Shown here: positions 1 to 43,581 of the stretch, one piece after another
How positions within the stretch are numbered: position 1 is the first letter of the stretch
Layout: each line of letters begins with the position of its first letter
Source of the DNA: a virus
DNA length: 43,581 bases
Reading direction: 5' to 3' (one strand)
IMG/VR virus record: IMGVR_UViG_3300005337_000028
Span: 1-43,581 of that record
Translations under genes and position numbers: made by a program
Notes under the pieces: generated by a model
The model's input: only the letters and a program-made list of their open reading frames with translations
Told to the model about the DNA's origin: nothing
Database searches by the model: none

Positions 1-110
1 TTTGCAGGAAGGCGATGCCGAACGCTTCAAGCGTGACTCGGCTGCGTTCAAGCAAAACATGGACGCGACGGTAGCGAAGAATCAACTCGCGCATCAGGAG
101 TACACCGACG
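1..110. repeat. Terminal direct repeat, left copy (circular overlap)
   Basis: These 110 bases are identical to the last 110 bases of the window (43472-43581) and lie inside one open reading frame that continues without a break across the junction. This shows that the contig closes into a circle, or that the phage is circularly permuted. The short length, close to common assembly k-mer sizes, and the mid-gene position suggest an assembly overlap rather than a biological terminal repeat. Confidence 0.95.
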
Positions 111-1117
111 CGTGGACCAAGAACAAGAACAACATGGGCAACCTGATGCAGGAATGGCAGCTCATCGCCACGAAGTACAACGATACGGTCGGCCTCGCTA
201 CCCTTCAAATGAAAGACGCGTCCGAAATGATCCGCCACGTCGAGAACATGGCGAAGATGGATCAGGCTGCGCGGAAGGCGGATCAGCAGTTCGCTATTAC
301 GATGGCGAAGATGGATCAGCAGGAGCGCCAGTTTCAGCAGCGTTTGGGTGCGCAGGCTGGCGGTACTGGCTTGAGTGAGGCAGCAGTTGAAAATCTAGCG
401 CGAGAAGCCTTGAAGAATAAGGACGCGCTGGTAAATATTGGTCGCGGTCGGCAAGGTGCCGAGGACTTGCGCAAGATTCAGAACCGCATGGCTGAAATTC
501 TTGGTGCGGAGGGTGGCCCCGGCATGACGCAACGTCGAGCGGAGATTCGCGCCGATTCGAATTCTCTGAACAAACTGACCCAGAGCTACGATGCCGTGAC
601 GGCGTTCGAACAGACCGCTGTACGAAACGGTGAAATGCTCAAGCAACTCGCGAACAAGGTTGATGCTACCGGCGTGCCCGTCATTGAAAAATGGATTCGT
701 GCCGGTCGGCAGGCTACCGGCGATCCGGACGTGGCGAAGTTCAATGCTCAGTTGCAGATTTACCGCACGGAAGCGGCGCGTATCCTCACGAACCCGAATC
801 TGAGCGGCCAACTGACAGACAGTGCGCGCAAAGAGGTTGAGCACTTCCTGGCTCCGGGCGCGTCTGCGCAGCAGATTGTCGGCACGGTTGACCTCCTGAA
901 AAACGACTTCGACAACCGGAAAATTACGCTTGAGCAGCAAATGGATTTGATCCGTGATCGGATGAACAAAGGATATGGCGCTGGCACTACGCCGAATCCG
1001 GGGCGCCGTGCCACGGATCAAGTCCCGACGTTTGCCAACGAAGCAGAGGCTACCGCCGCTGGCATCAAACCCGGCACGAAAGTCATCATCAATGGCGTTT
1101 CGGGGACTTGGCAGTAA
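2..1117 (+). CDS. Internal/ejection-type virion protein, C-terminal part (gene spans the junction)
   Basis: This is the 3' part of a gene that starts at 42993 and crosses the circle junction; the joined protein is about 531 aa. The part seen here is rich in Gln, Ala, Lys and Glu, with long stretches that look like coiled coil (roughly the first 130 residues and again in the last third), and it has no signal peptide. It ends at TAA directly abutting the ATG of the next gene, inside a run of late genes downstream of the tail proteins. Long helical proteins in this position of podophage genomes are often internal virion proteins ejected with the DNA, but I recognise no specific family. The role is inferred from position and composition. 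The TTG at base 2 is not a real start. Confidence 0.8.
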   Translation: MQEGDAERFKRDSAAFKQNMDATVAKNQLAHQEYTDAWTKNKNNMGNLMQEWQLIATKYNDTVGLATLQMKDASEMIRHVENMAKMDQAARKADQQFAITMAKMDQQERQFQQRLGAQAGGTGLSEAAVENLAREALKNKDALVNIGRGRQGAEDLRKIQNRMAEILGAEGGPGMTQRRAEIRADSNSLNKLTQSYDAVTAFEQTAVRNGEMLKQLANKVDATGVPVIEKWIRAGRQATGDPDVAKFNAQLQIYRTEAARILTNPNLSGQLTDSARKEVEHFLAPGASAQQIVGTVDLLKNDFDNRKITLEQQMDLIRDRMNKGYGAGTTPNPGRRATDQVPTFANEAEATAAGIKPGTKVIINGVSGTWQ

Positions 1118-2746
1118 ATGGCATTCGTTCCTGACGCCCCCGCCGCGCCGTCTGGTGGCCGGTTTGTACCGGATGCCGGACCCGGCTCGCCATCGCCTAC
1201 GCCAATCCCGCCCGTCAAACCGCCAGAATCCGGCTTAGCAGCCGCCGCCAAGAACACGGTAGGGGCTTATATCGAACCTGGCTGGTCAATGGTTTCTGGG
1301 GCCGTTGCCGCGCCTTTGGGCGGTATTTCTGGGCTGGCTGGCTCCGTGCTGCCGGGACCGCCCGGACAGGGCGCAGACTGGTCTGAACGTGTCAGCGAGG
1401 CGCTAACTTACAAACCGCGCACCGAGGGCGGTAAAAAGACGCTGGACATTGCAACCAAGCCGCTGCAATCCTTGGCTGCGGACGCAGACCGGCGCGGCGG
1501 GAAGGTCACGGACTACACCGGCTCGCCAATTCTCGGGACAGCAACCACGACCGGCATCAATGCGCTTCCGATGATGATTGGCGGGGGTGCCAGCCGTGTA
1601 GCCAAGCCAATTGCTGCGGCGCAACAAGCGGAACGTGCTTCACCGGCTGGCGTGCGCAAGATTGCCGAAGCCGAAAAAGTGAATGAGGGTCTGACCGCCG
1701 CTAGGGATGCTGGCTACGTGGTTGCGCCAAATGAGGCCGGAACTGCTGCGGGAGGAATCACGCGCGCTATCGAAGGACTGGCAGGCGAGCCGAAAACCTC
1801 GAAGCTGGCGAGCAAAAAAAACCAGCCGACGACCAATGACCTAATTCGGCAGGATGTCGGTCTACCAGAGGACGTGCCGCTGTCGCGCGAAGCATTGGCA
1901 CGTGTCCGCTCGGAGGCCGGAAAAGCTTACGAGAATGTGAAGGGCGCAGGTCAGATTCGCGCTGATGCGCAGTATTTAGCCGATTTGGCCGAAATCACGA
2001 AAAATTACGATACGGCGGCGAAGTCGTTTAGCCATCGCTCGGAGAACCCGTTCGCCAAGACGCTGGAAGGACTGCGCACGCCGCAAATGGATGCTGCCGC
2101 ACTGGTTGAAGAAGTGAAATTGCTCCGTGCCGATGCGGACAAAGCCTACGCCGCACGCGATCCAGGTTTGGGGAAGGCGTTCAAATCCGCCGCTCAAGCG
2201 CTTGATGATCAGCTTGGTCGTCATCTAGATGTAATGGCTAAAGACCCGTCCTTGCTGCCGGATCAGGCTGCGGCAGTCCAGGCGATGCGTGAGAAATATC
2301 AGCAAGCGCGTACCCAGATTGCCAAGACCTACGCCGCTGACAAGGCTTTGAATGACACGACGGGGAATATCAATGCTGACGTGTACCGCAAGGCGTTCGA
2401 GGCGGGCAAGCCGCTGTCTGGCGAAGGACTGGCAGTCGGTAAATTCGCGGCTCAGTTTCCGAAGTCGGCCCAACGTGCCGAGAAAATGGGTTCGACTGGC
2501 GCTACCGGATTTGACGCGCTCATGGCGACTATCGGCGGTCCGTCTGCTCTGAAAGAGGCGCTTGTTCTCGGTGCTCGTCCTGCTGCGCGTAACATCCTAA
2601 CTTCGCAAATCTATCAAAACATGGCAATGAAGCCGAAAAACCCGAACGCACCGACTCTGGCGATGGAATTGCAGCAGCCAGGAATGAAGCGTGCGCTGGA
2701 ATTGGCTGGTGTGGCAAGCTCTGCGGAGGCTACAAATGGCCGGTAA
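1118..2746 (+). CDS. Large virion protein, putative internal/DNA-ejection protein
   Basis: 542 aa, starting with ATG immediately after the stop of the preceding gene. Residues 1-35 are Pro/Ala-rich. Residues about 40-85 form a Gly/Ala-rich hydrophobic stretch that could insert into a membrane, followed by another Gly-rich segment near residue 140-160. The rest is helical and charged. Three adjacent large proteins (41281, 42993 and this one) with Gly/Ala-rich hydrophobic segments and coiled-coil parts sit between the tail genes and the lysis cassette, where podophages keep internal core or ejection proteins. I do not recognise a named family. The C-terminus overlaps the next gene by 11 bases. 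Confidence 0.75.
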   Translation: MAFVPDAPAAPSGGRFVPDAGPGSPSPTPIPPVKPPESGLAAAAKNTVGAYIEPGWSMVSGAVAAPLGGISGLAGSVLPGPPGQGADWSERVSEALTYKPRTEGGKKTLDIATKPLQSLAADADRRGGKVTDYTGSPILGTATTTGINALPMMIGGGASRVAKPIAAAQQAERASPAGVRKIAEAEKVNEGLTAARDAGYVVAPNEAGTAAGGITRAIEGLAGEPKTSKLASKKNQPTTNDLIRQDVGLPEDVPLSREALARVRSEAGKAYENVKGAGQIRADAQYLADLAEITKNYDTAAKSFSHRSENPFAKTLEGLRTPQMDAAALVEEVKLLRADADKAYAARDPGLGKAFKSAAQALDDQLGRHLDVMAKDPSLLPDQAAAVQAMREKYQQARTQIAKTYAADKALNDTTGNINADVYRKAFEAGKPLSGEGLAVGKFAAQFPKSAQRAEKMGSTGATGFDALMATIGGPSALKEALVLGARPAARNILTSQIYQNMAMKPKNPNAPTLAMELQQPGMKRALELAGVASSAEATNGR

Positions 2747-3044
2747 TGGCGGAAAGGTCGATCCAAAGCTAATCAAGGTGGTTGATGACCTTATAAAAGA
2801 GGTCACTTTAAAAGCCACCGAACCAATGCTAGACTCCGATGGAAAGCCGAAGCTTGATGAAAACGGCAAGGTTCGCAGGAAGCAGAAATATAGCGTTACC
2901 GATGTTTTTAAGGCTGTAGACAGAAAAATCAAAGTTGAAAGCATTCGCCTGAACGTGGAAGATCACGGTTACGGCGCCGGATTCAACAATGATGCCGACG
3001 ATGATGAACGCGAACCTCCACCCCCAGACCCGGAGCAAGAATGA
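2736..3044 (+). CDS. Small acidic-tailed protein, possibly a T7 gp18-like small terminase
   Basis: 102 aa. I chose the ATG at 2736 because GGAGG lies six bases upstream, giving an 11-base overlap with the previous gene. The protein is helical and Lys/Glu-rich, with a C-terminal tail of Asp, Glu and Pro. It sits just before a membrane protein and the endolysin. In T7-like phages the lysis region also holds the ~89-aa small terminase (gp18), and the middle segment here (FKAVDRKIKVESIRLNVED) loosely resembles that family in size and pattern. This is only a weak resemblance; no other small-terminase candidate stands out apart from the 138-aa gene at 28136. Confidence 0.7.
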   Translation: MAGNGGKVDPKLIKVVDDLIKEVTLKATEPMLDSDGKPKLDENGKVRRKQKYSVTDVFKAVDRKIKVESIRLNVEDHGYGAGFNNDADDDEREPPPPDPEQE

Positions 3045-3280
3045 AACCCGAAGAAATTGCAGCACTCGTAAGATTTGGACAAATCGGATTGCGCGTTTTA
3101 AGTCAGCGCATTCTTACAGTAATCGGCATGTTGGCCTGCATCGGGCTATTTGCCTACGCGCTATGGTTGCCGACATGGGAGCGCGCCGCTATTGCCAGCC
3201 TGTTTGCAGTCTTGGTATATTGGCCGTTAATCCGCATCGAACTTCGCAAGTCCACGCAACAGGAGGTTCAAAATGAGTGA
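3041..3280 (+). CDS. Two-span membrane protein, candidate holin
   Basis: 79 aa; the ATG overlaps the previous stop (ATGA). Two hydrophobic segments are visible, roughly residues 24-43 and 49-65, separated by a short loop with charged residues (PTWERAA), and the protein ends in a hydrophilic tail. Size, two-span topology and position four genes before the endolysin fit a class II holin that lets the endolysin reach the wall. Family not recognised, so the holin role is an inference; the proteins at 3477 and 4280 are alternative candidates. Confidence 0.7.
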   Translation: MKPEEIAALVRFGQIGLRVLSQRILTVIGMLACIGLFAYALWLPTWERAAIASLFAVLVYWPLIRIELRKSTQQEVQNE

Positions 3281-3455
3281 GTTTCTTAGCAAACAGCGCA
3301 AGGCTGCTACGAAGGTTCCGCTGACCAAACAGCAAACTTGCTGGTATGGCGCATTCCCGAAGCCCGGCACCGAATGCACGCCCGCGAAAGCGCTCCGCAA
3401 CACCATCTACACGTACCCCCTCGGGAAAGGTCGAGGGATCAGCAAGCCGGAATAA
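3273..3455 (+). CDS. Small basic protein of unknown function
   Basis: 60 aa, starting at an ATG with AGGAGG six bases upstream and overlapping the preceding gene by 8 bases. Basic (many Lys/Arg), with two Cys residues (QQTCWYGAF and GTECTP). No membrane segment or known motif. It lies inside the lysis cassette, so it is co-transcribed with the holin candidate and endolysin. I do not recognise it. Confidence 0.6.
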   Translation: MSEFLSKQRKAATKVPLTKQQTCWYGAFPKPGTECTPAKALRNTIYTYPLGKGRGISKPE

Positions 3456-3476
3456 CCACTCTGGGGAGGGTGAGAA

Positions 3477-3794
3477 ATGACTACGCCGCGTCCGCAAGAC
3501 GATGACCAGTCACTAAAAGTCAAGTCTCGCTGGTTCTCTGTGGATTTCAGGGGAAGTACAGGCGCGCTGGTAGCGTGCTTGTTTTGCGCCTTTGTTTGTG
3601 TGGTTGCGTGGAAAAGCGAAGCGTGGTCGCAGGATCGTGAGGCAAATGCCAAAGCACGGCATTCCGAGTTGATGCAGGCCATTCGAGAGAGCAACGAGAC
3701 GACAGCGTACATGCTCAGTTTGCCGATGGAGGAACGCGAGAAATTGCGTCTCACCATGCCCGCCAGTTTGCGTTCGATGCAAATCAAAAAATGA
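3477..3794 (+). CDS. Single-span membrane protein with extramembrane helix (possible i-spanin or holin partner)
   Basis: 105 aa with a strong GGGAGGG Shine-Dalgarno before the ATG. A hydrophilic N-terminus of about 27 residues is followed by one hydrophobic span (about residues 28-45, GALVACLFCAFVCVVAW), then a charged, probably helical C-terminal domain. This N-in/C-out layout with a helical periplasmic part is that of an inner-membrane spanin, though i-spanins are usually longer and usually follow the endolysin. The stop overlaps the endolysin start (ATGA at 3791), so the two are translated together. Role inferred from topology and position. Confidence 0.7.
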   Translation: MTTPRPQDDDQSLKVKSRWFSVDFRGSTGALVACLFCAFVCVVAWKSEAWSQDREANAKARHSELMQAIRESNETTAYMLSLPMEEREKLRLTMPASLRSMQIKK

Positions 3795-4270
3795 CCGGAT
3801 TCTATACCGCCTTTGACCGCCTGATAGGACATGAGGGCGGTTACGTCAATCATCCAGCCGATCCGGGCGGCGAGACGAATTGGGGTATCAGCAAGCGTTC
3901 GTATCCGAACGTGGATATCAAAGCACTGACCCGCGAAGATGCTCGCCAGATTTACTATAAGGACTTCTGGACTGCTGGACAGATGGCGCAGTTTCATTTC
4001 GCCATCGCGTTTCAGTTATTCGATCAGGCAGTCAATCACGGCATTCGGAATTCCAAGCGCATGCTACAGCGGGCCGTACGTGTACAGGATGACGGGATCA
4101 TCGGCGCCAAGACGGTTGAGGCTGTACGCTCCCGCGAGTTAAGCGATGTTCTCATGCTGGTAATTGCCCAACGCCTGCGATTCTGGGCGGCGATTCCCGG
4201 CGATGTGTTTGATGATGGCTGGATGGTTCGCGGCGCAACCAATCTTGAATACGCCGCAGAAGATAACTAA
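3791..4270 (+). CDS. Endolysin, glycoside hydrolase family 108 (N-acetylmuramidase)
   Basis: 159 aa. The N-terminus carries the GH108 signature: HEGGY at residues 14-18 with the catalytic Glu at 15, then DPGGETNWGIS at about 24-34. The C-terminal half matches the predicted peptidoglycan-binding domain that normally follows it, with repeated aromatic residues and the end (DGWMVRGATNLEY). The family cleaves the glycan backbone of peptidoglycan to release progeny. Length is near the family norm of about 160-180 aa. There is no signal peptide, so it needs a holin; membrane-protein genes at 3041 and 3477 lie directly upstream. The start overlaps the previous stop (ATGA). Confidence 0.95.
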   Translation: MTGFYTAFDRLIGHEGGYVNHPADPGGETNWGISKRSYPNVDIKALTREDARQIYYKDFWTAGQMAQFHFAIAFQLFDQAVNHGIRNSKRMLQRAVRVQDDGIIGAKTVEAVRSRELSDVLMLVIAQRLRFWAAIPGDVFDDGWMVRGATNLEYAAEDN

Positions 4271-4279
4271 GGAGATTTT

Positions 4280-4561
4280 ATGAACTTCCTCGCATTGCTG
4301 ATGCAATACCTGCCGACCGTACTTGGTGTCGTGCAAACTGTCGAAACCATCTCGAACACGATGGCGAAGAAGCCGTCCGGCAAGGAAAAACTTGCAGCGG
4401 CTGTCGGCATGATTTCTGCTGTGGCTCCGGCGCTGAATGAATCGCTGTCGAATCAGGCGCCGAACGCCACGCACACCGAAAACGTCGTCAATGGAGTCGT
4501 TGCCATGGTCAATGCGCTTGGTGGCTTTGCGGATCAGCAGGATGCAGGAAGCGGCGCCTAA
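4280..4561 (+). CDS. Small protein with hydrophobic N-terminus at the end of the lysis cassette
   Basis: 93 aa with AAGGAG a few bases before the ATG. The first ~25 residues are hydrophobic (MNFLALLMQYLPTVLGVVQT), then a Lys-rich stretch (KKPSGKEK), then another Ala/Val-rich helical segment. It might be a small membrane-active protein, such as a second holin or antiholin, but I recognise no family. It is the last gene of the rightward late unit; its stop TAA overlaps the stop of the oppositely oriented Rieske gene by 4 bases, leaving no room for a terminator between them. Confidence 0.7.
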   Translation: MNFLALLMQYLPTVLGVVQTVETISNTMAKKPSGKEKLAAAVGMISAVAPALNESLSNQAPNATHTENVVNGVVAMVNALGGFADQQDAGSGA

Positions 4562-5517
4562 GTCGCATGCCAACCGGAGTCAAACGTACCGGTTGACTCC
4601 CTGAACCACCGCACGCGCTCCTCGTCCGTAGACAGCGCGTGCCCCCAGCCTTTCACGCGCGAGCATATTTCGGCGTCCTGCTGAAACACCATATGGTTGA
4701 ACGTACGCGCCTCCTCGTAGAACCATTTCATGTTTGGCGCATCGTGGCGCTGGCTGCCTGTGTACAGCCTGGACGTGAACGAAGTCCAGCCGCCAGACGG
4801 CAGGTAATGTTGTAGCGAGTACGTGAATCCGCCCAGCGATGACAGGCACGCGTAGGGGCTCAGGTACAGGTGGAAATATTCGTTCGGCTTGACGTTGCTG
4901 AATGACTTCGACAGCCGGTCCGTAAGCTCCAGCGTGCGCTTGTCCGTGATTTCGTATAGCGCGATGGAATGAGGCCCTTCACGCTGCATGTCGATGCGCT
5001 TGAGATTAACCTTGCCGAACGTATCGCGGTGCACCGTGGGAATGTGCATGTCCTCCAGCGTGTTCTCGATAGCCACGCGCCAGTCGCACGACATGGGAAA
5101 CGCATCGACCGAATGCCGCTTGTTGATCTTGATGGATTCCAGTATCGAACGGATGTTTCCCTCTGGCACCGGATAGCCGAGTTCGCCAGTTGACGCGAAC
5201 AGCCAGTCACCGACCCAGCATGTCATGTACTGATGGAACTTGGCTTTTTCTAGTTCGGCTTCGCTATAGTTCTCGCGGCATGGTACATTGGTCTGCCCAT
5301 TGCGGAATGACCAGCCGTGATAGGGACACGTCATTGGCGCGTTGCCGTGGTTGTCTTTGAAAATCTGTGTGCCGCGATGAGGGCACAGACCGTCAGTTAC
5401 GACGATATTTCCACCGTCTTTGTAGGCAACCATTTCGCTGCCGTCTATCGGGATGCGGATGTAATCGCCTGGATTTGCGAAATCTGAGCGGTGCCCGATT
5501 AGAAGCCAGTTATTCAT
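4558..5517 (-). CDS. Rieske non-heme iron oxygenase, alpha-subunit type
   Basis: 319 aa from the chosen ATG at 5517, which has AAGG nine bases upstream; an ATG two codons earlier (5523) and a TTG at 5535 are alternatives. The Rieske [2Fe-2S] cluster ligands are C45/H47 (CPHRG) and C64/H67 (CPYHGW). The catalytic domain shows the mononuclear iron site ENTLEDMHIPTVH, with D156 in the usual bridging position, H158 and H163 as ligands and D281 as the probable third ligand. The family uses O2 and electrons to hydroxylate, demethylate or desaturate small molecules. No ferredoxin or reductase gene is present, so host electron donors would be needed. It is the last gene of the metabolic cluster and is coupled to the 31-aa membrane microprotein. 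Substrate unknown. Confidence 0.93.
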   Translation of the reverse strand: MNNWLLIGHRSDFANPGDYIRIPIDGSEMVAYKDGGNIVVTDGLCPHRGTQIFKDNHGNAPMTCPYHGWSFRNGQTNVPCRENYSEAELEKAKFHQYMTCWVGDWLFASTGELGYPVPEGNIRSILESIKINKRHSVDAFPMSCDWRVAIENTLEDMHIPTVHRDTFGKVNLKRIDMQREGPHSIALYEITDKRTLELTDRLSKSFSNVKPNEYFHLYLSPYACLSSLGGFTYSLQHYLPSGGWTSFTSRLYTGSQRHDAPNMKWFYEEARTFNHMVFQQDAEICSRVKGWGHALSTDEERVRWFRESTGTFDSGWHAT

Positions 5518-5605
5518 CTTCATTGTCCTTATCAATAAAACACATCAAAACCATCATGCCGAATATCGCGAACAGAAGTCCTACGATAATCCAGCCGGAA
5601 CTCAT
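5510..5605 (-). CDS. 31-aa single-span membrane microprotein
   Basis: A small open frame whose ATG overlaps the stop of the acyltransferase gene (ATGA at 5605-5602) and whose TAA overlaps the Rieske gene start by 8 bases. It encodes a short N-terminus (MSSGW), one strongly hydrophobic span of about 19 residues (IIVGLLFAIFGMMVLMCFI) and an acidic tail (DKDNEDE). The overlaps on both sides and the clear membrane-segment composition support real translation. It might anchor or regulate an enzyme of the cluster, or simply keep ribosomes coupled to the Rieske gene. No family recognised. Confidence 0.6.
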   Translation of the reverse strand: MSSGWIIVGLLFAIFGMMVLMCFIDKDNEDE

Positions 5606-6204
5606 AATCGTTTTGCAGCCGGTGCGTACATCGTTGCGCCTGCGGGTACGTCTTTCACGATGACCGCGCCCGCTCCTATTCGTGCCCATGAGCCAATCTT
5701 CACGCCCGGCAAAACGCGCGCACCCGAACCGAAGAAAACGCCTTCTCCGACCTCGACGTTGCCGCAGATATCGACGTGCGAGGAGAGAGTGCAGTAGTCG
5801 CCCATCTTCACGTCATGGCCTACGGTAGCGTGCAGGTTTAGGTGGCAGAACTTGCCGACTTGCGCGTTGCTCGATATGACGGAGTACGGGCAGGTAATCG
5901 AGCCGATGCCGATTTTTCCGGTGGGTGGGCCGATGTTGAAAAGCATCGAATGGAATGTAGCGCCTCGCTTCGCTAGCCGAATGGCAACATTTTTGCGTCC
6001 GCTCGGATCGGCAATTGCAACCAGAACTTGCTCTCCCATCCTGTGTTCGTGCATGTCGATGGGTTCGCAATGAATATCCTCATCTGCTAAGAATTGATTC
6101 ACCGTGACGCCGCGAGTGCCAAGCCATGCAGCGATTTCCTTTGCGAAACCACCATGCCCTGCAATGATTACTTTGATTGGATTATTGAGCACTATATGCA
6201 CCAT
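5602..6204 (-). CDS. NeuD/PglD-like sugar acyltransferase (left-handed beta-helix)
   Basis: 200 aa from an ATG at 6204 that overlaps the SDR gene by 23 bases. The N-terminal Rossmann-like part begins IIAGHGGFAKEIAAW, as in the NeuD/PglD family. The C-terminal half is a run of hexapeptide repeats (for example CGNVEVGEGVFFGSGARV) that build a left-handed beta-helix binding an acyl-CoA. The sequence ATVGHDVKMGDYC holds the His-Asp pair (H130, D131) at the position of the catalytic base of these enzymes. Family members transfer acetyl groups to amino sugars or sialic acids. Here the neighbouring acyl carrier protein suggests that the donor may be another acyl group; that is inference. Confidence 0.9.
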   Translation of the reverse strand: MVHIVLNNPIKVIIAGHGGFAKEIAAWLGTRGVTVNQFLADEDIHCEPIDMHEHRMGEQVLVAIADPSGRKNVAIRLAKRGATFHSMLFNIGPPTGKIGIGSITCPYSVISSNAQVGKFCHLNLHATVGHDVKMGDYCTLSSHVDICGNVEVGEGVFFGSGARVLPGVKIGSWARIGAGAVIVKDVPAGATMYAPAAKRL

Positions 6205-6796
6205 CCACGGTAAGGATTGACCCGGTTGACCAGTCATTTTCGAGCAGGAACCGGATGGCCTGCACGATATGCTGCGGTTCGCCCATGCCGAGAGGATGTT
6301 TTGCGGCGTACTTCTCCGCGCCAGCCGCACCGATCTTCGCGGCGATCCTATCATTCATCGCGCCGGAGAATCCGCCTGCGCGGATGGCGTTAACACGGAT
6401 TTTCTTCGGCGCAAGTTCGATAGCGGCAGAGCGCACCATCGCTTCTGTTGCGCCCTTGGCCGCTGAATAGAGCGACATGCCGGGCACGCCGCAGACCGCA
6501 GCTACAGACGACATGGCGATGATTGAGCCATCTTCGCGGACCTTGCCGATGGAGGCTCGCGCAAGAATCTGCATCAACATTGTCACAGAACGAAAGGACA
6601 TATCGAAGCGCTCTGGCGATGCTAGTCCGAGTGGTGCAAGTATCTCCTTACCAGCCAAATGAATGACAGCATCGAACTCACCATCCGGCATTATCGGGTC
6701 TTCGTGCAGCCACCCCACAATCTCATGCTCTTTGTGCAGTGCCGCATAAATATGCATTCCGAGAGAGCCGCTTAGACCGGTTACGAGATATTTCAT
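6182..6796 (-). CDS. Short-chain dehydrogenase/reductase (FabG-like)
   Basis: 204 aa; the ATG at 6796 overlaps the KAS III stop (ATGA). NAD(P)-binding motif TGLSGSLG at residues 6-13, HLAG in place of the usual NNAG at 46-49, catalytic Ser in MSSVAA (S96/S97) and the YxxxK pair Y110/K114. It is shorter than typical 240-250-aa SDRs because of a compact region between residues 20 and 50. Lying between KAS III and the acyltransferase in an ACP-containing operon, it probably reduces a 3-oxoacyl-ACP to the 3-hydroxyacyl form, though sugar substrates are possible. Confidence 0.9.
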   Translation of the reverse strand: MKYLVTGLSGSLGMHIYAALHKEHEIVGWLHEDPIMPDGEFDAVIHLAGKEILAPLGLASPERFDMSFRSVTMLMQILARASIGKVREDGSIIAMSSVAAVCGVPGMSLYSAAKGATEAMVRSAAIELAPKKIRVNAIRAGGFSGAMNDRIAAKIGAAGAEKYAAKHPLGMGEPQHIVQAIRFLLENDWSTGSILTVDGAYSAQ

Positions 6797-7683
6797 GCGC
6801 CCTCCACAACTTTGCAAACCTTGAGCGGCCCGATGCCCATAACCGTAGCGCCCCATGACCATCCGGCACCAAATCCGACGAGACAGCATGCGACATGCCG
6901 CTTCAGCAATTCCGGCGTGATGCTCGAATCGCACATGAGTAGTGGGATCGACGCGCTGGAAGTATTTCCGTACTTCGCAATGTTCATCGGCATTTGATCG
7001 AGCGGAATGCTGCATTTTTTTGCCAAGTGCTTCAGTATCATTTCGTTTGCCTGATGAAATAGGAATGCTTCTACGTAGCGATCAGCGGTCGTAAATTCAA
7101 CCAGAGGCGGCACTGTGCGCAGTGCGAACGTCATGACCTCAGCGCCGTTCATGCGAATCTTCGGATCGGCGATCAGTTTGTCGTGACCGCTGCCGTCCGT
7201 GCCTAGTGCGAAATCATCGCGGTGCTTGGAGACGATGCCAGTGGCGGTCACGCAGTCACCGAACAGCATACCGGTCGGTTTGTCCCATAGCTCGACCATC
7301 TTGCTAACGGTATCACCGACGATCAGCAGGACATTTCCTTGTCCGGCGAATTTGTCCGCAATCGCCATACCGTATACGTACCCGCTGCATGCCATGTTCA
7401 CGTCGAATGCCGGACACTTGCAGCCGATCATGTCTGCGATGATGGCCGCGTTTCCTGGCATCGCGTTAGCTGGCGTTTGCGTAACGACGATGATTGCTGT
7501 GATGGAAGATGGCAGCCAGTGGAGTTCGCGCATCAACTCAATGGCAGCCATGTATCCGAGGTCTACGCTGTCCTGATCGATAGTTGCGACGCGGCGTTCT
7601 TTGATTCCAGTTGCCTTGACGAATGTTTCGTCCTCGTTGACAACGCGATTTGCTGGTACTGCGGCGACGATTCCGGCAATCAT
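6793..7683 (-). CDS. KAS III-like condensing enzyme (3-oxoacyl-ACP synthase III family)
   Basis: 296 aa, ATG overlapping the ACP stop. The thiolase-fold triad is complete: Cys99 in DVNMACSGYVYG, His210 in FLFHQAN and Asn240 in YGNTSSASIP. KAS III enzymes condense an acyl-CoA primer with malonyl-ACP to start an acyl chain. It is slightly shorter than the usual ~320 aa; the region between the first strand and the TGIKERR motif is reduced. The order ACP, KAS III, SDR in one coupled operon is that of a minimal acyl-building set. It may instead be one of the KAS III homologues that transfer acyl groups to other acceptors. Confidence 0.93.
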   Translation of the reverse strand: MIAGIVAAVPANRVVNEDETFVKATGIKERRVATIDQDSVDLGYMAAIELMRELHWLPSSITAIIVVTQTPANAMPGNAAIIADMIGCKCPAFDVNMACSGYVYGMAIADKFAGQGNVLLIVGDTVSKMVELWDKPTGMLFGDCVTATGIVSKHRDDFALGTDGSGHDKLIADPKIRMNGAEVMTFALRTVPPLVEFTTADRYVEAFLFHQANEMILKHLAKKCSIPLDQMPMNIAKYGNTSSASIPLLMCDSSITPELLKRHVACCLVGFGAGWSWGATVMGIGPLKVCKVVEGA

Positions 7684-7898
7684 AGAGCCGCCAGCCGTAG
7701 CACGTCACTAACCGTCTTGCACTCGGATACAGCGCTCCCGTTAACCACCTTGCCAGTCAGTTCATCGATGACGGCGATGGTGGCGATGTGGCAGAGCGAG
7801 TCCCACGGATCGAGGATTGTTTCCTCCGTGATCCCGTCGATTGGCTTGTCTAGCACGTCCGTTGCCAGCGTGTGCATCAGTAGTTCACGACTGCTCAT
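7680..7898 (-). CDS. Acyl carrier protein
   Basis: 72 aa. The phosphopantetheine attachment motif DSL is at residues 33-35 with Ser34 as the modified residue, in WDSLCHIATIAVIDE, the start of the characteristic helix II. Overall it is an acidic four-helix-type small protein. The ATG lies 14 bases inside the end of the glycosyltransferase gene, with GAGGAGAAAC upstream. It would carry the growing acyl chain for the KAS III and SDR encoded next to it, after activation by a host phosphopantetheinyl transferase; none is encoded here. Confidence 0.9.
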   Translation of the reverse strand: MSSRELLMHTLATDVLDKPIDGITEETILDPWDSLCHIATIAVIDELTGKVVNGSAVSECKTVSDVLRLAAL

Positions 7899-9708
7899 TC
7901 AGTTTCTCCTCGTACAGTTGCTCGAAGGCCGCTAGAAATTTTCCTTGGACTGCGGGCCATCCTTCACCGAAAAACTCATAATCCGTTGACATAATAGGGA
8001 TGAAATTGAAATCACCGGATTTAATAATTTCTACGGCCCCGTTAATAAATGACTTCACGTTTTGATGAATCAATCCCCCGCGTAAAAACTTCATCCGCCG
8101 AATCATCGAAGCATCCGACCTCTGGTGAATCTCATCCCCTTCCAGGGTAACAACCGGCACGCCATACAAAAAGCAGTCGATGATGCTATTCGTGCCACCG
8201 AACGGGAACGTAGACAGCGCGAGTTTGCACGAAGCCAGATTGTCGATGTACTCCTGATATGAGGAGCGAGGATGGACTACGCAATCTGGGAACCAGCGAT
8301 GCAAGTCCTTTGCGCAGACGTAGTGCGCCAAGCTTACTTGATTTGGGAAGAAATGGTATTCCACATTCTGGCAAGCCGACTTGATTTCCTTGAGAGCGGA
8401 TAAAAATGGCGGAATGATTTTGACGGCCATTGCCGGGATAGCGACACGGAGAACGGATCGAGCATCCGCGCCCATCGGTACAGGTACGGTGACGCCTTCG
8501 CGCGGAATATACCTTGCCGCCCCGACCGGAAGGCCAACGAGTCGTTCAGAATAGCGGTCTTGAACTCCGAACAAGTCTTCTTCACACGCCATGTAATCCA
8601 TGACGTTCGAGAATGTCGAGGCAGGGTGCCCAGGGCAGCAAACCTGTATCGGCGCCATCCTGATATTGGAAAGCGCGACGTACCAAGCGGCCATCCCAAC
8701 ACTCGGGTAGAACATAATATCCGGTTCTTCCGCATGAATTACCTCCATAATCGTTGAAATAGCTACCGCATCGCCGGGCAGCTTCACGCACTTATCGAAT
8801 ACCGCCATGCCGCCTTCATCTATCTCGGTATCACGGTAGATGCAGACGAGCCGAAAGCGTTCCTTGAGTTGTCGCATGCTAGGCGCATAGCAGCGAAACA
8901 TGGCGTGATGCGAGCCGAACCACTCGACAGGGACAACGATGGTAGGACGCTCCTTCCGAACGAGTTTGCGCGTGCATTCCCGCACTTCGGTACGCGAAAA
9001 CGCCAAGTCGCGCATCCATGTATTCACTATTTTTTTTGCTTCGTGCTTGTCTGGCGCATCCGTATACGTGCAGTGCATGTACAAGTCGCCAGCGCACAGC
9101 AGGAGCGCGTCAGGCAGCGGATGCGCGCACAGGATATGCCGTAGTGACATAAGATGCAGACGCCGCTTGTAGGCGCGCTCCGTATGAGTGACGCCGATTG
9201 CCAGCATGCCGATGATTGCGGCGTGAGTCGCTTCCGGTGCTGCTGCGTAGAGTACGTCGAAATCAACCTCGACTTCGGATTCTAGCGACCAGCAAAGGAG
9301 CAATTGCGCGATGGTATTTGCCGCGAACTGCATTTGTAATGGCTCATCTGCCGGTCGCGTGCCGATGGTGCTTAGAACATGATCCATCGTCTCGTAGGAG
9401 GATGCGCGGAATATCGAATGCAGCGTGGTGTGTTCGGCGCACAGCCTCACGAATCCGTCAGCGCTGATGAAAAACTTCGGATCGGTGAACAGTGACGTGA
9501 CCGCGCCAGCCAATCGCGTGTGCAGGATGCGCAATTGATCCTCGGTGCAGCCGAAGAATCCGGAGCCTTTGCGGATTCGCTGTAGGATGCCGTAAAGCTC
9601 TCTGGCGCATGCCTCGAAACTCTCCGGCGATCCGTCGCGCAGGTAGACTACGCGCTCGAATGGTTCGAGGTTCAGGGATTCTACGGGGGTGCCTGCGGGT
9701 TCAGTCAT
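7885..9708 (-). CDS. HMW1C/OGT-like glycosyltransferase (GT41 family)
   Basis: 607 aa. The N-terminal ~260 residues are all-helical, like the alpha domain of HMW1C-type enzymes or degenerate TPRs. The GT-B catalytic region contains MAPIQVCCPGHPASTFS (G360-H-P), matching the HMW1C/SPINDLY pattern before the donor site, and NSIIDCFLYGVPVVTLEGDE at about 507-526 followed by HQRSDASMIRR, matching the UDP-sugar-binding part. HMW1C enzymes add hexoses to Asn of adhesins in the cytoplasm; OGT relatives modify Ser/Thr. The target here is unknown: a host flagellin or adhesin, a phage virion protein or the ACP-linked product are all possible. Its ATG overlaps the upstream dioxygenase stop. Confidence 0.88.
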   Translation of the reverse strand: MTEPAGTPVESLNLEPFERVVYLRDGSPESFEACARELYGILQRIRKGSGFFGCTEDQLRILHTRLAGAVTSLFTDPKFFISADGFVRLCAEHTTLHSIFRASSYETMDHVLSTIGTRPADEPLQMQFAANTIAQLLLCWSLESEVEVDFDVLYAAAPEATHAAIIGMLAIGVTHTERAYKRRLHLMSLRHILCAHPLPDALLLCAGDLYMHCTYTDAPDKHEAKKIVNTWMRDLAFSRTEVRECTRKLVRKERPTIVVPVEWFGSHHAMFRCYAPSMRQLKERFRLVCIYRDTEIDEGGMAVFDKCVKLPGDAVAISTIMEVIHAEEPDIMFYPSVGMAAWYVALSNIRMAPIQVCCPGHPASTFSNVMDYMACEEDLFGVQDRYSERLVGLPVGAARYIPREGVTVPVPMGADARSVLRVAIPAMAVKIIPPFLSALKEIKSACQNVEYHFFPNQVSLAHYVCAKDLHRWFPDCVVHPRSSYQEYIDNLASCKLALSTFPFGGTNSIIDCFLYGVPVVTLEGDEIHQRSDASMIRRMKFLRGGLIHQNVKSFINGAVEIIKSGDFNFIPIMSTDYEFFGEGWPAVQGKFLAAFEQLYEEKLNEQS

Positions 9709-10430
9709 TTTTTGTCCAGTTGTTCCTGCAATTCTTTGAGCCTTGAAGTCCGCGAGCGGATGAACATGTTAGCGCGTTGCTCATCCTGAATATGATCGTT
9801 CGTTTTCCAAGTTCCGCGCATCAACTTTTTCCCGCTCGGATCGTCGGCAGGCTGGTAGATGATGTCGGTAAGAACGCGGTCTGGACCTTCTGTGTGCGCG
9901 TATGAACCGTGCCAGCATGCGGAGTGCATGAGCAGAACATCACCAGGATGCATGTCGATGGCATTGAGCCATTGGTTAGGGCCAAGCACCTCAGGATTCA
10001 ATTCGCCAGCATCCCCGAGATACCCCCATACATGGGTGGCACGGCGCAAATATAAACCTCCGTTTTCCATCTTTGATTCACTGAGTGCCACGAATGCCGA
10101 CAGTTTGCGGGGCCAGCCAATGTGATACGGCGTGTCCTGATGCAAAAACACGGCATCACGCGACTTCGCATCCTTGACCACGAACCGCTGATTGTAGAGC
10201 GCGATGTTCGGTCCGAATACCTCCTCCACGGCATCGAGAATGGACGGATGACGCGCGATCAGGGACAGTAGCGGCTGCATGCGATCATCGTTTATTGCGA
10301 TAGGATTGAACTCTGGAACACGATTCGGATCGGCTAACGATGCGTAGAGTGCCGCCCATGCGCTGACGGTATCGGAGTCGATCAGGCGACGGTGCAGCAA
10401 GTAGCCGTTTTGTTCGAATTCGTTGTTCAT
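9705..10430 (-). CDS. Phytanoyl-CoA dioxygenase-family Fe(II)/2-oxoglutarate oxygenase
   Basis: 241 aa from the ATG at 10430, which overlaps the stop of the small membrane gene upstream (ATGA). The double-stranded beta-helix iron site is visible: HxD at H97/D99 (FLHQDTPYH), the distal His in SACWHGSYAH (H174) and an Arg at R185 expected to bind 2-oxoglutarate. These enzymes hydroxylate aliphatic or acyl substrates. With the Rieske enzyme it gives the cluster two unrelated oxygenases. Substrate unknown; an acyl-ACP or a sugar/lipid moiety is plausible from context. Confidence 0.9.
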   Translation of the reverse strand: MNNEFEQNGYLLHRRLIDSDTVSAWAALYASLADPNRVPEFNPIAINDDRMQPLLSLIARHPSILDAVEEVFGPNIALYNQRFVVKDAKSRDAVFLHQDTPYHIGWPRKLSAFVALSESKMENGGLYLRRATHVWGYLGDAGELNPEVLGPNQWLNAIDMHPGDVLLMHSACWHGSYAHTEGPDRVLTDIIYQPADDPSGKKLMRGTWKTNDHIQDEQRANMFIRSRTSRLKELQEQLDKK

Positions 10431-10621
10431 TTGATAATCCCGGTAAGAGGATGCGGATGCTTCTTTCCATAGAAAGTGAGACCAATGCAAAGCACCGGAA
10501 TAATGAACAGATGAATCTCCCATTTCCAGTTCAACCATCCGTCCTTAAACGATTGATACCCAAAAAACCAAGTTGGGCATATCCACAGCGAAACATAGCG
10601 GGTACGAAATATCTTGATCAC
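10427..10621 (-). CDS. Small aromatic-rich membrane protein in the metabolic cluster
   Basis: 64 aa if translation starts at the GTG at 10621, which overlaps the methyltransferase stop (GTGA) and has AGGTGG five bases upstream; another GTG three codons earlier is possible. It is Trp/Phe-rich, with one clear membrane span near the C-terminus (HLFIIPVLCIGLTFYG) and possibly a second weaker one (VSLWICPTWFFGY). It ends in a His/Pro-rich tail. No family recognised. Overlaps on both sides tie it to the cluster. Confidence 0.65.
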   Translation of the reverse strand: MIKIFRTRYVSLWICPTWFFGYQSFKDGWLNWKWEIHLFIIPVLCIGLTFYGKKHPHPLTGIIK

Positions 10622-11175
10622 ACGATCCACCTAAATGTAGAAGTAACCTCATCGTCGGTTACATTTTTTTCTTTGTTGCAGTGCGCAATCCAAGAATAGT
10701 GTATGGGACACAAAAACCGATCCGACTCCAATATGTCAATCTGCAAGTCATCCCAATCGCGCATCAGCACTTTTATTCCATGCTCGGTGAATCGCCAGCA
10801 GTCGTTCGCGGGACCGTGGATACGTGCGTTGAATGGCGTCGATGCTACGAGCATCCCGCCCGGCTTCAGAACGCGTCGAATCTCTTTGATCGCGGCAAAC
10901 GGATCGAGTGCATGTTCGAGGACTTCGAGACACAGAACGGCATCGTAGAAACTGTTCGACAGCGGAGTTCGCTTCGTAATGTCGTATTGATACGTGCAAC
11001 CAGGAACAATGTCGAGCGTGTGCCATGTCGTATCGCCCTTGCGCATATGTGATTGCGGACCGATTTCTAGAACAGTAGCGCTCGCGGGTAAATGGAATAA
11101 CTTGGCGCGCGCGTTTTCGATATGTTCGCGTGCCATTTTCATGTAACGGTCGTCTATTGCGCTAACTTTTTTCAT
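10618..11175 (-). CDS. Class I SAM-dependent methyltransferase
   Basis: 185 aa from the ATG at 11175 (ATGA overlap with the 24-aa peptide before it). Motif I is VLEIGP at residues 35-40, an acidic residue after strand 2 is D55, and YDAVLCLEVLEHALDPFAAI at about 77-96 plus RVLKPGGMLVASTPF are the UbiE/Methyltransf_11-type motifs. These enzymes methylate small molecules or sugars with S-adenosylmethionine. As the first enzyme of the cluster it probably methylates the glycan, acyl or sugar product; a protein target is not excluded. Confidence 0.9.
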   Translation of the reverse strand: MKKVSAIDDRYMKMAREHIENARAKLFHLPASATVLEIGPQSHMRKGDTTWHTLDIVPGCTYQYDITKRTPLSNSFYDAVLCLEVLEHALDPFAAIKEIRRVLKPGGMLVASTPFNARIHGPANDCWRFTEHGIKVLMRDWDDLQIDILESDRFLCPIHYSWIAHCNKEKNVTDDEVTSTFRWIV

Positions 11176-11246
11176 TCCCTCATCCCCGGCAGTTCCTCGC
11201 AAAACGCGAGTAAGTCCAAAATGTCTGCGATTAGTGCGCGGATCAC
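11172..11246 (-). CDS. 24-aa coupling peptide ahead of the methyltransferase
   Basis: A GTG-started frame whose start overlaps the stop of the upstream 153-aa gene (GTGA, 11246-11243) and whose TGA overlaps the methyltransferase ATG (ATGA, 11175-11172). GGGAGAG stands six bases before the GTG. The peptide is a short amphipathic helix-like sequence (IRALIADILDLLAFCEE). It may be a real microprotein or mainly a device to keep ribosomes moving into the metabolic cluster. Confidence 0.45.
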   Translation of the reverse strand: MIRALIADILDLLAFCEELPGMRE

Positions 11247-11704
11247 GGTTTCTCTCCCGTAGGTGTGGAGCGGGCGCGGATGACTTCTTGTGCGGCTTGT
11301 TCGGCAGCGTCTAGGCCGGCGTTGAAATTCTGCGTCTCGTAGTCGGCGTGATCGGAAGGCTCTTTTACTAGCAGCGCCATCGTCGCGAGGATTGCAAACC
11401 CGATAGCCTCCCTCTCCTTCATCACCTCGGCGGCTAGCTGGGCGGCGGTGTAGAGAGGTTCGGGGACAATTCCCCGCTTGGCATCGGCCCAGGACATTCC
11501 ATCCCTGCGATTGACCAGTACCCACTGTGCCGAGCCTTCCGGCTGATAGCGCCACGCCACCGGCTCAACCCCCTCCACCTTGGCAGGGGAGAGGGCAGAC
11601 AAAGCAGCCTGCACTAACTGTTGCAATTCCGGGTGGGCAGACGGCGGCAACAGGCCGCGCAACACCTGGAAGCGAATCTCTATCTGCTCTCTATTCAACT
11701 CCAC
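11243..11704 (-). CDS. Ea22-like phage accessory protein
   Basis: 153 aa, GTG start with AAGGAGGG seven bases upstream. The middle (PVAWRYQPEGSAQWVLV and EPLYTAAQLA) is the pattern common in Ea22/Ead-type accessory proteins of tailed phages, whose function is unknown. The C-terminal half is helical and Ala/Glu-rich. It is the last ordinary accessory gene before the metabolic cluster, to which it is coupled by a GTGA overlap. Confidence 0.8.
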   Translation of the reverse strand: MELNREQIEIRFQVLRGLLPPSAHPELQQLVQAALSALSPAKVEGVEPVAWRYQPEGSAQWVLVNRRDGMSWADAKRGIVPEPLYTAAQLAAEVMKEREAIGFAILATMALLVKEPSDHADYETQNFNAGLDAAEQAAQEVIRARSTPTGEKP

Positions 11705-11733
11705 GGCTTAACCCTCCTTGGGTTTGGTGAGGG

Positions 11734-11961
11734 CTATTTCCAGACCGGCTCGAAGCCAAGACTGCGCACGATCTGTTCGCAAATGTCGTACTGATGCCCA
11801 TTGCTGGTGTAACGATAGTCGTACCCAACAGTGATAAATTGGAACGGCTCGCAGCCTTCATGTTGAAGGAATATTTTCTTGTCGCCGGTAAAGCTTTTCT
11901 CGATCCAGCACTTTGTTGGCGCGACCGAAATTAGAGTTCCGGTCTGAATTGCTTCGCTCAT
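11734..11961 (-). CDS. Hypothetical phage protein
   Basis: 75 aa, ATG preceded by GGAAGGA. Mixed alpha/beta composition with three Cys (KCWIEKSF, HEGCEPF, YDICEQIV). No motif recognised. It lies in the leftward accessory block with short spacing to both neighbours. Confidence 0.75.
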   Translation of the reverse strand: MSEAIQTGTLISVAPTKCWIEKSFTGDKKIFLQHEGCEPFQFITVGYDYRYTSNGHQYDICEQIVRSLGFEPVWK

Positions 11962-11992
11962 GTTCTATCCTTCCGTAGGCTCAGAGGGGTGG

Positions 11993-12187
11993 TTAGTCCG
12001 GCAATTCTCCGGGGCGCTCACCAATAGAAGTCTTAAAACGGACCTCGTTAGCCGTCCCTGGCTCGAAGTCCACGCGGCAAACAAGATCGCAGATACAACA
12101 ACAAAATTCGATGCGGTCTTTCGGATAACAGCGGAGCCATGAATGCCCCATAGCCGCACAATAGAGGCGCTTTAACAGATTAAGCAT
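11993..12187 (-). CDS. Cys-rich small protein, DUF1660-like
   Basis: 64 aa starting at an ATG three bases after the preceding stop. The N-terminal half has the arrangement CAAMGHSW...CCCICDLVCRV, i.e. a Cys/His followed by a CxxC pair, resembling small prophage proteins of the DUF1660 type that probably bind zinc. The C-terminus is short and charged. A second open frame on the same strand (11965-12159) overlaps it but reads less like a protein. Confidence 0.65.
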   Translation of the reverse strand: MLNLLKRLYCAAMGHSWLRCYPKDRIEFCCCICDLVCRVDFEPGTANEVRFKTSIGERPGELPD

Positions 12188-12190
12188 CCC

Positions 12191-13081
12191 TCACCCCTTC
12201 TTCCCGTCTCGCTCGGCAACAGCGGACTTTGCTATGGCTGCGTCGATATGCGTGTCAACTTCTTCGATGGTGCGGTTTATGCAGCCGTTTCCAAAGAAGC
12301 CAGTTAGCAGAAGAACCTCGCGATCCTTACGCAGCCACCGATACCGCGCCGCATCTTTGGCATCCTCCCCCGCCCCGCCACTCTCAGCGCTGGCAGGATG
12401 AGGGGCGGCGTCTAATGCGGCTTTCCAAACGTCTTCCCAGAACATCTTGTTGTTTGTGGAAAACGGGAATTGCTCGGCGTCGTTCATGGCGTTGCCCATC
12501 TCCAGCGTCAACTCCACCGGCACAAGTTTCCACCCCGCTGCTTGTGCGGTGCCGGTACTCTCAGCGGAGGGGCGAGAGCGGATCGCGTCATTGGCCGCCC
12601 GCAATGCGCTATTCCAGCCGAGCGTATACCCATCGGCAAGCAATCCGTCCGGACAACTTATGTTTGCCACTGCTCTTGCGCACCGATCCGTTTCCGCTTG
12701 CACGGCACCGGTTATTTGCCCTGCTACGGGCGCGGTGGGAGAGGCGGCACGGATCAAGCGCAATGCCCCGATGGCCAATGCTGAAGGCCAAAATCCGTTG
12801 CTGTGGTCTGCTGCCATTGCCTCAAGGTCAGCAATGATCTTGGCGTCGTGTTCGGACGCCTCCCCCTGCCCGCCATTGTTGCCTGCTTTGGCGAGGGTGG
12901 CGCGGAGTTTTTGCAGCGAGCCCTGGATTGATCGATGCTGGCCGAACATCTGCTCTATGATGTCGTCAGCCACATCGCCCGTCACTCCCTTGGCCGCACA
13001 AAAAGATACCGACCAAGCGTTCTTGACCTGATTGATAAACTCGTCAAGCGCTGTATGCGCCTCAATCTGCTCTTTGTTCAC
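12191..13081 (-). CDS. Large Ea22/DUF551-type phage accessory protein
   Basis: 296 aa from a GTG at 13081 with AAAGGA five bases upstream; an in-frame ATG seven codons earlier lies inside the preceding gene. It is built of recurring accessory-protein blocks: a charged helical N-terminus, GWKLVPVELTLEMGNAMNDA in the middle, WKAALDAAP, and DAARYRWLRKDRE near the C-terminus. Such modular proteins are common in lambdoid-like accessory regions and have no proven role. It sits mid-operon on the leftward transcript. Confidence 0.8.
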   Translation of the reverse strand: MNKEQIEAHTALDEFINQVKNAWSVSFCAAKGVTGDVADDIIEQMFGQHRSIQGSLQKLRATLAKAGNNGGQGEASEHDAKIIADLEAMAADHSNGFWPSALAIGALRLIRAASPTAPVAGQITGAVQAETDRCARAVANISCPDGLLADGYTLGWNSALRAANDAIRSRPSAESTGTAQAAGWKLVPVELTLEMGNAMNDAEQFPFSTNNKMFWEDVWKAALDAAPHPASAESGGAGEDAKDAARYRWLRKDREVLLLTGFFGNGCINRTIEEVDTHIDAAIAKSAVAERDGKKG

Positions 13082-13083
13082 GG

Positions 13084-13458
13084 CTATCCTTTCAATGCGC
13101 AAAGGGCGCGCAGGACGGCGACCCGGAAGGCGAGCATGGGGTTTGATTCATTAGACGATCTGCCGATTATTCGGCAGTCGGCGAGATGGGCGATGTACTG
13201 TTTTCCGTCTAGTTTCCACATCGAAAGATCGCTAGGAAGTGCGCGTATCATAATTTCTGCACAGGCTTCAGTAGATTCGTGAAGCCATATTTTTGCGCAG
13301 TAAATATCCATTTTGTCAGCCGTCACTGCATCAATGCCGTCTAACCAGTGATAACCATGCAACCAAGCGGACCTTCCAAATAAAGGCCCATCAGCAACCA
13401 ATGATGGAAGAAATCCCGCCGCCTTCCTCGACAACTCCTGCAATTCTTGCTCGGTCAT
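13084..13458 (-). CDS. Hypothetical phage protein
   Basis: 124 aa, ATG overlapping the previous stop (ATGA at 13458-13455). Mixed alpha/beta, Trp- and His-containing (SAWLHGYHWLDG, IWLHESTEACAEIM). Ends at TAG two bases before the GTG of the next gene. I do not recognise a domain; it is part of the leftward accessory block. Confidence 0.75.
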   Translation of the reverse strand: MTEQELQELSRKAAGFLPSLVADGPLFGRSAWLHGYHWLDGIDAVTADKMDIYCAKIWLHESTEACAEIMIRALPSDLSMWKLDGKQYIAHLADCRIIGRSSNESNPMLAFRVAVLRALCALKG

Positions 13459-14096
13459 GATTGGCCCTCCTGCGGTTTGGCGAGGCGGTAGGCGATGATG
13501 CAGCCGGATTCCATTTTTCCGCCATATTCCCAAAACACAGAACCTGCGGATATTGGACGCTTTTCTTCGTGACCGCTTCCCCAACGGATCAACACCTTGG
13601 CGTCGCGCGGAATCGGACACTCCCCACCTTTCCACTCGATCCACCCATCCCCATCCGCCACCGGCCCGGCGTGCTGGGCGGTCAGGGCGTCGTATTCGGC
13701 TTGCTCGGTGGGGTTGAGGGAGCGAAACGGGAAACGCTCCATGTGCATGACGTTGTCGTTACGGCATTCGTACATGCGGGCTAGCTCTACATCGAAATAT
13801 GACCAGCCTTTCCCTTTGAAATAGGAATAGCGCGGGCCGAAGTCGGTTTCGATCACGTACATGCGGCCTACTTCGGGTACTTCCTCTTTCAACTCCGGCG
13901 CTGCGGGGGATTGCGGGGCGTCTGGCTGATGCGCCATTTCCTCGGTAGCCTGTTCGATTGCACGGGTAAGAATCTTGTCGGCTTCATCAACGGGCAGCCA
14001 CTCTCCCCTCTCAAAGTCCGGCTTCTTCTCCTTTTCCTCCTTCGCCACCTTAACGAAAGTCAGGCACATCGGGTCTTGGATTTTCAAGTAGTTCAT
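13455..14096 (-). CDS. Hypothetical phage protein with C-terminal DUF551-like segment
   Basis: 213 aa from the ATG at 14096 (GGAGAG upstream and ATGA overlap with the previous gene). The N-terminus is charged. The centre (VGRMYVIETDFGPRYSYF) and C-terminus (DGWIEWKGGECPIPRDAKVLIRW) look like beta-rich small-domain segments seen in phage accessory proteins; WIEWKGGECPIPRDA is typical of DUF551-like or similar domains. Function unknown. Confidence 0.78.
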   Translation of the reverse strand: MNYLKIQDPMCLTFVKVAKEEKEKKPDFERGEWLPVDEADKILTRAIEQATEEMAHQPDAPQSPAAPELKEEVPEVGRMYVIETDFGPRYSYFKGKGWSYFDVELARMYECRNDNVMHMERFPFRSLNPTEQAEYDALTAQHAGPVADGDGWIEWKGGECPIPRDAKVLIRWGSGHEEKRPISAGSVFWEYGGKMESGCIIAYRLAKPQEGQS

Positions 14097-14323
14097 CGCA
14101 TGCTCTCCATAAAGTAAATAAGAAGGCCGAAGCCGCCGAGAATAGCAATTGTTGCCGCAATCTCCCACGCCACGCCGACCATCTGCCGGCGCTGAATGTC
14201 ATCCATCCAAGTTTCGTTTAAATGGCGTAGATGGCCGTAATAAAGCGCCTCTGCCTCCCGATCCTCCTGCTTCCAGCCTTCCAGGACTTCGCGGCAGATT
14301 TCGTTTAGGGTGTCGAGGATCAT
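14093..14323 (-). CDS. Small membrane-anchored protein
   Basis: 76 aa, ATG overlapping the previous stop. Residues 1-48 are charged and helical (EICREVLEGWKQEDREAEA), followed by a C-terminal hydrophobic span (WEIAATIAILGGFGLLIYFM). A C-tail anchored topology is likely. No family recognised. Confidence 0.75.
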   Translation of the reverse strand: MILDTLNEICREVLEGWKQEDREAEALYYGHLRHLNETWMDDIQRRQMVGVAWEIAATIAILGGFGLLIYFMESMR

Positions 14324-14556
14324 ATTGGCGTCTCGGCAGCGCGGCGAATATAAGAGGCCATTGCCTCGACAATCTCAATCCGTATCTCCTCATCAACATC
14401 GGAAAGCGCATGCTTAATGCCCTTCCTATCGCTGAAATCGTATAGGATAGCCCTCGCCGCCTTGTGCGCCCAATCAACATCACCCTTATATGTATCGTCG
14501 TATGGGTATTCCATGCCCCGTTTCAATGCATGCGCCACCGGATCAAATTCGCTCAT
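14320..14556 (-). CDS. Hypothetical phage protein
   Basis: 78 aa from the ATG at 14556, with GGAGGG about 7 bases upstream; a TTG five codons earlier is less likely. Mostly helical and acidic (DPVAHALKRGMEYPYDD, DVDEEIRIEIVEAMASYI). Lies directly after the recombination genes in the same transcript. Unknown function. Confidence 0.72.
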   Translation of the reverse strand: MSEFDPVAHALKRGMEYPYDDTYKGDVDWAHKAARAILYDFSDRKGIKHALSDVDEEIRIEIVEAMASYIRRAAETPI

Positions 14557-14572
14557 CCCGCCACCCTCCAAA

Positions 14573-15130
14573 CTAGACTTCGGTTGATTGTGCTGCCGTC
14601 AGCGCGATCTTGCGCGAGTCCTTCAATCCTGCGAGTGCTGTTTTCGCCTTACTTGCCGGGATTCTCTCCCACAGTTCGCCAAGCTCTTTAACCGTCTGCA
14701 CAGCCTCGATAGCAGCCTTCCAATCCGTTTCCGCCTCAACTACCAGGGGCAGCACTCGGAACGGCTTACGCGAGCCTTTGGTGGCTGTCAGGGCCATTGT
14801 GAGAGGCTCGGGGATGTCGGACATGTGCGATATACGAATCCCCCCCACATCTTGACCGCCCCACTTGACGGACGGATCACGGTAAAGCGTCAAACTCCGA
14901 TCCTTGTACAGAGACGCATCCGGCCCCCACGCGAACACCAACACTCGCGACATGCTTTTGCATGGCTTGTACGGCTTTCCGTTGTCGCCTACATAGTGCA
15001 GACTTACCGGCTGCTCTTGTCCGGCGCGGATGGTGACTTCTGAAATGCGGATGGTGATAGGCCCGGAAATAAGATCATCACTGTTCAATTGATCTGATTT
15101 TGGAACAATCGCTGCTGACATATCGTTCAT
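14573..15130 (-). CDS. Conserved phage protein paired with YqaJ exonuclease (recombination module)
   Basis: 185 aa, ATG overlapping the exonuclease stop (ATGA). It contains a recognisable conserved block: ITIRISEVTIRAGQEQPVSL, GKPYKPCKSMSRVLVFAWG, SLTLYRDPSVKWGGQDVGGI and ISHMSDI, a beta-rich domain seen in many tailed phages. Its steady position beside an alkaline exonuclease suggests a partner role such as single-strand binding or annealing. That role is inferred; I know no proven function. A short helical C-terminal part follows (residues about 140-185). Confidence 0.82.
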   Translation of the reverse strand: MNDMSAAIVPKSDQLNSDDLISGPITIRISEVTIRAGQEQPVSLHYVGDNGKPYKPCKSMSRVLVFAWGPDASLYKDRSLTLYRDPSVKWGGQDVGGIRISHMSDIPEPLTMALTATKGSRKPFRVLPLVVEAETDWKAAIEAVQTVKELGELWERIPASKAKTALAGLKDSRKIALTAAQSTEV

Positions 15131-15819
15131 TGTTGCTCTCCTAGATACATTTCCTGTTCGATGCGGCGCTCCGTGGGTATCAGCCCCTTGCTAGCGTCCT
15201 TATATTTGCTCAGTGCCAGTGCTATTTTTTTTTCGAAGTTCGTTGCAGCGGTAACGATTGCTTCCTGTACTTCGGGCATCGGCAGGCAGCGAACAACAAA
15301 CATGGGCAGCCCGCCAGAATAGCTGACAAAATCCAGCCACTTGCGCTCGGTTACGAGCAAGCCGGTTTGGCACTGGATTAGAAAATCAGACGGCACGCTA
15401 CCGTCCACGATGGTCTGTACTTGGAATTTCTGCCGCCTGCTTTTGCATTCGATCAAACCTTCCGGGCCGATCAGCGAATCTGGCGAATAGCCGATGGTGA
15501 ATCCCCAGCGGTCATTGGTCACAAAGCCGACGCGGCGGACCTCCATTCCTTTGGCATAATTCCGCTCGTAAACGTCGACCGCCTCTACCTCATCGACTTC
15601 CCCGCGCAACATGTCGTCGCTAACGTACTGAGGCTCCACGTACCCGGTAATGCGCTGCGCGAGTATTTCCCACTCATGCGCGCGTGACTTGTCGTTGTCG
15701 GCGATCTTGAGAGTCGGCGTAATGATGAGTTTCATTTCCGAGGCGGTCAGCAGACCGCACCGAGCCGCATGCCACTCATCGGACCCCTGTATCAGTTCTT
15801 CGTGATATACGATTGTCAT
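15127..15819 (-). CDS. YqaJ-like (lambda exonuclease family) viral recombinase
   Basis: 230 aa; the ATG at 15819 overlaps the stop of the small membrane gene before it. The PD-(D/E)XK nuclease core is clear: GSDEWHAARCGLLTASE at residues 12-28 is the YqaJ signature, and D114 (GYSPDSL), E124 and K126 (LIECK) are the metal-binding and catalytic residues. The enzyme degrades the 5' strand of duplex ends to expose single strands for annealing, allowing recombination and concatemer formation. Its partner is probably the 185-aa protein encoded next. Confidence 0.93.
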   Translation of the reverse strand: MTIVYHEELIQGSDEWHAARCGLLTASEMKLIITPTLKIADNDKSRAHEWEILAQRITGYVEPQYVSDDMLRGEVDEVEAVDVYERNYAKGMEVRRVGFVTNDRWGFTIGYSPDSLIGPEGLIECKSRRQKFQVQTIVDGSVPSDFLIQCQTGLLVTERKWLDFVSYSGGLPMFVVRCLPMPEVQEAIVTAATNFEKKIALALSKYKDASKGLIPTERRIEQEMYLGEQQ

Positions 15820-15956
15820 TTGAGAGTTTTCACTGTAGTTGTGCAAGCCAGGAAGAATGGAATCCAGGCCCATCCGTAATGTTCAGTAAGAACAAGCATA
15901 AGACCGATTGCGTACATGGCAACGTCATACAGAACTTGCGCCAAGAGAGTCATCAT
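15816..15956 (-). CDS. 46-aa membrane protein
   Basis: Short frame between two coupled genes: its ATG overlaps the previous stop (ATGA at 15956-15953) and its TGA overlaps the exonuclease start (ATGA). GGAGGA is present next to the first ATG; a second ATG follows immediately. The peptide is almost entirely hydrophobic in the first 30 residues (VLYDVAMYAIGLMLVL) with a second hydrophobic patch (WAWIPFFLACT), so one or two membrane spans. Unknown function. Confidence 0.65.
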   Translation of the reverse strand: MMTLLAQVLYDVAMYAIGLMLVLTEHYGWAWIPFFLACTTTVKTLK

Positions 15957-16240
15957 TCCTCCAATCGTTCTTTCGGGGCGGTTTTCTTGCGCTTCGGTTG
16001 GGCCAGCGTTTCCTTGCCGCACTTAGGCTTGCCGTTCTCATCCAGCAGAAACCATGTCGGAGCGTTCGCCAGTGCAGTCCATTGAGACCCCAAATCCATG
16101 TTTGACATGAACTCCATTTCAAAGCGAGAAAACAAACGGAAATCGGAGCCAGCAAGCACCATTTCCTTAAACAGCGCAAGGTTAGAAGTAATTACACTTC
16201 CGATTTGCGCTGCTACAATTTCCTTCATCTTGTAGCTCAT
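15953..16240 (-). CDS. Hypothetical phage protein
   Basis: 95 aa, GGAGAG before the ATG. N-terminal half helical and Met/Phe-rich, then LANAPTWFLLDENGKPKCG, then a very basic tail (KRKKTAPKER). The tail could contact nucleic acid. Next to the recombination genes. No family recognised. Confidence 0.75.
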   Translation of the reverse strand: MSYKMKEIVAAQIGSVITSNLALFKEMVLAGSDFRLFSRFEMEFMSNMDLGSQWTALANAPTWFLLDENGKPKCGKETLAQPKRKKTAPKERLEE

Positions 16241-16252
16241 CTTCTCTCCAAT

Positions 16253-16561
16253 CTACCCGCCGAACTCGGATGGGGTTAGGGCTTTCTGTGCTACGTTACG
16301 CATGTAGTCACGCTCGCCATTGCTGCCATACGCAGCGGCATAAGACAGTGGCGTACCATCGCGCCATTTCTGGCCGGTTTCAGGGAACGAATTCCATTCT
16401 GAGATTACCTTCAAAGCCTCCCGTAGCCTCGCGTTCTCTCTTTCCAGATCGCACGCCAAATTCTGAATCGTCACATACTCAAACAATTGGCCGTGACCCT
16501 CCGCCAGCTTGTGCGCTGCCATGACTCTCGGCGTATCGCTATTGTGTAATTCCTTGCTCAT
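16253..16561 (-). CDS. Hypothetical phage protein with coiled-coil segment
   Basis: 102 aa from the ATG at 16561 with AAGGAG seven bases upstream. The centre (NLACDLERENARLREALKVI) is a short coiled coil, a common element in phage accessory proteins. The C-terminus ends SEFGG. Function unknown. Confidence 0.75.
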   Translation of the reverse strand: MSKELHNSDTPRVMAAHKLAEGHGQLFEYVTIQNLACDLERENARLREALKVISEWNSFPETGQKWRDGTPLSYAAAYGSNGERDYMRNVAQKALTPSEFGG

Positions 16562-16571
16562 TGCTGGCTCC

Positions 16572-16748
16572 TTAGTAGCGGTTGTAATCATCTTCCCGCG
16601 CACGTTCTTCGCGTTCGTCTTGCTGCTCGCGATAGGCGTTCCGCTCTTCGCGCACGCACTCAGGCAGACCGCAGCACTCAATGTCGCCCGGCCATGAGCG
16701 GTACTGACCGAGCGGCGCACCGCAATTGAAGCAATACTGCATCTTCAT
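16572..16748 (-). CDS. 58-aa zinc-ribbon protein
   Basis: Begins at an ATG at 16748 with AAGGAG six bases upstream and ends at TAA at 16572. The N-terminal part has the zinc-binding pattern YCFNCG...IECCGLPEC (CxxC, then CC and C), followed by a highly charged helix (REERNAYREQQDEREERARED). Proteins with this exact layout are widespread in tailed phages; their function is unknown. Confidence 0.75.
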   Translation of the reverse strand: MKMQYCFNCGAPLGQYRSWPGDIECCGLPECVREERNAYREQQDEREERAREDDYNRY

Positions 16749-16783
16749 ACCGAACTCCTTAGATATTGCGCGTGGTGGGAGGG

Positions 16784-17077
16784 TTAGGCTTTGTTCTCGA
16801 TGGACAGCATGGACTGAATGCGTTCCTCGATAGCCGTGATCTTCGCTTCTGCCTCGGCGCGAATCTTCGTCTTTTCATCGCGCAGATTCTTGATGATGCC
16901 AGGACTCATATCGAAGTTATCCGGCAGATCGAATTCCAGCGTATGCGGGCAGATGGTGACGTACTGATGCCGAGAATCAGACGCGCCATCCATTTTGGTC
17001 GTATGGAAGCCGTAATCAGGCTTGTCCTCGAAATGCCACTGGCACGCCACGATGAAACCTTCAATCTTTACTTGCAT
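16784..17077 (-). CDS. Hypothetical phage protein
   Basis: 97 aa, GAGGAG before the ATG at 17077. Beta-rich N-terminus (VKIEGFIVACQWHFEDKPDYGF) and a helical, charged C-terminus (EKTKIRAEAEAKITAIEERI) that may form a coiled coil. First gene downstream of the tRNA-like element on the leftward transcript. Function unknown. Confidence 0.78.
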   Translation of the reverse strand: MQVKIEGFIVACQWHFEDKPDYGFHTTKMDGASDSRHQYVTICPHTLEFDLPDNFDMSPGIIKNLRDEKTKIRAEAEAKITAIEERIQSMLSIENKA

Positions 17078-17144
17078 TTCCGTTCTCCTCTAAATTTTCC
17101 GAAGCGCAGACGAGGTGCGCAGGGATAAAACAAAAAGTTACTAA

Positions 17145-17312
17145 TTGTGTGACAGGAATCGAACCTGCTACCCCACGTCCGTACGTGGCGCTTATAAACG
17201 GGACATGACCCCCATTTGCGGCCTACCACTCAAACCGTTTCGGCATCCACGTTCTAGACCGCTTCAACCGGCGCATTCAGTAGTTGACACCCGCCCATTC
17301 AGCTTCACACAA
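17145..17312 (-). ncRNA. tRNA-like element: T-arm and acceptor with distant 5' partner
   Basis: On the minus strand, bases 17168 down to 17152 form a canonical T-arm (GCAGG-TTCGATT-CCTGT), followed by CACACAA, which would be the 3' acceptor strand. The only perfect partner, TTGTGTGA, lies at 17312-17305, so the folded unit would be about 168 nt. A strong hairpin CCACGT/ACGTGG precedes the T-arm. I cannot fold a standard D-arm and anticodon arm. A shorter 89-nt class II-like fold (17145-17233) has one acceptor mismatch. It could be an intron-bearing or degenerate tRNA, a tRNA-like ncRNA, or the 3' end of a host tRNA carried as an old attachment core. Confidence 0.35.
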
Positions 17313-17323
17313 TCACTAACTTC

Positions 17324-17647
17324 TCAAATATTCCGCGCCGCACTGGATTGGCGGGCGGCTTGCACTTCGTATGCTTCTTCCTGCTCTTGCTCGATCCGCT
17401 CGATGCCCCGCGCCTCTGTTTGCAGGGTTTCTAAGCACTTTTGCAGGATGTGGGCGCTGCCGCCATCCGCCGCATCAAACAGCGCTTGCAGGCGGCTTAT
17501 AACCTCCCAGATAGGCAGTTTCTTCGCGCGCTCCTCGGCTTCGATTGCGTTCATGTTCGCCAGTACGACTCCGAAATCATGCTTGGGCATGGCGTCGAAC
17601 TCCCGCAAATAGTGCGCGGACAGTTCTTCTTTGGTGGGGGCGTTCAT
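17324..17647 (-). CDS. Hypothetical phage protein, helical
   Basis: 107 aa, ATG overlapping the previous stop. Almost entirely helical and acidic, with a Glu/Gln-rich C-terminal coiled-coil-like part (IERIEQEQEEAYEVQAARQ). No known domain. Early position on the leftward transcript. Confidence 0.75.
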   Translation of the reverse strand: MNAPTKEELSAHYLREFDAMPKHDFGVVLANMNAIEAEERAKKLPIWEVISRLQALFDAADGGSAHILQKCLETLQTEARGIERIEQEQEEAYEVQAARQSSAARNI

Positions 17648-17925
17648 GCGGCACCTGTGGCTTTTGCGATGGCGGCATTGACTGCATCCCACATTGCGAC
17701 TGAATCGGTCGCCGCATAGCCCTGCACCCATTGCAAAGCTGCCAACAGGTCAGGCGCAGCGCAAATCATGGCAGCATTGGCATTCGAGCATTCCTTGTCA
17801 CGCATGTCACCGTGTTCAACAATACCGAATACCGCGCAGACTGGCTGAACCTTGCCGTCTTCACGAACTCCGACCACGATGCGGCCATCGTCCATTTTCC
17901 ACGGTCCCTGCGTATGCTTGCTCAT
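17644..17925 (-). CDS. Conserved phage protein (HTxGPW type)
   Basis: 93 aa, AGAGGAA before the ATG. Begins MSKHTQGPWKMDDGRIVVG and contains NANAAMICAAPDLLAALQW, a pattern found in many small early proteins of proteobacterial phages and prophages. Function unproven. Coupled to the following gene by an ATGA overlap. Confidence 0.8.
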   Translation of the reverse strand: MSKHTQGPWKMDDGRIVVGVREDGKVQPVCAVFGIVEHGDMRDKECSNANAAMICAAPDLLAALQWVQGYAATDSVAMWDAVNAAIAKATGAA

Positions 17926-17946
17926 ATTTTCCTCTCTGGGCGGGCG

Positions 17947-18147
17947 TTAGGCTACTGATACCGTTGACATGGCGAGCCGCAGCAAGTCATCGTAACTCGG
18001 TTGTTTAAGCGCAGCTTCCGAAAACTCTTTGGCAGCTTCTTTGTGGTTGGCGCGCTTGAGAGCCATCGAGACTGCGCCAATGATCGCAAACGCATTGCCA
18101 TCGCCCCCAGTCAACTGCACATGCACGTCCGGAAATTTCGTATCCAT
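17947..18147 (-). CDS. Conserved small early phage protein
   Basis: 66 aa, AGGAGAG before the ATG at 18147. It is the first gene of the leftward unit. Contains VQLTGGDGNAFAIIGAVSMAL and a helical C-terminus, a pattern seen in small phage early proteins of unknown function. The divergent promoter region lies immediately upstream. Confidence 0.78.
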   Translation of the reverse strand: MDTKFPDVHVQLTGGDGNAFAIIGAVSMALKRANHKEAAKEFSEAALKQPSYDDLLRLAMSTVSVA

Positions 18148-18202
18148 CTCACTCTCCTAAAATCCGCCCTGTGTCGGCGGGGGTTGTTGGTGCGATGGAG
18201 AG

Positions 18203-18231
18203 ATATTGCGCCTAGCCGGAAATAAATGCAA
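18203..18231 (-). promoter_or_regulatory. Leftward promoter candidate
   Basis: On the minus strand, TTGCAT (18231-18226) and CAATAT (18208-18203) are separated by 17 bases, a fair match to a sigma70 promoter. It would drive the long leftward unit starting at 18147. It faces the rightward promoter across a palindrome-rich stretch. Confidence 0.5.
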
Positions 18232-18269
18232 GCACTTTCTTGAAAAAGATTGCAATTAAATTGCTTGCA
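18227..18269. promoter_or_regulatory. Operator-like palindromes between divergent promoters
   Basis: A perfect palindrome GCAATTAAATTGC lies at 18252-18264. It is flanked by the inverted pair TGCAAGCA (18227-18234) and TGCTTGCA (18262-18269), and the words GCACTTTC occur twice. The elements overlap both candidate -35 boxes. Such symmetric sites between divergent promoters are typical binding sites for a phage repressor; the 59-aa HTH protein encoded at 18300 is the natural candidate. Confidence 0.5.
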
Positions 18270-18293
18270 CTTTCAAAATAGGTTTGGTATAAG
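18265..18293 (+). promoter_or_regulatory. Rightward promoter candidate (leaderless)
   Basis: TTGCAC at 18265-18270 and TATAAG at 18288-18293, separated by exactly 17 bases. Transcription should begin about 18300, which is the A of the ATG of the first rightward gene, and no Shine-Dalgarno precedes that ATG. This predicts a leaderless message. Confidence 0.6.
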
Positions 18294-18299
18294 TAGCGG

Positions 18300-18479
18300 A
18301 TGAATACTCAAACCATTATCCGAAAACTGCGCGCCTCTCCTCTGCCAAAGGAGAAAATAGCCGTTCAGGCTGGTGTGTCCTATAGCTGGCTAACAAAGTT
18401 TCTTCTAGACAAGATGAAGCACCCGCGTGAATCATCGCTAGAGAAGCTACGGGCTTATTTGAGGGAGGCGAGCAAATGA
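18300..18479 (+). CDS. Small helix-turn-helix transcription regulator
   Basis: 59 aa, MNTQTIIRKLRAS..., ending at the TGA that overlaps the next ATG. Residues about 17-42 form a helix-turn-helix (KEKIAVQAGVSYSWLTKFLL), and the C-terminus (SSLEKLRAYLREA) resembles the end of a Cro/C1-type domain. It lies directly at the divergent promoter region and probably binds the palindromes there, controlling the two early units. It lacks the oligomerisation domain of a full CI repressor, so it is Cro-like in size. Start chosen because the promoter places the transcript start at this ATG. Confidence 0.7.
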   Translation: MNTQTIIRKLRASPLPKEKIAVQAGVSYSWLTKFLLDKMKHPRESSLEKLRAYLREASK

Positions 18480-18655
18480 TTTATCACGTAATTATTCCAG
18501 TCGAAGAAGTCAGGGGCGACCAGACGATTGCTATCGAGGCTGACAGTGAGGCTGAGGCCATTGCCAAGGTTGAGAGCGGCGAAGGTGAATTCGTAGAGGA
18601 CAATCTTGAGGTAATGGGATTGAATTGGGCTTGCGCTACGGCTCATCCGCAATGA
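18476..18655 (+). CDS. Small early protein, DpnD/PcfM-like
   Basis: 59 aa, coupled by ATGA overlaps to both the HTH gene and the nuclease gene. Sequence pattern: beta-strand VIIPVEEV, then IEADSEAEAIAKVESGEGEFVED, acidic. This resembles small DpnD/PcfM-like beta-alpha domains found in phages and plasmids, of unknown function. The resemblance is weak evidence. Confidence 0.6.
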   Translation: MIYHVIIPVEEVRGDQTIAIEADSEAEAIAKVESGEGEFVEDNLEVMGLNWACATAHPQ

Positions 18656-19122
18656 AACCCTCTCGCGGACGCAAACCCCTGCGCGAAACCATCGCAGCCA
18701 ACCAAGCCGCGCTAGCCATGTACGCACGCGCTGCCGGTAAGCCGCCGATAGACCTCGATGTACCGCCCGCTCCCACCAAGCGCGACAGGGCGGTGAGTGA
18801 TAGGCCGCGCGAGACTCCGATTAAGTACGCGATTCTTAAGGCCGTGAAGAAGCATCCAAAGGTGGCATGGGCGGGGATATTCAATCGTGGCGTCGGCATA
18901 TTCGGCAAACAGCATGTGCAGTTCAACACGGTCAAAGGATTGTCTGACATTGGTGGGCAGATGAAGGACGGGCGCGCACTCTGGCTGGAGGCCAAGAGGG
19001 ATGCAGATGCGCCGATGGCCGAAGACCAGATGCAATTCCTGAATACCGTGACCGTGTACAGGGGCGTTTGCGGAGTTGTTTGGTCGGTTGAAATGGCGCT
19101 TGAGATATTGGACCGAGCATGA
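18652..19122 (+). CDS. VRR-NUC domain nuclease
   Basis: 156 aa from the ATG at 18652 (ATGA overlap). After a basic N-terminus with Pro-rich linker, residues about 53-155 form a VRR-NUC (PD-(D/E)XK) domain: GLSDIGG with D99, WLEAKR with E113 and K115, and DQMQFL with Q126, then a final strand GVCGVVWSVEMALE. VRR-NUC proteins are DNA nucleases, some acting on branched DNA; phage versions are often stand-alone. It sits at the head of the rightward replication unit, so a role in replication fork or recombination processing is likely. Confidence 0.88.
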   Translation: MKPSRGRKPLRETIAANQAALAMYARAAGKPPIDLDVPPAPTKRDRAVSDRPRETPIKYAILKAVKKHPKVAWAGIFNRGVGIFGKQHVQFNTVKGLSDIGGQMKDGRALWLEAKRDADAPMAEDQMQFLNTVTVYRGVCGVVWSVEMALEILDRA

Positions 19123-19430
19123 TTATTACCTCCGTAAAATGCGCGCGCTGTGAGAAAAAGTATCTCTCTACCCAGAGCAAATGCCCGCACTGCGCCAATA
19201 TTTCAGACGAGCAATTAGCTAATACCGATGACAAGGAATTGCTACTGGCTCCTCTCGGTTCGCGGCGTTGCGAAAATCCAGGTTGCGGAGTAATCCTGAA
19301 TACGCGCTATGCAAAGTCTCGCTGCCCGGCATGCCACCACAAAGCCAATATGGTGAAGCTTGTACAAGAGTCGAATGACTACCACTGCGGCAACATCAAC
19401 CATAACGTAAGCCTCGGAGATAGAGAATGA
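19119..19430 (+). CDS. Double zinc-ribbon protein
   Basis: 103 aa, ATGA overlap with the nuclease gene. Two zinc-binding units: CARC...CPHC (near residues 8-25) and CENPGC...CPAC (near 50-72), with a further Cys near the C-terminus (YHCGN). Probably binds nucleic acid or a protein partner. No catalytic motif. Part of the early rightward operon. Confidence 0.75.
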   Translation: MIITSVKCARCEKKYLSTQSKCPHCANISDEQLANTDDKELLLAPLGSRRCENPGCGVILNTRYAKSRCPACHHKANMVKLVQESNDYHCGNINHNVSLGDRE

Positions 19431-19618
19431 AGCGCGTACGTATCACCTATTATCCATCGGATGCGGAAACATCAGCTTTCCACAATGTTTGCATGCGCGA
19501 GAATATGACGGTTGAATCGCGCGATCAGGCATGGTTATCGGCATTGATTACCGGTCGATCAGCGTTCAACATATACCGCTATCTCGACTCATCCACTCAA
19601 GAGCGGGAGGCGGTGTGA
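19427..19618 (+). CDS. Hypothetical early protein
   Basis: 63 aa, ATGA overlap with the zinc-ribbon gene. Begins MKRVRITYYPSDAETSAFH; mixed alpha/beta, no known motif. It is followed by a GTGA overlap into the next gene. Function unknown. Confidence 0.68.
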   Translation: MKRVRITYYPSDAETSAFHNVCMRENMTVESRDQAWLSALITGRSAFNIYRYLDSSTQEREAV

Positions 19619-19821
19619 AAACTACGATGTACTTAGCTGATGGTCGAGTGATCGAGCGAGAGCCTCCCGAGACTATCGAGCAGTTTTTCGAGCAGTCAGC
19701 GGCTTGGCTGAAGCGCTACCCAAGCGGCAAACCACCCGATCCGGACAGCGATAGGCGATTCCTTGAGGTCATGCAGCGGGAGCCTTGGAAGTCGTTTAGG
19801 AAGGCTCAGAATGTCGGTTGA
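19615..19821 (+). CDS. Hypothetical early protein
   Basis: 68 aa from a GTG at 19615 that overlaps the previous stop (GTGA) and has GGGAGG a few bases upstream. Contains MYLADGRVIEREPPETIEQFFEQSA; acidic, helical C-terminus rich in Arg and Asp. No family recognised. The primase zinc-finger gene starts inside its end. Confidence 0.68.
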   Translation: MKTTMYLADGRVIEREPPETIEQFFEQSAAWLKRYPSGKPPDPDSDRRFLEVMQREPWKSFRKAQNVG

Positions 19822-20242
19822 AGCGCTGCTATCCAGGCTAGAGCACGTCAGACCGAACGGTAAGGGACGCTGGCGATCCTGTTGCCCGGCTCATGGTGGC
19901 AAGAACCGTAGCGCGCTGTCTATTTACGAGACTCCGGACGGCGCAGTGTTATTGCATTGCCATGTGATGGGCTGCGCTGTAGGCGATATAGCGGGCGCTG
20001 TGGGCGTAGACCTATCCGAGCTATTCCCGCCACGCGCGGACGCTGCAACAGGCTCCAAACCGATTGCTAGACCGTGGCCTTCGCGCGTGGTATTGGAGGC
20101 GCTACACATGGACATCCGCGTTGCATTTTCACTGTTCGATAATCTTGCAAAGAGCAAGCCTACCGAAATTACAGCAGAGCGCGCGAAGGAATACAAGACG
20201 CGCATGCTGCATTTGATTAACGAGCTTGACCGCTCATACTAA
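19811..20242 (+). CDS. Primase-type zinc-finger protein (split primase component)
   Basis: 143 aa from the ATG at 19811, overlapping the previous gene by 11 bases. Residues about 8-75 are a CHC2-like primase zinc finger: RWRSCCPAHGGKNRSALSI (C25, H28), VLLHCHVMGCAVGDI (C50, C55), then the following helix DLSELFPP. The second half (about 95-143) is helical. No TOPRIM or helicase domain follows; those parts are in a separate gene at 21352, giving a split primase-helicase. The zinc finger would recognise the priming site. Confidence 0.82.
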   Translation: MSVEALLSRLEHVRPNGKGRWRSCCPAHGGKNRSALSIYETPDGAVLLHCHVMGCAVGDIAGAVGVDLSELFPPRADAATGSKPIARPWPSRVVLEALHMDIRVAFSLFDNLAKSKPTEITAERAKEYKTRMLHLINELDRSY

Positions 20243-20269
20243 CCTTTTGGACAACATTGGAGAGAAGAA

Positions 20270-20506
20270 ATGAGCGATCCGATAACTGAGTTTTTGCGAG
20301 ATGTATTCGGTACGCGTCGAGAGGAAAGGCCATCGATAGTGCCGGACAATGGCAGGCTGGACTTTGCCATTGACTCTATCATCGGTATTACTAGCAATGG
20401 CGCGGCAAGCGATCCGCGTCCTGGCATCAGCCCGCATGAGGTTCGCTGCTGGTTACGAGAACTCAAGGAATTGCGCGCGGCAGAACGTGCGCGCCAAGCT
20501 AACTAA
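20270..20506 (+). CDS. Hypothetical early protein
   Basis: 78 aa, GGAGAG before the ATG. Acidic/basic mixed, with PRPGISPHEVRCWLRELKELRAAERARQ at the C-terminus forming a charged helix. No motif recognised. Lies between the primase zinc finger and the methyltransferase-like gene. Confidence 0.68.
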   Translation: MSDPITEFLRDVFGTRREERPSIVPDNGRLDFAIDSIIGITSNGAASDPRPGISPHEVRCWLRELKELRAAERARQAN

Positions 20507-20537
20507 CCTCCCCACCGCGCGGGAGAAAGGATTGAGG

Positions 20538-20789
20538 ATGGACATTCGAGACATTCCACGCAAGGCCGAGATATACGTCGATGTGCTGGACGCTGACCGA
20601 GATAATCAGCACATCACGCCGGAAATGCTTGAAGCCTTCGCGCGTCTAGTTGCGTCAGAATGCGCAAATTTAGACGCTCAACTTAAGCACAATCCGAATC
20701 TTGAAAAGTTTCCCTTCTATCGCGCTCAAATGGCTGGCATAGATATACTCGCTCAGGCCATTCGCTCCAAGTTTGGGGTGGGAGCGTGA
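20538..20789 (+). CDS. Hypothetical early protein
   Basis: 83 aa from the ATG at 20538, preceded by AAGGA. Helical (PEMLEAFARLVASECANLDA). Ends with a GTGA overlap into the methyltransferase-like gene. No known family. Confidence 0.68.
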   Translation: MDIRDIPRKAEIYVDVLDADRDNQHITPEMLEAFARLVASECANLDAQLKHNPNLEKFPFYRAQMAGIDILAQAIRSKFGVGA

Positions 20790-21247
20790 AAGTACTTGAT
20801 GCATGCTGCGGCAGTCGGATGTTCTACTTTGATAAGACCAATCCTGATGTTTTGTTTGCGGACATTCGCGCGGAGAGCCACACGCTTTGCGACGGCCGAG
20901 GGCTGGAGATTCAACCAGACATCCAAATGGATTTTCGCGCAATGCCGTTTGCGGATGGCTCGTTCAAGGTGGTGGTATTCGATCCCCCGCACCTTGTAAA
21001 TCTTGGCCCCGCAAGCTGGATGGCCAAGAAGTACGGCATTCTAGGAAAAGACTGGCGCGATGATATTCGCGCGGGATTCTCGGAATGCTTCCGCGTACTT
21101 GAAACTGGCGGCATGCTGATTTTCAAGTGGGCGGAAGTGCAGATCAAAACAAACGAGCTATTGAAGCTTACAGACCGAAAGCCGCTGATTGGCCATCGCT
21201 CTGGCAAAGCCGCCGCCACGCACTGGGTATGCTTCGTCAAAGACTAA
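20786..21247 (+). CDS. DPPH-motif methyltransferase-like protein
   Basis: 153 aa from a GTG overlapping the previous stop (GTGA). Starts with motif-I-like VLDACCGSRMFYFD and has the catalytic-type motif DPPH at residues 66-69 (VVVFDPPHLVNLG), followed by FRVLETGGMLIFKWAE and a final THWVCFVKD strand. The DPPx motif is that of N6-adenine or N4-cytosine methyltransferases, but short phage proteins of this type are often of unproven activity. It could protect phage DNA from host restriction. No restriction enzyme gene is nearby. Confidence 0.75.
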   Translation: MKVLDACCGSRMFYFDKTNPDVLFADIRAESHTLCDGRGLEIQPDIQMDFRAMPFADGSFKVVVFDPPHLVNLGPASWMAKKYGILGKDWRDDIRAGFSECFRVLETGGMLIFKWAEVQIKTNELLKLTDRKPLIGHRSGKAAATHWVCFVKD

Positions 21248-21351
21248 CCTAGCTCCGTCCGGGCGGGGAGGGCATTGTGCGTACGTGAGTGTGTACTAAC
21301 GGCAATCAGCAGTATTGTTTCACTCTTACCCAGAACCGGAACAACCAATAA

Positions 21352-22842
21352 ATGTCCGCTGTACTCAGGGAGACTCCGCAAGAGCTATTGGGCGCCGATG
21401 CACTGCGCGCCAATCCCAATGCTCCTGTCATGGTGTGCGCCGATCTGCGCGCGCTGCAATACGCCGACAAGTTAGCAGGCAATATTTACGCCTGTGTGAC
21501 ATGGCATGGTGATTGGCGAAACTACGATTGGTTAGCGCTCACTGATAGAAAAATCTTAGTCTGGTGCGAGGTCTGGCCGCTAGCCGTGCATCTGGCGAGC
21601 AATACGGACAACACGACGAAGATACTGCCGACCGATGTAACGCCCGAGGATTTCGAGGATTACGAGGCGTTCAAGGCTTGGGCTAGGGAGAATGTACGGG
21701 AGTTGACGCGGGAGAATGCCATCAGCGAGCAAGCCAGGATGGATTCAATGCCGCCAGAACCGCCAATAGAGGCTTACGAGGAGGTCCGTGAGATAGCCGA
21801 GACCAAACCCACGGCCACTTACCAAGAGCGCCTTCCAGCCCTCGATTTCGCGGATTACGTCAATTCTTTCGAGTCGCCTGACTACCTGATCGATGGGCTG
21901 CTGATTTCCAGTCGGGTTTACGCGCTGACAGCACTGACTGGACACTGCAAGACTGCCATCGCTACCTACATGGGATTGGCTGTCGCATGCGGTCAGAAGT
22001 TCTCCGGCAGGGATACCGTTGCCAAGCGCGTCCTGTATTTATCCGGGGAAAATGACGAGGATCAGAAGGCCAGAACCATCGCCACATCAACCGAGTTCGG
22101 ATTGCTGCCTGGAATAGGCCAATTTCGCGTCAGAGCCGGTGCGCAAGGCATCGGCAGCCTCATCCCTGAGCTAGACATAGAGTTCGAGGAAAACGGCCCA
22201 TACGGGCTTGTGGTGGTTGATACGAGCGCCGCATTCTTCGGTGGATCGGACGAAATTGACAATGTAGAAGCCAAGCACCACGCCCAGTTCTTCCGCGACA
22301 TAAGCCGGATGCCTGGAAATCCTACCGTTTTGGTGCTTTGCCACCCAACCAAGGCAGCAGGCAAGGATTCCCTATTGCCACGCGGTGGCGGCGCCTTCCT
22401 AAACGATATTGACGGCAACCTGACTGCCTTTCTGCAAGGCGAGCGCGTCACCATGCACCGCTTGGGCAAGTTCCGTGGCCCACCTTTCGAGCCGATGGAC
22501 TTTGCAGTAAAGCCCGTTATCCTCAAGAATTACAAGGATGCCAAGGGTCGTCCCGTCGAGTCCGTAGTCGTTACGCCCATGACAGATTATGACGTTGTCA
22601 AGGCCGAGCATGCTGAGTGGACCGACGAGAACAAACTGATGTACGAAATGCTCCACCATCCGAACAGCAGTTTCACGGACTGGGCAGAAGCGTGTGGATG
22701 GCGTGACAAGAACGGCAACGCGCTCAAGTCAAAGGTTTCCAGGCTGATTGCCGACCTCCATGCCGACAAGCTGGTGGAGAAGGAGCGCAAGAAGTGGATT
22801 TTGACCAACGCTGGCCGGAAGGCTGCTGCCAGCATTACCTAA
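21352..22842 (+). CDS. RepA-type replicative helicase with degenerate TOPRIM-like N-terminus
   Basis: 496 aa. Residues about 24-85 look like an eroded TOPRIM domain: PVMVCADLRALQYADKL stands where active primases have CEGEKAA, and KILVWCEVWP where they have WPDND, so the catalytic acids are missing. Residues about 175-400 are a RepA/DnaB-type ATPase with an altered P-loop (A194-L-T-G-H-C-K200-T201 instead of G....GK), VLYLSGEND, and Walker B VVVD290. The C-terminus (about 415-496) is a winged-helix-like domain (LMYEMLHHPN...KLVEKERKKWILTNAG). It probably unwinds DNA at the origin next to it, together with the free zinc-finger protein. Confidence 0.85.
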   Translation: MSAVLRETPQELLGADALRANPNAPVMVCADLRALQYADKLAGNIYACVTWHGDWRNYDWLALTDRKILVWCEVWPLAVHLASNTDNTTKILPTDVTPEDFEDYEAFKAWARENVRELTRENAISEQARMDSMPPEPPIEAYEEVREIAETKPTATYQERLPALDFADYVNSFESPDYLIDGLLISSRVYALTALTGHCKTAIATYMGLAVACGQKFSGRDTVAKRVLYLSGENDEDQKARTIATSTEFGLLPGIGQFRVRAGAQGIGSLIPELDIEFEENGPYGLVVVDTSAAFFGGSDEIDNVEAKHHAQFFRDISRMPGNPTVLVLCHPTKAAGKDSLLPRGGGAFLNDIDGNLTAFLQGERVTMHRLGKFRGPPFEPMDFAVKPVILKNYKDAKGRPVESVVVTPMTDYDVVKAEHAEWTDENKLMYEMLHHPNSSFTDWAEACGWRDKNGNALKSKVSRLIADLHADKLVEKERKKWILTNAGRKAAASIT

Positions 22843-22852
22843 GGAGCAACAC

Positions 22853-23038
22853 ATGACCAAGCCTGAATACCTCGATGCTGCGGCGCTTGCAGCCTTAACC
22901 GGCATCCTAGCTCGTGAAAGCAACGAGGAGTCAACCATCGGCGCAAGCGGGAGGCTGAATCGCCATCAGATGATAGCCAAGGAAGCCTATGACATTGCGC
23001 AGTACATGCTGATCGAGAGAGACAAGCGCCATCCGTAA
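22853..23038 (+). CDS. Small protein after the helicase
   Basis: 61 aa, AAGGAGC before the ATG. Helical, mildly acidic (YLDAAALAALTGILARES, HQMIAKEAYDIAQYMLIERD). Directly precedes the repeat-rich candidate origin and is the last gene of the rightward early unit. No family recognised. Confidence 0.68.
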   Translation: MTKPEYLDAAALAALTGILARESNEESTIGASGRLNRHQMIAKEAYDIAQYMLIERDKRHP

Positions 23039-23112
23039 TAAAGCACCAAATCAGTGCGAAACGCCTGCTTAGTTCTGTCGTTCCCCCCCGTACCCCCCTT
23101 AAATACGGAAAT

Positions 23113-23270
23113 CGTTCCAGGTCACTATCGTTCCTGGACGATTCCGCTTTGGAACGGTGCATGTATATGATTATATTAAGTTAATTGGAAAATCGTTCCA
23201 AATCGTTCCACCGGAACGGCTGGAACGTTCCTTGGAACGGAGGGGTGTTTCTGGAACGACTTTTGGAACG
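23113..23270. repeat. GGAACG/CGTTCC iteron-like array, candidate replication origin
   Basis: Eleven copies of a 6-base word lie in 158 bases: CGTTCC at 23113, 23129, 23194, 23204 and 23226, and GGAACG at 23151, 23213, 23222, 23234, 23253 and 23265. Most read TGGAACG or CGTTCCA, and several are spaced 9-12 bases apart. GGAACGTTCC at 23222-23231 is a full palindrome. A very AT-rich stretch (about 23160-23190) sits between two groups of sites. Repeats plus an AT-rich unwinding-type segment just after the helicase gene are what a phage origin looks like. Confidence 0.6.
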
Positions 23271-23832
23271 ATTTGTTACTACATTTAAACTGAGTTTTAT
23301 CCGGGTAATAATGTGGAATATTGAACGTGTTCATTTATGCAGCGGGGATCGGTGTTGCATGCCTCCTAGCGCTCTCATTTCACATTGTGAAATGTCGTCC
23401 AAGCGACAATTGGATGGCGCGCTCGGATCGTGGTCCAAGTAGTCCGTGTTGCCTTGCATCCGAACCTCGCCACGCTCGGCAGTTATTCCAGGCACCATTA
23501 GGCACTAGCGGTAGTGTGGTGTGCAGGCGATAATGCGCACTTTAGTGTGCCATGCTCGCAAGTGCCTGATTACAATGGGTTGTTGCAATGCGGCGAATTT
23601 AACATAATGGGTATTATCGTTCATTCAGTTCGTAAGTGCTTACTAACTATGTGGTTGTCATAAACGAATCGGACGGCCTCGCGCGTGCAACCGGTTGGGT
23701 CGGAATCGAAATGGGTCCGGCCCCCGCCTCGGTCGAGGCACCCAACTCTCCCCTCCCCCACCAAAAAAAAGAAAAGTCGCGCGCGCCGAAAAAATTTGAT
23801 ATTCTGCGGGAATTCCTTGCAGGGAGTTGACC
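23271..23832. other. Gene-poor region after the repeat array
   Basis: I see no convincing gene here. Visible structure includes a perfect palindrome ATTTCAC-ATT-GTGAAAT (23377-23393) and AGGCAC at 23490 and 23500, one helical turn apart, with its inverse GTGCCT at 23562. An imperfect inverted repeat GCGCAC...GTGTGC lies near 23536-23550. A GTG-started frame (23636-23830, ending in KKFDILREFLAGS) and a hydrophobic frame near 23321 are possible but lack Shine-Dalgarno sites and read poorly. The region may belong to the origin or hold regulatory sites. Confidence 0.5.
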
Positions 23833-24000
23833 ATGCCGAATTCAGGATGGGTTCCAGATGAGCGCAAGCGTTCTCCGTTCGAGACTGATGCGCAATACGA
23901 CAAGCGCATGAAGGAATTGGACGAACGGGAGAAGCTGTGGCGCGGGTTCTATGAAAGTCTGCCGGTTCGCCGTACCGGTTTTCTAGGGAAGGTAGATTAG
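23833..24000 (+). CDS. 55-aa charged protein
   Basis: ATG at 23833 with AGGGAG six bases upstream; ends at TAG at 24000. The peptide is highly charged (PDERKRSPFETDA, KRMKELDEREKLW) and probably helical in the middle. No known family. It stands at the start of the short block before the terminator at 24726. Confidence 0.6.
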   Translation: MPNSGWVPDERKRSPFETDAQYDKRMKELDEREKLWRGFYESLPVRRTGFLGKVD

Positions 24001-24085
24001 CCATGCCGCCAATCGCCCAAGTTACCGGCCCGCTCTCCTCCGAAATCCCCAATGGAAATGGAGTACATTACTATTTCTGGCGGCA

Positions 24086-24343
24086 TTGCTATTCTGGATG
24101 CCGAGGCCGGTCCAGGCGTGGCCGCGTATCACGATATTTTTCGTAGCCGATCCTGCTGTTGAATGTTTCAACACGCGTCCGACTTACCCGGCGAACGGTT
24201 GCTACGTGAACGGCGGCGATAAGGGATTTCTGATATACATCCGCGATGACATGAGCCTGCCGAAAACGCTGTGCGTGATTAGCCACGAACTAAAGCACGT
24301 CGAGCGCGGGAATTTTCACGAAGGGCCGGATGATTCGTGTTAG
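24086..24343 (+). CDS. Exported HExxH protein, start uncertain
   Basis: 85 aa if the TTG at 24086 is used. The C-terminal half has the zinc-binding motif HELKH (SHELKHVERGNFH) typical of small secreted phage or conjugative proteins with a metalloprotease-like site. The frame stays open upstream to a TAG at 23993 and encodes what looks like a signal peptide (WSTLLFLAALLF...PVQA, cleavage after VQA). Most of that segment is upstream of the first ATG/GTG/TTG. So either a CTG at 24077 is the start, or the gene carries a frameshift. Two Cys residues in the mature part could form a disulfide. Function unknown. Confidence 0.6.
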   Translation: MLFWMPRPVQAWPRITIFFVADPAVECFNTRPTYPANGCYVNGGDKGFLIYIRDDMSLPKTLCVISHELKHVERGNFHEGPDDSC

Positions 24344-24725
24344 TGATTGCACACTGACCTGCAGGTGTGAGAGGATGTGGGTGTTGGCGTGGCGAAAGCT
24401 GCGACCGTACGCGCAGATGACGAGCCAAAAATACGGGTGACATTGGAGTCTGCCGCCAACAGTTTCACCAAGACGCATGCGGATTGTTCCTCCTGGCAGA
24501 GTATGAGCGCGTAGCCTACCCGCGCGTCATAACAGTCCGCAGCCGTGTTGGTGAATGCGCAGGCTGATGCGCACTCACGGATTAAGCGGTGCTGGCCGCC
24601 AGGAATGGCACCAAATGTTGACCGTGCTAGGGTGATGCCCCCAAGCCGACGCCGCATGCAGGAGATCAGCGCCTGCCACCAACTACATGTTTCACCGCCA
24701 AGCCTCGTCACCCTCCTGGTGACTT
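24344..24725. other. 382-base stretch without a convincing gene
   Basis: Several open frames exist on both strands (a 123-aa frame on the minus strand, and a plus frame of about 60 codons ending at 24727), but none has a Shine-Dalgarno site, a recognisable domain or a natural start. Pieces read as protein-like in different plus frames, which might mean a broken gene, or the stretch could be an untranslated RNA ending at the terminator that follows. Confidence 0.4.
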
Positions 24726-24767
24726 AAAGCCCCAGCGTCCTCCTCCGACCGGGGCTTTCTTTTTTTC
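24726..24767 (+). terminator. Rho-independent terminator
   Basis: AAAGCCCC (24726-24733) pairs perfectly with GGGGCTTT (24751-24758) across a 17-base loop and is followed by CTTTTTTTC. It would end rightward transcription of the early or intermediate region before the morphogenesis block. Confidence 0.85.
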
Positions 24768-24820
24768 TGCGGATGTGCGAGAGTTCGTGCCGAGGACGCG
24801 CCCGGTTGGAAGTGGCGGCG

Positions 24821-24837
24821 CTCGGAGAAACTCCGAG
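24821..24837. other. Short perfect hairpin
   Basis: CTCGGAG-AAA-CTCCGAG, a 7-bp stem with a 3-base loop, followed by the repeated words GGCCGG and GGGCCGG. It lies in the 130-base leader between the terminator and the gene at 24897, and may be part of a 5' untranslated region or a processing site. Confidence 0.45.
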
Positions 24838-24896
24838 GCCGGTTCTGGGCCGGTCGGTGCCGCGTTCCTCACCACTCACCCAGACTGGAGAACGAA

Positions 24897-25103
24897 ATGA
24901 ATGCAAAGAAATGCAAGGCATTGCGTACGGTTTATCGCCACAACGTGGCAATCCCAAGCGATTTGAATGGCGATGGTCCGTGGCAGATTGTGAAGAACAT
25001 AGCTATCGCGCTGCGTGAAGGTGCGCGCTATAAATCAATGGCAGCACACGGCTGGAAACCAAAAAGCCTGACTGAATCGCTGATGAGCGGGGTGGCACAA
25101 TGA
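24897..25103 (+). CDS. Small basic protein at head of morphogenesis block
   Basis: 68 aa, GGAGAACG before the ATG. Basic (MNAKKCKALRTVYRHN), with NGDGPWQIVKNIAIALREGARYKSM; mixed alpha/beta. Coupled to the next gene by ATGA overlap. First gene after the terminator. No family recognised. Confidence 0.72.
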   Translation: MNAKKCKALRTVYRHNVAIPSDLNGDGPWQIVKNIAIALREGARYKSMAAHGWKPKSLTESLMSGVAQ

Positions 25104-25513
25104 CCGACTTGATTGAAAGCGAAAAGCCCGCGCCCATGAAATCAAATGTCGAAGGCTTCGATCCTGACGGCATGTACCGCACCGAGCAGTTCACCGACCT
25201 GAAGCACGGGGACCTGTACAAATTCACGCCGGTTAACAAATACGGCATGGTGGATGGTGGCTCCGGTCGCAAGCCGATCTGGAAAAGCAACGTCATGCTC
25301 GTATGGCGCGGTCAGCAGATGGCAGTGCCGTTCGAGATTGACGCCGTGGCGCTGTCGGATGCCATCGAGAAATTCCCCGAAGCTGCGGACAAAGCGGCGC
25401 GTGCCCATGTCGATGCGCTCGAAAAAGTCTCGCTCCAGCAGCAACTGCGCGGCGGTGGCGTGCTGAACGCCGCTGGTCAGCCGATGGGGATTTCGACTAC
25501 GCGGGTGCAGTGA
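25100..25513 (+). CDS. Hypothetical phage protein
   Basis: 137 aa, ATGA overlap. N-terminal half beta-rich (DLKHGDLYKFTPVNKYGMVDGG, SNVMLVWRGQQMAVPFEIDA), then a helix (ALSDAIEKFPEAADKAARA) and a Gly-rich tail. It recalls small proteins upstream of terminases in other podophages but I cannot name it. Confidence 0.75.
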   Translation: MTDLIESEKPAPMKSNVEGFDPDGMYRTEQFTDLKHGDLYKFTPVNKYGMVDGGSGRKPIWKSNVMLVWRGQQMAVPFEIDAVALSDAIEKFPEAADKAARAHVDALEKVSLQQQLRGGGVLNAAGQPMGISTTRVQ

Positions 25514-25776
25514 TGTCGGTGCTTGAGCGCGTAGCACGTCCGCGCACGCCGGAAGAAAAACCGTTTGTCATGCATCCGTGTACGAGTTCGCTGCTCAGTG
25601 CGTACGGCTACAAGCCGGAAACGCTCGAACTGCGCGCCACGTTCAAGGACGGAACCACATGGCGGTATCTCGGCGTGACACCGGAACGATTCCAGGCGTT
25701 CATCGAGGCGCCGTCGAAGGGGAAACACTTCATGCGCGAGATTGCGCGTAAATATCAGAAGGAGGCGGTATTGTGA
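25510..25776 (+). CDS. KTSC-domain protein
   Basis: 88 aa; either the GTG at 25510 (overlapping the previous stop) or the ATG right after it starts translation. The conserved KTSC pattern is visible: SSLLSAYGYKPETLELRATFKDG, then WRYLGVTPERFQAFIEAPSKGKHFMREI. KTSC domains are small beta-rich units of unknown function found in phages and bacteria, sometimes at the ends of nucleic-acid-acting proteins. Here it is a stand-alone domain. Confidence 0.85.
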   Translation: MMSVLERVARPRTPEEKPFVMHPCTSSLLSAYGYKPETLELRATFKDGTTWRYLGVTPERFQAFIEAPSKGKHFMREIARKYQKEAVL

Positions 25777-26030
25777 GCGTCGAATCTCCGAAATTTTCTT
25801 CAATAAAATGCGTGCGTGAGCCACAGAAAACCGTAGTCGAACTGGCGGAAACATTGCTTGAGCAGGCAAAGTCAGGCGATTTGCAATTCCTGTTCGTCGT
25901 TACTTGCGATTTCGATGGGGCTAGTACGAACGCATGGTCGCATAATTGTCTGGTTCGACAAACTGCATTACTCGGTGCCATCGAAAAAGGCAAGATGGCT
26001 TGGTGGTCGGAAGTTATGGAACGCTCTTAA
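25773..26030 (+). CDS. Hypothetical phage protein
   Basis: 85 aa from a GTG overlapping the previous stop (GTGA). Contains KTVVELAETLLEQAKSGDLQ and FVVTCDFDGASTNAW, an alpha/beta pattern with a final helix. This kind of small protein recurs near phage structural modules; no function assigned. Confidence 0.72.
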   Translation: MSVESPKFSSIKCVREPQKTVVELAETLLEQAKSGDLQFLFVVTCDFDGASTNAWSHNCLVRQTALLGAIEKGKMAWWSEVMERS

Positions 26031-26041
26031 GGAGAACAAAA

Positions 26042-26185
26042 ATGCCAATGGCTATCCCTCAGATTCGCTATGTCATGCGCAACGGCGAAAAGGTTCTACA
26101 GCAGCAATGGCGCGACTATGATCCGGTGACGGGTGAACAGATTTTCACGTGGGTTGATGTGGAGACTGTTGAGGAGGAAGAATGA
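26042..26185 (+). CDS. 47-aa protein
   Basis: ATG at 26042 with AAGGAG six bases upstream. Contains IRYVMRNGEKVLQQQWRDYD and an acidic C-terminus ending in four Glu residues. Overlaps the lipoprotein gene by ATGA. No family recognised. Confidence 0.65.
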   Translation: MPMAIPQIRYVMRNGEKVLQQQWRDYDPVTGEQIFTWVDVETVEEEE

Positions 26186-26316
26186 AGAGCGTCCTTATTT
26201 TTGTACTCTGCACGCAACTGTCCGGCTGCTTTATCTTCTTTCCGATACCGAAGTTCAAGACTACGCCGCCGCCTGTCGAGAAGTCGCAACTGAATACGCC
26301 TAGAATGGCGGAATGA
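26182..26316 (+). CDS. Small lipoprotein, candidate o-spanin (Rz1-like)
   Basis: 44 aa, overlapping both neighbours by ATGA. Begins MKSVLIFVLCTQLSGC: a short positive start, hydrophobic core and the lipobox LSGC, so Cys16 should be lipidated after signal peptidase II cleavage. The mature part of about 29 residues is Pro-rich (PIPKFKTTPPPVEK), as in Rz1-type outer-membrane spanins. It lies immediately before the large terminase gene, as do the spanin genes 18.5/18.7 of T7. No i-spanin frame adjoins it, so the assignment is tentative. Confidence 0.65.
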   Translation: MKSVLIFVLCTQLSGCFIFFPIPKFKTTPPPVEKSQLNTPRMAE

Positions 26317-28136
26317 ACTTCAATCTAGCCGAATTCCGTGAATTCTGCGCCGACCTGAAAATCGAGACAAAGGAATTCGGCATCGTTTCGCTAGGCCAGC
26401 AATGGCGCGGAACGCAGGAATATTTCATTCAGGAAGTCGCAAAAGGTTTGGCCGAGGGCGTCCATACGTTCATCGTGCTCAAAGGCCGACAGGTGATGAT
26501 TTCCACCGCCTGTCTAGCGCTAGACCTGTACTGGCATTTCAAGTTCGGGGGCACGTCGGGAACGCTCATCACAGACACCGACGAGAACCGCGAAATGTTC
26601 CGCACCACGCTGACCATGTACGTGGACAGCCTACCGAACAAGTGGAAGCGCCCGATTGGCACGCACAACCGCACGGCCATGACAATCAAGAACCGCAGCC
26701 GTATTTTCTATCAGGTCGCGGGAACGAAAAAAAAGGAAAAGCGCTCGGTCGGCGTCGGCAAGGCGATCAGTTTCATGCACGCCACCGAAGTGTCGAACTG
26801 GGGCGACGAGGGTGCGCTAGCCGACATTAAATCCTCCCTCGCGCAGTCCAATCCGCGCCGCCTGTATCTCTACGAATCGACCGCGCGCGGCTACAATATG
26901 TTCGAGGAAATGTGGCGTACCGCGAAAATGTCTCGCGTGCAGCGCGCCATTTTCATCGGCTGGTGGCGCAATGATTTGTACCGGAAGAAGAAAGGTTCGT
27001 CCGAATACGAAGTCTATTGGGACGGGACGCCTACGCCGGAAGAATCGAAGTGGATGCGCGAGGTTAAGGAACTCTACGACTTCGACATTGACGACGAGCA
27101 ACTAGCGTGGTGGCGCTACATGGGAGCCGAGGAATTGCAGGATCAGGCCAAGCTCATGGAGAACTTCCCGCCGACCGAGGATTACGCGTTTCAGACATCC
27201 GGTTCTAAGTTTTTCACGAACGCAGCGCTGAACGACCGCCGCAAGGTCATCATGGGCAACGGCGGCAGCAATGCGCTGATGTACGATCCATACCGCATCG
27301 TATTCGGTCCCGCGATGCAGGATACCGAACTGATTGATGCCGTCGAGGATCACGCGAGTCTGAAAGTGTGGCAGACGCCAGCGACCAATGGTTACTACGT
27401 GATCGGCGCCGATCCTGCATTCGGATCGACCGAATGGAAGGATCAATTCTGCATCCAGGTATTTCGCGTGTTCGGCGACGGCATGGAGCAGGTTGCCGAG
27501 TACTGCACCATTTCATGCGACACCGAGCGGTTCGCGTGGGCGCTGCTCTACCTCGCTGGTCTGTACAGCAACGGTGCGCCGCAAGTGAACATCATGATGA
27601 TTATGGAAATCAACGGCCCCGGCGCGCTGGTGTGGGACTACATCAAAAAAGCACAGTCGCTGGTCGGCCATATCGAAGGCTTGGACCCACGCATTACCCA
27701 GATTTGCGCGAACATCCAGAACTATCTCTACCATCGCGCTGACAGTGTAGGCGGTGGATACGCCTACCACTGGAAAACCACGACCGCAACAAAGGAAATC
27801 ATGATGAGCGCGTACCGTGACGGCTTCGAGCGCTCACTGATTACCGTGAACTCGCTGCAACTTCTAGAGGAAATGAAAAAGGTCGAGCGCAACGAGGGGA
27901 AAATCGAAGCGCCGGGCCGCTCCAAGGACGACCGCGTGGTTGCCGCCGCACTTGCCACGATGGCATGGCGCGAATGGATGCAGGTGCGACTTGCCCACAG
28001 CGGCGTCACGCGCGCACGCCAAAATGAACCGCCGAAAACCGGTCCGACCTCCGCACTTGGCCGAAATGTCTACGCGCACCTGACTAATCGTGTCGGCATG
28101 CACGATATCAGCAAGATTCCGCGTCCAGTCGTCTGA
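26313..28136 (+). CDS. terL: Terminase large subunit
   Basis: 607 aa. ATPase part: the P-loop-like KGRQVMIST (K57-R59-S64) of terminases lacking a classic Walker A, followed by GTSGTLITDTDENREMF and ISFMHATEVSNW as the Walker B region. Nuclease part: RNase H-like acids D367 in VIGADPAFG, E432 in MIMEINGPG and D539/D540 in SKDDRVVAAAL. The protein cuts concatemers and pumps DNA into the prohead. Start overlaps the lipoprotein stop. It leads the packaging and head genes, with portal two genes downstream. Confidence 0.95.
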   Translation: MNFNLAEFREFCADLKIETKEFGIVSLGQQWRGTQEYFIQEVAKGLAEGVHTFIVLKGRQVMISTACLALDLYWHFKFGGTSGTLITDTDENREMFRTTLTMYVDSLPNKWKRPIGTHNRTAMTIKNRSRIFYQVAGTKKKEKRSVGVGKAISFMHATEVSNWGDEGALADIKSSLAQSNPRRLYLYESTARGYNMFEEMWRTAKMSRVQRAIFIGWWRNDLYRKKKGSSEYEVYWDGTPTPEESKWMREVKELYDFDIDDEQLAWWRYMGAEELQDQAKLMENFPPTEDYAFQTSGSKFFTNAALNDRRKVIMGNGGSNALMYDPYRIVFGPAMQDTELIDAVEDHASLKVWQTPATNGYYVIGADPAFGSTEWKDQFCIQVFRVFGDGMEQVAEYCTISCDTERFAWALLYLAGLYSNGAPQVNIMMIMEINGPGALVWDYIKKAQSLVGHIEGLDPRITQICANIQNYLYHRADSVGGGYAYHWKTTTATKEIMMSAYRDGFERSLITVNSLQLLEEMKKVERNEGKIEAPGRSKDDRVVAAALATMAWREWMQVRLAHSGVTRARQNEPPKTGPTSALGRNVYAHLTNRVGMHDISKIPRPVV

Positions 28137-28552
28137 TGGAAACGCAAACCGTTATGTCGGAGGATGATCTGCGCCGCTGGTTGCGGGGTCACGTCAAGCG
28201 CGGACAGGGTGCGCATGCGGGTAAGGAGGATCGAGAATTACCCACCCTCGCCATGCTGCGCGCTATCGGCTGGAATGTGCATCAGGATTTTTATAAATGG
28301 CTGAACGGGAAGATGCCGATTCCAGAAAGGCATCAGCGCGCATTGACTAGGTTCGCTCGCGCATGGGACGCTGGGCTGCTGATGTTTGAAAAAAAAGGCA
28401 TGAAGCGCGAACTGAAGCGCCGCACCGAACCGAAGCGCATGCCACCGAAGTTCCATATCCAGATAGACAACAAGGGCGCGCGGCTGCAATTGGTGGGGCG
28501 ACTGTCGGCTCCGACGCGGCTGGCCCCGATGATTGACAGAAAACAGAAGTGA
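28136..28552 (+). CDS. Basic protein after terminase, possible DNA-binding
   Basis: 138 aa; the ATG shares one base with the terminase TGA. Very basic (many Arg/Lys), with a helical N-terminal half (DDLRRWLRGHVKRGQG, YKWLNGKMPIPERHQRALTRFA) that has the look of a Cro/helix-turn-helix-type domain, and a C-terminal basic tail. It might be a small terminase or a late regulator. Function not established. Confidence 0.75.
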   Translation: METQTVMSEDDLRRWLRGHVKRGQGAHAGKEDRELPTLAMLRAIGWNVHQDFYKWLNGKMPIPERHQRALTRFARAWDAGLLMFEKKGMKRELKRRTEPKRMPPKFHIQIDNKGARLQLVGRLSAPTRLAPMIDRKQK

Positions 28553-28568
28553 AGGCACACTAACTTTT

Positions 28569-29075
28569 ATGGGCATCATCAAGGAATTTTCTTGCAAAGG
28601 TCACGGGCCATTTGAGGCCGAGGAGCCTATATGCCCGCGTGGCTGCACAGCCGGAGTCTCGCGGCAGTTCCGCACGCCTACCAGCATCAGCACCGGAGGC
28701 CGCACACGCGGTATCGATCAGTCACTTGAGCGAATCGCCAAGGAATTTGGCCTGTCGGACATGAATAATCACGGCGGGACTACTGCGGCGCGCGTAGCCA
28801 ATCCAAAACAAGCGCAATTTGCCGCTGCCCAAGAGGCAATTCGTAGAAAATACCCGAAACCTTGGGGAACAGTGCCGACTGGCGGAAAATATGAGGTCGG
28901 CGCAGGTGTTATTGCTGGAAACGGACCCGGCGCACTCGGTGCGTTGGCGCAGCATGGCGCGAGCGGCGCCGTAGATGTGAAAGGGATGATGGATACATTC
29001 CCAAAACGTCAGGTTGAAAAGATCATTTCCAAGAGTGATGCAGAAATCACCGCCAAGGCGATGAAAGCAGCATGA
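28569..29075 (+). CDS. Hypothetical protein with N-terminal zinc-binding segment
   Basis: 168 aa from the ATG at 28569. The start (FSCKGHGPFEAEEPICPRGC) has a CxGH...CxxxC arrangement typical of a small zinc ribbon. The rest is Gly/Ala-rich and basic, with AGNGPGALGALAQHGASG and a helical C-terminus. It overlaps the portal gene by ATGA. Proteins of this type sit between terminase and portal in related podophages; function unknown. Confidence 0.75.
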   Translation: MGIIKEFSCKGHGPFEAEEPICPRGCTAGVSRQFRTPTSISTGGRTRGIDQSLERIAKEFGLSDMNNHGGTTAARVANPKQAQFAAAQEAIRRKYPKPWGTVPTGGKYEVGAGVIAGNGPGALGALAQHGASGAVDVKGMMDTFPKRQVEKIISKSDAEITAKAMKAA

Positions 29076-30757
29076 AAATCCCTCCCGTAGCCGAGCGCGA
29101 AGCATTTTATTGGGAATTGTGTACCCGATGCCTCGTTTCGCGCGGGATGCGGAAAGCGAACTACGAAACCCTGCGATCCTTCGCGCTTTTCGGCGTTGCG
29201 CCCGGCCAAGAGCCTGCCGCGTTCAACAAAATCGACTCCAGCATGGATACGCTCGCCGCGTTCCTGTTCGCCGCCGAAACCACGCGCTTCAGCATCAAAC
29301 TCGGCCCCGGCGTCAACAAAATGGAGGAAATGCCGAAGATTCCGCCGCTGAAAGAGCGCTTGAACGACCGTTGGCAGGATTCGAATGCCGATATGATCGT
29401 GTCATTGGCAGTCAAGGATTCGCTGACCTACGCGACCACGATTATCAAACTGATTCAGCGCGGTAAGGAAACCATGCCGTTCGTGATCGATCCCGGCAAT
29501 TTCGGCGTGCTGCGCGAGGACGTTAGCATGCTCGACCGTCAGGAGGCGTTCGTTCACGTTTTCATGACGACCAAAGATCAACTTGCACGGGATATCGACG
29601 CGCATCCGAACAAGGCGCAATTGCTGGAGCGTGTCAGCGCGAACCGTCACTCCGACGACGAGGCGGAACTACCAGCCAGCGTGCAGCGCATCATCACCAG
29701 TAGCGTTTCGCCTGATATTCAGGGCAATGTGACCGCGCCGCTGTCCGCGAATCTCGACTGGTACGTGCCGCGCACCGCCGAGGATTTGATCGAGCTTCAC
29801 GAACTTTGGGTGTGGGATGACGACGACAAGTCCACGCCCAAGGGCGGATGGCGCGTTGCCACGATTGCCGATCCAGGCGTCACGATTTACGACCGTAGCG
29901 CCGCAGAGTCGATGTTTCTGCCGGGCGACCATCCGTTCACGCAGATTTGCCCGAACCCCATGTCGGACTATTTCTGGGGCCGTAGCGAAGTCGAAAAACT
30001 CGTTAAGCTGCAAGGCGAGCGCGAACATCGCATGGGGCAGATTCACGAACTCATCAACCGGCAGGTTGACCCAGCGAAGGCGGCATCTGGCGTATGGGGC
30101 GCCGTGGATGAAAAGAATTCCGCGCTCCGGTCGCTAAACGCACTCGTTAGTGCTACCGACCCGATGGCGAAAATCACCGAATTCAAACCGATGGTGCCGC
30201 CAGACGCATGGGCAGACGTTCACGAAATCGATGCCATGTTTGATGAAACCATCGGTCTGTCGAACGTGCTGAAAGGTAAGGGCGAGGCCGGAGTACGAAG
30301 CAAGGGCCAAACAGATCGACTTGCGCAACTAGGTAGCTCTCGCGCAAAAAAACGCGCCTTGGTTATCGAGGACGCGCTGGAACGCATCGGCACGCAATAC
30401 CTGCGGCTCGATCAGCGTCATAACGCCGATCCGCTGCTAACCCAAGCCGACAAGCCGGAAAAGTTTATTGCCGCCCAGTTCACCACGGACTACATGGTGA
30501 AAGTCGATGCGCACAGCAGCAGCCCGGTATTCATAGAGGATCAGAAGAACGGCGCCTACGCCATGTTCGACCGTGGCGTGATCGACGGCGAAGCATTGTT
30601 GGAAGCCGAACAGCCGCAGAATTTGCAGGAACTCATCGCCAAGTGGAGGGTCATGCAGGCGCAGCGCGCGAAAGCCGCCGAGGAGGAGCGTGCTACCGAA
30701 GCGGCAGCGGCATTGCAAAAAGGAGCCGGTTCGGGTAATCTTTCCGTAGTAAAGTGA
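29072..30757 (+). CDS. Portal (head-tail connector) protein
   Basis: 561 aa, directly downstream of terminase in the usual place. Features of podophage portals: DPGNFGVLREDVSM, FTQICPNPMSDYFWGRSEVEKLVKLQGEREHRMGQI (the long helix region), LSNVLKGKGEAGVRSKGQ, and a helical Ala/Glu/Gln-rich C-terminus. A dodecameric ring of this protein would form the DNA channel of the head and bind terminase. Name of the exact family not certain, but length, position and pattern agree. Confidence 0.88.
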   Translation: MKIPPVAEREAFYWELCTRCLVSRGMRKANYETLRSFALFGVAPGQEPAAFNKIDSSMDTLAAFLFAAETTRFSIKLGPGVNKMEEMPKIPPLKERLNDRWQDSNADMIVSLAVKDSLTYATTIIKLIQRGKETMPFVIDPGNFGVLREDVSMLDRQEAFVHVFMTTKDQLARDIDAHPNKAQLLERVSANRHSDDEAELPASVQRIITSSVSPDIQGNVTAPLSANLDWYVPRTAEDLIELHELWVWDDDDKSTPKGGWRVATIADPGVTIYDRSAAESMFLPGDHPFTQICPNPMSDYFWGRSEVEKLVKLQGEREHRMGQIHELINRQVDPAKAASGVWGAVDEKNSALRSLNALVSATDPMAKITEFKPMVPPDAWADVHEIDAMFDETIGLSNVLKGKGEAGVRSKGQTDRLAQLGSSRAKKRALVIEDALERIGTQYLRLDQRHNADPLLTQADKPEKFIAAQFTTDYMVKVDAHSSSPVFIEDQKNGAYAMFDRGVIDGEALLEAEQPQNLQELIAKWRVMQAQRAKAAEEERATEAAAALQKGAGSGNLSVVK

Positions 30758-30783
30758 GCATTCACTAACGAAAGGAGACCATC

Positions 30784-30813
30784 ATGCGCATGGGCCGCAA
30801 AGGTCGTCGCTAA
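30784..30813 (+). CDS. Nine-residue basic peptide MRMGRKGRR
   Basis: AAAGGAG stands six bases before an ATG that opens a frame of nine codons ended by TAA. The Shine-Dalgarno is as good as those of true genes here. It lies between portal and the next cistron, just before two hairpins. It may be a leader-type peptide affecting transcription past the hairpins, or chance. Confidence 0.35.
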   Translation: MRMGRKGRR

Positions 30814-30817
30814 TTCC

Positions 30818-30862
30818 GTCCGGCTGACGACCGGACACCAACAGGGGCCGGAGTGCCCCTTT
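30818..30862 (+). terminator. Two hairpins, second one terminator-like
   Basis: GTCCGG (30818-30823) pairs with CCGGAC (30831-30836). Further on, AGGGGC (30843-30848) pairs with GCCCCT (30855-30860), followed by TTTACC. The second could act as a weak, partial terminator between portal and the following cassette. Confidence 0.45.
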
Positions 30863-30882
30863 ACCATTTCAGGGAGCGCCAC

Positions 30883-31179
30883 ATGGGTATCGCCGTATCT
30901 GAGGGGAAGAATTACACGCGGTTGACTGCCAGTGGAAACATTTCGTGTGGCGCGGGTCTCAAGGGCCAGTTCTTCGGAATCTTGCCTACACAGTCGAGCA
31001 ACGCAAATATTCTCATCACCGATTTGGGAAATATAGTGCAGGGCAATGCCGCCATCATCATGAATACGATGAATATGACTGCTGGGCAATTCGTGCCATC
31101 CCCGTGCTCCTTCACAACTGGGCTTGGCGTCACAATCGGCGGCACCTGCGACGTAACGGTGTACTGGACGCCGACCTAA
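30883..31179 (+). CDS. Small probable virion or fibre-associated protein
   Basis: 98 aa, AGGGAG before the ATG. Beta-rich, Gly/Thr/Asn-rich (GNISCGAGLKGQFFGILP, SNANILITDLGNIVQG, GVTIGGTCDVTVYWTPT). Two or three Cys. Such sequences occur as decoration or receptor-associated proteins in phages. It overlaps the first LamG-like gene by one base and opens the cassette between portal and scaffold genes. Confidence 0.68.
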   Translation: MGIAVSEGKNYTRLTASGNISCGAGLKGQFFGILPTQSSNANILITDLGNIVQGNAAIIMNTMNMTAGQFVPSPCSFTTGLGVTIGGTCDVTVYWTPT

Positions 31180-31841
31180 TGCTGCACAATTGGGCGCTGC
31201 GGCGTGCCGTATCTAGTGGAGGGGGTGGCCCTCCTTCGGCCAACCAAGTAGCTTGGTTTCGCAAAAACACCGGCATTGTAGGCGCTGGTTTTTGCAGCCA
31301 GTGGACTGACCAGAGCGGATTGAATCATCACCTACTGCAAGCAACAGGTGCAAATCAGCCCAGTATTCCAGGTGATGGAACGCTGTTGTTTGATGGCGTG
31401 ATTCAGTTTATGAAGTGCGCTGGTTTTACGCTGATACAGCCAGAGACAGTTTATTTGCGGTTCAAACAAGTGACTTGGACCAGCAACGATTTCGTATTTG
31501 ATGGGGACTCGACAGCTACTGGTGCCCTAGCGCAGCGTGGTTCCACCCCGGGCCTAGAAATTGTGGCTGCCAACTCCGTGGCAAACAACACTGGTGTTGC
31601 GGTAAATACCTATGCTTCCGTGGCTTGTGTGTTCAATGGCGCTAGCAGCCTGATCCAGGTGAACAACAATGCTCCCACCACTGGCGACATTGGTGCGGGC
31701 AACATGGGCGGTTTTACCCTAGGCGCGATCGGCGCAAATATCCTGTTTGCCAATATCCAAGTGGCCGAGGTGATCATCTACAATGTTGCGCATAACCAGG
31801 CCACGCGTGATGCGATCATTGCCTATCTGAACACTTTGTGA
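31179..31841 (+). CDS. LamG-like (concanavalin A-fold) protein, copy 1
   Basis: 220 aa. Matches the jelly-roll lectin pattern: WTDQSGLNHHLLQATGANQPSI, GTLLFDGVIQFM near residues 46-90, then repeated beta strands with FDGD, and the last strand VAEVIIYNVAHNQATRDAIIAYL typical of Laminin_G_3 ends. Such domains bind carbohydrate. It is clearly related to the protein at 32983. The ATG overlaps the previous stop (TAATG). Probably a virion surface or host-recognition protein, inferred. Confidence 0.8.
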   Translation: MLHNWALRRAVSSGGGGPPSANQVAWFRKNTGIVGAGFCSQWTDQSGLNHHLLQATGANQPSIPGDGTLLFDGVIQFMKCAGFTLIQPETVYLRFKQVTWTSNDFVFDGDSTATGALAQRGSTPGLEIVAANSVANNTGVAVNTYASVACVFNGASSLIQVNNNAPTTGDIGAGNMGGFTLGAIGANILFANIQVAEVIIYNVAHNQATRDAIIAYLNTL

Positions 31842-31848
31842 GGTTCCC

Positions 31849-32253
31849 ATGAAAAAATGGTTGCTCGCCATCCTCTTCTTTTGCTCCTTCTCGGTTGCAG
31901 CCCAGACTACCGGCCCACTCTACTGGCCAGACCAAGCAAGCGCCCAAGCAAACGCTGATGTTATTCACGCGTGGATGTATGCCAATGACGCCGATTACAA
32001 GGCAAGCGTCGATAGCGGCCAGACAGTACGCTGGGATGTGCCACACCAGACTTTCATCTTTGTTCCCACCCCGCCATTTCTTATTCCAGACCCAAACGAC
32101 AAGCGGTACTACATCAACATTTCTCCACGGTGCTGGGGCGCCCTGAACATAGAGCAACAAGACTGGGTAACTAGTGGCGGCCAGACTTTCCTACAGTGGG
32201 ATGACAAGACCCAGATCATGGCCGATGCATCAACCGGGCTACGCGATTACTAA
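31849..32253 (+). CDS. Secreted protein in the LamG cassette
   Basis: 134 aa with a clear Sec signal peptide: MKKWLLAILFFCSFSVAAQT, cleavage predicted after VAA or AAQ. The mature domain is about 115 residues, Trp/Asp/Gln-rich, without a known motif (WMYANDADYKASVDSGQTVRWD). GAGG precedes the ATG. Exported proteins are unusual among head genes; it would reach the periplasm or envelope of the infected cell. Confidence 0.75.
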   Translation: MKKWLLAILFFCSFSVAAQTTGPLYWPDQASAQANADVIHAWMYANDADYKASVDSGQTVRWDVPHQTFIFVPTPPFLIPDPNDKRYYINISPRCWGALNIEQQDWVTSGGQTFLQWDDKTQIMADASTGLRDY

Positions 32254-32268
32254 CCGAAGGGGTAGAAA

Positions 32269-32886
32269 ATGAAGAAAATCTTGGCAGTAGCCACTTTTTT
32301 TTGGCTTATTTCCATTAATGTAGTCTGTGCCCAAGGCACCAGAATATGGGACGTTACCTCGCGCGATCCAGCGCAGGCTACCGACCGTATTCCGATCATG
32401 CGCAGTACCAGCAGCAGCGGGTACATCACGCCTGATGGAATCGCGACGTACGCGGCATCGAGCGGCGCTATCGCCACGGCGCTTTCGAATAAGGCAAATA
32501 CGCCTACTATCAATGACTCTCCGGGGCGCTCGCTGGTCACGACAACGAGTTCGACTGGATTCCAGATCAGCGCGACTCGGGTATCTCGTGCCTGCTACGA
32601 GGGGTCATTTTCAACCACTTCAACCATCGGTGGCCCGGCGGCTGTCAGCGTATTCCTGGAAACCGCCGATACCAACAGCACGACTCCGGGGGATTGGACT
32701 ACCAAAGCGGTGCAGACCTACAGCAATACCATCACGCTGGCGGTAGTGCTAAATCAGGTGCAGTCAAACAACTGGACAATGTGCCGCGACATTCCCGCTG
32801 GGAAATTTGTACGGATTCGTTCCGGCTCGATTACCGGCACCGCTTCAGCCACGATCAATTCGACGCAGCAGGAATCCATATGGTAA
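32269..32886 (+). CDS. Secreted protein with tail-fibre-like C-terminal domain
   Basis: 205 aa. Begins with a Sec signal peptide (MKKILAVATFFWLISINVVC, cleavage after VCA). The mature part starts with a segment as in phage fibre shafts (DRIPIMRSTSSSGYITPDGI) and ends in a beta-rich domain (FQISATRVSRACYEGSFS, SVFLETADTN, SNTITLAVVLN, GKFVRIRSGSITGTASATI) that resembles the C-terminal domains of some tail fibre proteins. A signal peptide on such a protein is odd. The stop codon lies within the imperfect repeat that recurs at 33663. Confidence 0.75.
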   Translation: MKKILAVATFFWLISINVVCAQGTRIWDVTSRDPAQATDRIPIMRSTSSSGYITPDGIATYAASSGAIATALSNKANTPTINDSPGRSLVTTTSSTGFQISATRVSRACYEGSFSTTSTIGGPAAVSVFLETADTNSTTPGDWTTKAVQTYSNTITLAVVLNQVQSNNWTMCRDIPAGKFVRIRSGSITGTASATINSTQQESIW

Positions 32887-32922
32887 GTTAGTACCCACTA
32901 TGAATTTTCCGGCAACCCTGAT
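32883..32922. repeat. Imperfect direct repeat, copy 1
   Basis: Begins GTAAGTTAGTACCCACTATG, starting one base before the stop codon of the secreted-protein gene. It matches the segment at 33663 (GTAAGTTAGCGCCCACTATT) in roughly three quarters of positions, and the two copies bracket the second LamG gene. The -35/-10 elements seen in copy 2 are not preserved here. Confidence 0.65.
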
Positions 32923-32998
32923 ACCCTTGCTGGCAGTGTATGTGCCGCTCATACTTTTTTCCTGCTATTTGAGGGTCCAATCATGTCTACTGCCGTAG
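32900..32998 (+). CDS. Possible 32-aa hydrophobic peptide
   Basis: ATG at 32900 opens a 32-codon frame that is almost wholly hydrophobic (FPATLIPLLAVYVPLILFS), so it would be a single membrane span. There is no Shine-Dalgarno, and the end overlaps the next gene by 16 bases. It may be real or a by-product of the repeat copy it starts in. Confidence 0.25.
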   Translation: MNFPATLIPLLAVYVPLILFSCYLRVQSCLLP

Positions 32999-33666
32999 CT
33001 ACTCGCCGCATCGTGGGGAAATCGCATCCCCCATTTCAAAACATGATGGCGGCATGGTATCGGTATCGGTTGGGAGTGACAGCGGTAAATGGGGCGGCAT
33101 CGCGCTGGGAGGATGCGACCAATCAACTACGGCCACTGTTGCAAGCAACGGCTTCTGCGCGTCCAACCGTTCTCTCGGATGGTTCCCTGCTGTTCGATGG
33201 CTCGAACGACTACATGCAGGCGACATTTACGCTTAATCAGCCGTGTCTTATTGCATTGGCATATTCGCAAGTAACGTGGACTTCAGGGGATGTCATTTTC
33301 GACGGTTCAGCCGCCGATATGAAAGTCACCCAGACCAGCAGCAGCCCAACATTACAGGCGAACGCCGGTTCATCGCTTACTGCTGACAGTGCAATCGCCT
33401 TGAATGCCCGCGCGGTATCTGGTTTTTATGCAAGCGGCACCGCCTCTGCGTATGTTGCCTATGGTGGCGGGGCCAGATCACTGCAAACCGGCGATGCTGG
33501 CGCCAATAATCCAGGCGGTATCACCGTAGGAGCCGCACGTGCCGCAGCGAATTTTTCCAATATCATCGTTCGGGAGATTGTTGTCTATAGCGGCACGTTT
33601 ACCGGAGCGCAGCGATACATCATCAGCAAGTATCTGGCGCGTGTTGGGTCGGTGGGTGGAGTGTAA
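32983..33666 (+). CDS. LamG-like (concanavalin A-fold) protein, copy 2
   Basis: 227 aa; GAGGGTCC lies before the ATG. Paralogue of the 31179 gene: RWEDATNQLRPLLQATASARPTV, DGSLLFDGSNDYM, QVTWTSGDVIFDGS and a final IIVREIVVYSGTFTGAQRYI strand line up with copy 1. Carbohydrate-binding jelly-roll fold expected; likely virion-exposed. The two copies have diverged a lot outside the core, so the duplication is not recent, or they were acquired separately. Confidence 0.8.
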   Translation: MSTAVATRRIVGKSHPPFQNMMAAWYRYRLGVTAVNGAASRWEDATNQLRPLLQATASARPTVLSDGSLLFDGSNDYMQATFTLNQPCLIALAYSQVTWTSGDVIFDGSAADMKVTQTSSSPTLQANAGSSLTADSAIALNARAVSGFYASGTASAYVAYGGGARSLQTGDAGANNPGGITVGAARAAANFSNIIVREIVVYSGTFTGAQRYIISKYLARVGSVGGV

Positions 33667-33702
33667 GTTAGCGCCCACTATTGACTTTCCCAAAAACCTG
33701 TA
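33663..33702. repeat. Imperfect direct repeat, copy 2
   Basis: Begins GTAAGTTAGCGCCCACTATT, one base before the stop codon of the second LamG gene, and matches the segment at 32883. This copy contains a good promoter -35 box (TTGACT). The unit between the two copies, about 780 bases, is essentially the second LamG gene. Confidence 0.65.
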
Positions 33703-33708
33703 TATAGT
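33681..33708 (+). promoter_or_regulatory. Promoter candidate for the scaffold/capsid genes (leaderless)
   Basis: TTGACT at 33681-33686 and TATAGT at 33703-33708 with a 16-base spacer. The expected transcript start is at or next to the ATG at 33715, and no Shine-Dalgarno precedes that ATG, again predicting leaderless translation. It would boost scaffold and capsid expression. Confidence 0.6.
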
Positions 33709-33714
33709 CGCGCC

Positions 33715-34158
33715 ATGAGCATGCCTTCTGACCAACTAATGAGCCTTGTTGCGGGTGGACAGGGAACGATGGGAGCCGATGAGCCGGAACCCGGCATGGG
33801 CGGCGACCAAGGCGCGGCTCCGGCTGGCGCTCCGATGACCACGCCGCAGCCGAACGAGGGCGAGCAGCAGGAAGCGATGGTTGGTATCAGTCTCGCAATG
33901 GACTTGCTGGAAAAGTCGCTCCCCCCGTTTGGTGCCGAATCGAACGAAGGGCGCTCGATCATGGCGGCGCTTACTGGTCTGTCCAAGGTATTCGGTCAGC
34001 AGCGCGACTCCTCGAAAGAACTGATTCCCGCTGAACTCAAGGTTTTGATGCAAAAAGCCGGGATGCAATCCCCGGAACTGGCAGCAATGGGCGCTGGCGG
34101 CGCGCCCGGCGCTGGCGCTGGCGGTCCGCCGCCCGGCGCAATGCCGATGCCCGCGTAA
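33715..34158 (+). CDS. Head assembly protein, Gly/Pro/Met-rich (scaffold-associated)
   Basis: 147 aa. Flexible Gly/Pro/Ala-rich ends (EPEPGMGGDQGAAPAGAPM; GAPGAGAGGPPPGAMPMPA) flank a helical centre (EAMVGISLAMDLLEKSLPPF, MAALTGLSKVFGQQRDSSK). Position between portal and capsid and low complexity fit a scaffold or head-assembly helper. Translation probably starts leaderless at 33715; a second ATG follows two codons later. Not assigned to a family. Confidence 0.72.
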   Translation: MSMPSDQLMSLVAGGQGTMGADEPEPGMGGDQGAAPAGAPMTTPQPNEGEQQEAMVGISLAMDLLEKSLPPFGAESNEGRSIMAALTGLSKVFGQQRDSSKELIPAELKVLMQKAGMQSPELAAMGAGGAPGAGAGGPPPGAMPMPA

Positions 34159-34169
34159 AAGGAAACATC

Positions 34170-34355
34170 GTGACCACTCGCTACCTTGAACCGTCGAGCA
34201 AAGGCCGTCGCGGCGAACTCGACAACAGCAAAACGAACGGGCGCGTCGTCAATCCGCCCCGTTTCGCGGCCCTCGGCGGTCTGTCATCGGCCAAAAAGGC
34301 CGGCGCCATGACGAAAAACAGCATGTCGATCAAAAAACCGGGCGATACGCGCTAA
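34170..34355 (+). CDS. Small basic head-region protein
   Basis: 61 aa from a GTG with AAAGGAAA upstream. Strongly basic (KGRRGELDNSKTNGR, SAKKAGAMTKNSMSIKKPG). It might bind DNA or the acidic scaffold. Small basic proteins at this place are seen in related podophages; function unknown. Confidence 0.68.
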   Translation: MTTRYLEPSSKGRRGELDNSKTNGRVVNPPRFAALGGLSSAKKAGAMTKNSMSIKKPGDTR

Positions 34356-34357
34356 TC

Positions 34358-34891
34358 ATGGCCGATTCCCTCGAAGGTCTGGACGAAACCACGATCAAGG
34401 GGCTGGCGACACTCGCCAAGTCCCTGTCTGAGGACCCCAAAACCCGCCGTTCGTTTCAGGCGCTGCTCAAGCACCAGAATCCGAACCTGCCGATTCCCGA
34501 ACTCGACACCGAGCGCCGGACGGCGGAGTACCTGAAGCCGCATCTGGAGAAAATCGACTCCCTCGAAAAGAAACTCGCTGAGAAAAACAGCGTAGAGACG
34601 ATTCAGGGCAAGCGCGCGGCACTCAAGGAAAAGGGTTTCAGCGCAGAGGAAGTTGCTTCCATCGAAAAACTGATGATCGAAAAGCAGATTCCGTCGCACG
34701 ATACCGCTGCCGAGCATTACAGCATGTCGCAAAAGCTTGCGACTCCCACGCCCTCCACACTGATTCGCCAGAACACTCTCCCAGTCGCTGGCAAAGACGT
34801 GAAAGAGGCGGGCGGTATCCGCAAGTGGGCGCTGACCGAAGCGTACAAGGCTGCCGAGGATTTGAAGGCTGGCCGGGTAAAAATGCACTAA
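34358..34891 (+). CDS. Scaffolding-like protein
   Basis: 177 aa immediately before the major capsid gene. Mostly helical and charged, with a coiled-coil-like centre (YLKPHLEKIDSLEKKLAEKN) and a basic C-terminal helix (RKWALTEAYKAAEDLKAGRVKM), the usual make-up of phage scaffolding proteins that bind capsid subunits through their C-terminus. Assigned by position and composition. Confidence 0.75.
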   Translation: MADSLEGLDETTIKGLATLAKSLSEDPKTRRSFQALLKHQNPNLPIPELDTERRTAEYLKPHLEKIDSLEKKLAEKNSVETIQGKRAALKEKGFSAEEVASIEKLMIEKQIPSHDTAAEHYSMSQKLATPTPSTLIRQNTLPVAGKDVKEAGGIRKWALTEAYKAAEDLKAGRVKMH

Positions 34892-34912
34892 TCATCAAAC
34901 AGGGAGAGCATC

Positions 34913-35920
34913 ATGAGCGTTTTGGGCACCGGTATTATTCCCGGCGGGGCAATCGGGACCGAGTTGACGTACATCACTCGGCGCGCGTTCGTGCCCAAGA
35001 TGGTCGTCCAGATTTACAACAACACCCCGCTTCTGGGCAACCTGATCGGCAACAGTCAGCCAGCAATGGGCGGCGTGTCCTCGGTCAGTGTGCCGGTGCA
35101 GGGCGCTCCGTTCGTGACCGGACAATGGTCCGACTACAGCGGCGAGTTCAATCAGCCAGCCGTCCAGCAAGGGGCCTACCTCACCGAGCAAAACCTGAAA
35201 CTGCTCATCGTGCCGATCCCGTATCTCGGCATGGAAGGCATCGTGCAGGACGCGCATGCGGTTATCCCGCGCATCGAAGCGACCATGAACGACAGCACGA
35301 ACCAAATGTGTTCGCTCATGTCCACCGCGATCTACAACAACACCGCCGACACCAGCCAGTTCATCGGCCTGCCCGGTGCGATTGACGACGGCACCAACCT
35401 CGTCACATACGGGAATATCAACCGCACCACGAATACGTGGTGGAAGTCTACCGTCTACAACGCCGCCAACGTTGCGCCCACCCGCCAGAACGTCGCGCAG
35501 TACATCGCAGGCACCTACAAGGCGTCCGGAGAAATGCCGAACTTCGGCGTCTGCGGTGTCGGTACTTGGGCGTATCTGCAACAGGACTTCATCAACCAGG
35601 AAGATTACGTCATCACCCCCGGCAACGGGTTCGACGAATCCGAATCCGGCCCGCGCTCCAGCTTCCGCGCGCTGATGGTCTCCGGCGTGCCGATCTTCTG
35701 CGATCCGGACTGCCCGGAAGGTACGATGTACCTACTGAACACCAACTACATCAACCTGTACATTCACGAACAGGCGTCGTTTTCTTTCACCGGCTTCGAG
35801 TCCACCCTCCCGAACTGGCAGGTCGGTTACGTCGGCGCAGTCCTCACCGTTGCCGAAATGGTGAACGTCAAGCCGAAATCCTGCACGCGTATCGGCAGCT
35901 ACGCGTCCATTTCGCTGTAA
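34913..35920 (+). CDS. Major capsid protein
   Basis: 335 aa, strong AGGGAGAG site before the ATG. The sequence has the layout of an HK97-fold capsid protein: N-terminal arm (TELTYITRRAFVPKMVVQIYNNTPLLGNL), an extended loop (QGAPFVTGQWSDYSGEF), spine helix (AHAVIPRIEATMNDSTNQMCSLM), and the axial domain (GTYKASGEMPNFGVCGVGTWAYL, FRALMVSGVPIFCDPDCPEGTMYLLN). Coding bias is strong, as expected for the most abundant product. Scaffold before and head proteins after agree. Position is the main evidence for the name. Confidence 0.88.
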   Translation: MSVLGTGIIPGGAIGTELTYITRRAFVPKMVVQIYNNTPLLGNLIGNSQPAMGGVSSVSVPVQGAPFVTGQWSDYSGEFNQPAVQQGAYLTEQNLKLLIVPIPYLGMEGIVQDAHAVIPRIEATMNDSTNQMCSLMSTAIYNNTADTSQFIGLPGAIDDGTNLVTYGNINRTTNTWWKSTVYNAANVAPTRQNVAQYIAGTYKASGEMPNFGVCGVGTWAYLQQDFINQEDYVITPGNGFDESESGPRSSFRALMVSGVPIFCDPDCPEGTMYLLNTNYINLYIHEQASFSFTGFESTLPNWQVGYVGAVLTVAEMVNVKPKSCTRIGSYASISL

Positions 35921-35932
35921 GGGGAGAACGAC

Positions 35933-37087
35933 ATGGGTCTGAACCAAATCGGGTATCAGGGCGGCAACCAACTTCGCCCGAGCATCAACCTGCAACAGCC
36001 GGGCGGGGGTCCGAACCTGACCGCACGCATGAATACCTCGTTCCCGGTCACCCTGTTGGCCGCGCAGGCGTTCGTGCTGCCTGCGGGTCAGTATCAGGTG
36101 AACGTGGGGCGCTACACCGACCTGCAATGGTACGATACCGTGTCCCTGCGGTGGCGTACCTACAACACGCAGCCGGGCCAAGCGGCTACCGTGTCCAGCG
36201 ACGGGCAGAATTTCCGTATCGCCAATACGACCGGCACGGCTATAGGCGCAGTTATCACCAACGTCGGCGCGAACCTAACCAACGGTTACAACACTGTCAC
36301 CGTCACCCCATCGTCCGGAAACTCGACGTGGGGCACGCTGGTGGGCGGATCGGTCAATACCACTGTTACCGTGACCACTGGTGGCAATTTCTCGCTGCCT
36401 CCGATCATCGTATGGCAGCCCGGCGCAAACCAGAGTTCCCCGTACCTGCAACCGACGTTCACCTGCAACCTGAATTCTAACGGCACGATCAACACCGTGT
36501 CCGTGGTGTACGGCGGCGCGGGTCTGGCTTCGGCGGGTACCATCCAGGCTCTGAACCAGCCGGGTGACAACTTCCCGGGTGGCGCGAACATCAGCCTGAA
36601 CCAGACGCTGACGAACTCCGGCAACCTGACCGCGATGTGGCCGCTGACGATGGGCAACACCGGCCTTACCGCCGTGCCCACCTTCACGTTCTCGCCGACC
36701 GGCCCCGCAGCAACCGCCGTTATGAACTTCGTGGTGTCGAACTTCACCGTGACGACTGCGGGCGGCAATCTCGGTGTATCGCAACCCATCGCGATCAACA
36801 CCGCGAATGGTCTTGTCACCGCTACGCAGAACGCCGCGCTGACCGGTTCGGACTACGCGCAAGGTCTGGCGATGCCGCGTCCGGCGTGGATTACCGCGAA
36901 TTCCGGCGCGAACGCAAACGCGAACTCGAACGTCGGCACCGTGATTCAGGATGCGGGGTTCCACTTTCAGGCGGTGCCGGTGCTGTACGCCACTCCGGCG
37001 AACTCGAACGGCTCGATTGTTTCACTGCCGGTTCTGGCCGCGACTGTCGGCGGCATCACCGACACTACCTACCTGCAACCCGTCTAA
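35933..37087 (+). CDS. Head decoration/structural protein, Thr/Asn/Gly-rich
   Basis: 384 aa with GGGGAG before the ATG, 12 bases after the capsid gene. Beta-rich and low in charge, with long Thr/Val/Asn/Gly runs (NTTVTVTTGGNFSLPPI, NLTAMWPLTMGNTGL) and an Asn/Ala repeat near residue 325-335. Such proteins coat the capsid or join it in other podophages. No known family recognised; the role is inferred from position and composition. Confidence 0.75.
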   Translation: MGLNQIGYQGGNQLRPSINLQQPGGGPNLTARMNTSFPVTLLAAQAFVLPAGQYQVNVGRYTDLQWYDTVSLRWRTYNTQPGQAATVSSDGQNFRIANTTGTAIGAVITNVGANLTNGYNTVTVTPSSGNSTWGTLVGGSVNTTVTVTTGGNFSLPPIIVWQPGANQSSPYLQPTFTCNLNSNGTINTVSVVYGGAGLASAGTIQALNQPGDNFPGGANISLNQTLTNSGNLTAMWPLTMGNTGLTAVPTFTFSPTGPAATAVMNFVVSNFTVTTAGGNLGVSQPIAINTANGLVTATQNAALTGSDYAQGLAMPRPAWITANSGANANANSNVGTVIQDAGFHFQAVPVLYATPANSNGSIVSLPVLAATVGGITDTTYLQPV

Positions 37088-37102
37088 CCCAGAGGACGAG
37101 CC

Positions 37103-37513
37103 ATGATCGGCGTGAAAAACACCCTGCCTGATGAAAAAACGAACATCCTGACCGCCAAGTACGACGGTCAGAACTACGAGTTTCGTCCGGGTGAAGTGAC
37201 CGCCATTTCGAACGAAGCAGCGGCTCACATCTTCGGCTACGGCGAGGAGGATAAGAAGCGCGCGTTACATCGCCTCGGCTGGGTGAACTGGGGCGGTCAA
37301 CTCGATGAAGGTCTGGAAAAGCTCGGCAGCTTCGTTTTCCTTGAACCTGAAGAACCAAAGTTCAAGGAAAACGATTCGAAGGTATCCCAGATGCCGCGCA
37401 AGATGTTGTCTGGTGCTGCTGCCGATACCGATTTGTGGGACGGCAAAGGCGATAAGCCCGCAGAAGGTTCGATGAACAAACCCGAGGGCGACCAAAAGCA
37501 GTTCGCCAGCTAG
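37103..37513 (+). CDS. Small head protein
   Basis: 136 aa. First part mixed alpha/beta (NILTAKYDGQNYEFRPGEVTA, AAAHIFGYGEEDKKRALHRLGWVNWGG), second part acidic and flexible (EPEEPKFKENDSKVSQM; DKPAEGSMNKPEGDQ). Probably head completion or stabilising; no family recognised. Confidence 0.72.
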   Translation: MIGVKNTLPDEKTNILTAKYDGQNYEFRPGEVTAISNEAAAHIFGYGEEDKKRALHRLGWVNWGGQLDEGLEKLGSFVFLEPEEPKFKENDSKVSQMPRKMLSGAAADTDLWDGKGDKPAEGSMNKPEGDQKQFAS

Positions 37514-37523
37514 GGAGTGAAAA

Positions 37524-38183
37524 ATCGCTTCACTCACCCTCGCCAACTACATCACTTCGACACGTAGGCTGCTACACGACGCCAACGCGCAATTCTGGTC
37601 GGACGCGGAGCTCACCGATTACATCAACATCGGGCGCAATCGCGTAGCCACCGATACGAAGTGCCTGCGGCAACTCGATACAGTCAGTCTCACGCAGGGG
37701 CAGGAAACCTATACCCTGTCCGCCATCGCCAGCAAGGGCGATAACGCCGTAGACCTGATGAATTTTATCGTGCTGTGGGGGCAGACTCGCTACCCACTGT
37801 ACTGGCGGGCGTGGACCGAGTTCAACGCGCTGTTCCGTACTTGGCAAACAAACCAATCGCGGCCCGGCGCATGGTCGAACTTCGGCACTGGCGCGGCAAT
37901 GGTGATTTACGTTCAGCCGGTGCCTGACCAGACCTACACGGCGTACATCGATTACTTTTACGTGCCCGATCCGCTGGTCGATAACAGCAGTGTGGACGAA
38001 CTCATCTATCCGTTCAACGATGCGGTCCAGTATTACGCTGCGCACATGGCGAAGTTCAAATCGCAGAGCTACGGCGAGGCCGATATCTTCATGCAACAGT
38101 ACGCGCAGAACGCCATGTGGGCGCTGACCGGCGTATACACCCGCCGTCTGCCCGATGCGTACAATACCTATCCCGGACGGTAG
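37524..38183 (+). CDS. Head-tail adaptor protein, ATC start codon
   Basis: 219 aa if initiation is at ATC 37524. AGGGAG stands at 37512-37517, six bases upstream. The reading frame is clearly protein-like from that point (ASLTLANYITSTRRLLHDAN, FWSDAELTDYINIGRNRVA), the normal N-terminus of podophage head-tail adaptors. The next in-frame ATG is 78 codons downstream and would delete this part; TGA precedes the ATC by one codon. The centre (YPLYWRAWTEFNALFRTWQTN) and C-terminus (YPFNDAVQYYAAHMAKFKSQSYGEADIF) fit the adaptor family. It would join the portal to the tail. Confidence 0.78.
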   Translation: MASLTLANYITSTRRLLHDANAQFWSDAELTDYINIGRNRVATDTKCLRQLDTVSLTQGQETYTLSAIASKGDNAVDLMNFIVLWGQTRYPLYWRAWTEFNALFRTWQTNQSRPGAWSNFGTGAAMVIYVQPVPDQTYTAYIDYFYVPDPLVDNSSVDELIYPFNDAVQYYAAHMAKFKSQSYGEADIFMQQYAQNAMWALTGVYTRRLPDAYNTYPGR

Positions 38184-38185
38184 CC

Positions 38186-39721
38186 GTGGCTACGGGACAG
38201 CGCCAGCGCGTACCCCCCGCGAAGGGCCAAATCCAGTCGGAGAACCACGTTTTCCGAGAGTTCGAGGGGATCAACACCCAGGCAACGCGACAGGGCATCA
38301 AGACTACGCAATTCGCGTGGATCGAGAACGTCATGCCCATCGACTTCGGCAACCTGAAAGCCGTTCAGCAGAATGACCCTGTACTCGCCACGCTGACCGG
38401 CACCGTATCGTATAACCACGAATACAACATCAGCAACACGGCGTATATGTTCTACTCCACGACCGCTGGTGCTGCCTACCAAGTACGGATTTCCGATGGT
38501 GCCGTCACCCAAATAGCGGCGCCCGGCACATTTTCCGGCAGCGCTGTCCGCGTAGCACAGTGGAAAAATGAACGTGTTCTGATTATCGACACGACCGGCT
38601 ATTACGACTGGAATGGCGCGGCTCTAACATCTTTGGGCGGTATTACCGGAGCACCCCCAAGCGGAACGGATATTTCGACATACTCAAACCGAGTATGGAT
38701 CACAAACGGAACCGACAATCGCACTCTGAGCTACTCGGATGCGAATAGTTATGCTGTTTTCACCGGCTCTGGTGGCTCCACGACCATCAACGACGAGACG
38801 CTGACCTCGAAAATCACAAAAACTGTCACAGCGAACAACTTTCTGTACGTTTTTGGCACTGATTCCATCAACATCATTGCCGACGTTCAGGTTGTCGGCG
38901 GCGTCACGCAGTTTTCGAACACGAATATCAGCGCGAACTCGGGAACGGACCTCCCGTTCGCCATTTTTGCGTACTATCGCGCGATTTGGTACATGAACGA
39001 GTCGGGAATCTTCGCTTTGTATGGCGCGACTCCGCGCAAGGCGAGCGATGACCTCGATGGCATATTTGAGCGCATCGATTTCACGCGTCCTGTCACTGCG
39101 GGAACCGTTTCGCTGTTCAATATCCTGTGCGCGGCGTTCATGTTCACCTACAACGACCCGATGGCTGGTCCGCGCAAACTCATGGCGCTATATTTCAATA
39201 AAAAGTGGTTCGTGGCGAGCCAAGATGCCGAACTCACGCACATGGCGACCTCCACCGAGTCCACGGACACTTTGTACGGAGCCGGAGGCTCGTCGGTCTA
39301 CAAATTGTTCGCCGATGATGAGGCGGATATTTCCCAGACGATTCAATCCTCGTTTTGGGATTTCTCGGACTTCATTTCGATCAAGCAGTCGCTGAAAGTT
39401 GGCGTGGAAGGCACGCTCCCTGCCACCGAGGGCAGCATCGACATTACCGTGGACAGCGAGCAAGGATCGCAGTCGCCGAGCAACCCATTCGCCAGTACGT
39501 TTGCGTTTCAGTGGTTCAATAGTGTCGGAGCGCCATTCACATGGACCAATAGCCTTGGCGCGCCATTCACTTGGCTGGTAAGCGGCTACGTGTGGCTGCA
39601 AGGCAACGTGGAAAACTATGGCCACTACCTAGGCTTCACGCTGACCTCGGAGACTGCGGGGAATATCTATAATGGATTCCAGATGGAGTACGTACGCGAG
39701 CCTGCGGGCTGGGGGTCATAG
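38186..39721 (+). CDS. Tail nozzle/stabilisation protein
   Basis: 511 aa from the GTG at 38186, which follows the adaptor stop by two bases. Beta-rich throughout, with repeating propeller-like units (GAAYQVRISDGAVTQIAAPG, RVWITNGTDNRTLSYSDAN, NFLYVFGTDSINIIADVQ). The N-terminus (FREFEGINTQATRQGIKTTQ) and the position after the adaptor match P22 gp10-type or T7 gp12-type tail proteins. The C-terminus contains a short duplicated motif (GAPFTWTNSLGAPFTWL). Family resemblance, not proof. Confidence 0.75.
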   Translation: MATGQRQRVPPAKGQIQSENHVFREFEGINTQATRQGIKTTQFAWIENVMPIDFGNLKAVQQNDPVLATLTGTVSYNHEYNISNTAYMFYSTTAGAAYQVRISDGAVTQIAAPGTFSGSAVRVAQWKNERVLIIDTTGYYDWNGAALTSLGGITGAPPSGTDISTYSNRVWITNGTDNRTLSYSDANSYAVFTGSGGSTTINDETLTSKITKTVTANNFLYVFGTDSINIIADVQVVGGVTQFSNTNISANSGTDLPFAIFAYYRAIWYMNESGIFALYGATPRKASDDLDGIFERIDFTRPVTAGTVSLFNILCAAFMFTYNDPMAGPRKLMALYFNKKWFVASQDAELTHMATSTESTDTLYGAGGSSVYKLFADDEADISQTIQSSFWDFSDFISIKQSLKVGVEGTLPATEGSIDITVDSEQGSQSPSNPFASTFAFQWFNSVGAPFTWTNSLGAPFTWLVSGYVWLQGNVENYGHYLGFTLTSETAGNIYNGFQMEYVREPAGWGS

Positions 39722-40936
39722 ATGAAACCGATTACCGGACAGACCGTTTGGGGCGCCGCAACTAGCGGCACCACGACGCAACTAGACAACAATTTTGCGT
39801 TGTGCATCAACGCGATCAACGACTTCGCCACCTACGCGAATTTTCTTGTTGATACGGGAGCGGCGAATTCCTACGTGGTAACGCTGCCAGCAAGCACCAC
39901 AGGCGTCCTACAGGACGGTTTTTTGCTCCAAATGAGGGCCGTAAACGCGAATACCGGCTCATCTACGCTGGCTTTCAACGGCGGCGGCGCACTGAACATA
40001 CTCAACATCGACGGCACGCCGCTAGCAGCAGGCGCCATTCCGGCAAATGGAATTGTTGCACTGCAATATCGCGCCTCGGATACGGTGTGGCTGCTGCAAT
40101 CGTCAGGTGTGGCCGCAAGTTCGAGCGCGGTGCCGGTGCGTCAAACCGTTCTGAGTGGTCCGATGGATGCAAATGGAGCCTCGACCCTGCTTCCGCTGAC
40201 TTCCGCGAACCTGACGGTCACCACGGCGAACATCACTGCGAACGCGCCTGTCGTCGTGACGGCGGCGAATGGTTTCAGCGCTGCCGGTGCCGTGAACCGG
40301 ATTGCCAGTACGAGCGCTAACCAGACGTGGGCGAACCTGACCGCCAATTCGATCAACTATCTCGGCCTGCGCTTGGAAGCGAACGGCACGGTATCTACCG
40401 TATTCACCGCAAACGCGCCGGTCTATCAACAGGCGGGTACGGCCAGCAACGGCAACAACAACTACACGTTCAACATCAAAGCCATGAGCATGAGCCTCGG
40501 CAACGGCACGGCATCCGCACAGTCGTGGACCGTGTTCGTGGGCGAGGCCAATTGCAACAGCAATGCCGTAGTCAGTATGGTCAGCTACGCCTACATGGGC
40601 ATGTACGATTCAGGATTCACGGCGACTCTCCCGAGTAACGCCACACAGACCACGCGGCAACACAACCTCGGCATCACTCCGGAGCTATTCAATTTCATCA
40701 TCGAATGCACGACGGGGCAATCTGGCTTCAGCGTGGGAGACCGCACTGACTACCGTTCGTTCTACGGCTCTGACGCAACTTCGCTGGTGTGGGAGCGACT
40801 GAATGTCTCACGCAACGGGATGTTCCTGCAAACGCCATCGGCTACGGCATTCGCGGCAATCAATGCTGCCGGTACGAATGCGGCTGTCACGGCGGGAAAT
40901 TTCAAGTACAAGTTCACGGCTGGACGGGGTTGGTAA
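39722..40936 (+). CDS. Tail fibre / receptor-binding candidate
   Basis: 404 aa; the ATG follows the previous stop directly. Starts with a short tail-attachment-like segment (GQTVWGAATSGTTTQLDNNF), then a Thr/Ala/Asn-rich shaft (VVTLPASTTGVLQDGFLLQM; ANLTVTTANITANAPVVVTA) and a beta-rich C-terminal head domain ending GNFKYKFTAGRGW. Composition and place after the tail nozzle fit a fibre or side-tail protein. It shows no C-type lectin or DGR variable repeat. Confidence 0.72.
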   Translation: MKPITGQTVWGAATSGTTTQLDNNFALCINAINDFATYANFLVDTGAANSYVVTLPASTTGVLQDGFLLQMRAVNANTGSSTLAFNGGGALNILNIDGTPLAAGAIPANGIVALQYRASDTVWLLQSSGVAASSSAVPVRQTVLSGPMDANGASTLLPLTSANLTVTTANITANAPVVVTAANGFSAAGAVNRIASTSANQTWANLTANSINYLGLRLEANGTVSTVFTANAPVYQQAGTASNGNNNYTFNIKAMSMSLGNGTASAQSWTVFVGEANCNSNAVVSMVSYAYMGMYDSGFTATLPSNATQTTRQHNLGITPELFNFIIECTTGQSGFSVGDRTDYRSFYGSDATSLVWERLNVSRNGMFLQTPSATAFAAINAAGTNAAVTAGNFKYKFTAGRGW

Positions 40937-41272
40937 GTGAATATCCTGCCGTTTATCGACACGGAATTCGATGATCCGGAAGCATTCGAAGCCTTCGCGC
41001 TTGCCAATGGCATGGCACACCAACGGATTTACAATGTCATGTATTCCATCGGCAAGCCGTTCACGTACTACCCGCTGATGGACGCCGAATCTGACACGGA
41101 CTGGCTCTTGATCCTGAATCAGCAAATGCAGTCGATTTACGCGAAACTTGGCATCAATGGACTCCCTGACTTTGCAGGCGTAGACTTGCACAAACGAGAG
41201 GATTTCGAGGATTTCATGCTTTCCTACGGGCGATCCTTGCAGTTGGTCAATATCGTGTTGAACATTCATTGA
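40937..41272 (+). CDS. Hypothetical tail-region protein
   Basis: 111 aa from a GTG directly after the fibre stop. Acidic (TEFDDPEAFEAFALAN), helical, with aromatic residues (YPLMDAESDTDWLLILNQQM; DLHKREDFEDFMLSYG). Small proteins of this kind lie before the internal proteins in several podophages. Function unknown. Confidence 0.72.
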   Translation: MNILPFIDTEFDDPEAFEAFALANGMAHQRIYNVMYSIGKPFTYYPLMDAESDTDWLLILNQQMQSIYAKLGINGLPDFAGVDLHKREDFEDFMLSYGRSLQLVNIVLNIH

Positions 41273-41280
41273 GGTAAATT

Positions 41281-42993
41281 ATGGCCTACGATGCCGTTAA
41301 TTGGAGCGAACTAACCCCCGATCAGATGTATGACGCTGCGGATGGGCGCTACTTTGCGGGCGGCGGCGGGACCTACATCGACAAGCTTCCCACGGACGAT
41401 GAATATTACGCGTCCCTGAACGGCAAGAGCAACTGGGGCAACCTCGGCGACCAACTCAAGCAGATTGGCGCAACTCACGGATTGACGGCGGCTGATTTCA
41501 ATCAGGGCTTCAATTCCTACCTGACCAGTACCGGATTTGACCCGAACAATGAGTCCATCCAAACCGGTAGGGGCATAGCTAATTGGTGGGGTCCGCAGGC
41601 AGCCATGCGAGCGTACCTGCAAGGCGTGGGGCAGAATAAACCTGAATTGGCGGACTTGTACAAGCAATACGCCAATCCGGCAATGGAGTCGGCGCAGCAA
41701 AAAGGCATCGCGGAAAACTACGACCGCATGCAGGAGCAGTACGGAAATTACAGCGATTGGGATTGGCTGCCCGGTGTCCTGTCGATCCTCGGCCTCGGCA
41801 TGGGCGTCAATGGCATGTATGGCGCTGGCGGCTTGGGCGCTGGGGCTGAAAGTGCGGCGGCAAGTGGTGCGGCTTCTGGCGCCGGGGATGTATTCGGCAT
41901 GGGTTATGGCGGCTATGGCCCGCCAGAACTGGCTGCGGGTGGTGTTGTAGGCGGCGGTGGACTAGATGCTGGCGTACCCGCCGGGGAGCCTGCTACGGGT
42001 GCCGCGCCGAATCCAGATGCGCTAGATGGGATGCAGGGATTCGCTGGTTTCAATGGCGGGGATGCGGCAGCGCCCACCATTAGCGGCGGTGAGACGGGCG
42101 GCTTGCCCTATGGCGGCGAAGGGACTCCGGCGGGCTCGCCTACTGGTGCGCCCGCCGATCTTAGCCCGCCCACGCCCGGCCCGAGCGGCATCGATGTTGG
42201 GGGTGGTGGCGGAAGTGGCGGCGGTCCTGGCGGTGGTGGGGCGCCCGAACTGCCGGGCGTTCCGGAGGCTCAGGCGCCTACCGCGCCCGTCAATCTCGGC
42301 GAACCCGGCCCTGAATTTGGCATGGGCTACGGCGGCTACGGTCCAGAGGGGCAGGCTGCCGCGCCGATCACGGACCTGTCCACGAAAGCCGGGCTAGGCG
42401 ATAACGTACGCTTGGCTGCAACGAATGTCCCTAATGGCACCACGACCGCCGTAGACAAGGCGCTGAAGTTCCTCGGAATCACGGACGACAAGGGAAATAT
42501 GGGCAAGAATGCCCTCTCGCTGGCCGGTCTGGGCTTGAGTCAGGCAAACGCCAGCAAGAACAAAGCAAGTCTGTCGAAAGACCTGACCGCTGCTGCTGGT
42601 CCCGCGTCCGCCGCTGCACAGCAATTGCTGTCGCAAGGGCTATCTGGGCAGGCGCCCGCTGCGATCATCGCCAATGCGGACAAAACCCTGAACGACCGCA
42701 CGCAGGAGGTTATCCAGCGGTATTCGAACATGGGACGGGATGCAAAAACGGACTCGGCAGCGCAGGCGGAAATCAGCAAGCTGAAACTGGCGCGAGACGC
42801 CTCTCTGCAAGCCTACGCACAAGCGCTGACCTCGCAGGGATTGCAGGCTGCCGGACTCGCGCAAGGGCCGACCACGCAAGCTGCGATTGCTGCCGCACAG
42901 TCGGATAAGGACTTCTCTAACAGCGTTGCCCAGATGCTGCAACAGATGGCGATGATGCAAGCCATGCAAAGCCGCGCCGGAGCGCCCGCGTAA
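41281..42993 (+). CDS. Large Gly-rich internal virion protein
   Basis: 570 aa. N-terminal ~160 residues are charged and structured (YDAADGRYFAGGGGTYIDKL, ...DWLPGVLSILGLGMGVNGM, a hydrophobic segment). Residues about 165-360 are an extended Gly/Pro/Ala-rich domain with the repeated motif FGMGYGGYGP (twice). The C-terminus is helical and Gln/Ala-rich (AQALTSQGLQAAGLAQGPTT). Long flexible proteins with hydrophobic segments in this position are often ejected into the host. Family not known. Overlaps the next gene by one base (TAATG). Confidence 0.75.
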   Translation: MAYDAVNWSELTPDQMYDAADGRYFAGGGGTYIDKLPTDDEYYASLNGKSNWGNLGDQLKQIGATHGLTAADFNQGFNSYLTSTGFDPNNESIQTGRGIANWWGPQAAMRAYLQGVGQNKPELADLYKQYANPAMESAQQKGIAENYDRMQEQYGNYSDWDWLPGVLSILGLGMGVNGMYGAGGLGAGAESAAASGAASGAGDVFGMGYGGYGPPELAAGGVVGGGGLDAGVPAGEPATGAAPNPDALDGMQGFAGFNGGDAAAPTISGGETGGLPYGGEGTPAGSPTGAPADLSPPTPGPSGIDVGGGGGSGGGPGGGGAPELPGVPEAQAPTAPVNLGEPGPEFGMGYGGYGPEGQAAAPITDLSTKAGLGDNVRLAATNVPNGTTTAVDKALKFLGITDDKGNMGKNALSLAGLGLSQANASKNKASLSKDLTAAAGPASAAAQQLLSQGLSGQAPAAIIANADKTLNDRTQEVIQRYSNMGRDAKTDSAAQAEISKLKLARDASLQAYAQALTSQGLQAAGLAQGPTTQAAIAAAQSDKDFSNSVAQMLQQMAMMQAMQSRAGAPA

Positions 42994-43581
42994 TGGATCA
43001 ACTCGCTCCCGGCGCTGCCGATATCGTAGGCGCAAACCCGCTGCCCCTGCTGCCGGGTGCGGGCGGCATGCGCACGGCTACCGCTGGACCAGGGCCGGGG
43101 CCGATTGCGCCGCCGATGGTAGGCGATCCCCCGATGGCTGGGGGCGCCATTGCTGGCGGCATGCCTCCGCAGTTTGCCGTGCAGATGGCGGCAGAGCAGG
43201 CGAAGAAGGATGCCGCCCTTAAAACCATCCAAAATGCTGCATCGCAGCGAGATATTGCGCAGGCACCGATTGCAGAGCGCATGAAGGAGGTTCCGAAGCC
43301 TGCCGATCCGGTCTACACAAAATTACCGGAAGCGCCGCGTTCGCTGCCGATGTCGCCGCAGGAAATGAGCGACTTCACATCTACCATGTTCGCGCTGTCC
43401 GTGATTGGTGGCGCGATGACGCGCACGCCAATGGCAACGGCGATGAACGCGTTTTCTAGCGCGCTGAAAGGTTTGCAGGAAGGCGATGCCGAACGCTTCA
43501 AGCGTGACTCGGCTGCGTTCAAGCAAAACATGGACGCGACGGTAGCGAAGAATCAACTCGCGCATCAGGAGTACACCGACG
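42993..43581 (+). CDS. Internal/ejection-type virion protein, N-terminal part (continues at base 2)
   Basis: ATG at 42993, sharing one base with the stop of the 570-aa gene. The frame stays open to the end of the window and continues in the same phase at base 2 (the last 110 bases repeat the first 110); the whole protein is about 531 aa. The part here has a flexible Gly/Pro/Met-rich N-terminus (GPGPGPIAPPMVGDPPMAGG pattern), then a helical Lys/Ala-rich stretch, then SPQEMSDFTSTMFALSVIGGAM, which might cross a membrane. Confidence 0.78.
   Translation, partial: MDQLAPGAADIVGANPLPLLPGAGGMRTATAGPGPGPIAPPMVGDPPMAGGAIAGGMPPQFAVQMAAEQAKKDAALKTIQNAASQRDIAQAPIAERMKEVPKPADPVYTKLPEAPRSLPMSPQEMSDFTSTMFALSVIGGAMTRTPMATAMNAFSSALKGLQEGDAERFKRDSAAFKQNMDATVAKNQLAHQEYTD
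43472..43581. repeat. Terminal direct repeat, right copy
   Basis: Identical to bases 1-110. The internal virion protein gene stays in frame across the junction, confirming circular closure of the contig. Confidence 0.95.

Follow-up and report, generated by a model that had tools for sequence, protein, structure and literature searches.

Gene islands for modified viosamine on bacterial flagellin, including vio of P. syringae (PMC3927599), orfA-orfN of P. aeruginosa PAK and the locus of B. glumae BGR1 (L006), are the closest described relatives of the phage cassette analysed here. In P. syringae, vioB, vioR and vioM are required for N-(3-hydroxybutyryl)-2-O-methyl-viosamine on flagellin (PMC3927599). 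As in these islands, an acyl carrier protein (ACP), a beta-ketoacyl-ACP synthase III (KAS III), a ketoreductase (SDR) and a VioB-type acyltransferase are encoded together in the cassette, which also has a methyltransferase, like the P. syringae island, and a Rieske oxygenase that follows in the same order as in the B. glumae and Ramlibacter loci. Unlike the islands, the cassette is phage-borne, has no adjacent vioA or flagellin gene, has an HMW1C-type glycosyltransferase (GT) where the islands use VioT or a TPR GT, and carries a PhyH-family oxygenase and two small membrane proteins in addition.

The GT resembles HMW1C/NGT enzymes (GT41-related) in full-length sequence and predicted fold, but no adhesin gene neighbours it. 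The fibrils of Mimivirus, a giant virus of amoebae, are decorated with 2-O-Me-Vio4NAc, and there too the enzymes making and using N-acylated viosamine (UDP-2-O-Me-Vio4NAc) are supplied by the virus (PMC10117803); the likeness drawn here is one of chemistry, with an acetyl group in Mimivirus and probably an ACP-borne hydroxyacyl group here. Phage O-antigen/LPS genes (gtr-type conversion; pelagimyophage LPS genes, PMC7029224) likewise combine sugar and GT genes thought to alter a surface, but the cassette has no membrane GT or flippase; its own GT is of the cytoplasmic, protein-modifying kind and its acyl module is of fatty-acid type. None of the gtr-type serotype conversion set (GtrA flippase, GtrB bactoprenol GT, membrane Gtr) was found among the ten cassette proteins, and PADLOC-DB (anti-phage defence) returned no specific match, only weak generic methyltransferase matches. 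We read the operon, with a probability of roughly 0.55, as a phage-borne protein-glycosylation cassette that places an acylated 4-amino-sugar on protein, using an NDP-amino-sugar supplied by the host.

Gene layout and place in the phage genome

The window is the whole stretch of DNA analysed, i.e. the 43,581 nucleotides of IMG/VR virus record IMGVR_UViG_3300005337_000028. A 110-bp direct terminal repeat marks it as a complete phage genome, and since the genome closes on this repeat the cassette belongs to the phage; the window also encodes phage terminase, head, tail and lysis genes. A search for an integrase in the window found none, and at the DNA level no match turned up among 50,697 phage records. 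The cassette comprises ten co-oriented, mostly overlapping ORFs (window positions 4558-11175, minus strand; overlaps of 3 to about 20 nt between neighbours) and a 24-codon leader:

1..110, no strand: direct terminal repeat, 110 bp, left copy (right copy 43472-43581)
4558..5517, minus: Rieske non-haem iron oxygenase, 319 aa, last cassette gene (Rieske 1.5e-14; Ring_hydroxyl_A 3.5e-7)
5510..5605, minus: hydrophobic microprotein, 31 aa (from sequence)
5602..6201, minus: NeuD/PglD/VioB-type left-handed beta-helix N-acyltransferase, about 199 aa (TIGR03570 4.5e-43; PDB matches)
6182..6796, minus: short SDR, 3-ketoacyl reductase-like, 204 aa (adh_short_C2 1.2e-26, alignment, predicted model)
6793..7683, minus: KAS III, 296 aa (Pfam 8.5e-22; PDB 4efi 9e-51)
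7680..7898, minus: ACP, 72 aa, DSL phosphopantetheine motif at Ser34 (similarity to B. glumae ACP)
7885..9708, minus: HMW1C/NGT-type (GT41-like) GT, 607 aa (HMW1C_N 1.4e-12; PDB 8p0o/3q3e 1e-63 to 1e-70)
9705..10430, minus: PhyH-family Fe(II)/2-oxoglutarate oxygenase, 241 aa (PhyH 2.7e-14; PDB 6zyk 2.6e-8)
10427..10621, minus: hydrophobic, membrane-like protein, 64 aa, GTG start, no family (from sequence; Pfam/NCBIfam without match)
10618..11175, minus: SAM-dependent methyltransferase, 185 aa (Methyltransf_11 4.5e-11)
11172..11246, minus: candidate leader/coupling peptide, 24 codons, GTG start (from sequence)

The ORF calls, the overlaps and the Pfam families (methyltransferase, PhyH, HMW1C_N, KAS III N and C, adh_short_C2, Hexapep, Rieske/Ring_hydroxyl_A) bear out the ten gene types assigned by the first-pass annotation, and the 24-aa coupling peptide that it placed ahead of them corresponds to the GTG-started leader, which overlaps both the preceding gene and the methyltransferase gene by 4 nt. 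The active-site motifs, which it had called intact where it could locate them, are present in nearly all proteins (KAS, Rieske, PhyH, SDR and NeuD); in the GT, the donor-motif Asn is replaced by Gly. The cassette has a GC content of 53.8% (56.1% in the remaining window) and is flanked by phage lysis-side genes and early genes. It closes an early-strand operon that is convergent with the late genes, and the end of the Rieske gene runs 4 nt into the convergent late/lysis-side gene at 4280-4561.

Acyl module, glycosyltransferase and tailoring enzymes

The ACP had no match when the ten cassette proteins were compared with Pfam; over 40 aa it is 45% identical to the ACP of the B. glumae flagellin locus, with the D-S-L motif kept. 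In KAS III the catalytic residues Cys99-His210-Asn240 are present and invariant in the alignment, and alignment places those of the SDR at Ser97-Tyr110-Lys114. At 204 aa the SDR is short, with about 20-50 residues absent between beta-2 and beta-4 and a shortened Rossmann half; its predicted model (pLDDT 77.6; Foldseek TMq 0.71-0.86 to SDRs) indicates that the fold is nevertheless retained. The acyltransferase has left-handed beta-helix repeats, a PglD_N-like domain and the catalytic His (in VGHD), matches 4m9c, 4ea7 and 7txp (perosamine N-acetyltransferase, VioB) in PDB, and scores 147 bits against TIGR03570, slightly below the cut-off of 161.

ACP, KAS, SDR, acyltransferase and Rieske genes occur in the identical order in B. 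glumae, after vioA and flagellin/fliD, and again in a Ramlibacter MAG, adjoining an aminotransferase gene. The acyl-module proteins are 34-45% identical to their B. glumae flagellin-locus counterparts, and the Rieske oxygenase is 36% identical to the one adjoining flagellin there; these comparisons show that the acyl genes of the cassette share ancestry with bacterial flagellin-glycan genes, which substantiates the link to modified-viosamine loci drawn earlier. Among 399 Burkholderiales genomes, the Rieske gene led only to the already known Ramlibacter locus. VioA aminotransferase and dTDP-glucose 4,6-dehydratase are absent from the window (tblastn with B. glumae VioA and viral aminotransferase/RmlB queries), so the sugar would have to be host-derived.

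The GT has an HMW1C_N domain, full-length homology to HMW1C/NGT enzymes (25-37% identity; the catalytic-site His and Lys have aligned counterparts) and a predicted NGT fold: its AlphaFold model (pLDDT 80.6) matches protein N-glucosyltransferases over the full length, with a TM of 0.86 to AaNGT. It reads FPFGGTN in the donor motif (FPFGNTN in HMW1C; the Asn is Gly in the aligned viral GTs as well) and HAMFRCY where HMW1C/NGT have HSIYRTH, and reaches 285 bits against the NGT equivalog model NF049992, which has a cut-off of 1000. Because the donor-motif Asn is absent and the score is far under the equivalog cut-off, its donor and acceptor may differ from those of NGT. A comparison with named phages gave no match to the GT, and BFVD held no full-length structural match (best TMq 0.38).

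Of the putative tailoring enzymes, the PhyH oxygenase has its metal-site residues (HxD at 97-99 and the distal His) and the Rieske oxygenase has CxH...CxxH plus His158/His163. The methyltransferase is a candidate sugar O-methyltransferase and might act as a functional analogue of VioM. A methyltransferase at the equivalent position in MW202753 was considered as a relative and rejected as an unrelated protein; no relative of the 64-aa membrane-like protein was found.

Related cassettes in other viruses

Scans of viral contigs for the GT and KAS with single proteins gave nothing, and alignment queries were required. With these, versions of the cassette were recovered: about 17 further distinct virus contigs have this HMW1C-type GT, in most cases together with a DegT/VioA-DesI-like aminotransferase and an acyltransferase and often with RmlB; six of them have KAS and SDR as well. 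Counted over GT-bearing viral loci, the aminotransferase is present in 14 of 19 and an RmlB-type dehydratase in 8. The best NCBIfam match of the aminotransferase is DesI, the enzyme that makes dTDP-4-amino-4,6-dideoxyglucose. The acyl modules vary (KAS/SDR/Rieske or AMP-ligase/ACP/GFO-IDH), and some cassettes have an added GT2 domain. Rieske/KAS matches in records labelled 'phage' from Acinetobacter, Listeria and Staphylococcus were discarded, as they look like bacterial DNA.

The cassette is recurrent and mobile among phages and was not found in the nearest phage relatives of the window; its KAS was not detected in 31 terminase-relative records, many of which are fragments. Open-licence papers yielded no description of such a phage cassette, and the kit appears undescribed in phages so far. 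The first-pass annotation likewise knew of no described phage system with the full set, but the set is not unique to this phage: versions of it are present in many viral contigs that have not been described.

That an assembly error joined a bacterial glycan locus to a phage, the outcome named by the first-pass annotation as fatal to its reading, is barely credible. The nearest bacterial homologues of the acyl module do lie in flagellar loci; however, the genome is closed by its repeat, carries phage genes and has similar GC inside and outside the segment, and the last cassette gene reaches 4 nt into the phage gene beside it. In many independent viral contigs an equivalent slot is also occupied by related cassettes, and in a tree with few bacterial rows the window GT falls inside a virus-only clade.

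Proposed product and its acceptor

We infer the following substrates, reaction order and protein acceptor. ACP, KAS III and SDR would build a short 3-hydroxyacyl-ACP (3-hydroxybutyryl by analogy), and the NeuD/VioB-type enzyme would use it to N-acylate a nucleotide-linked 4-amino-4,6-dideoxyhexose. The NDP-amino-sugar would be drawn from the host; most sister phages encode an aminotransferase and some a dehydratase. The acylated sugar could then be hydroxylated by the Rieske and PhyH oxygenases and methylated by the methyltransferase, and the HMW1C-type GT would attach the completed sugar to protein in the infected cell's cytoplasm. The most likely product is an N-(3-hydroxyacyl)-4-amino-6-deoxysugar attached to protein. 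Homology of the acyl genes and the GT match support the predicted pairing of an acyl-decorated sugar with a protein GT; as for the hydroxylated/methylated acyl decoration first suggested, the acyl-sugar-on-protein part stands, but the viosamine aminotransferase and dehydratase are missing from the window.

ACP, KAS III, SDR, oxygenases and methyltransferases also serve natural-product synthesis, and the operon might thus make a diffusible signal or toxin and no glycan. We consider this very improbable, as the cassette has no thioesterase or amide synthase and as the GT, the NeuD-type enzyme and the sugar genes of sister cassettes indicate a nucleotide sugar. VioB/NeuD-type enzymes and acylated amino-sugars occur in O-antigens too. 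The product could then end up on LPS, capsule or lipid, with the HMW1C-like protein a remote homologue that has a non-protein acceptor, and both the GT2 domain of some sister cassettes and the known phage O-chain modification genes (PMC7029224) fit this. It is unlikely, given that the cassette lacks a flippase, a polymerase and a prenyl-phosphate sugar transferase and that the GT is NGT-like over its full length in sequence and predicted fold.

The first-pass annotation named a host surface structure and the virion as alternatives without choosing. With protein as the preferred acceptor, a virion protein (a little under even odds) is slightly likelier than flagellin or some other surface protein of the host (about one in three). 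The slight lean towards the virion arises because cassette parts in other phages lie among head or tail-fibre genes: viral contig L166 has GT and RmlB in a late operon directly after the major head protein, and type B cassettes are placed among tail-fibre-like genes. The 2-O-Me-Vio4NAc on Mimivirus fibrils (PMC10117803) points the same way. Against this lean, the cassette of the window, like that of most GT-bearing phages examined, is encoded opposite the late genes, an orientation that suits a virion modifier less well. N-X-S/T sequons are in excess in the late protein at 35933-37087 (14 vs 7.8 expected, p about 0.01, uncorrected); relatives without the cassette show the same excess (L002, 14477-16081, 33 vs 17), so that sequons do not discriminate.

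The same chemistry directed at host flagellin (or a pilin or adhesin) would remodel a viosamine-type glycan of the host, changing motility or shutting out rival phages that bind flagella or glycans. This is possible, although we hold it with some doubt. The acyl module is homologous to and collinear with flagellin-glycan loci, the window is without sugar-making genes, as expected if a host dTDP-viosamine pool is re-acylated, and the cassette ends the early-strand operon; integrases are present in type B relatives and in G730, where lysogenic conversion would pay. In the window, however, no integrase was found and a lytic phage profits little from a late change of flagellin; some cassettes are embedded in blocks of head or tail-fibre genes, and the GT groups with viruses, apart from the TPR GT family of flagellin loci (24% identity over the catalytic part).

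More broadly, we tentatively propose, at somewhat less than even odds, that exchangeable phage cassettes built around a virus-specific clade of HMW1C-type GTs make and attach acylated amino-sugars through interchangeable acyl modules, placing lipid-like sugars on the phages' own virion proteins, and that they form a widespread undescribed class. Because the cassette recurs, with differing acyl modules, in phages that have little else in common, the acceptor question is directly testable. The finding also suggests that genes for flagellin glycans are exchanged between bacteria and phages. If our reading is true, phages assemble rare acylated sugars and couple them to proteins by a cytoplasmic HMW1C-type enzyme. 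This would add to phage biology a layer so far unrecognised, with possible effects on adsorption, superinfection or the stability of the virion, and would open a new supply of glycosyltransferases that use unusual donors.

A mostly intact cassette in a closed phage genome

The window (43,581 bp, an IMG/VR virus record) begins and ends with the same 110 bp and so represents a closed genome; its genes include those for a terminase, a portal, a major head protein, a tail protein and an endolysin, and no tyrosine integrase was found in it with Pfam. Two similar, LamG-like looking proteins (30945-31841 and 32983-33666) are encoded between the portal and major head genes; for the second there is a PHROG match, to a group whose function is unknown. 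All ten cassette genes are present on the minus strand (4558-11175), between lysis-side genes (ending at 4561) and early-region genes (11243 onward), and are tightly packed, with overlaps of 4 to ~20 nt at nearly every gene junction. The family assignments are backed by Pfam and PDB searches, and the GC content is 53.8%, versus 56.1% in the rest of the window. The cassette is real and mostly intact, and a chimeric origin, raised in the first-pass annotation together with destroyed active sites, is very unlikely.

As for the active sites, the following are kept: Cys, His and Asn in KAS III; both cluster motifs, two iron-binding His and a downstream Asp in the Rieske protein (all common to the Burkholderia glumae enzyme); HxD and a distal His in the PhyH protein; and the His of the NeuD-type enzyme, which matches structures of VioB and perosamine N-acetyltransferase. 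The SDR is short, with its first Rossmann half cut down; since its Gly-rich loop, Ser, Tyr and Lys are kept and the predicted structure (pLDDT 78) resembles reductases with bound NAD(P) (TMq 0.71-0.86), activity is plausible, though the least certain among the cassette enzymes. The model of the HMW1C-type glycosyltransferase (GT; pLDDT 81) matches AaNGT and ApHMW1C over the whole length (TM 0.83-0.87), and BFVD contains no full-length match among viral structures. Destroyed active sites, which would have refuted the first-pass annotation, are therefore not what the cassette shows.

A recurrent family of viral cassettes

Alignment-based scans of IMG/VR identified the same GT type at 19 loci in ~17 distinct virus contigs (L058 and L061 overlap, and L035 and L171 come from one sample). 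The new finding here is that the window cassette belongs to a family of phage cassettes that recurs around this GT.

Viral loci with the GT or the acyl module
Type A (L033, L034, L035, L036, L037, L159): GT, KAS and SDR; mostly also ACP, acyltransferase, Rieske protein and DegT aminotransferase
Further GT set (L160-L164, L171): aminotransferase, RmlB-type dehydratase, GT, acyltransferase
Extra genes of L160-L162: AMP-ligase, ACP, GFO/IDH oxidoreductase, GT2 protein (Pfam assignments in L161; in L160 and L162, from position and sequence likeness)
Type B (12 loci, two groups of near-copies): acyltransferase-ACP-KAS-SDR-Rieske without GT, among tail-fibre-like genes

The genes after the GT in L160-L162 are another acyl module; in L161 (12852-18922; also in L160 and L162) they include AMP-ligase, GFO/IDH oxidoreductase, ACP, a 737-aa GT2-radical SAM fusion and a TylF-like methyltransferase. 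The best model for the viral aminotransferase was DesI (dTDP-4-dehydro-6-deoxyglucose aminotransferase; 1.9e-43, below the cut-off). The integrase-bearing type B phage G686 (L154:11809-13705; L153:14679-15818) carries GDP-mannose dehydratase- and epimerase-like (GDP-fucose-synthase-like) genes, named by sequence likeness only, with a DegT aminotransferase and the acyl module among tail-fibre genes. A small conserved protein of ~150-170 aa without a Pfam family (L034:9261-9779; homologues in L159, L160 and L167) is encoded beside the aminotransferase or GT gene of several phage cassettes and is absent from the window. Portal, terminase, tail or head proteins were confirmed with PHROGs on one type A contig, one type B contig and L166. 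In the GT tree, which has few bacterial rows, eight viral rows split from seven bacterial ones (SH-aLRT 96), and the window is basal among the viral rows.

In the window, L033, L034, L036, L159, L160, L161 and L060, the cassette and the late genes lie on opposite strands and converge. In L166 (5629-11620) the GT and RmlB genes lie inside the late operon, directly 3' of the major head protein; this phage contig has an IMG id (2830675671) that looks like one for an isolate genome. The cassette is absent from MW202753 and MW202825, the closest whole-genome phage relatives by terminase (an unrelated methyltransferase occupies its place in MW202753), and no KAS was found in 31 records of relatives, most of them partial. 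This pattern most likely marks the cassette as accessory and mobile.

Kinship with bacterial flagellin-glycan loci

A B. glumae BGR1 record, reached through the KAS III, has an uninterrupted series of genes: flagellin, fliD, fliT, TPR glycosyltransferase, vioA, KAS, ACP, another KAS, SDR, acyltransferase and Rieske. The phage ACP, KAS, SDR, acyltransferase and Rieske proteins share 34-45% identity with their counterparts there, in identical gene order, and Rieske reductase partners are lacking in the window cassette and the B. glumae locus alike. The second B. glumae KAS (19947-21042) is split into two reading frames and absent from the record's gene table, being either a pseudogene or a sequencing error. 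A Ramlibacter MAG has the order KAS-ACP-KAS-SDR-acyltransferase-Rieske-aminotransferase. The corresponding Pseudomonas syringae genes, vioS, acp, vioR, vioB and vioM, are part of an island making N-(3-hydroxybutyryl)-2-O-methyl-viosamine on flagellin, and vioR, vioB and vioM mutants have been analysed (PMC3927599). In the KAS, SDR and Rieske trees, the phage proteins group with these bacterial and the type A viral proteins, apart from most type B proteins, both with moderate support; the window branches are long, so its exact placement is unsure. HMW1C-like GTs also occur on many plasmids of E. coli and Salmonella, where they are labelled 'cobalt ABC transporter permease', likely a misannotation.

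Proposed pathway and acceptor

The gene families, motifs, operon layout, ancestry shared with flagellin-glycan loci and recurrence are established. The core of the first-pass annotation, an acyl decoration attached with a glycosyltransferase, is supported. KAS, ACP and SDR would make a 3-hydroxyacyl-ACP, from which the NeuD/VioB-type enzyme may transfer the acyl group to a 4-amino sugar nucleotide; the oxygenases and methyltransferase would tailor the product, and the GT would set the sugar on protein. As the window has no aminotransferase or dehydratase, the phage would depend on a host making such an amino sugar, or re-acylate the host pool. We put virion proteins as the acceptor at about 45%, with host flagellin or another surface protein somewhat less probable and other targets taking the remainder. 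An N-X-S/T sequon test did not discriminate among these acceptors.

Virus- or phage-encoded glycosylation is already known in kind. The open-licence literature yielded the bacterial islands and a viosamine precedent in Mimivirus (PMC10117803), and no description of the phage version of the cassette; greater novelty would be arguable if the acceptor were shown to be the virion.

Follow-up and report, generated by a model that had tools for sequence, protein, structure and literature searches.

A GGAACG iteron array 3' of a RecA-fold helicase gene in uncultured phages: a probable replication origin, inferred to be read by the helicase's own winged helix

Results

Genes and Repeats at the Helicase Locus

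The window, i.e., the whole 43,581-bp stretch of viral DNA analyzed here, carries the same 110-bp direct repeat at both record ends (1-110 and 43472-43581), so that the genome is probably complete and either circular or terminally redundant. The genes that matter most for what follows are:

19763..20242, plus strand: primase-type zinc-finger protein (PHROG DNA primase N-terminal match, E 1.9e-7)
21352..22842, plus strand: replicative helicase of 496 aa, with a RecA-fold AAA_25 core at about residues 158-410 and a C-terminal winged helix
22853..23038, plus strand: small ORF of 61 aa with AGGAG upstream, between the helicase gene and the array

The zinc-finger protein may be the priming partner. 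For the small ORF no Pfam or PHROG match was obtained, and Rfam gave no match within 22800-24200. No DNA polymerase gene was recognized among the window ORFs that were read or scanned, which makes the host polymerase the likely partner. On the minus strand, 4558-11200 holds a metabolic or envelope-like cassette, unusual cargo for a phage, in which a Rieske-type oxygenase, an acyltransferase, a short-chain dehydrogenase, a ketoacyl-synthase-III-like protein, a carrier protein, a dioxygenase, and a methyltransferase were assigned by eye only.

Downstream of the helicase gene the following elements are found:

23079..23270, no strand: iteron array with 12 exact GGAACG copies (longer form TGGAACGATT); matching array at L001:7290-7488
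23151, 23213, 23222, 23234, 23253, 23265: iteron starts, plus strand
23079, 23113, 23129, 23194, 23204, 23226: iteron starts, minus strand
23106..23146, plus strand: bulged stem-loop containing iterons (DNA fold z -4.3; L001 counterpart z -4.9)
23157..23193, no strand: AT-rich core (78% AT; window 44%) between the left and right iteron groups
23190..23274, no strand: dense right-hand iteron group with the palindrome GGAACGTTCC at 23222-23231 (fold z -6.9)

A preliminary description of this DNA had proposed an iteron-like replication origin from eleven copies of GGAACG/CGTTCC in both orientations within 158 bases, a 10-base palindrome, copies on both sides of an AT-rich stretch, and the absence of coding sequence. 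All of these features are borne out: the eleven copies lie in 23113-23270 and a twelfth can be added at 23079, the palindrome is present, 23157-23193 is the window's highest-AT 37 bp, and no convincing coding sequence overlaps the array. Other details need correction. The array was thought to follow the helicase gene directly, but the 61-aa ORF intervenes and the first copy lies 237 bp past the helicase stop; the spacing in the second group, given as an even 9-12 bases, measures 4-19 bp. The GC-skew switch suggested as a check on the origin has its minimum near 18 kb, at the gene-strand switch and away from the array, and thus lends no support to an origin.

The window holds 37 copies of GGAACG/CGTTCC in total, 12 of them within 23079-23270. 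CGTTCC is its most clustered 6-mer, with 12 copies per 192 bp where unrelated 6-mers reach at most 5, and when the full 43.6 kb was shuffled 300 times with dinucleotides preserved, the richest 192-bp stretch held 4. The left group is sparse (23079, 23113, 23129, and 23151), and a perfect 13-bp inverted repeat (23190-23202 / 23262-23274) encloses the right group at 23194-23270. Shuffles as stable as the stem-loop at 23106-23146 or as its L001 counterpart were not obtained (0/200 in each). The AT-rich core is a probable unwinding element.

The Same Array in a Distant Phage

Querying viral contigs with the helicase of the window recovered L001 alone, at 55% identity across 330 residues. On the 3' side of the L001 helicase gene lie 11 exact copies, ordered much as in the window, together with a C-rich tract, a bulged hairpin, an AT-rich gap, two close CGTTCC copies, and a palindrome; both arrays close with a final pair ending in TTTTGGAACG. 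On alignment, the window and L001 hairpins have the bulged shape in common and the stem is altered on both sides. Elsewhere in this contig (L001:8081-8300), 12-bp units occur in tandem within an unknown protein-coding region.

Arrays Throughout the Helicase Family

Two further searches were made. In the DNA-only scan, IMG/VR was searched for CGTTCCA-N(0-25)-CGTTCCA-N(0-25)-TGGAACG without any protein information entering the selection; 95 stretches were retrieved, and in about ten unrelated groups a homologue of the window helicase is encoded immediately before the array. With the motif reversed, 20 stretches were retrieved, 5 of them with at least 6 copies, vs 95 with the real motif, where 62/93 loci reach that number; this is only a rough control because the CpG content of the reversed motif differs. 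From an earlier paired-iteron pattern, which had given 5 loci, L006, L007, and L010 were discarded as single chance pairs.

For the protein-only search, helicase relatives were collected from viral contigs and bacterial genomes and merged at 85% identity, leaving 128 helicases, and an array was called if a 6-mer in the 450 bp past the stop was repeated more than in at least 95 of 100 shuffles. A significant repeated 6-mer was found 3' of the helicase gene in 105 of 127 testable relatives, 96 of which beat all 100 shuffles, and no significant array lies within 450 bp of the stop in the other 22/127. The same test was positive near the nominal 5% in control regions, namely the gene's last 450 bp (8/128) and the upstream region (6/117). 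An earlier pass over 85 loci had given 68/85 in the 3' region, 9/85 at the gene end, and 1/78 upstream. The preliminary description had named, as one outcome that would disprove the origin, close relatives with the replication genes but without the repeat; the opposite is observed, since about 83% carry an array with a lineage-specific motif, and these arrays 3' of the helicase gene throughout the family support the origin proposal, although origin activity itself is inferred.

The sites occur in both orientations at 102/104 loci, and spacings of 8-13 bp are the most frequent across 104 relatives. Median values are 18.5 bp for the distance from the helicase stop to the first site and 202 bp for the length of the array. 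The AT-richest stretch falls at the array in 34/101 relatives vs 6.2 expected, that is, in only about a third. Motif variants include GGAACG, TGAACG, GATACG, GGTACG, GCTACG, GTTACG, GAAACG, and GGGACA, as well as GGGTCA, CGCACG, TGCACG, and CGGACA, and others exist. Relatives of the HTH protein at 18300, of the zinc-finger protein at 19763, and of the 61-aa ORF occur at 0-1 of 104 array loci, and none of the window's replication-region proteins other than the helicase is common to these loci.

Most loci of the family are metagenomic. In our searches its members came exclusively from uncultured phages and from contigs of bacterial genomes, among them Bradyrhizobium, Mesorhizobium, Methylocystis, and Burkholderiales. 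Searches of 50,697 GenBank phage records by blastn and tblastn with few queries gave no close relatives; only distant AAA_25 parts (25-29%), mostly of actinophage primase-helicases, were found in GenBank phages, and nothing in plasmids. One strain, Bradyrhizobium sp. MOS002, has three contigs with helicase relatives (L185, L186, and L188).

Further Arrays and Stem-Loops

GGAACG arrays are also situated beside DUF3987, PrimPol-D5, CHC2, AEP, and DUF1376 proteins, in none of which the winged-helix profile detects the domain described below. At L008:4259-4475 and L049:4428-4642, TGGAACG arrays lie 3' of an unrelated DUF3987 helicase, and a protein search from this pair recovered only those two. 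Helices KKAKGQMHRKLQKAI and KKKSTMQRTLKKAI at the C-terminus of the DUF3987 helicase resemble KSKVxR, and the reading module of L008 and L049 may be shared or convergent; their GGAACG arrays hint that such a module may be portable. Another group of 31 contigs of about 58% GC (L102, L096, L014, L041, and 27 related loci) contains an intergenic TGGAACG/TGTTCCA array with a 40-bp repeat unit and a terminase gene nearby.

Long stem-loops, often C-rich and then G-rich, recur in the 450 bp 3' of the helicase gene; their loops read CTTA(G), TTTAG, or CTAAA, and few have an obvious T-tract. The element occurs in 21/105 3' regions (L025, L109, L134, L128, L294, L284, L205, L292, L222, L306, L375, L182, and others), in none of the two gene control regions, and in 2/100 regions further downstream. 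Possibly these stem-loops are single-strand initiation (primase) sites. As a plain motif, a C-rich CCCCCYTAA element was weak (12/105 regions vs 3 shuffled) and was not retained.

A RepA-Like Motor With a C-Terminal Winged Helix

The following parts of the helicase are distinguished in the model:

22585..22839, plus strand: winged-helix domain, residues 412-496 (a1 412-435, a2 441-447, a3 459-471, wing 475-484)
22726..22764, plus strand: recognition helix a3, residues 459-471, KSKVSRLIADLHA, of which residues 459, 460, 463, and 464 covary with the iteron

The only family matched by the motor is Pfam AAA_25 (E 2.9e-18). In the AlphaFold2 model pLDDT is 93-98 across residues 161-490, and the top structural match of the core (161-410) is RSF1010 RepA (1g8y; Z 22.2, rmsd 2.5, 213 residues). 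The structures nearest to the motor are RSF1010 RepA and DnaB, Foldseek matches of the whole helicase are dominated by Rad51 and DnaB, and among PDB sequences RSF1010 RepA is the best replication-protein match. Judged from sequence and model, the helicase has a RecA-fold core of the RSF1010 RepA type; a hexameric ring and ATP-driven unwinding are only inferred from this likeness. Some longer relatives have a CHC2 zinc finger or a Toprim domain fused to the helicase.

Folded alone, the winged helix matches DNA-binding winged helices of the MntR/DtxR and MarR types (Z 9.5-11.8). Its structural matches include AspA of pNOB8, a centromere-binding winged-helix protein; an origin-binding domain of P4 alpha or SaPI is absent among the structural matches listed, which excludes nothing. 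The winged helix of one relative (L085:3-2030) has a weak Pfam match to HVO_A0261_N (E 4e-4), below the curated cut-off.

Covariation Between Iteron and Recognition Helix

When 324 alignment columns are ranked by excess mutual information with the motif, without phylogeny-aware coevolution statistics, S460, S463, K459, and R464 take the first four places. In the confidently modeled winged helix, these residues (i, i+1, i+4, and i+5) share one face of a3, at its N-terminal end. The motif caller used here and in the nearest-relative-pair and distant-pair tests favors the NNNACR frame; with frame-free motif calling, the 459/460/463/464 face ranks first of 225 faces (0.67 vs a median of 0.07).

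Kinship was controlled for with 45 disjoint nearest-relative pairs over about 320 columns. The column with the lowest p was R464 for base 1 (1e-5), S460 for base 2 (3.6e-5), and K459 for base 6 (6e-5); for base 3, A418 came first and S460 second (p 5.6e-4). At matched divergence the four helix residues differ in 20-31% of same-motif vs 63-66% of different-motif pairs, and the remaining winged-helix residues show little change with the motif. When distant pairs (<60% core identity) are identical at 459/460/463/464, their motifs are identical in 31/40 cases, and otherwise in 269/3700.

Individual bases can be assigned to individual residues, base 1 tracking residue 464, bases 2-3 tracking 460 and 463, and base 6 tracking 459. 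Arginine at 464 goes with G at base 1 in 61/71 cases, and lysine at 459 with G at base 6 in 64/69, R/S/T/V at this position being found mostly with A. Residue 463 pairs with base 3 as E-G (7/7), R-C (7/8), Q-T (19/25), and H/F/A/N-A (25/31), and acidic residues (E/D) at 463 go with G.

Discussion

Which Protein Reads the Array

The preliminary description left the binding protein undetermined and named the helicase, the HTH protein at 18300, and the zinc-finger protein (there placed at 19811) as candidates. The covariation of the iteron with the recognition helix answers this question in favor of the helicase; no relatives of the other two candidates were found at the other array loci. That the helicase itself is the binder is well supported, binding being inferred from covariation between sequences. 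In our judgment it is very probable that 23079-23275 is the replication origin or its initiator-binding core and that the adjacent helicase is the initiator; array and position, helix covariation, the AT-rich core with its family enrichment, and the RepA-like motor are observed, and binding and origin activity are inferred.

The alternative that survives best, although we consider it unlikely, is that the array, though bound by the winged helix, is an operator or a site of copy control (incompatibility) acting on the replication operon or on downstream genes, the origin lying elsewhere. Winged helices of this fold (MntR, DtxR, and MarR) are indeed mostly repressors, and promoter-like matches overlap or follow the array (23149-23177 and 23284-23312; 3 in the region vs 1.2 expected). 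However, nearly all relatives have the array on the 3' side of the helicase gene instead of at its promoter, upstream repeats being limited to 6/117, and about ten sites over some 200 bp together with an AT-rich core exceed what an operator needs.

There is very little room for binding by another protein, be it the HTH protein at 18300, the zinc-finger protein at 19763, the 61-aa ORF, or a host factor. Further candidate DNA-binding proteins are encoded near the helicase in the window, but almost none of the array loci elsewhere has a relative of these phage candidates (0-1 of 104), lineage-specific motifs would not be needed for a host factor, and the recognition helix of the helicase covaries with the motif above every other column. 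Equally improbable seems an array unrelated to replication start, i.e., a partition centromere, a packaging site, or a transposase-binding array. Partition sites also have clustered repeats, and AspA appears among the matches of the domain; the protein to which the reading domain is fused is, however, a replicative helicase and not one for partition, inspection of the ORFs read or scanned (without a dedicated search) revealed no ParA/ParB-like gene beside the array, and the terminase gene begins 3 kb from the array. A chance or low-complexity repeat can practically be ruled out by the copy number (12, where none of 300 shuffles exceeds 4), the place and order kept in L001, and the arrays in 105 relatives.

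A Proposed Mode of Initiation

If the array is an origin read by the helicase, initiation might proceed as follows. Helicase subunits would dock on GGAACG by their C-terminal winged helices, each inserting a3 into the major groove, as the strong covariation suggests. Sites in both orientations, many of them about one helical turn apart, could collect subunits for rings like those of RSF1010 RepA. The rings would presumably form beside or on the AT-rich core, which would melt, and might then unwind outwards, followed by primase and host polymerase. With the winged helix of the helicase inferred to read the array, a separate initiator protein would be unnecessary. Repeat and reading helix seem to have changed together in each lineage, which would keep replicons from cross-initiating.

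Comparison With Known Replication Systems

The iterons of RSF1010 are long direct repeats, unlike the 6-7 bp phage sites in both orientations. Similarities to RSF1010 consist in a core closest to RepA, in AT-rich and iteron elements, and possibly in hairpins acting as single-strand initiation sites. RSF1010 RepA (279 aa) ends roughly where the phage winged helix starts, the structural match ending at its residue 263-270. In RSF1010, RepC binds the iterons, RepA unwinds, and RepB' primes at ssiA/ssiB (PMC4234260). The plasmid thus has a separate iteron reader, whereas the phage reader is inferred to reside inside the helicase (without a name search for RepC in the window). Strictly defined iteron plasmid origins carry direct repeats, some 20 bp long and all in the same orientation, and the short two-orientation sites of the phage do not match them; in the broad sense of clustered repeats by the initiator gene together with AT-rich DNA the phage locus qualifies, with binding inferred.

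In SaPIs the origin follows rep on its 3' side and has iterons to either side of AT-rich DNA; the motors of P4 alpha and SaPI Rep belong to the SF3/D5-like helicase class. The phage helicase resembles these proteins in bearing a winged-helix domain on a helicase, as indicated by model, fold, and covariation (binding again being inferred), and differs from them in its motor, which is RecA-fold AAA_25 and not SF3. P4 alpha is a replicative helicase with a winged-helix origin-binding domain that reads origin repeats (PMC4234260). With an inferred origin reader of its own like P4 alpha but a motor of the RSF1010 RepA kind, the phage system is a variant and a member of neither.

pRN1 has in common with the phage a C-terminal winged helix and, if the array is the origin, an origin 3' of the gene: its replication helicase ORF904 carries such a domain, and the essential origin follows immediately on the 3' side (PMC4234260). 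ORF904 differs in being an archaeal primase-polymerase/helicase, and its origin is a stem-loop without iterons. In its inferred self-loading on short repeated sites, the phage helicase further resembles SV40 T antigen and papillomavirus E1, proteins of eukaryotic viruses. Both of these have an SF3 motor and an origin-binding fold unrelated to the phage winged helix. The ring helicase of SV40, large T antigen, recognizes four pentanucleotides by an origin-binding domain of its own and loads itself, with no need of a loader (PMC3401641). In the open-access literature we found no paper describing the present arrangement of helicase reader and array (subscription journals being mostly uncovered).

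Significance

We lean towards the broader view, with noticeably less assurance than for the locus itself, that these phages form a large undescribed replicon class in which a RecA-fold helicase initiates by itself, winged helix and iteron drifting together under a nearly residue-per-base code. What is proposed is a RepA/DnaB-like ring helicase recruited to its origin by a domain of its own, without a separate initiator. To our knowledge, phage origins are mostly unmapped, and arrays 3' of the helicase gene offer a sequence-only rule for locating origins in this helicase family. About 100 natural protein-DNA pairs, whose covariation is clear, constitute a data set for winged-helix specificity and for the joint change of initiator and origin. 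If the residue-per-base code is true, the origin sequence would be predictable from the protein.
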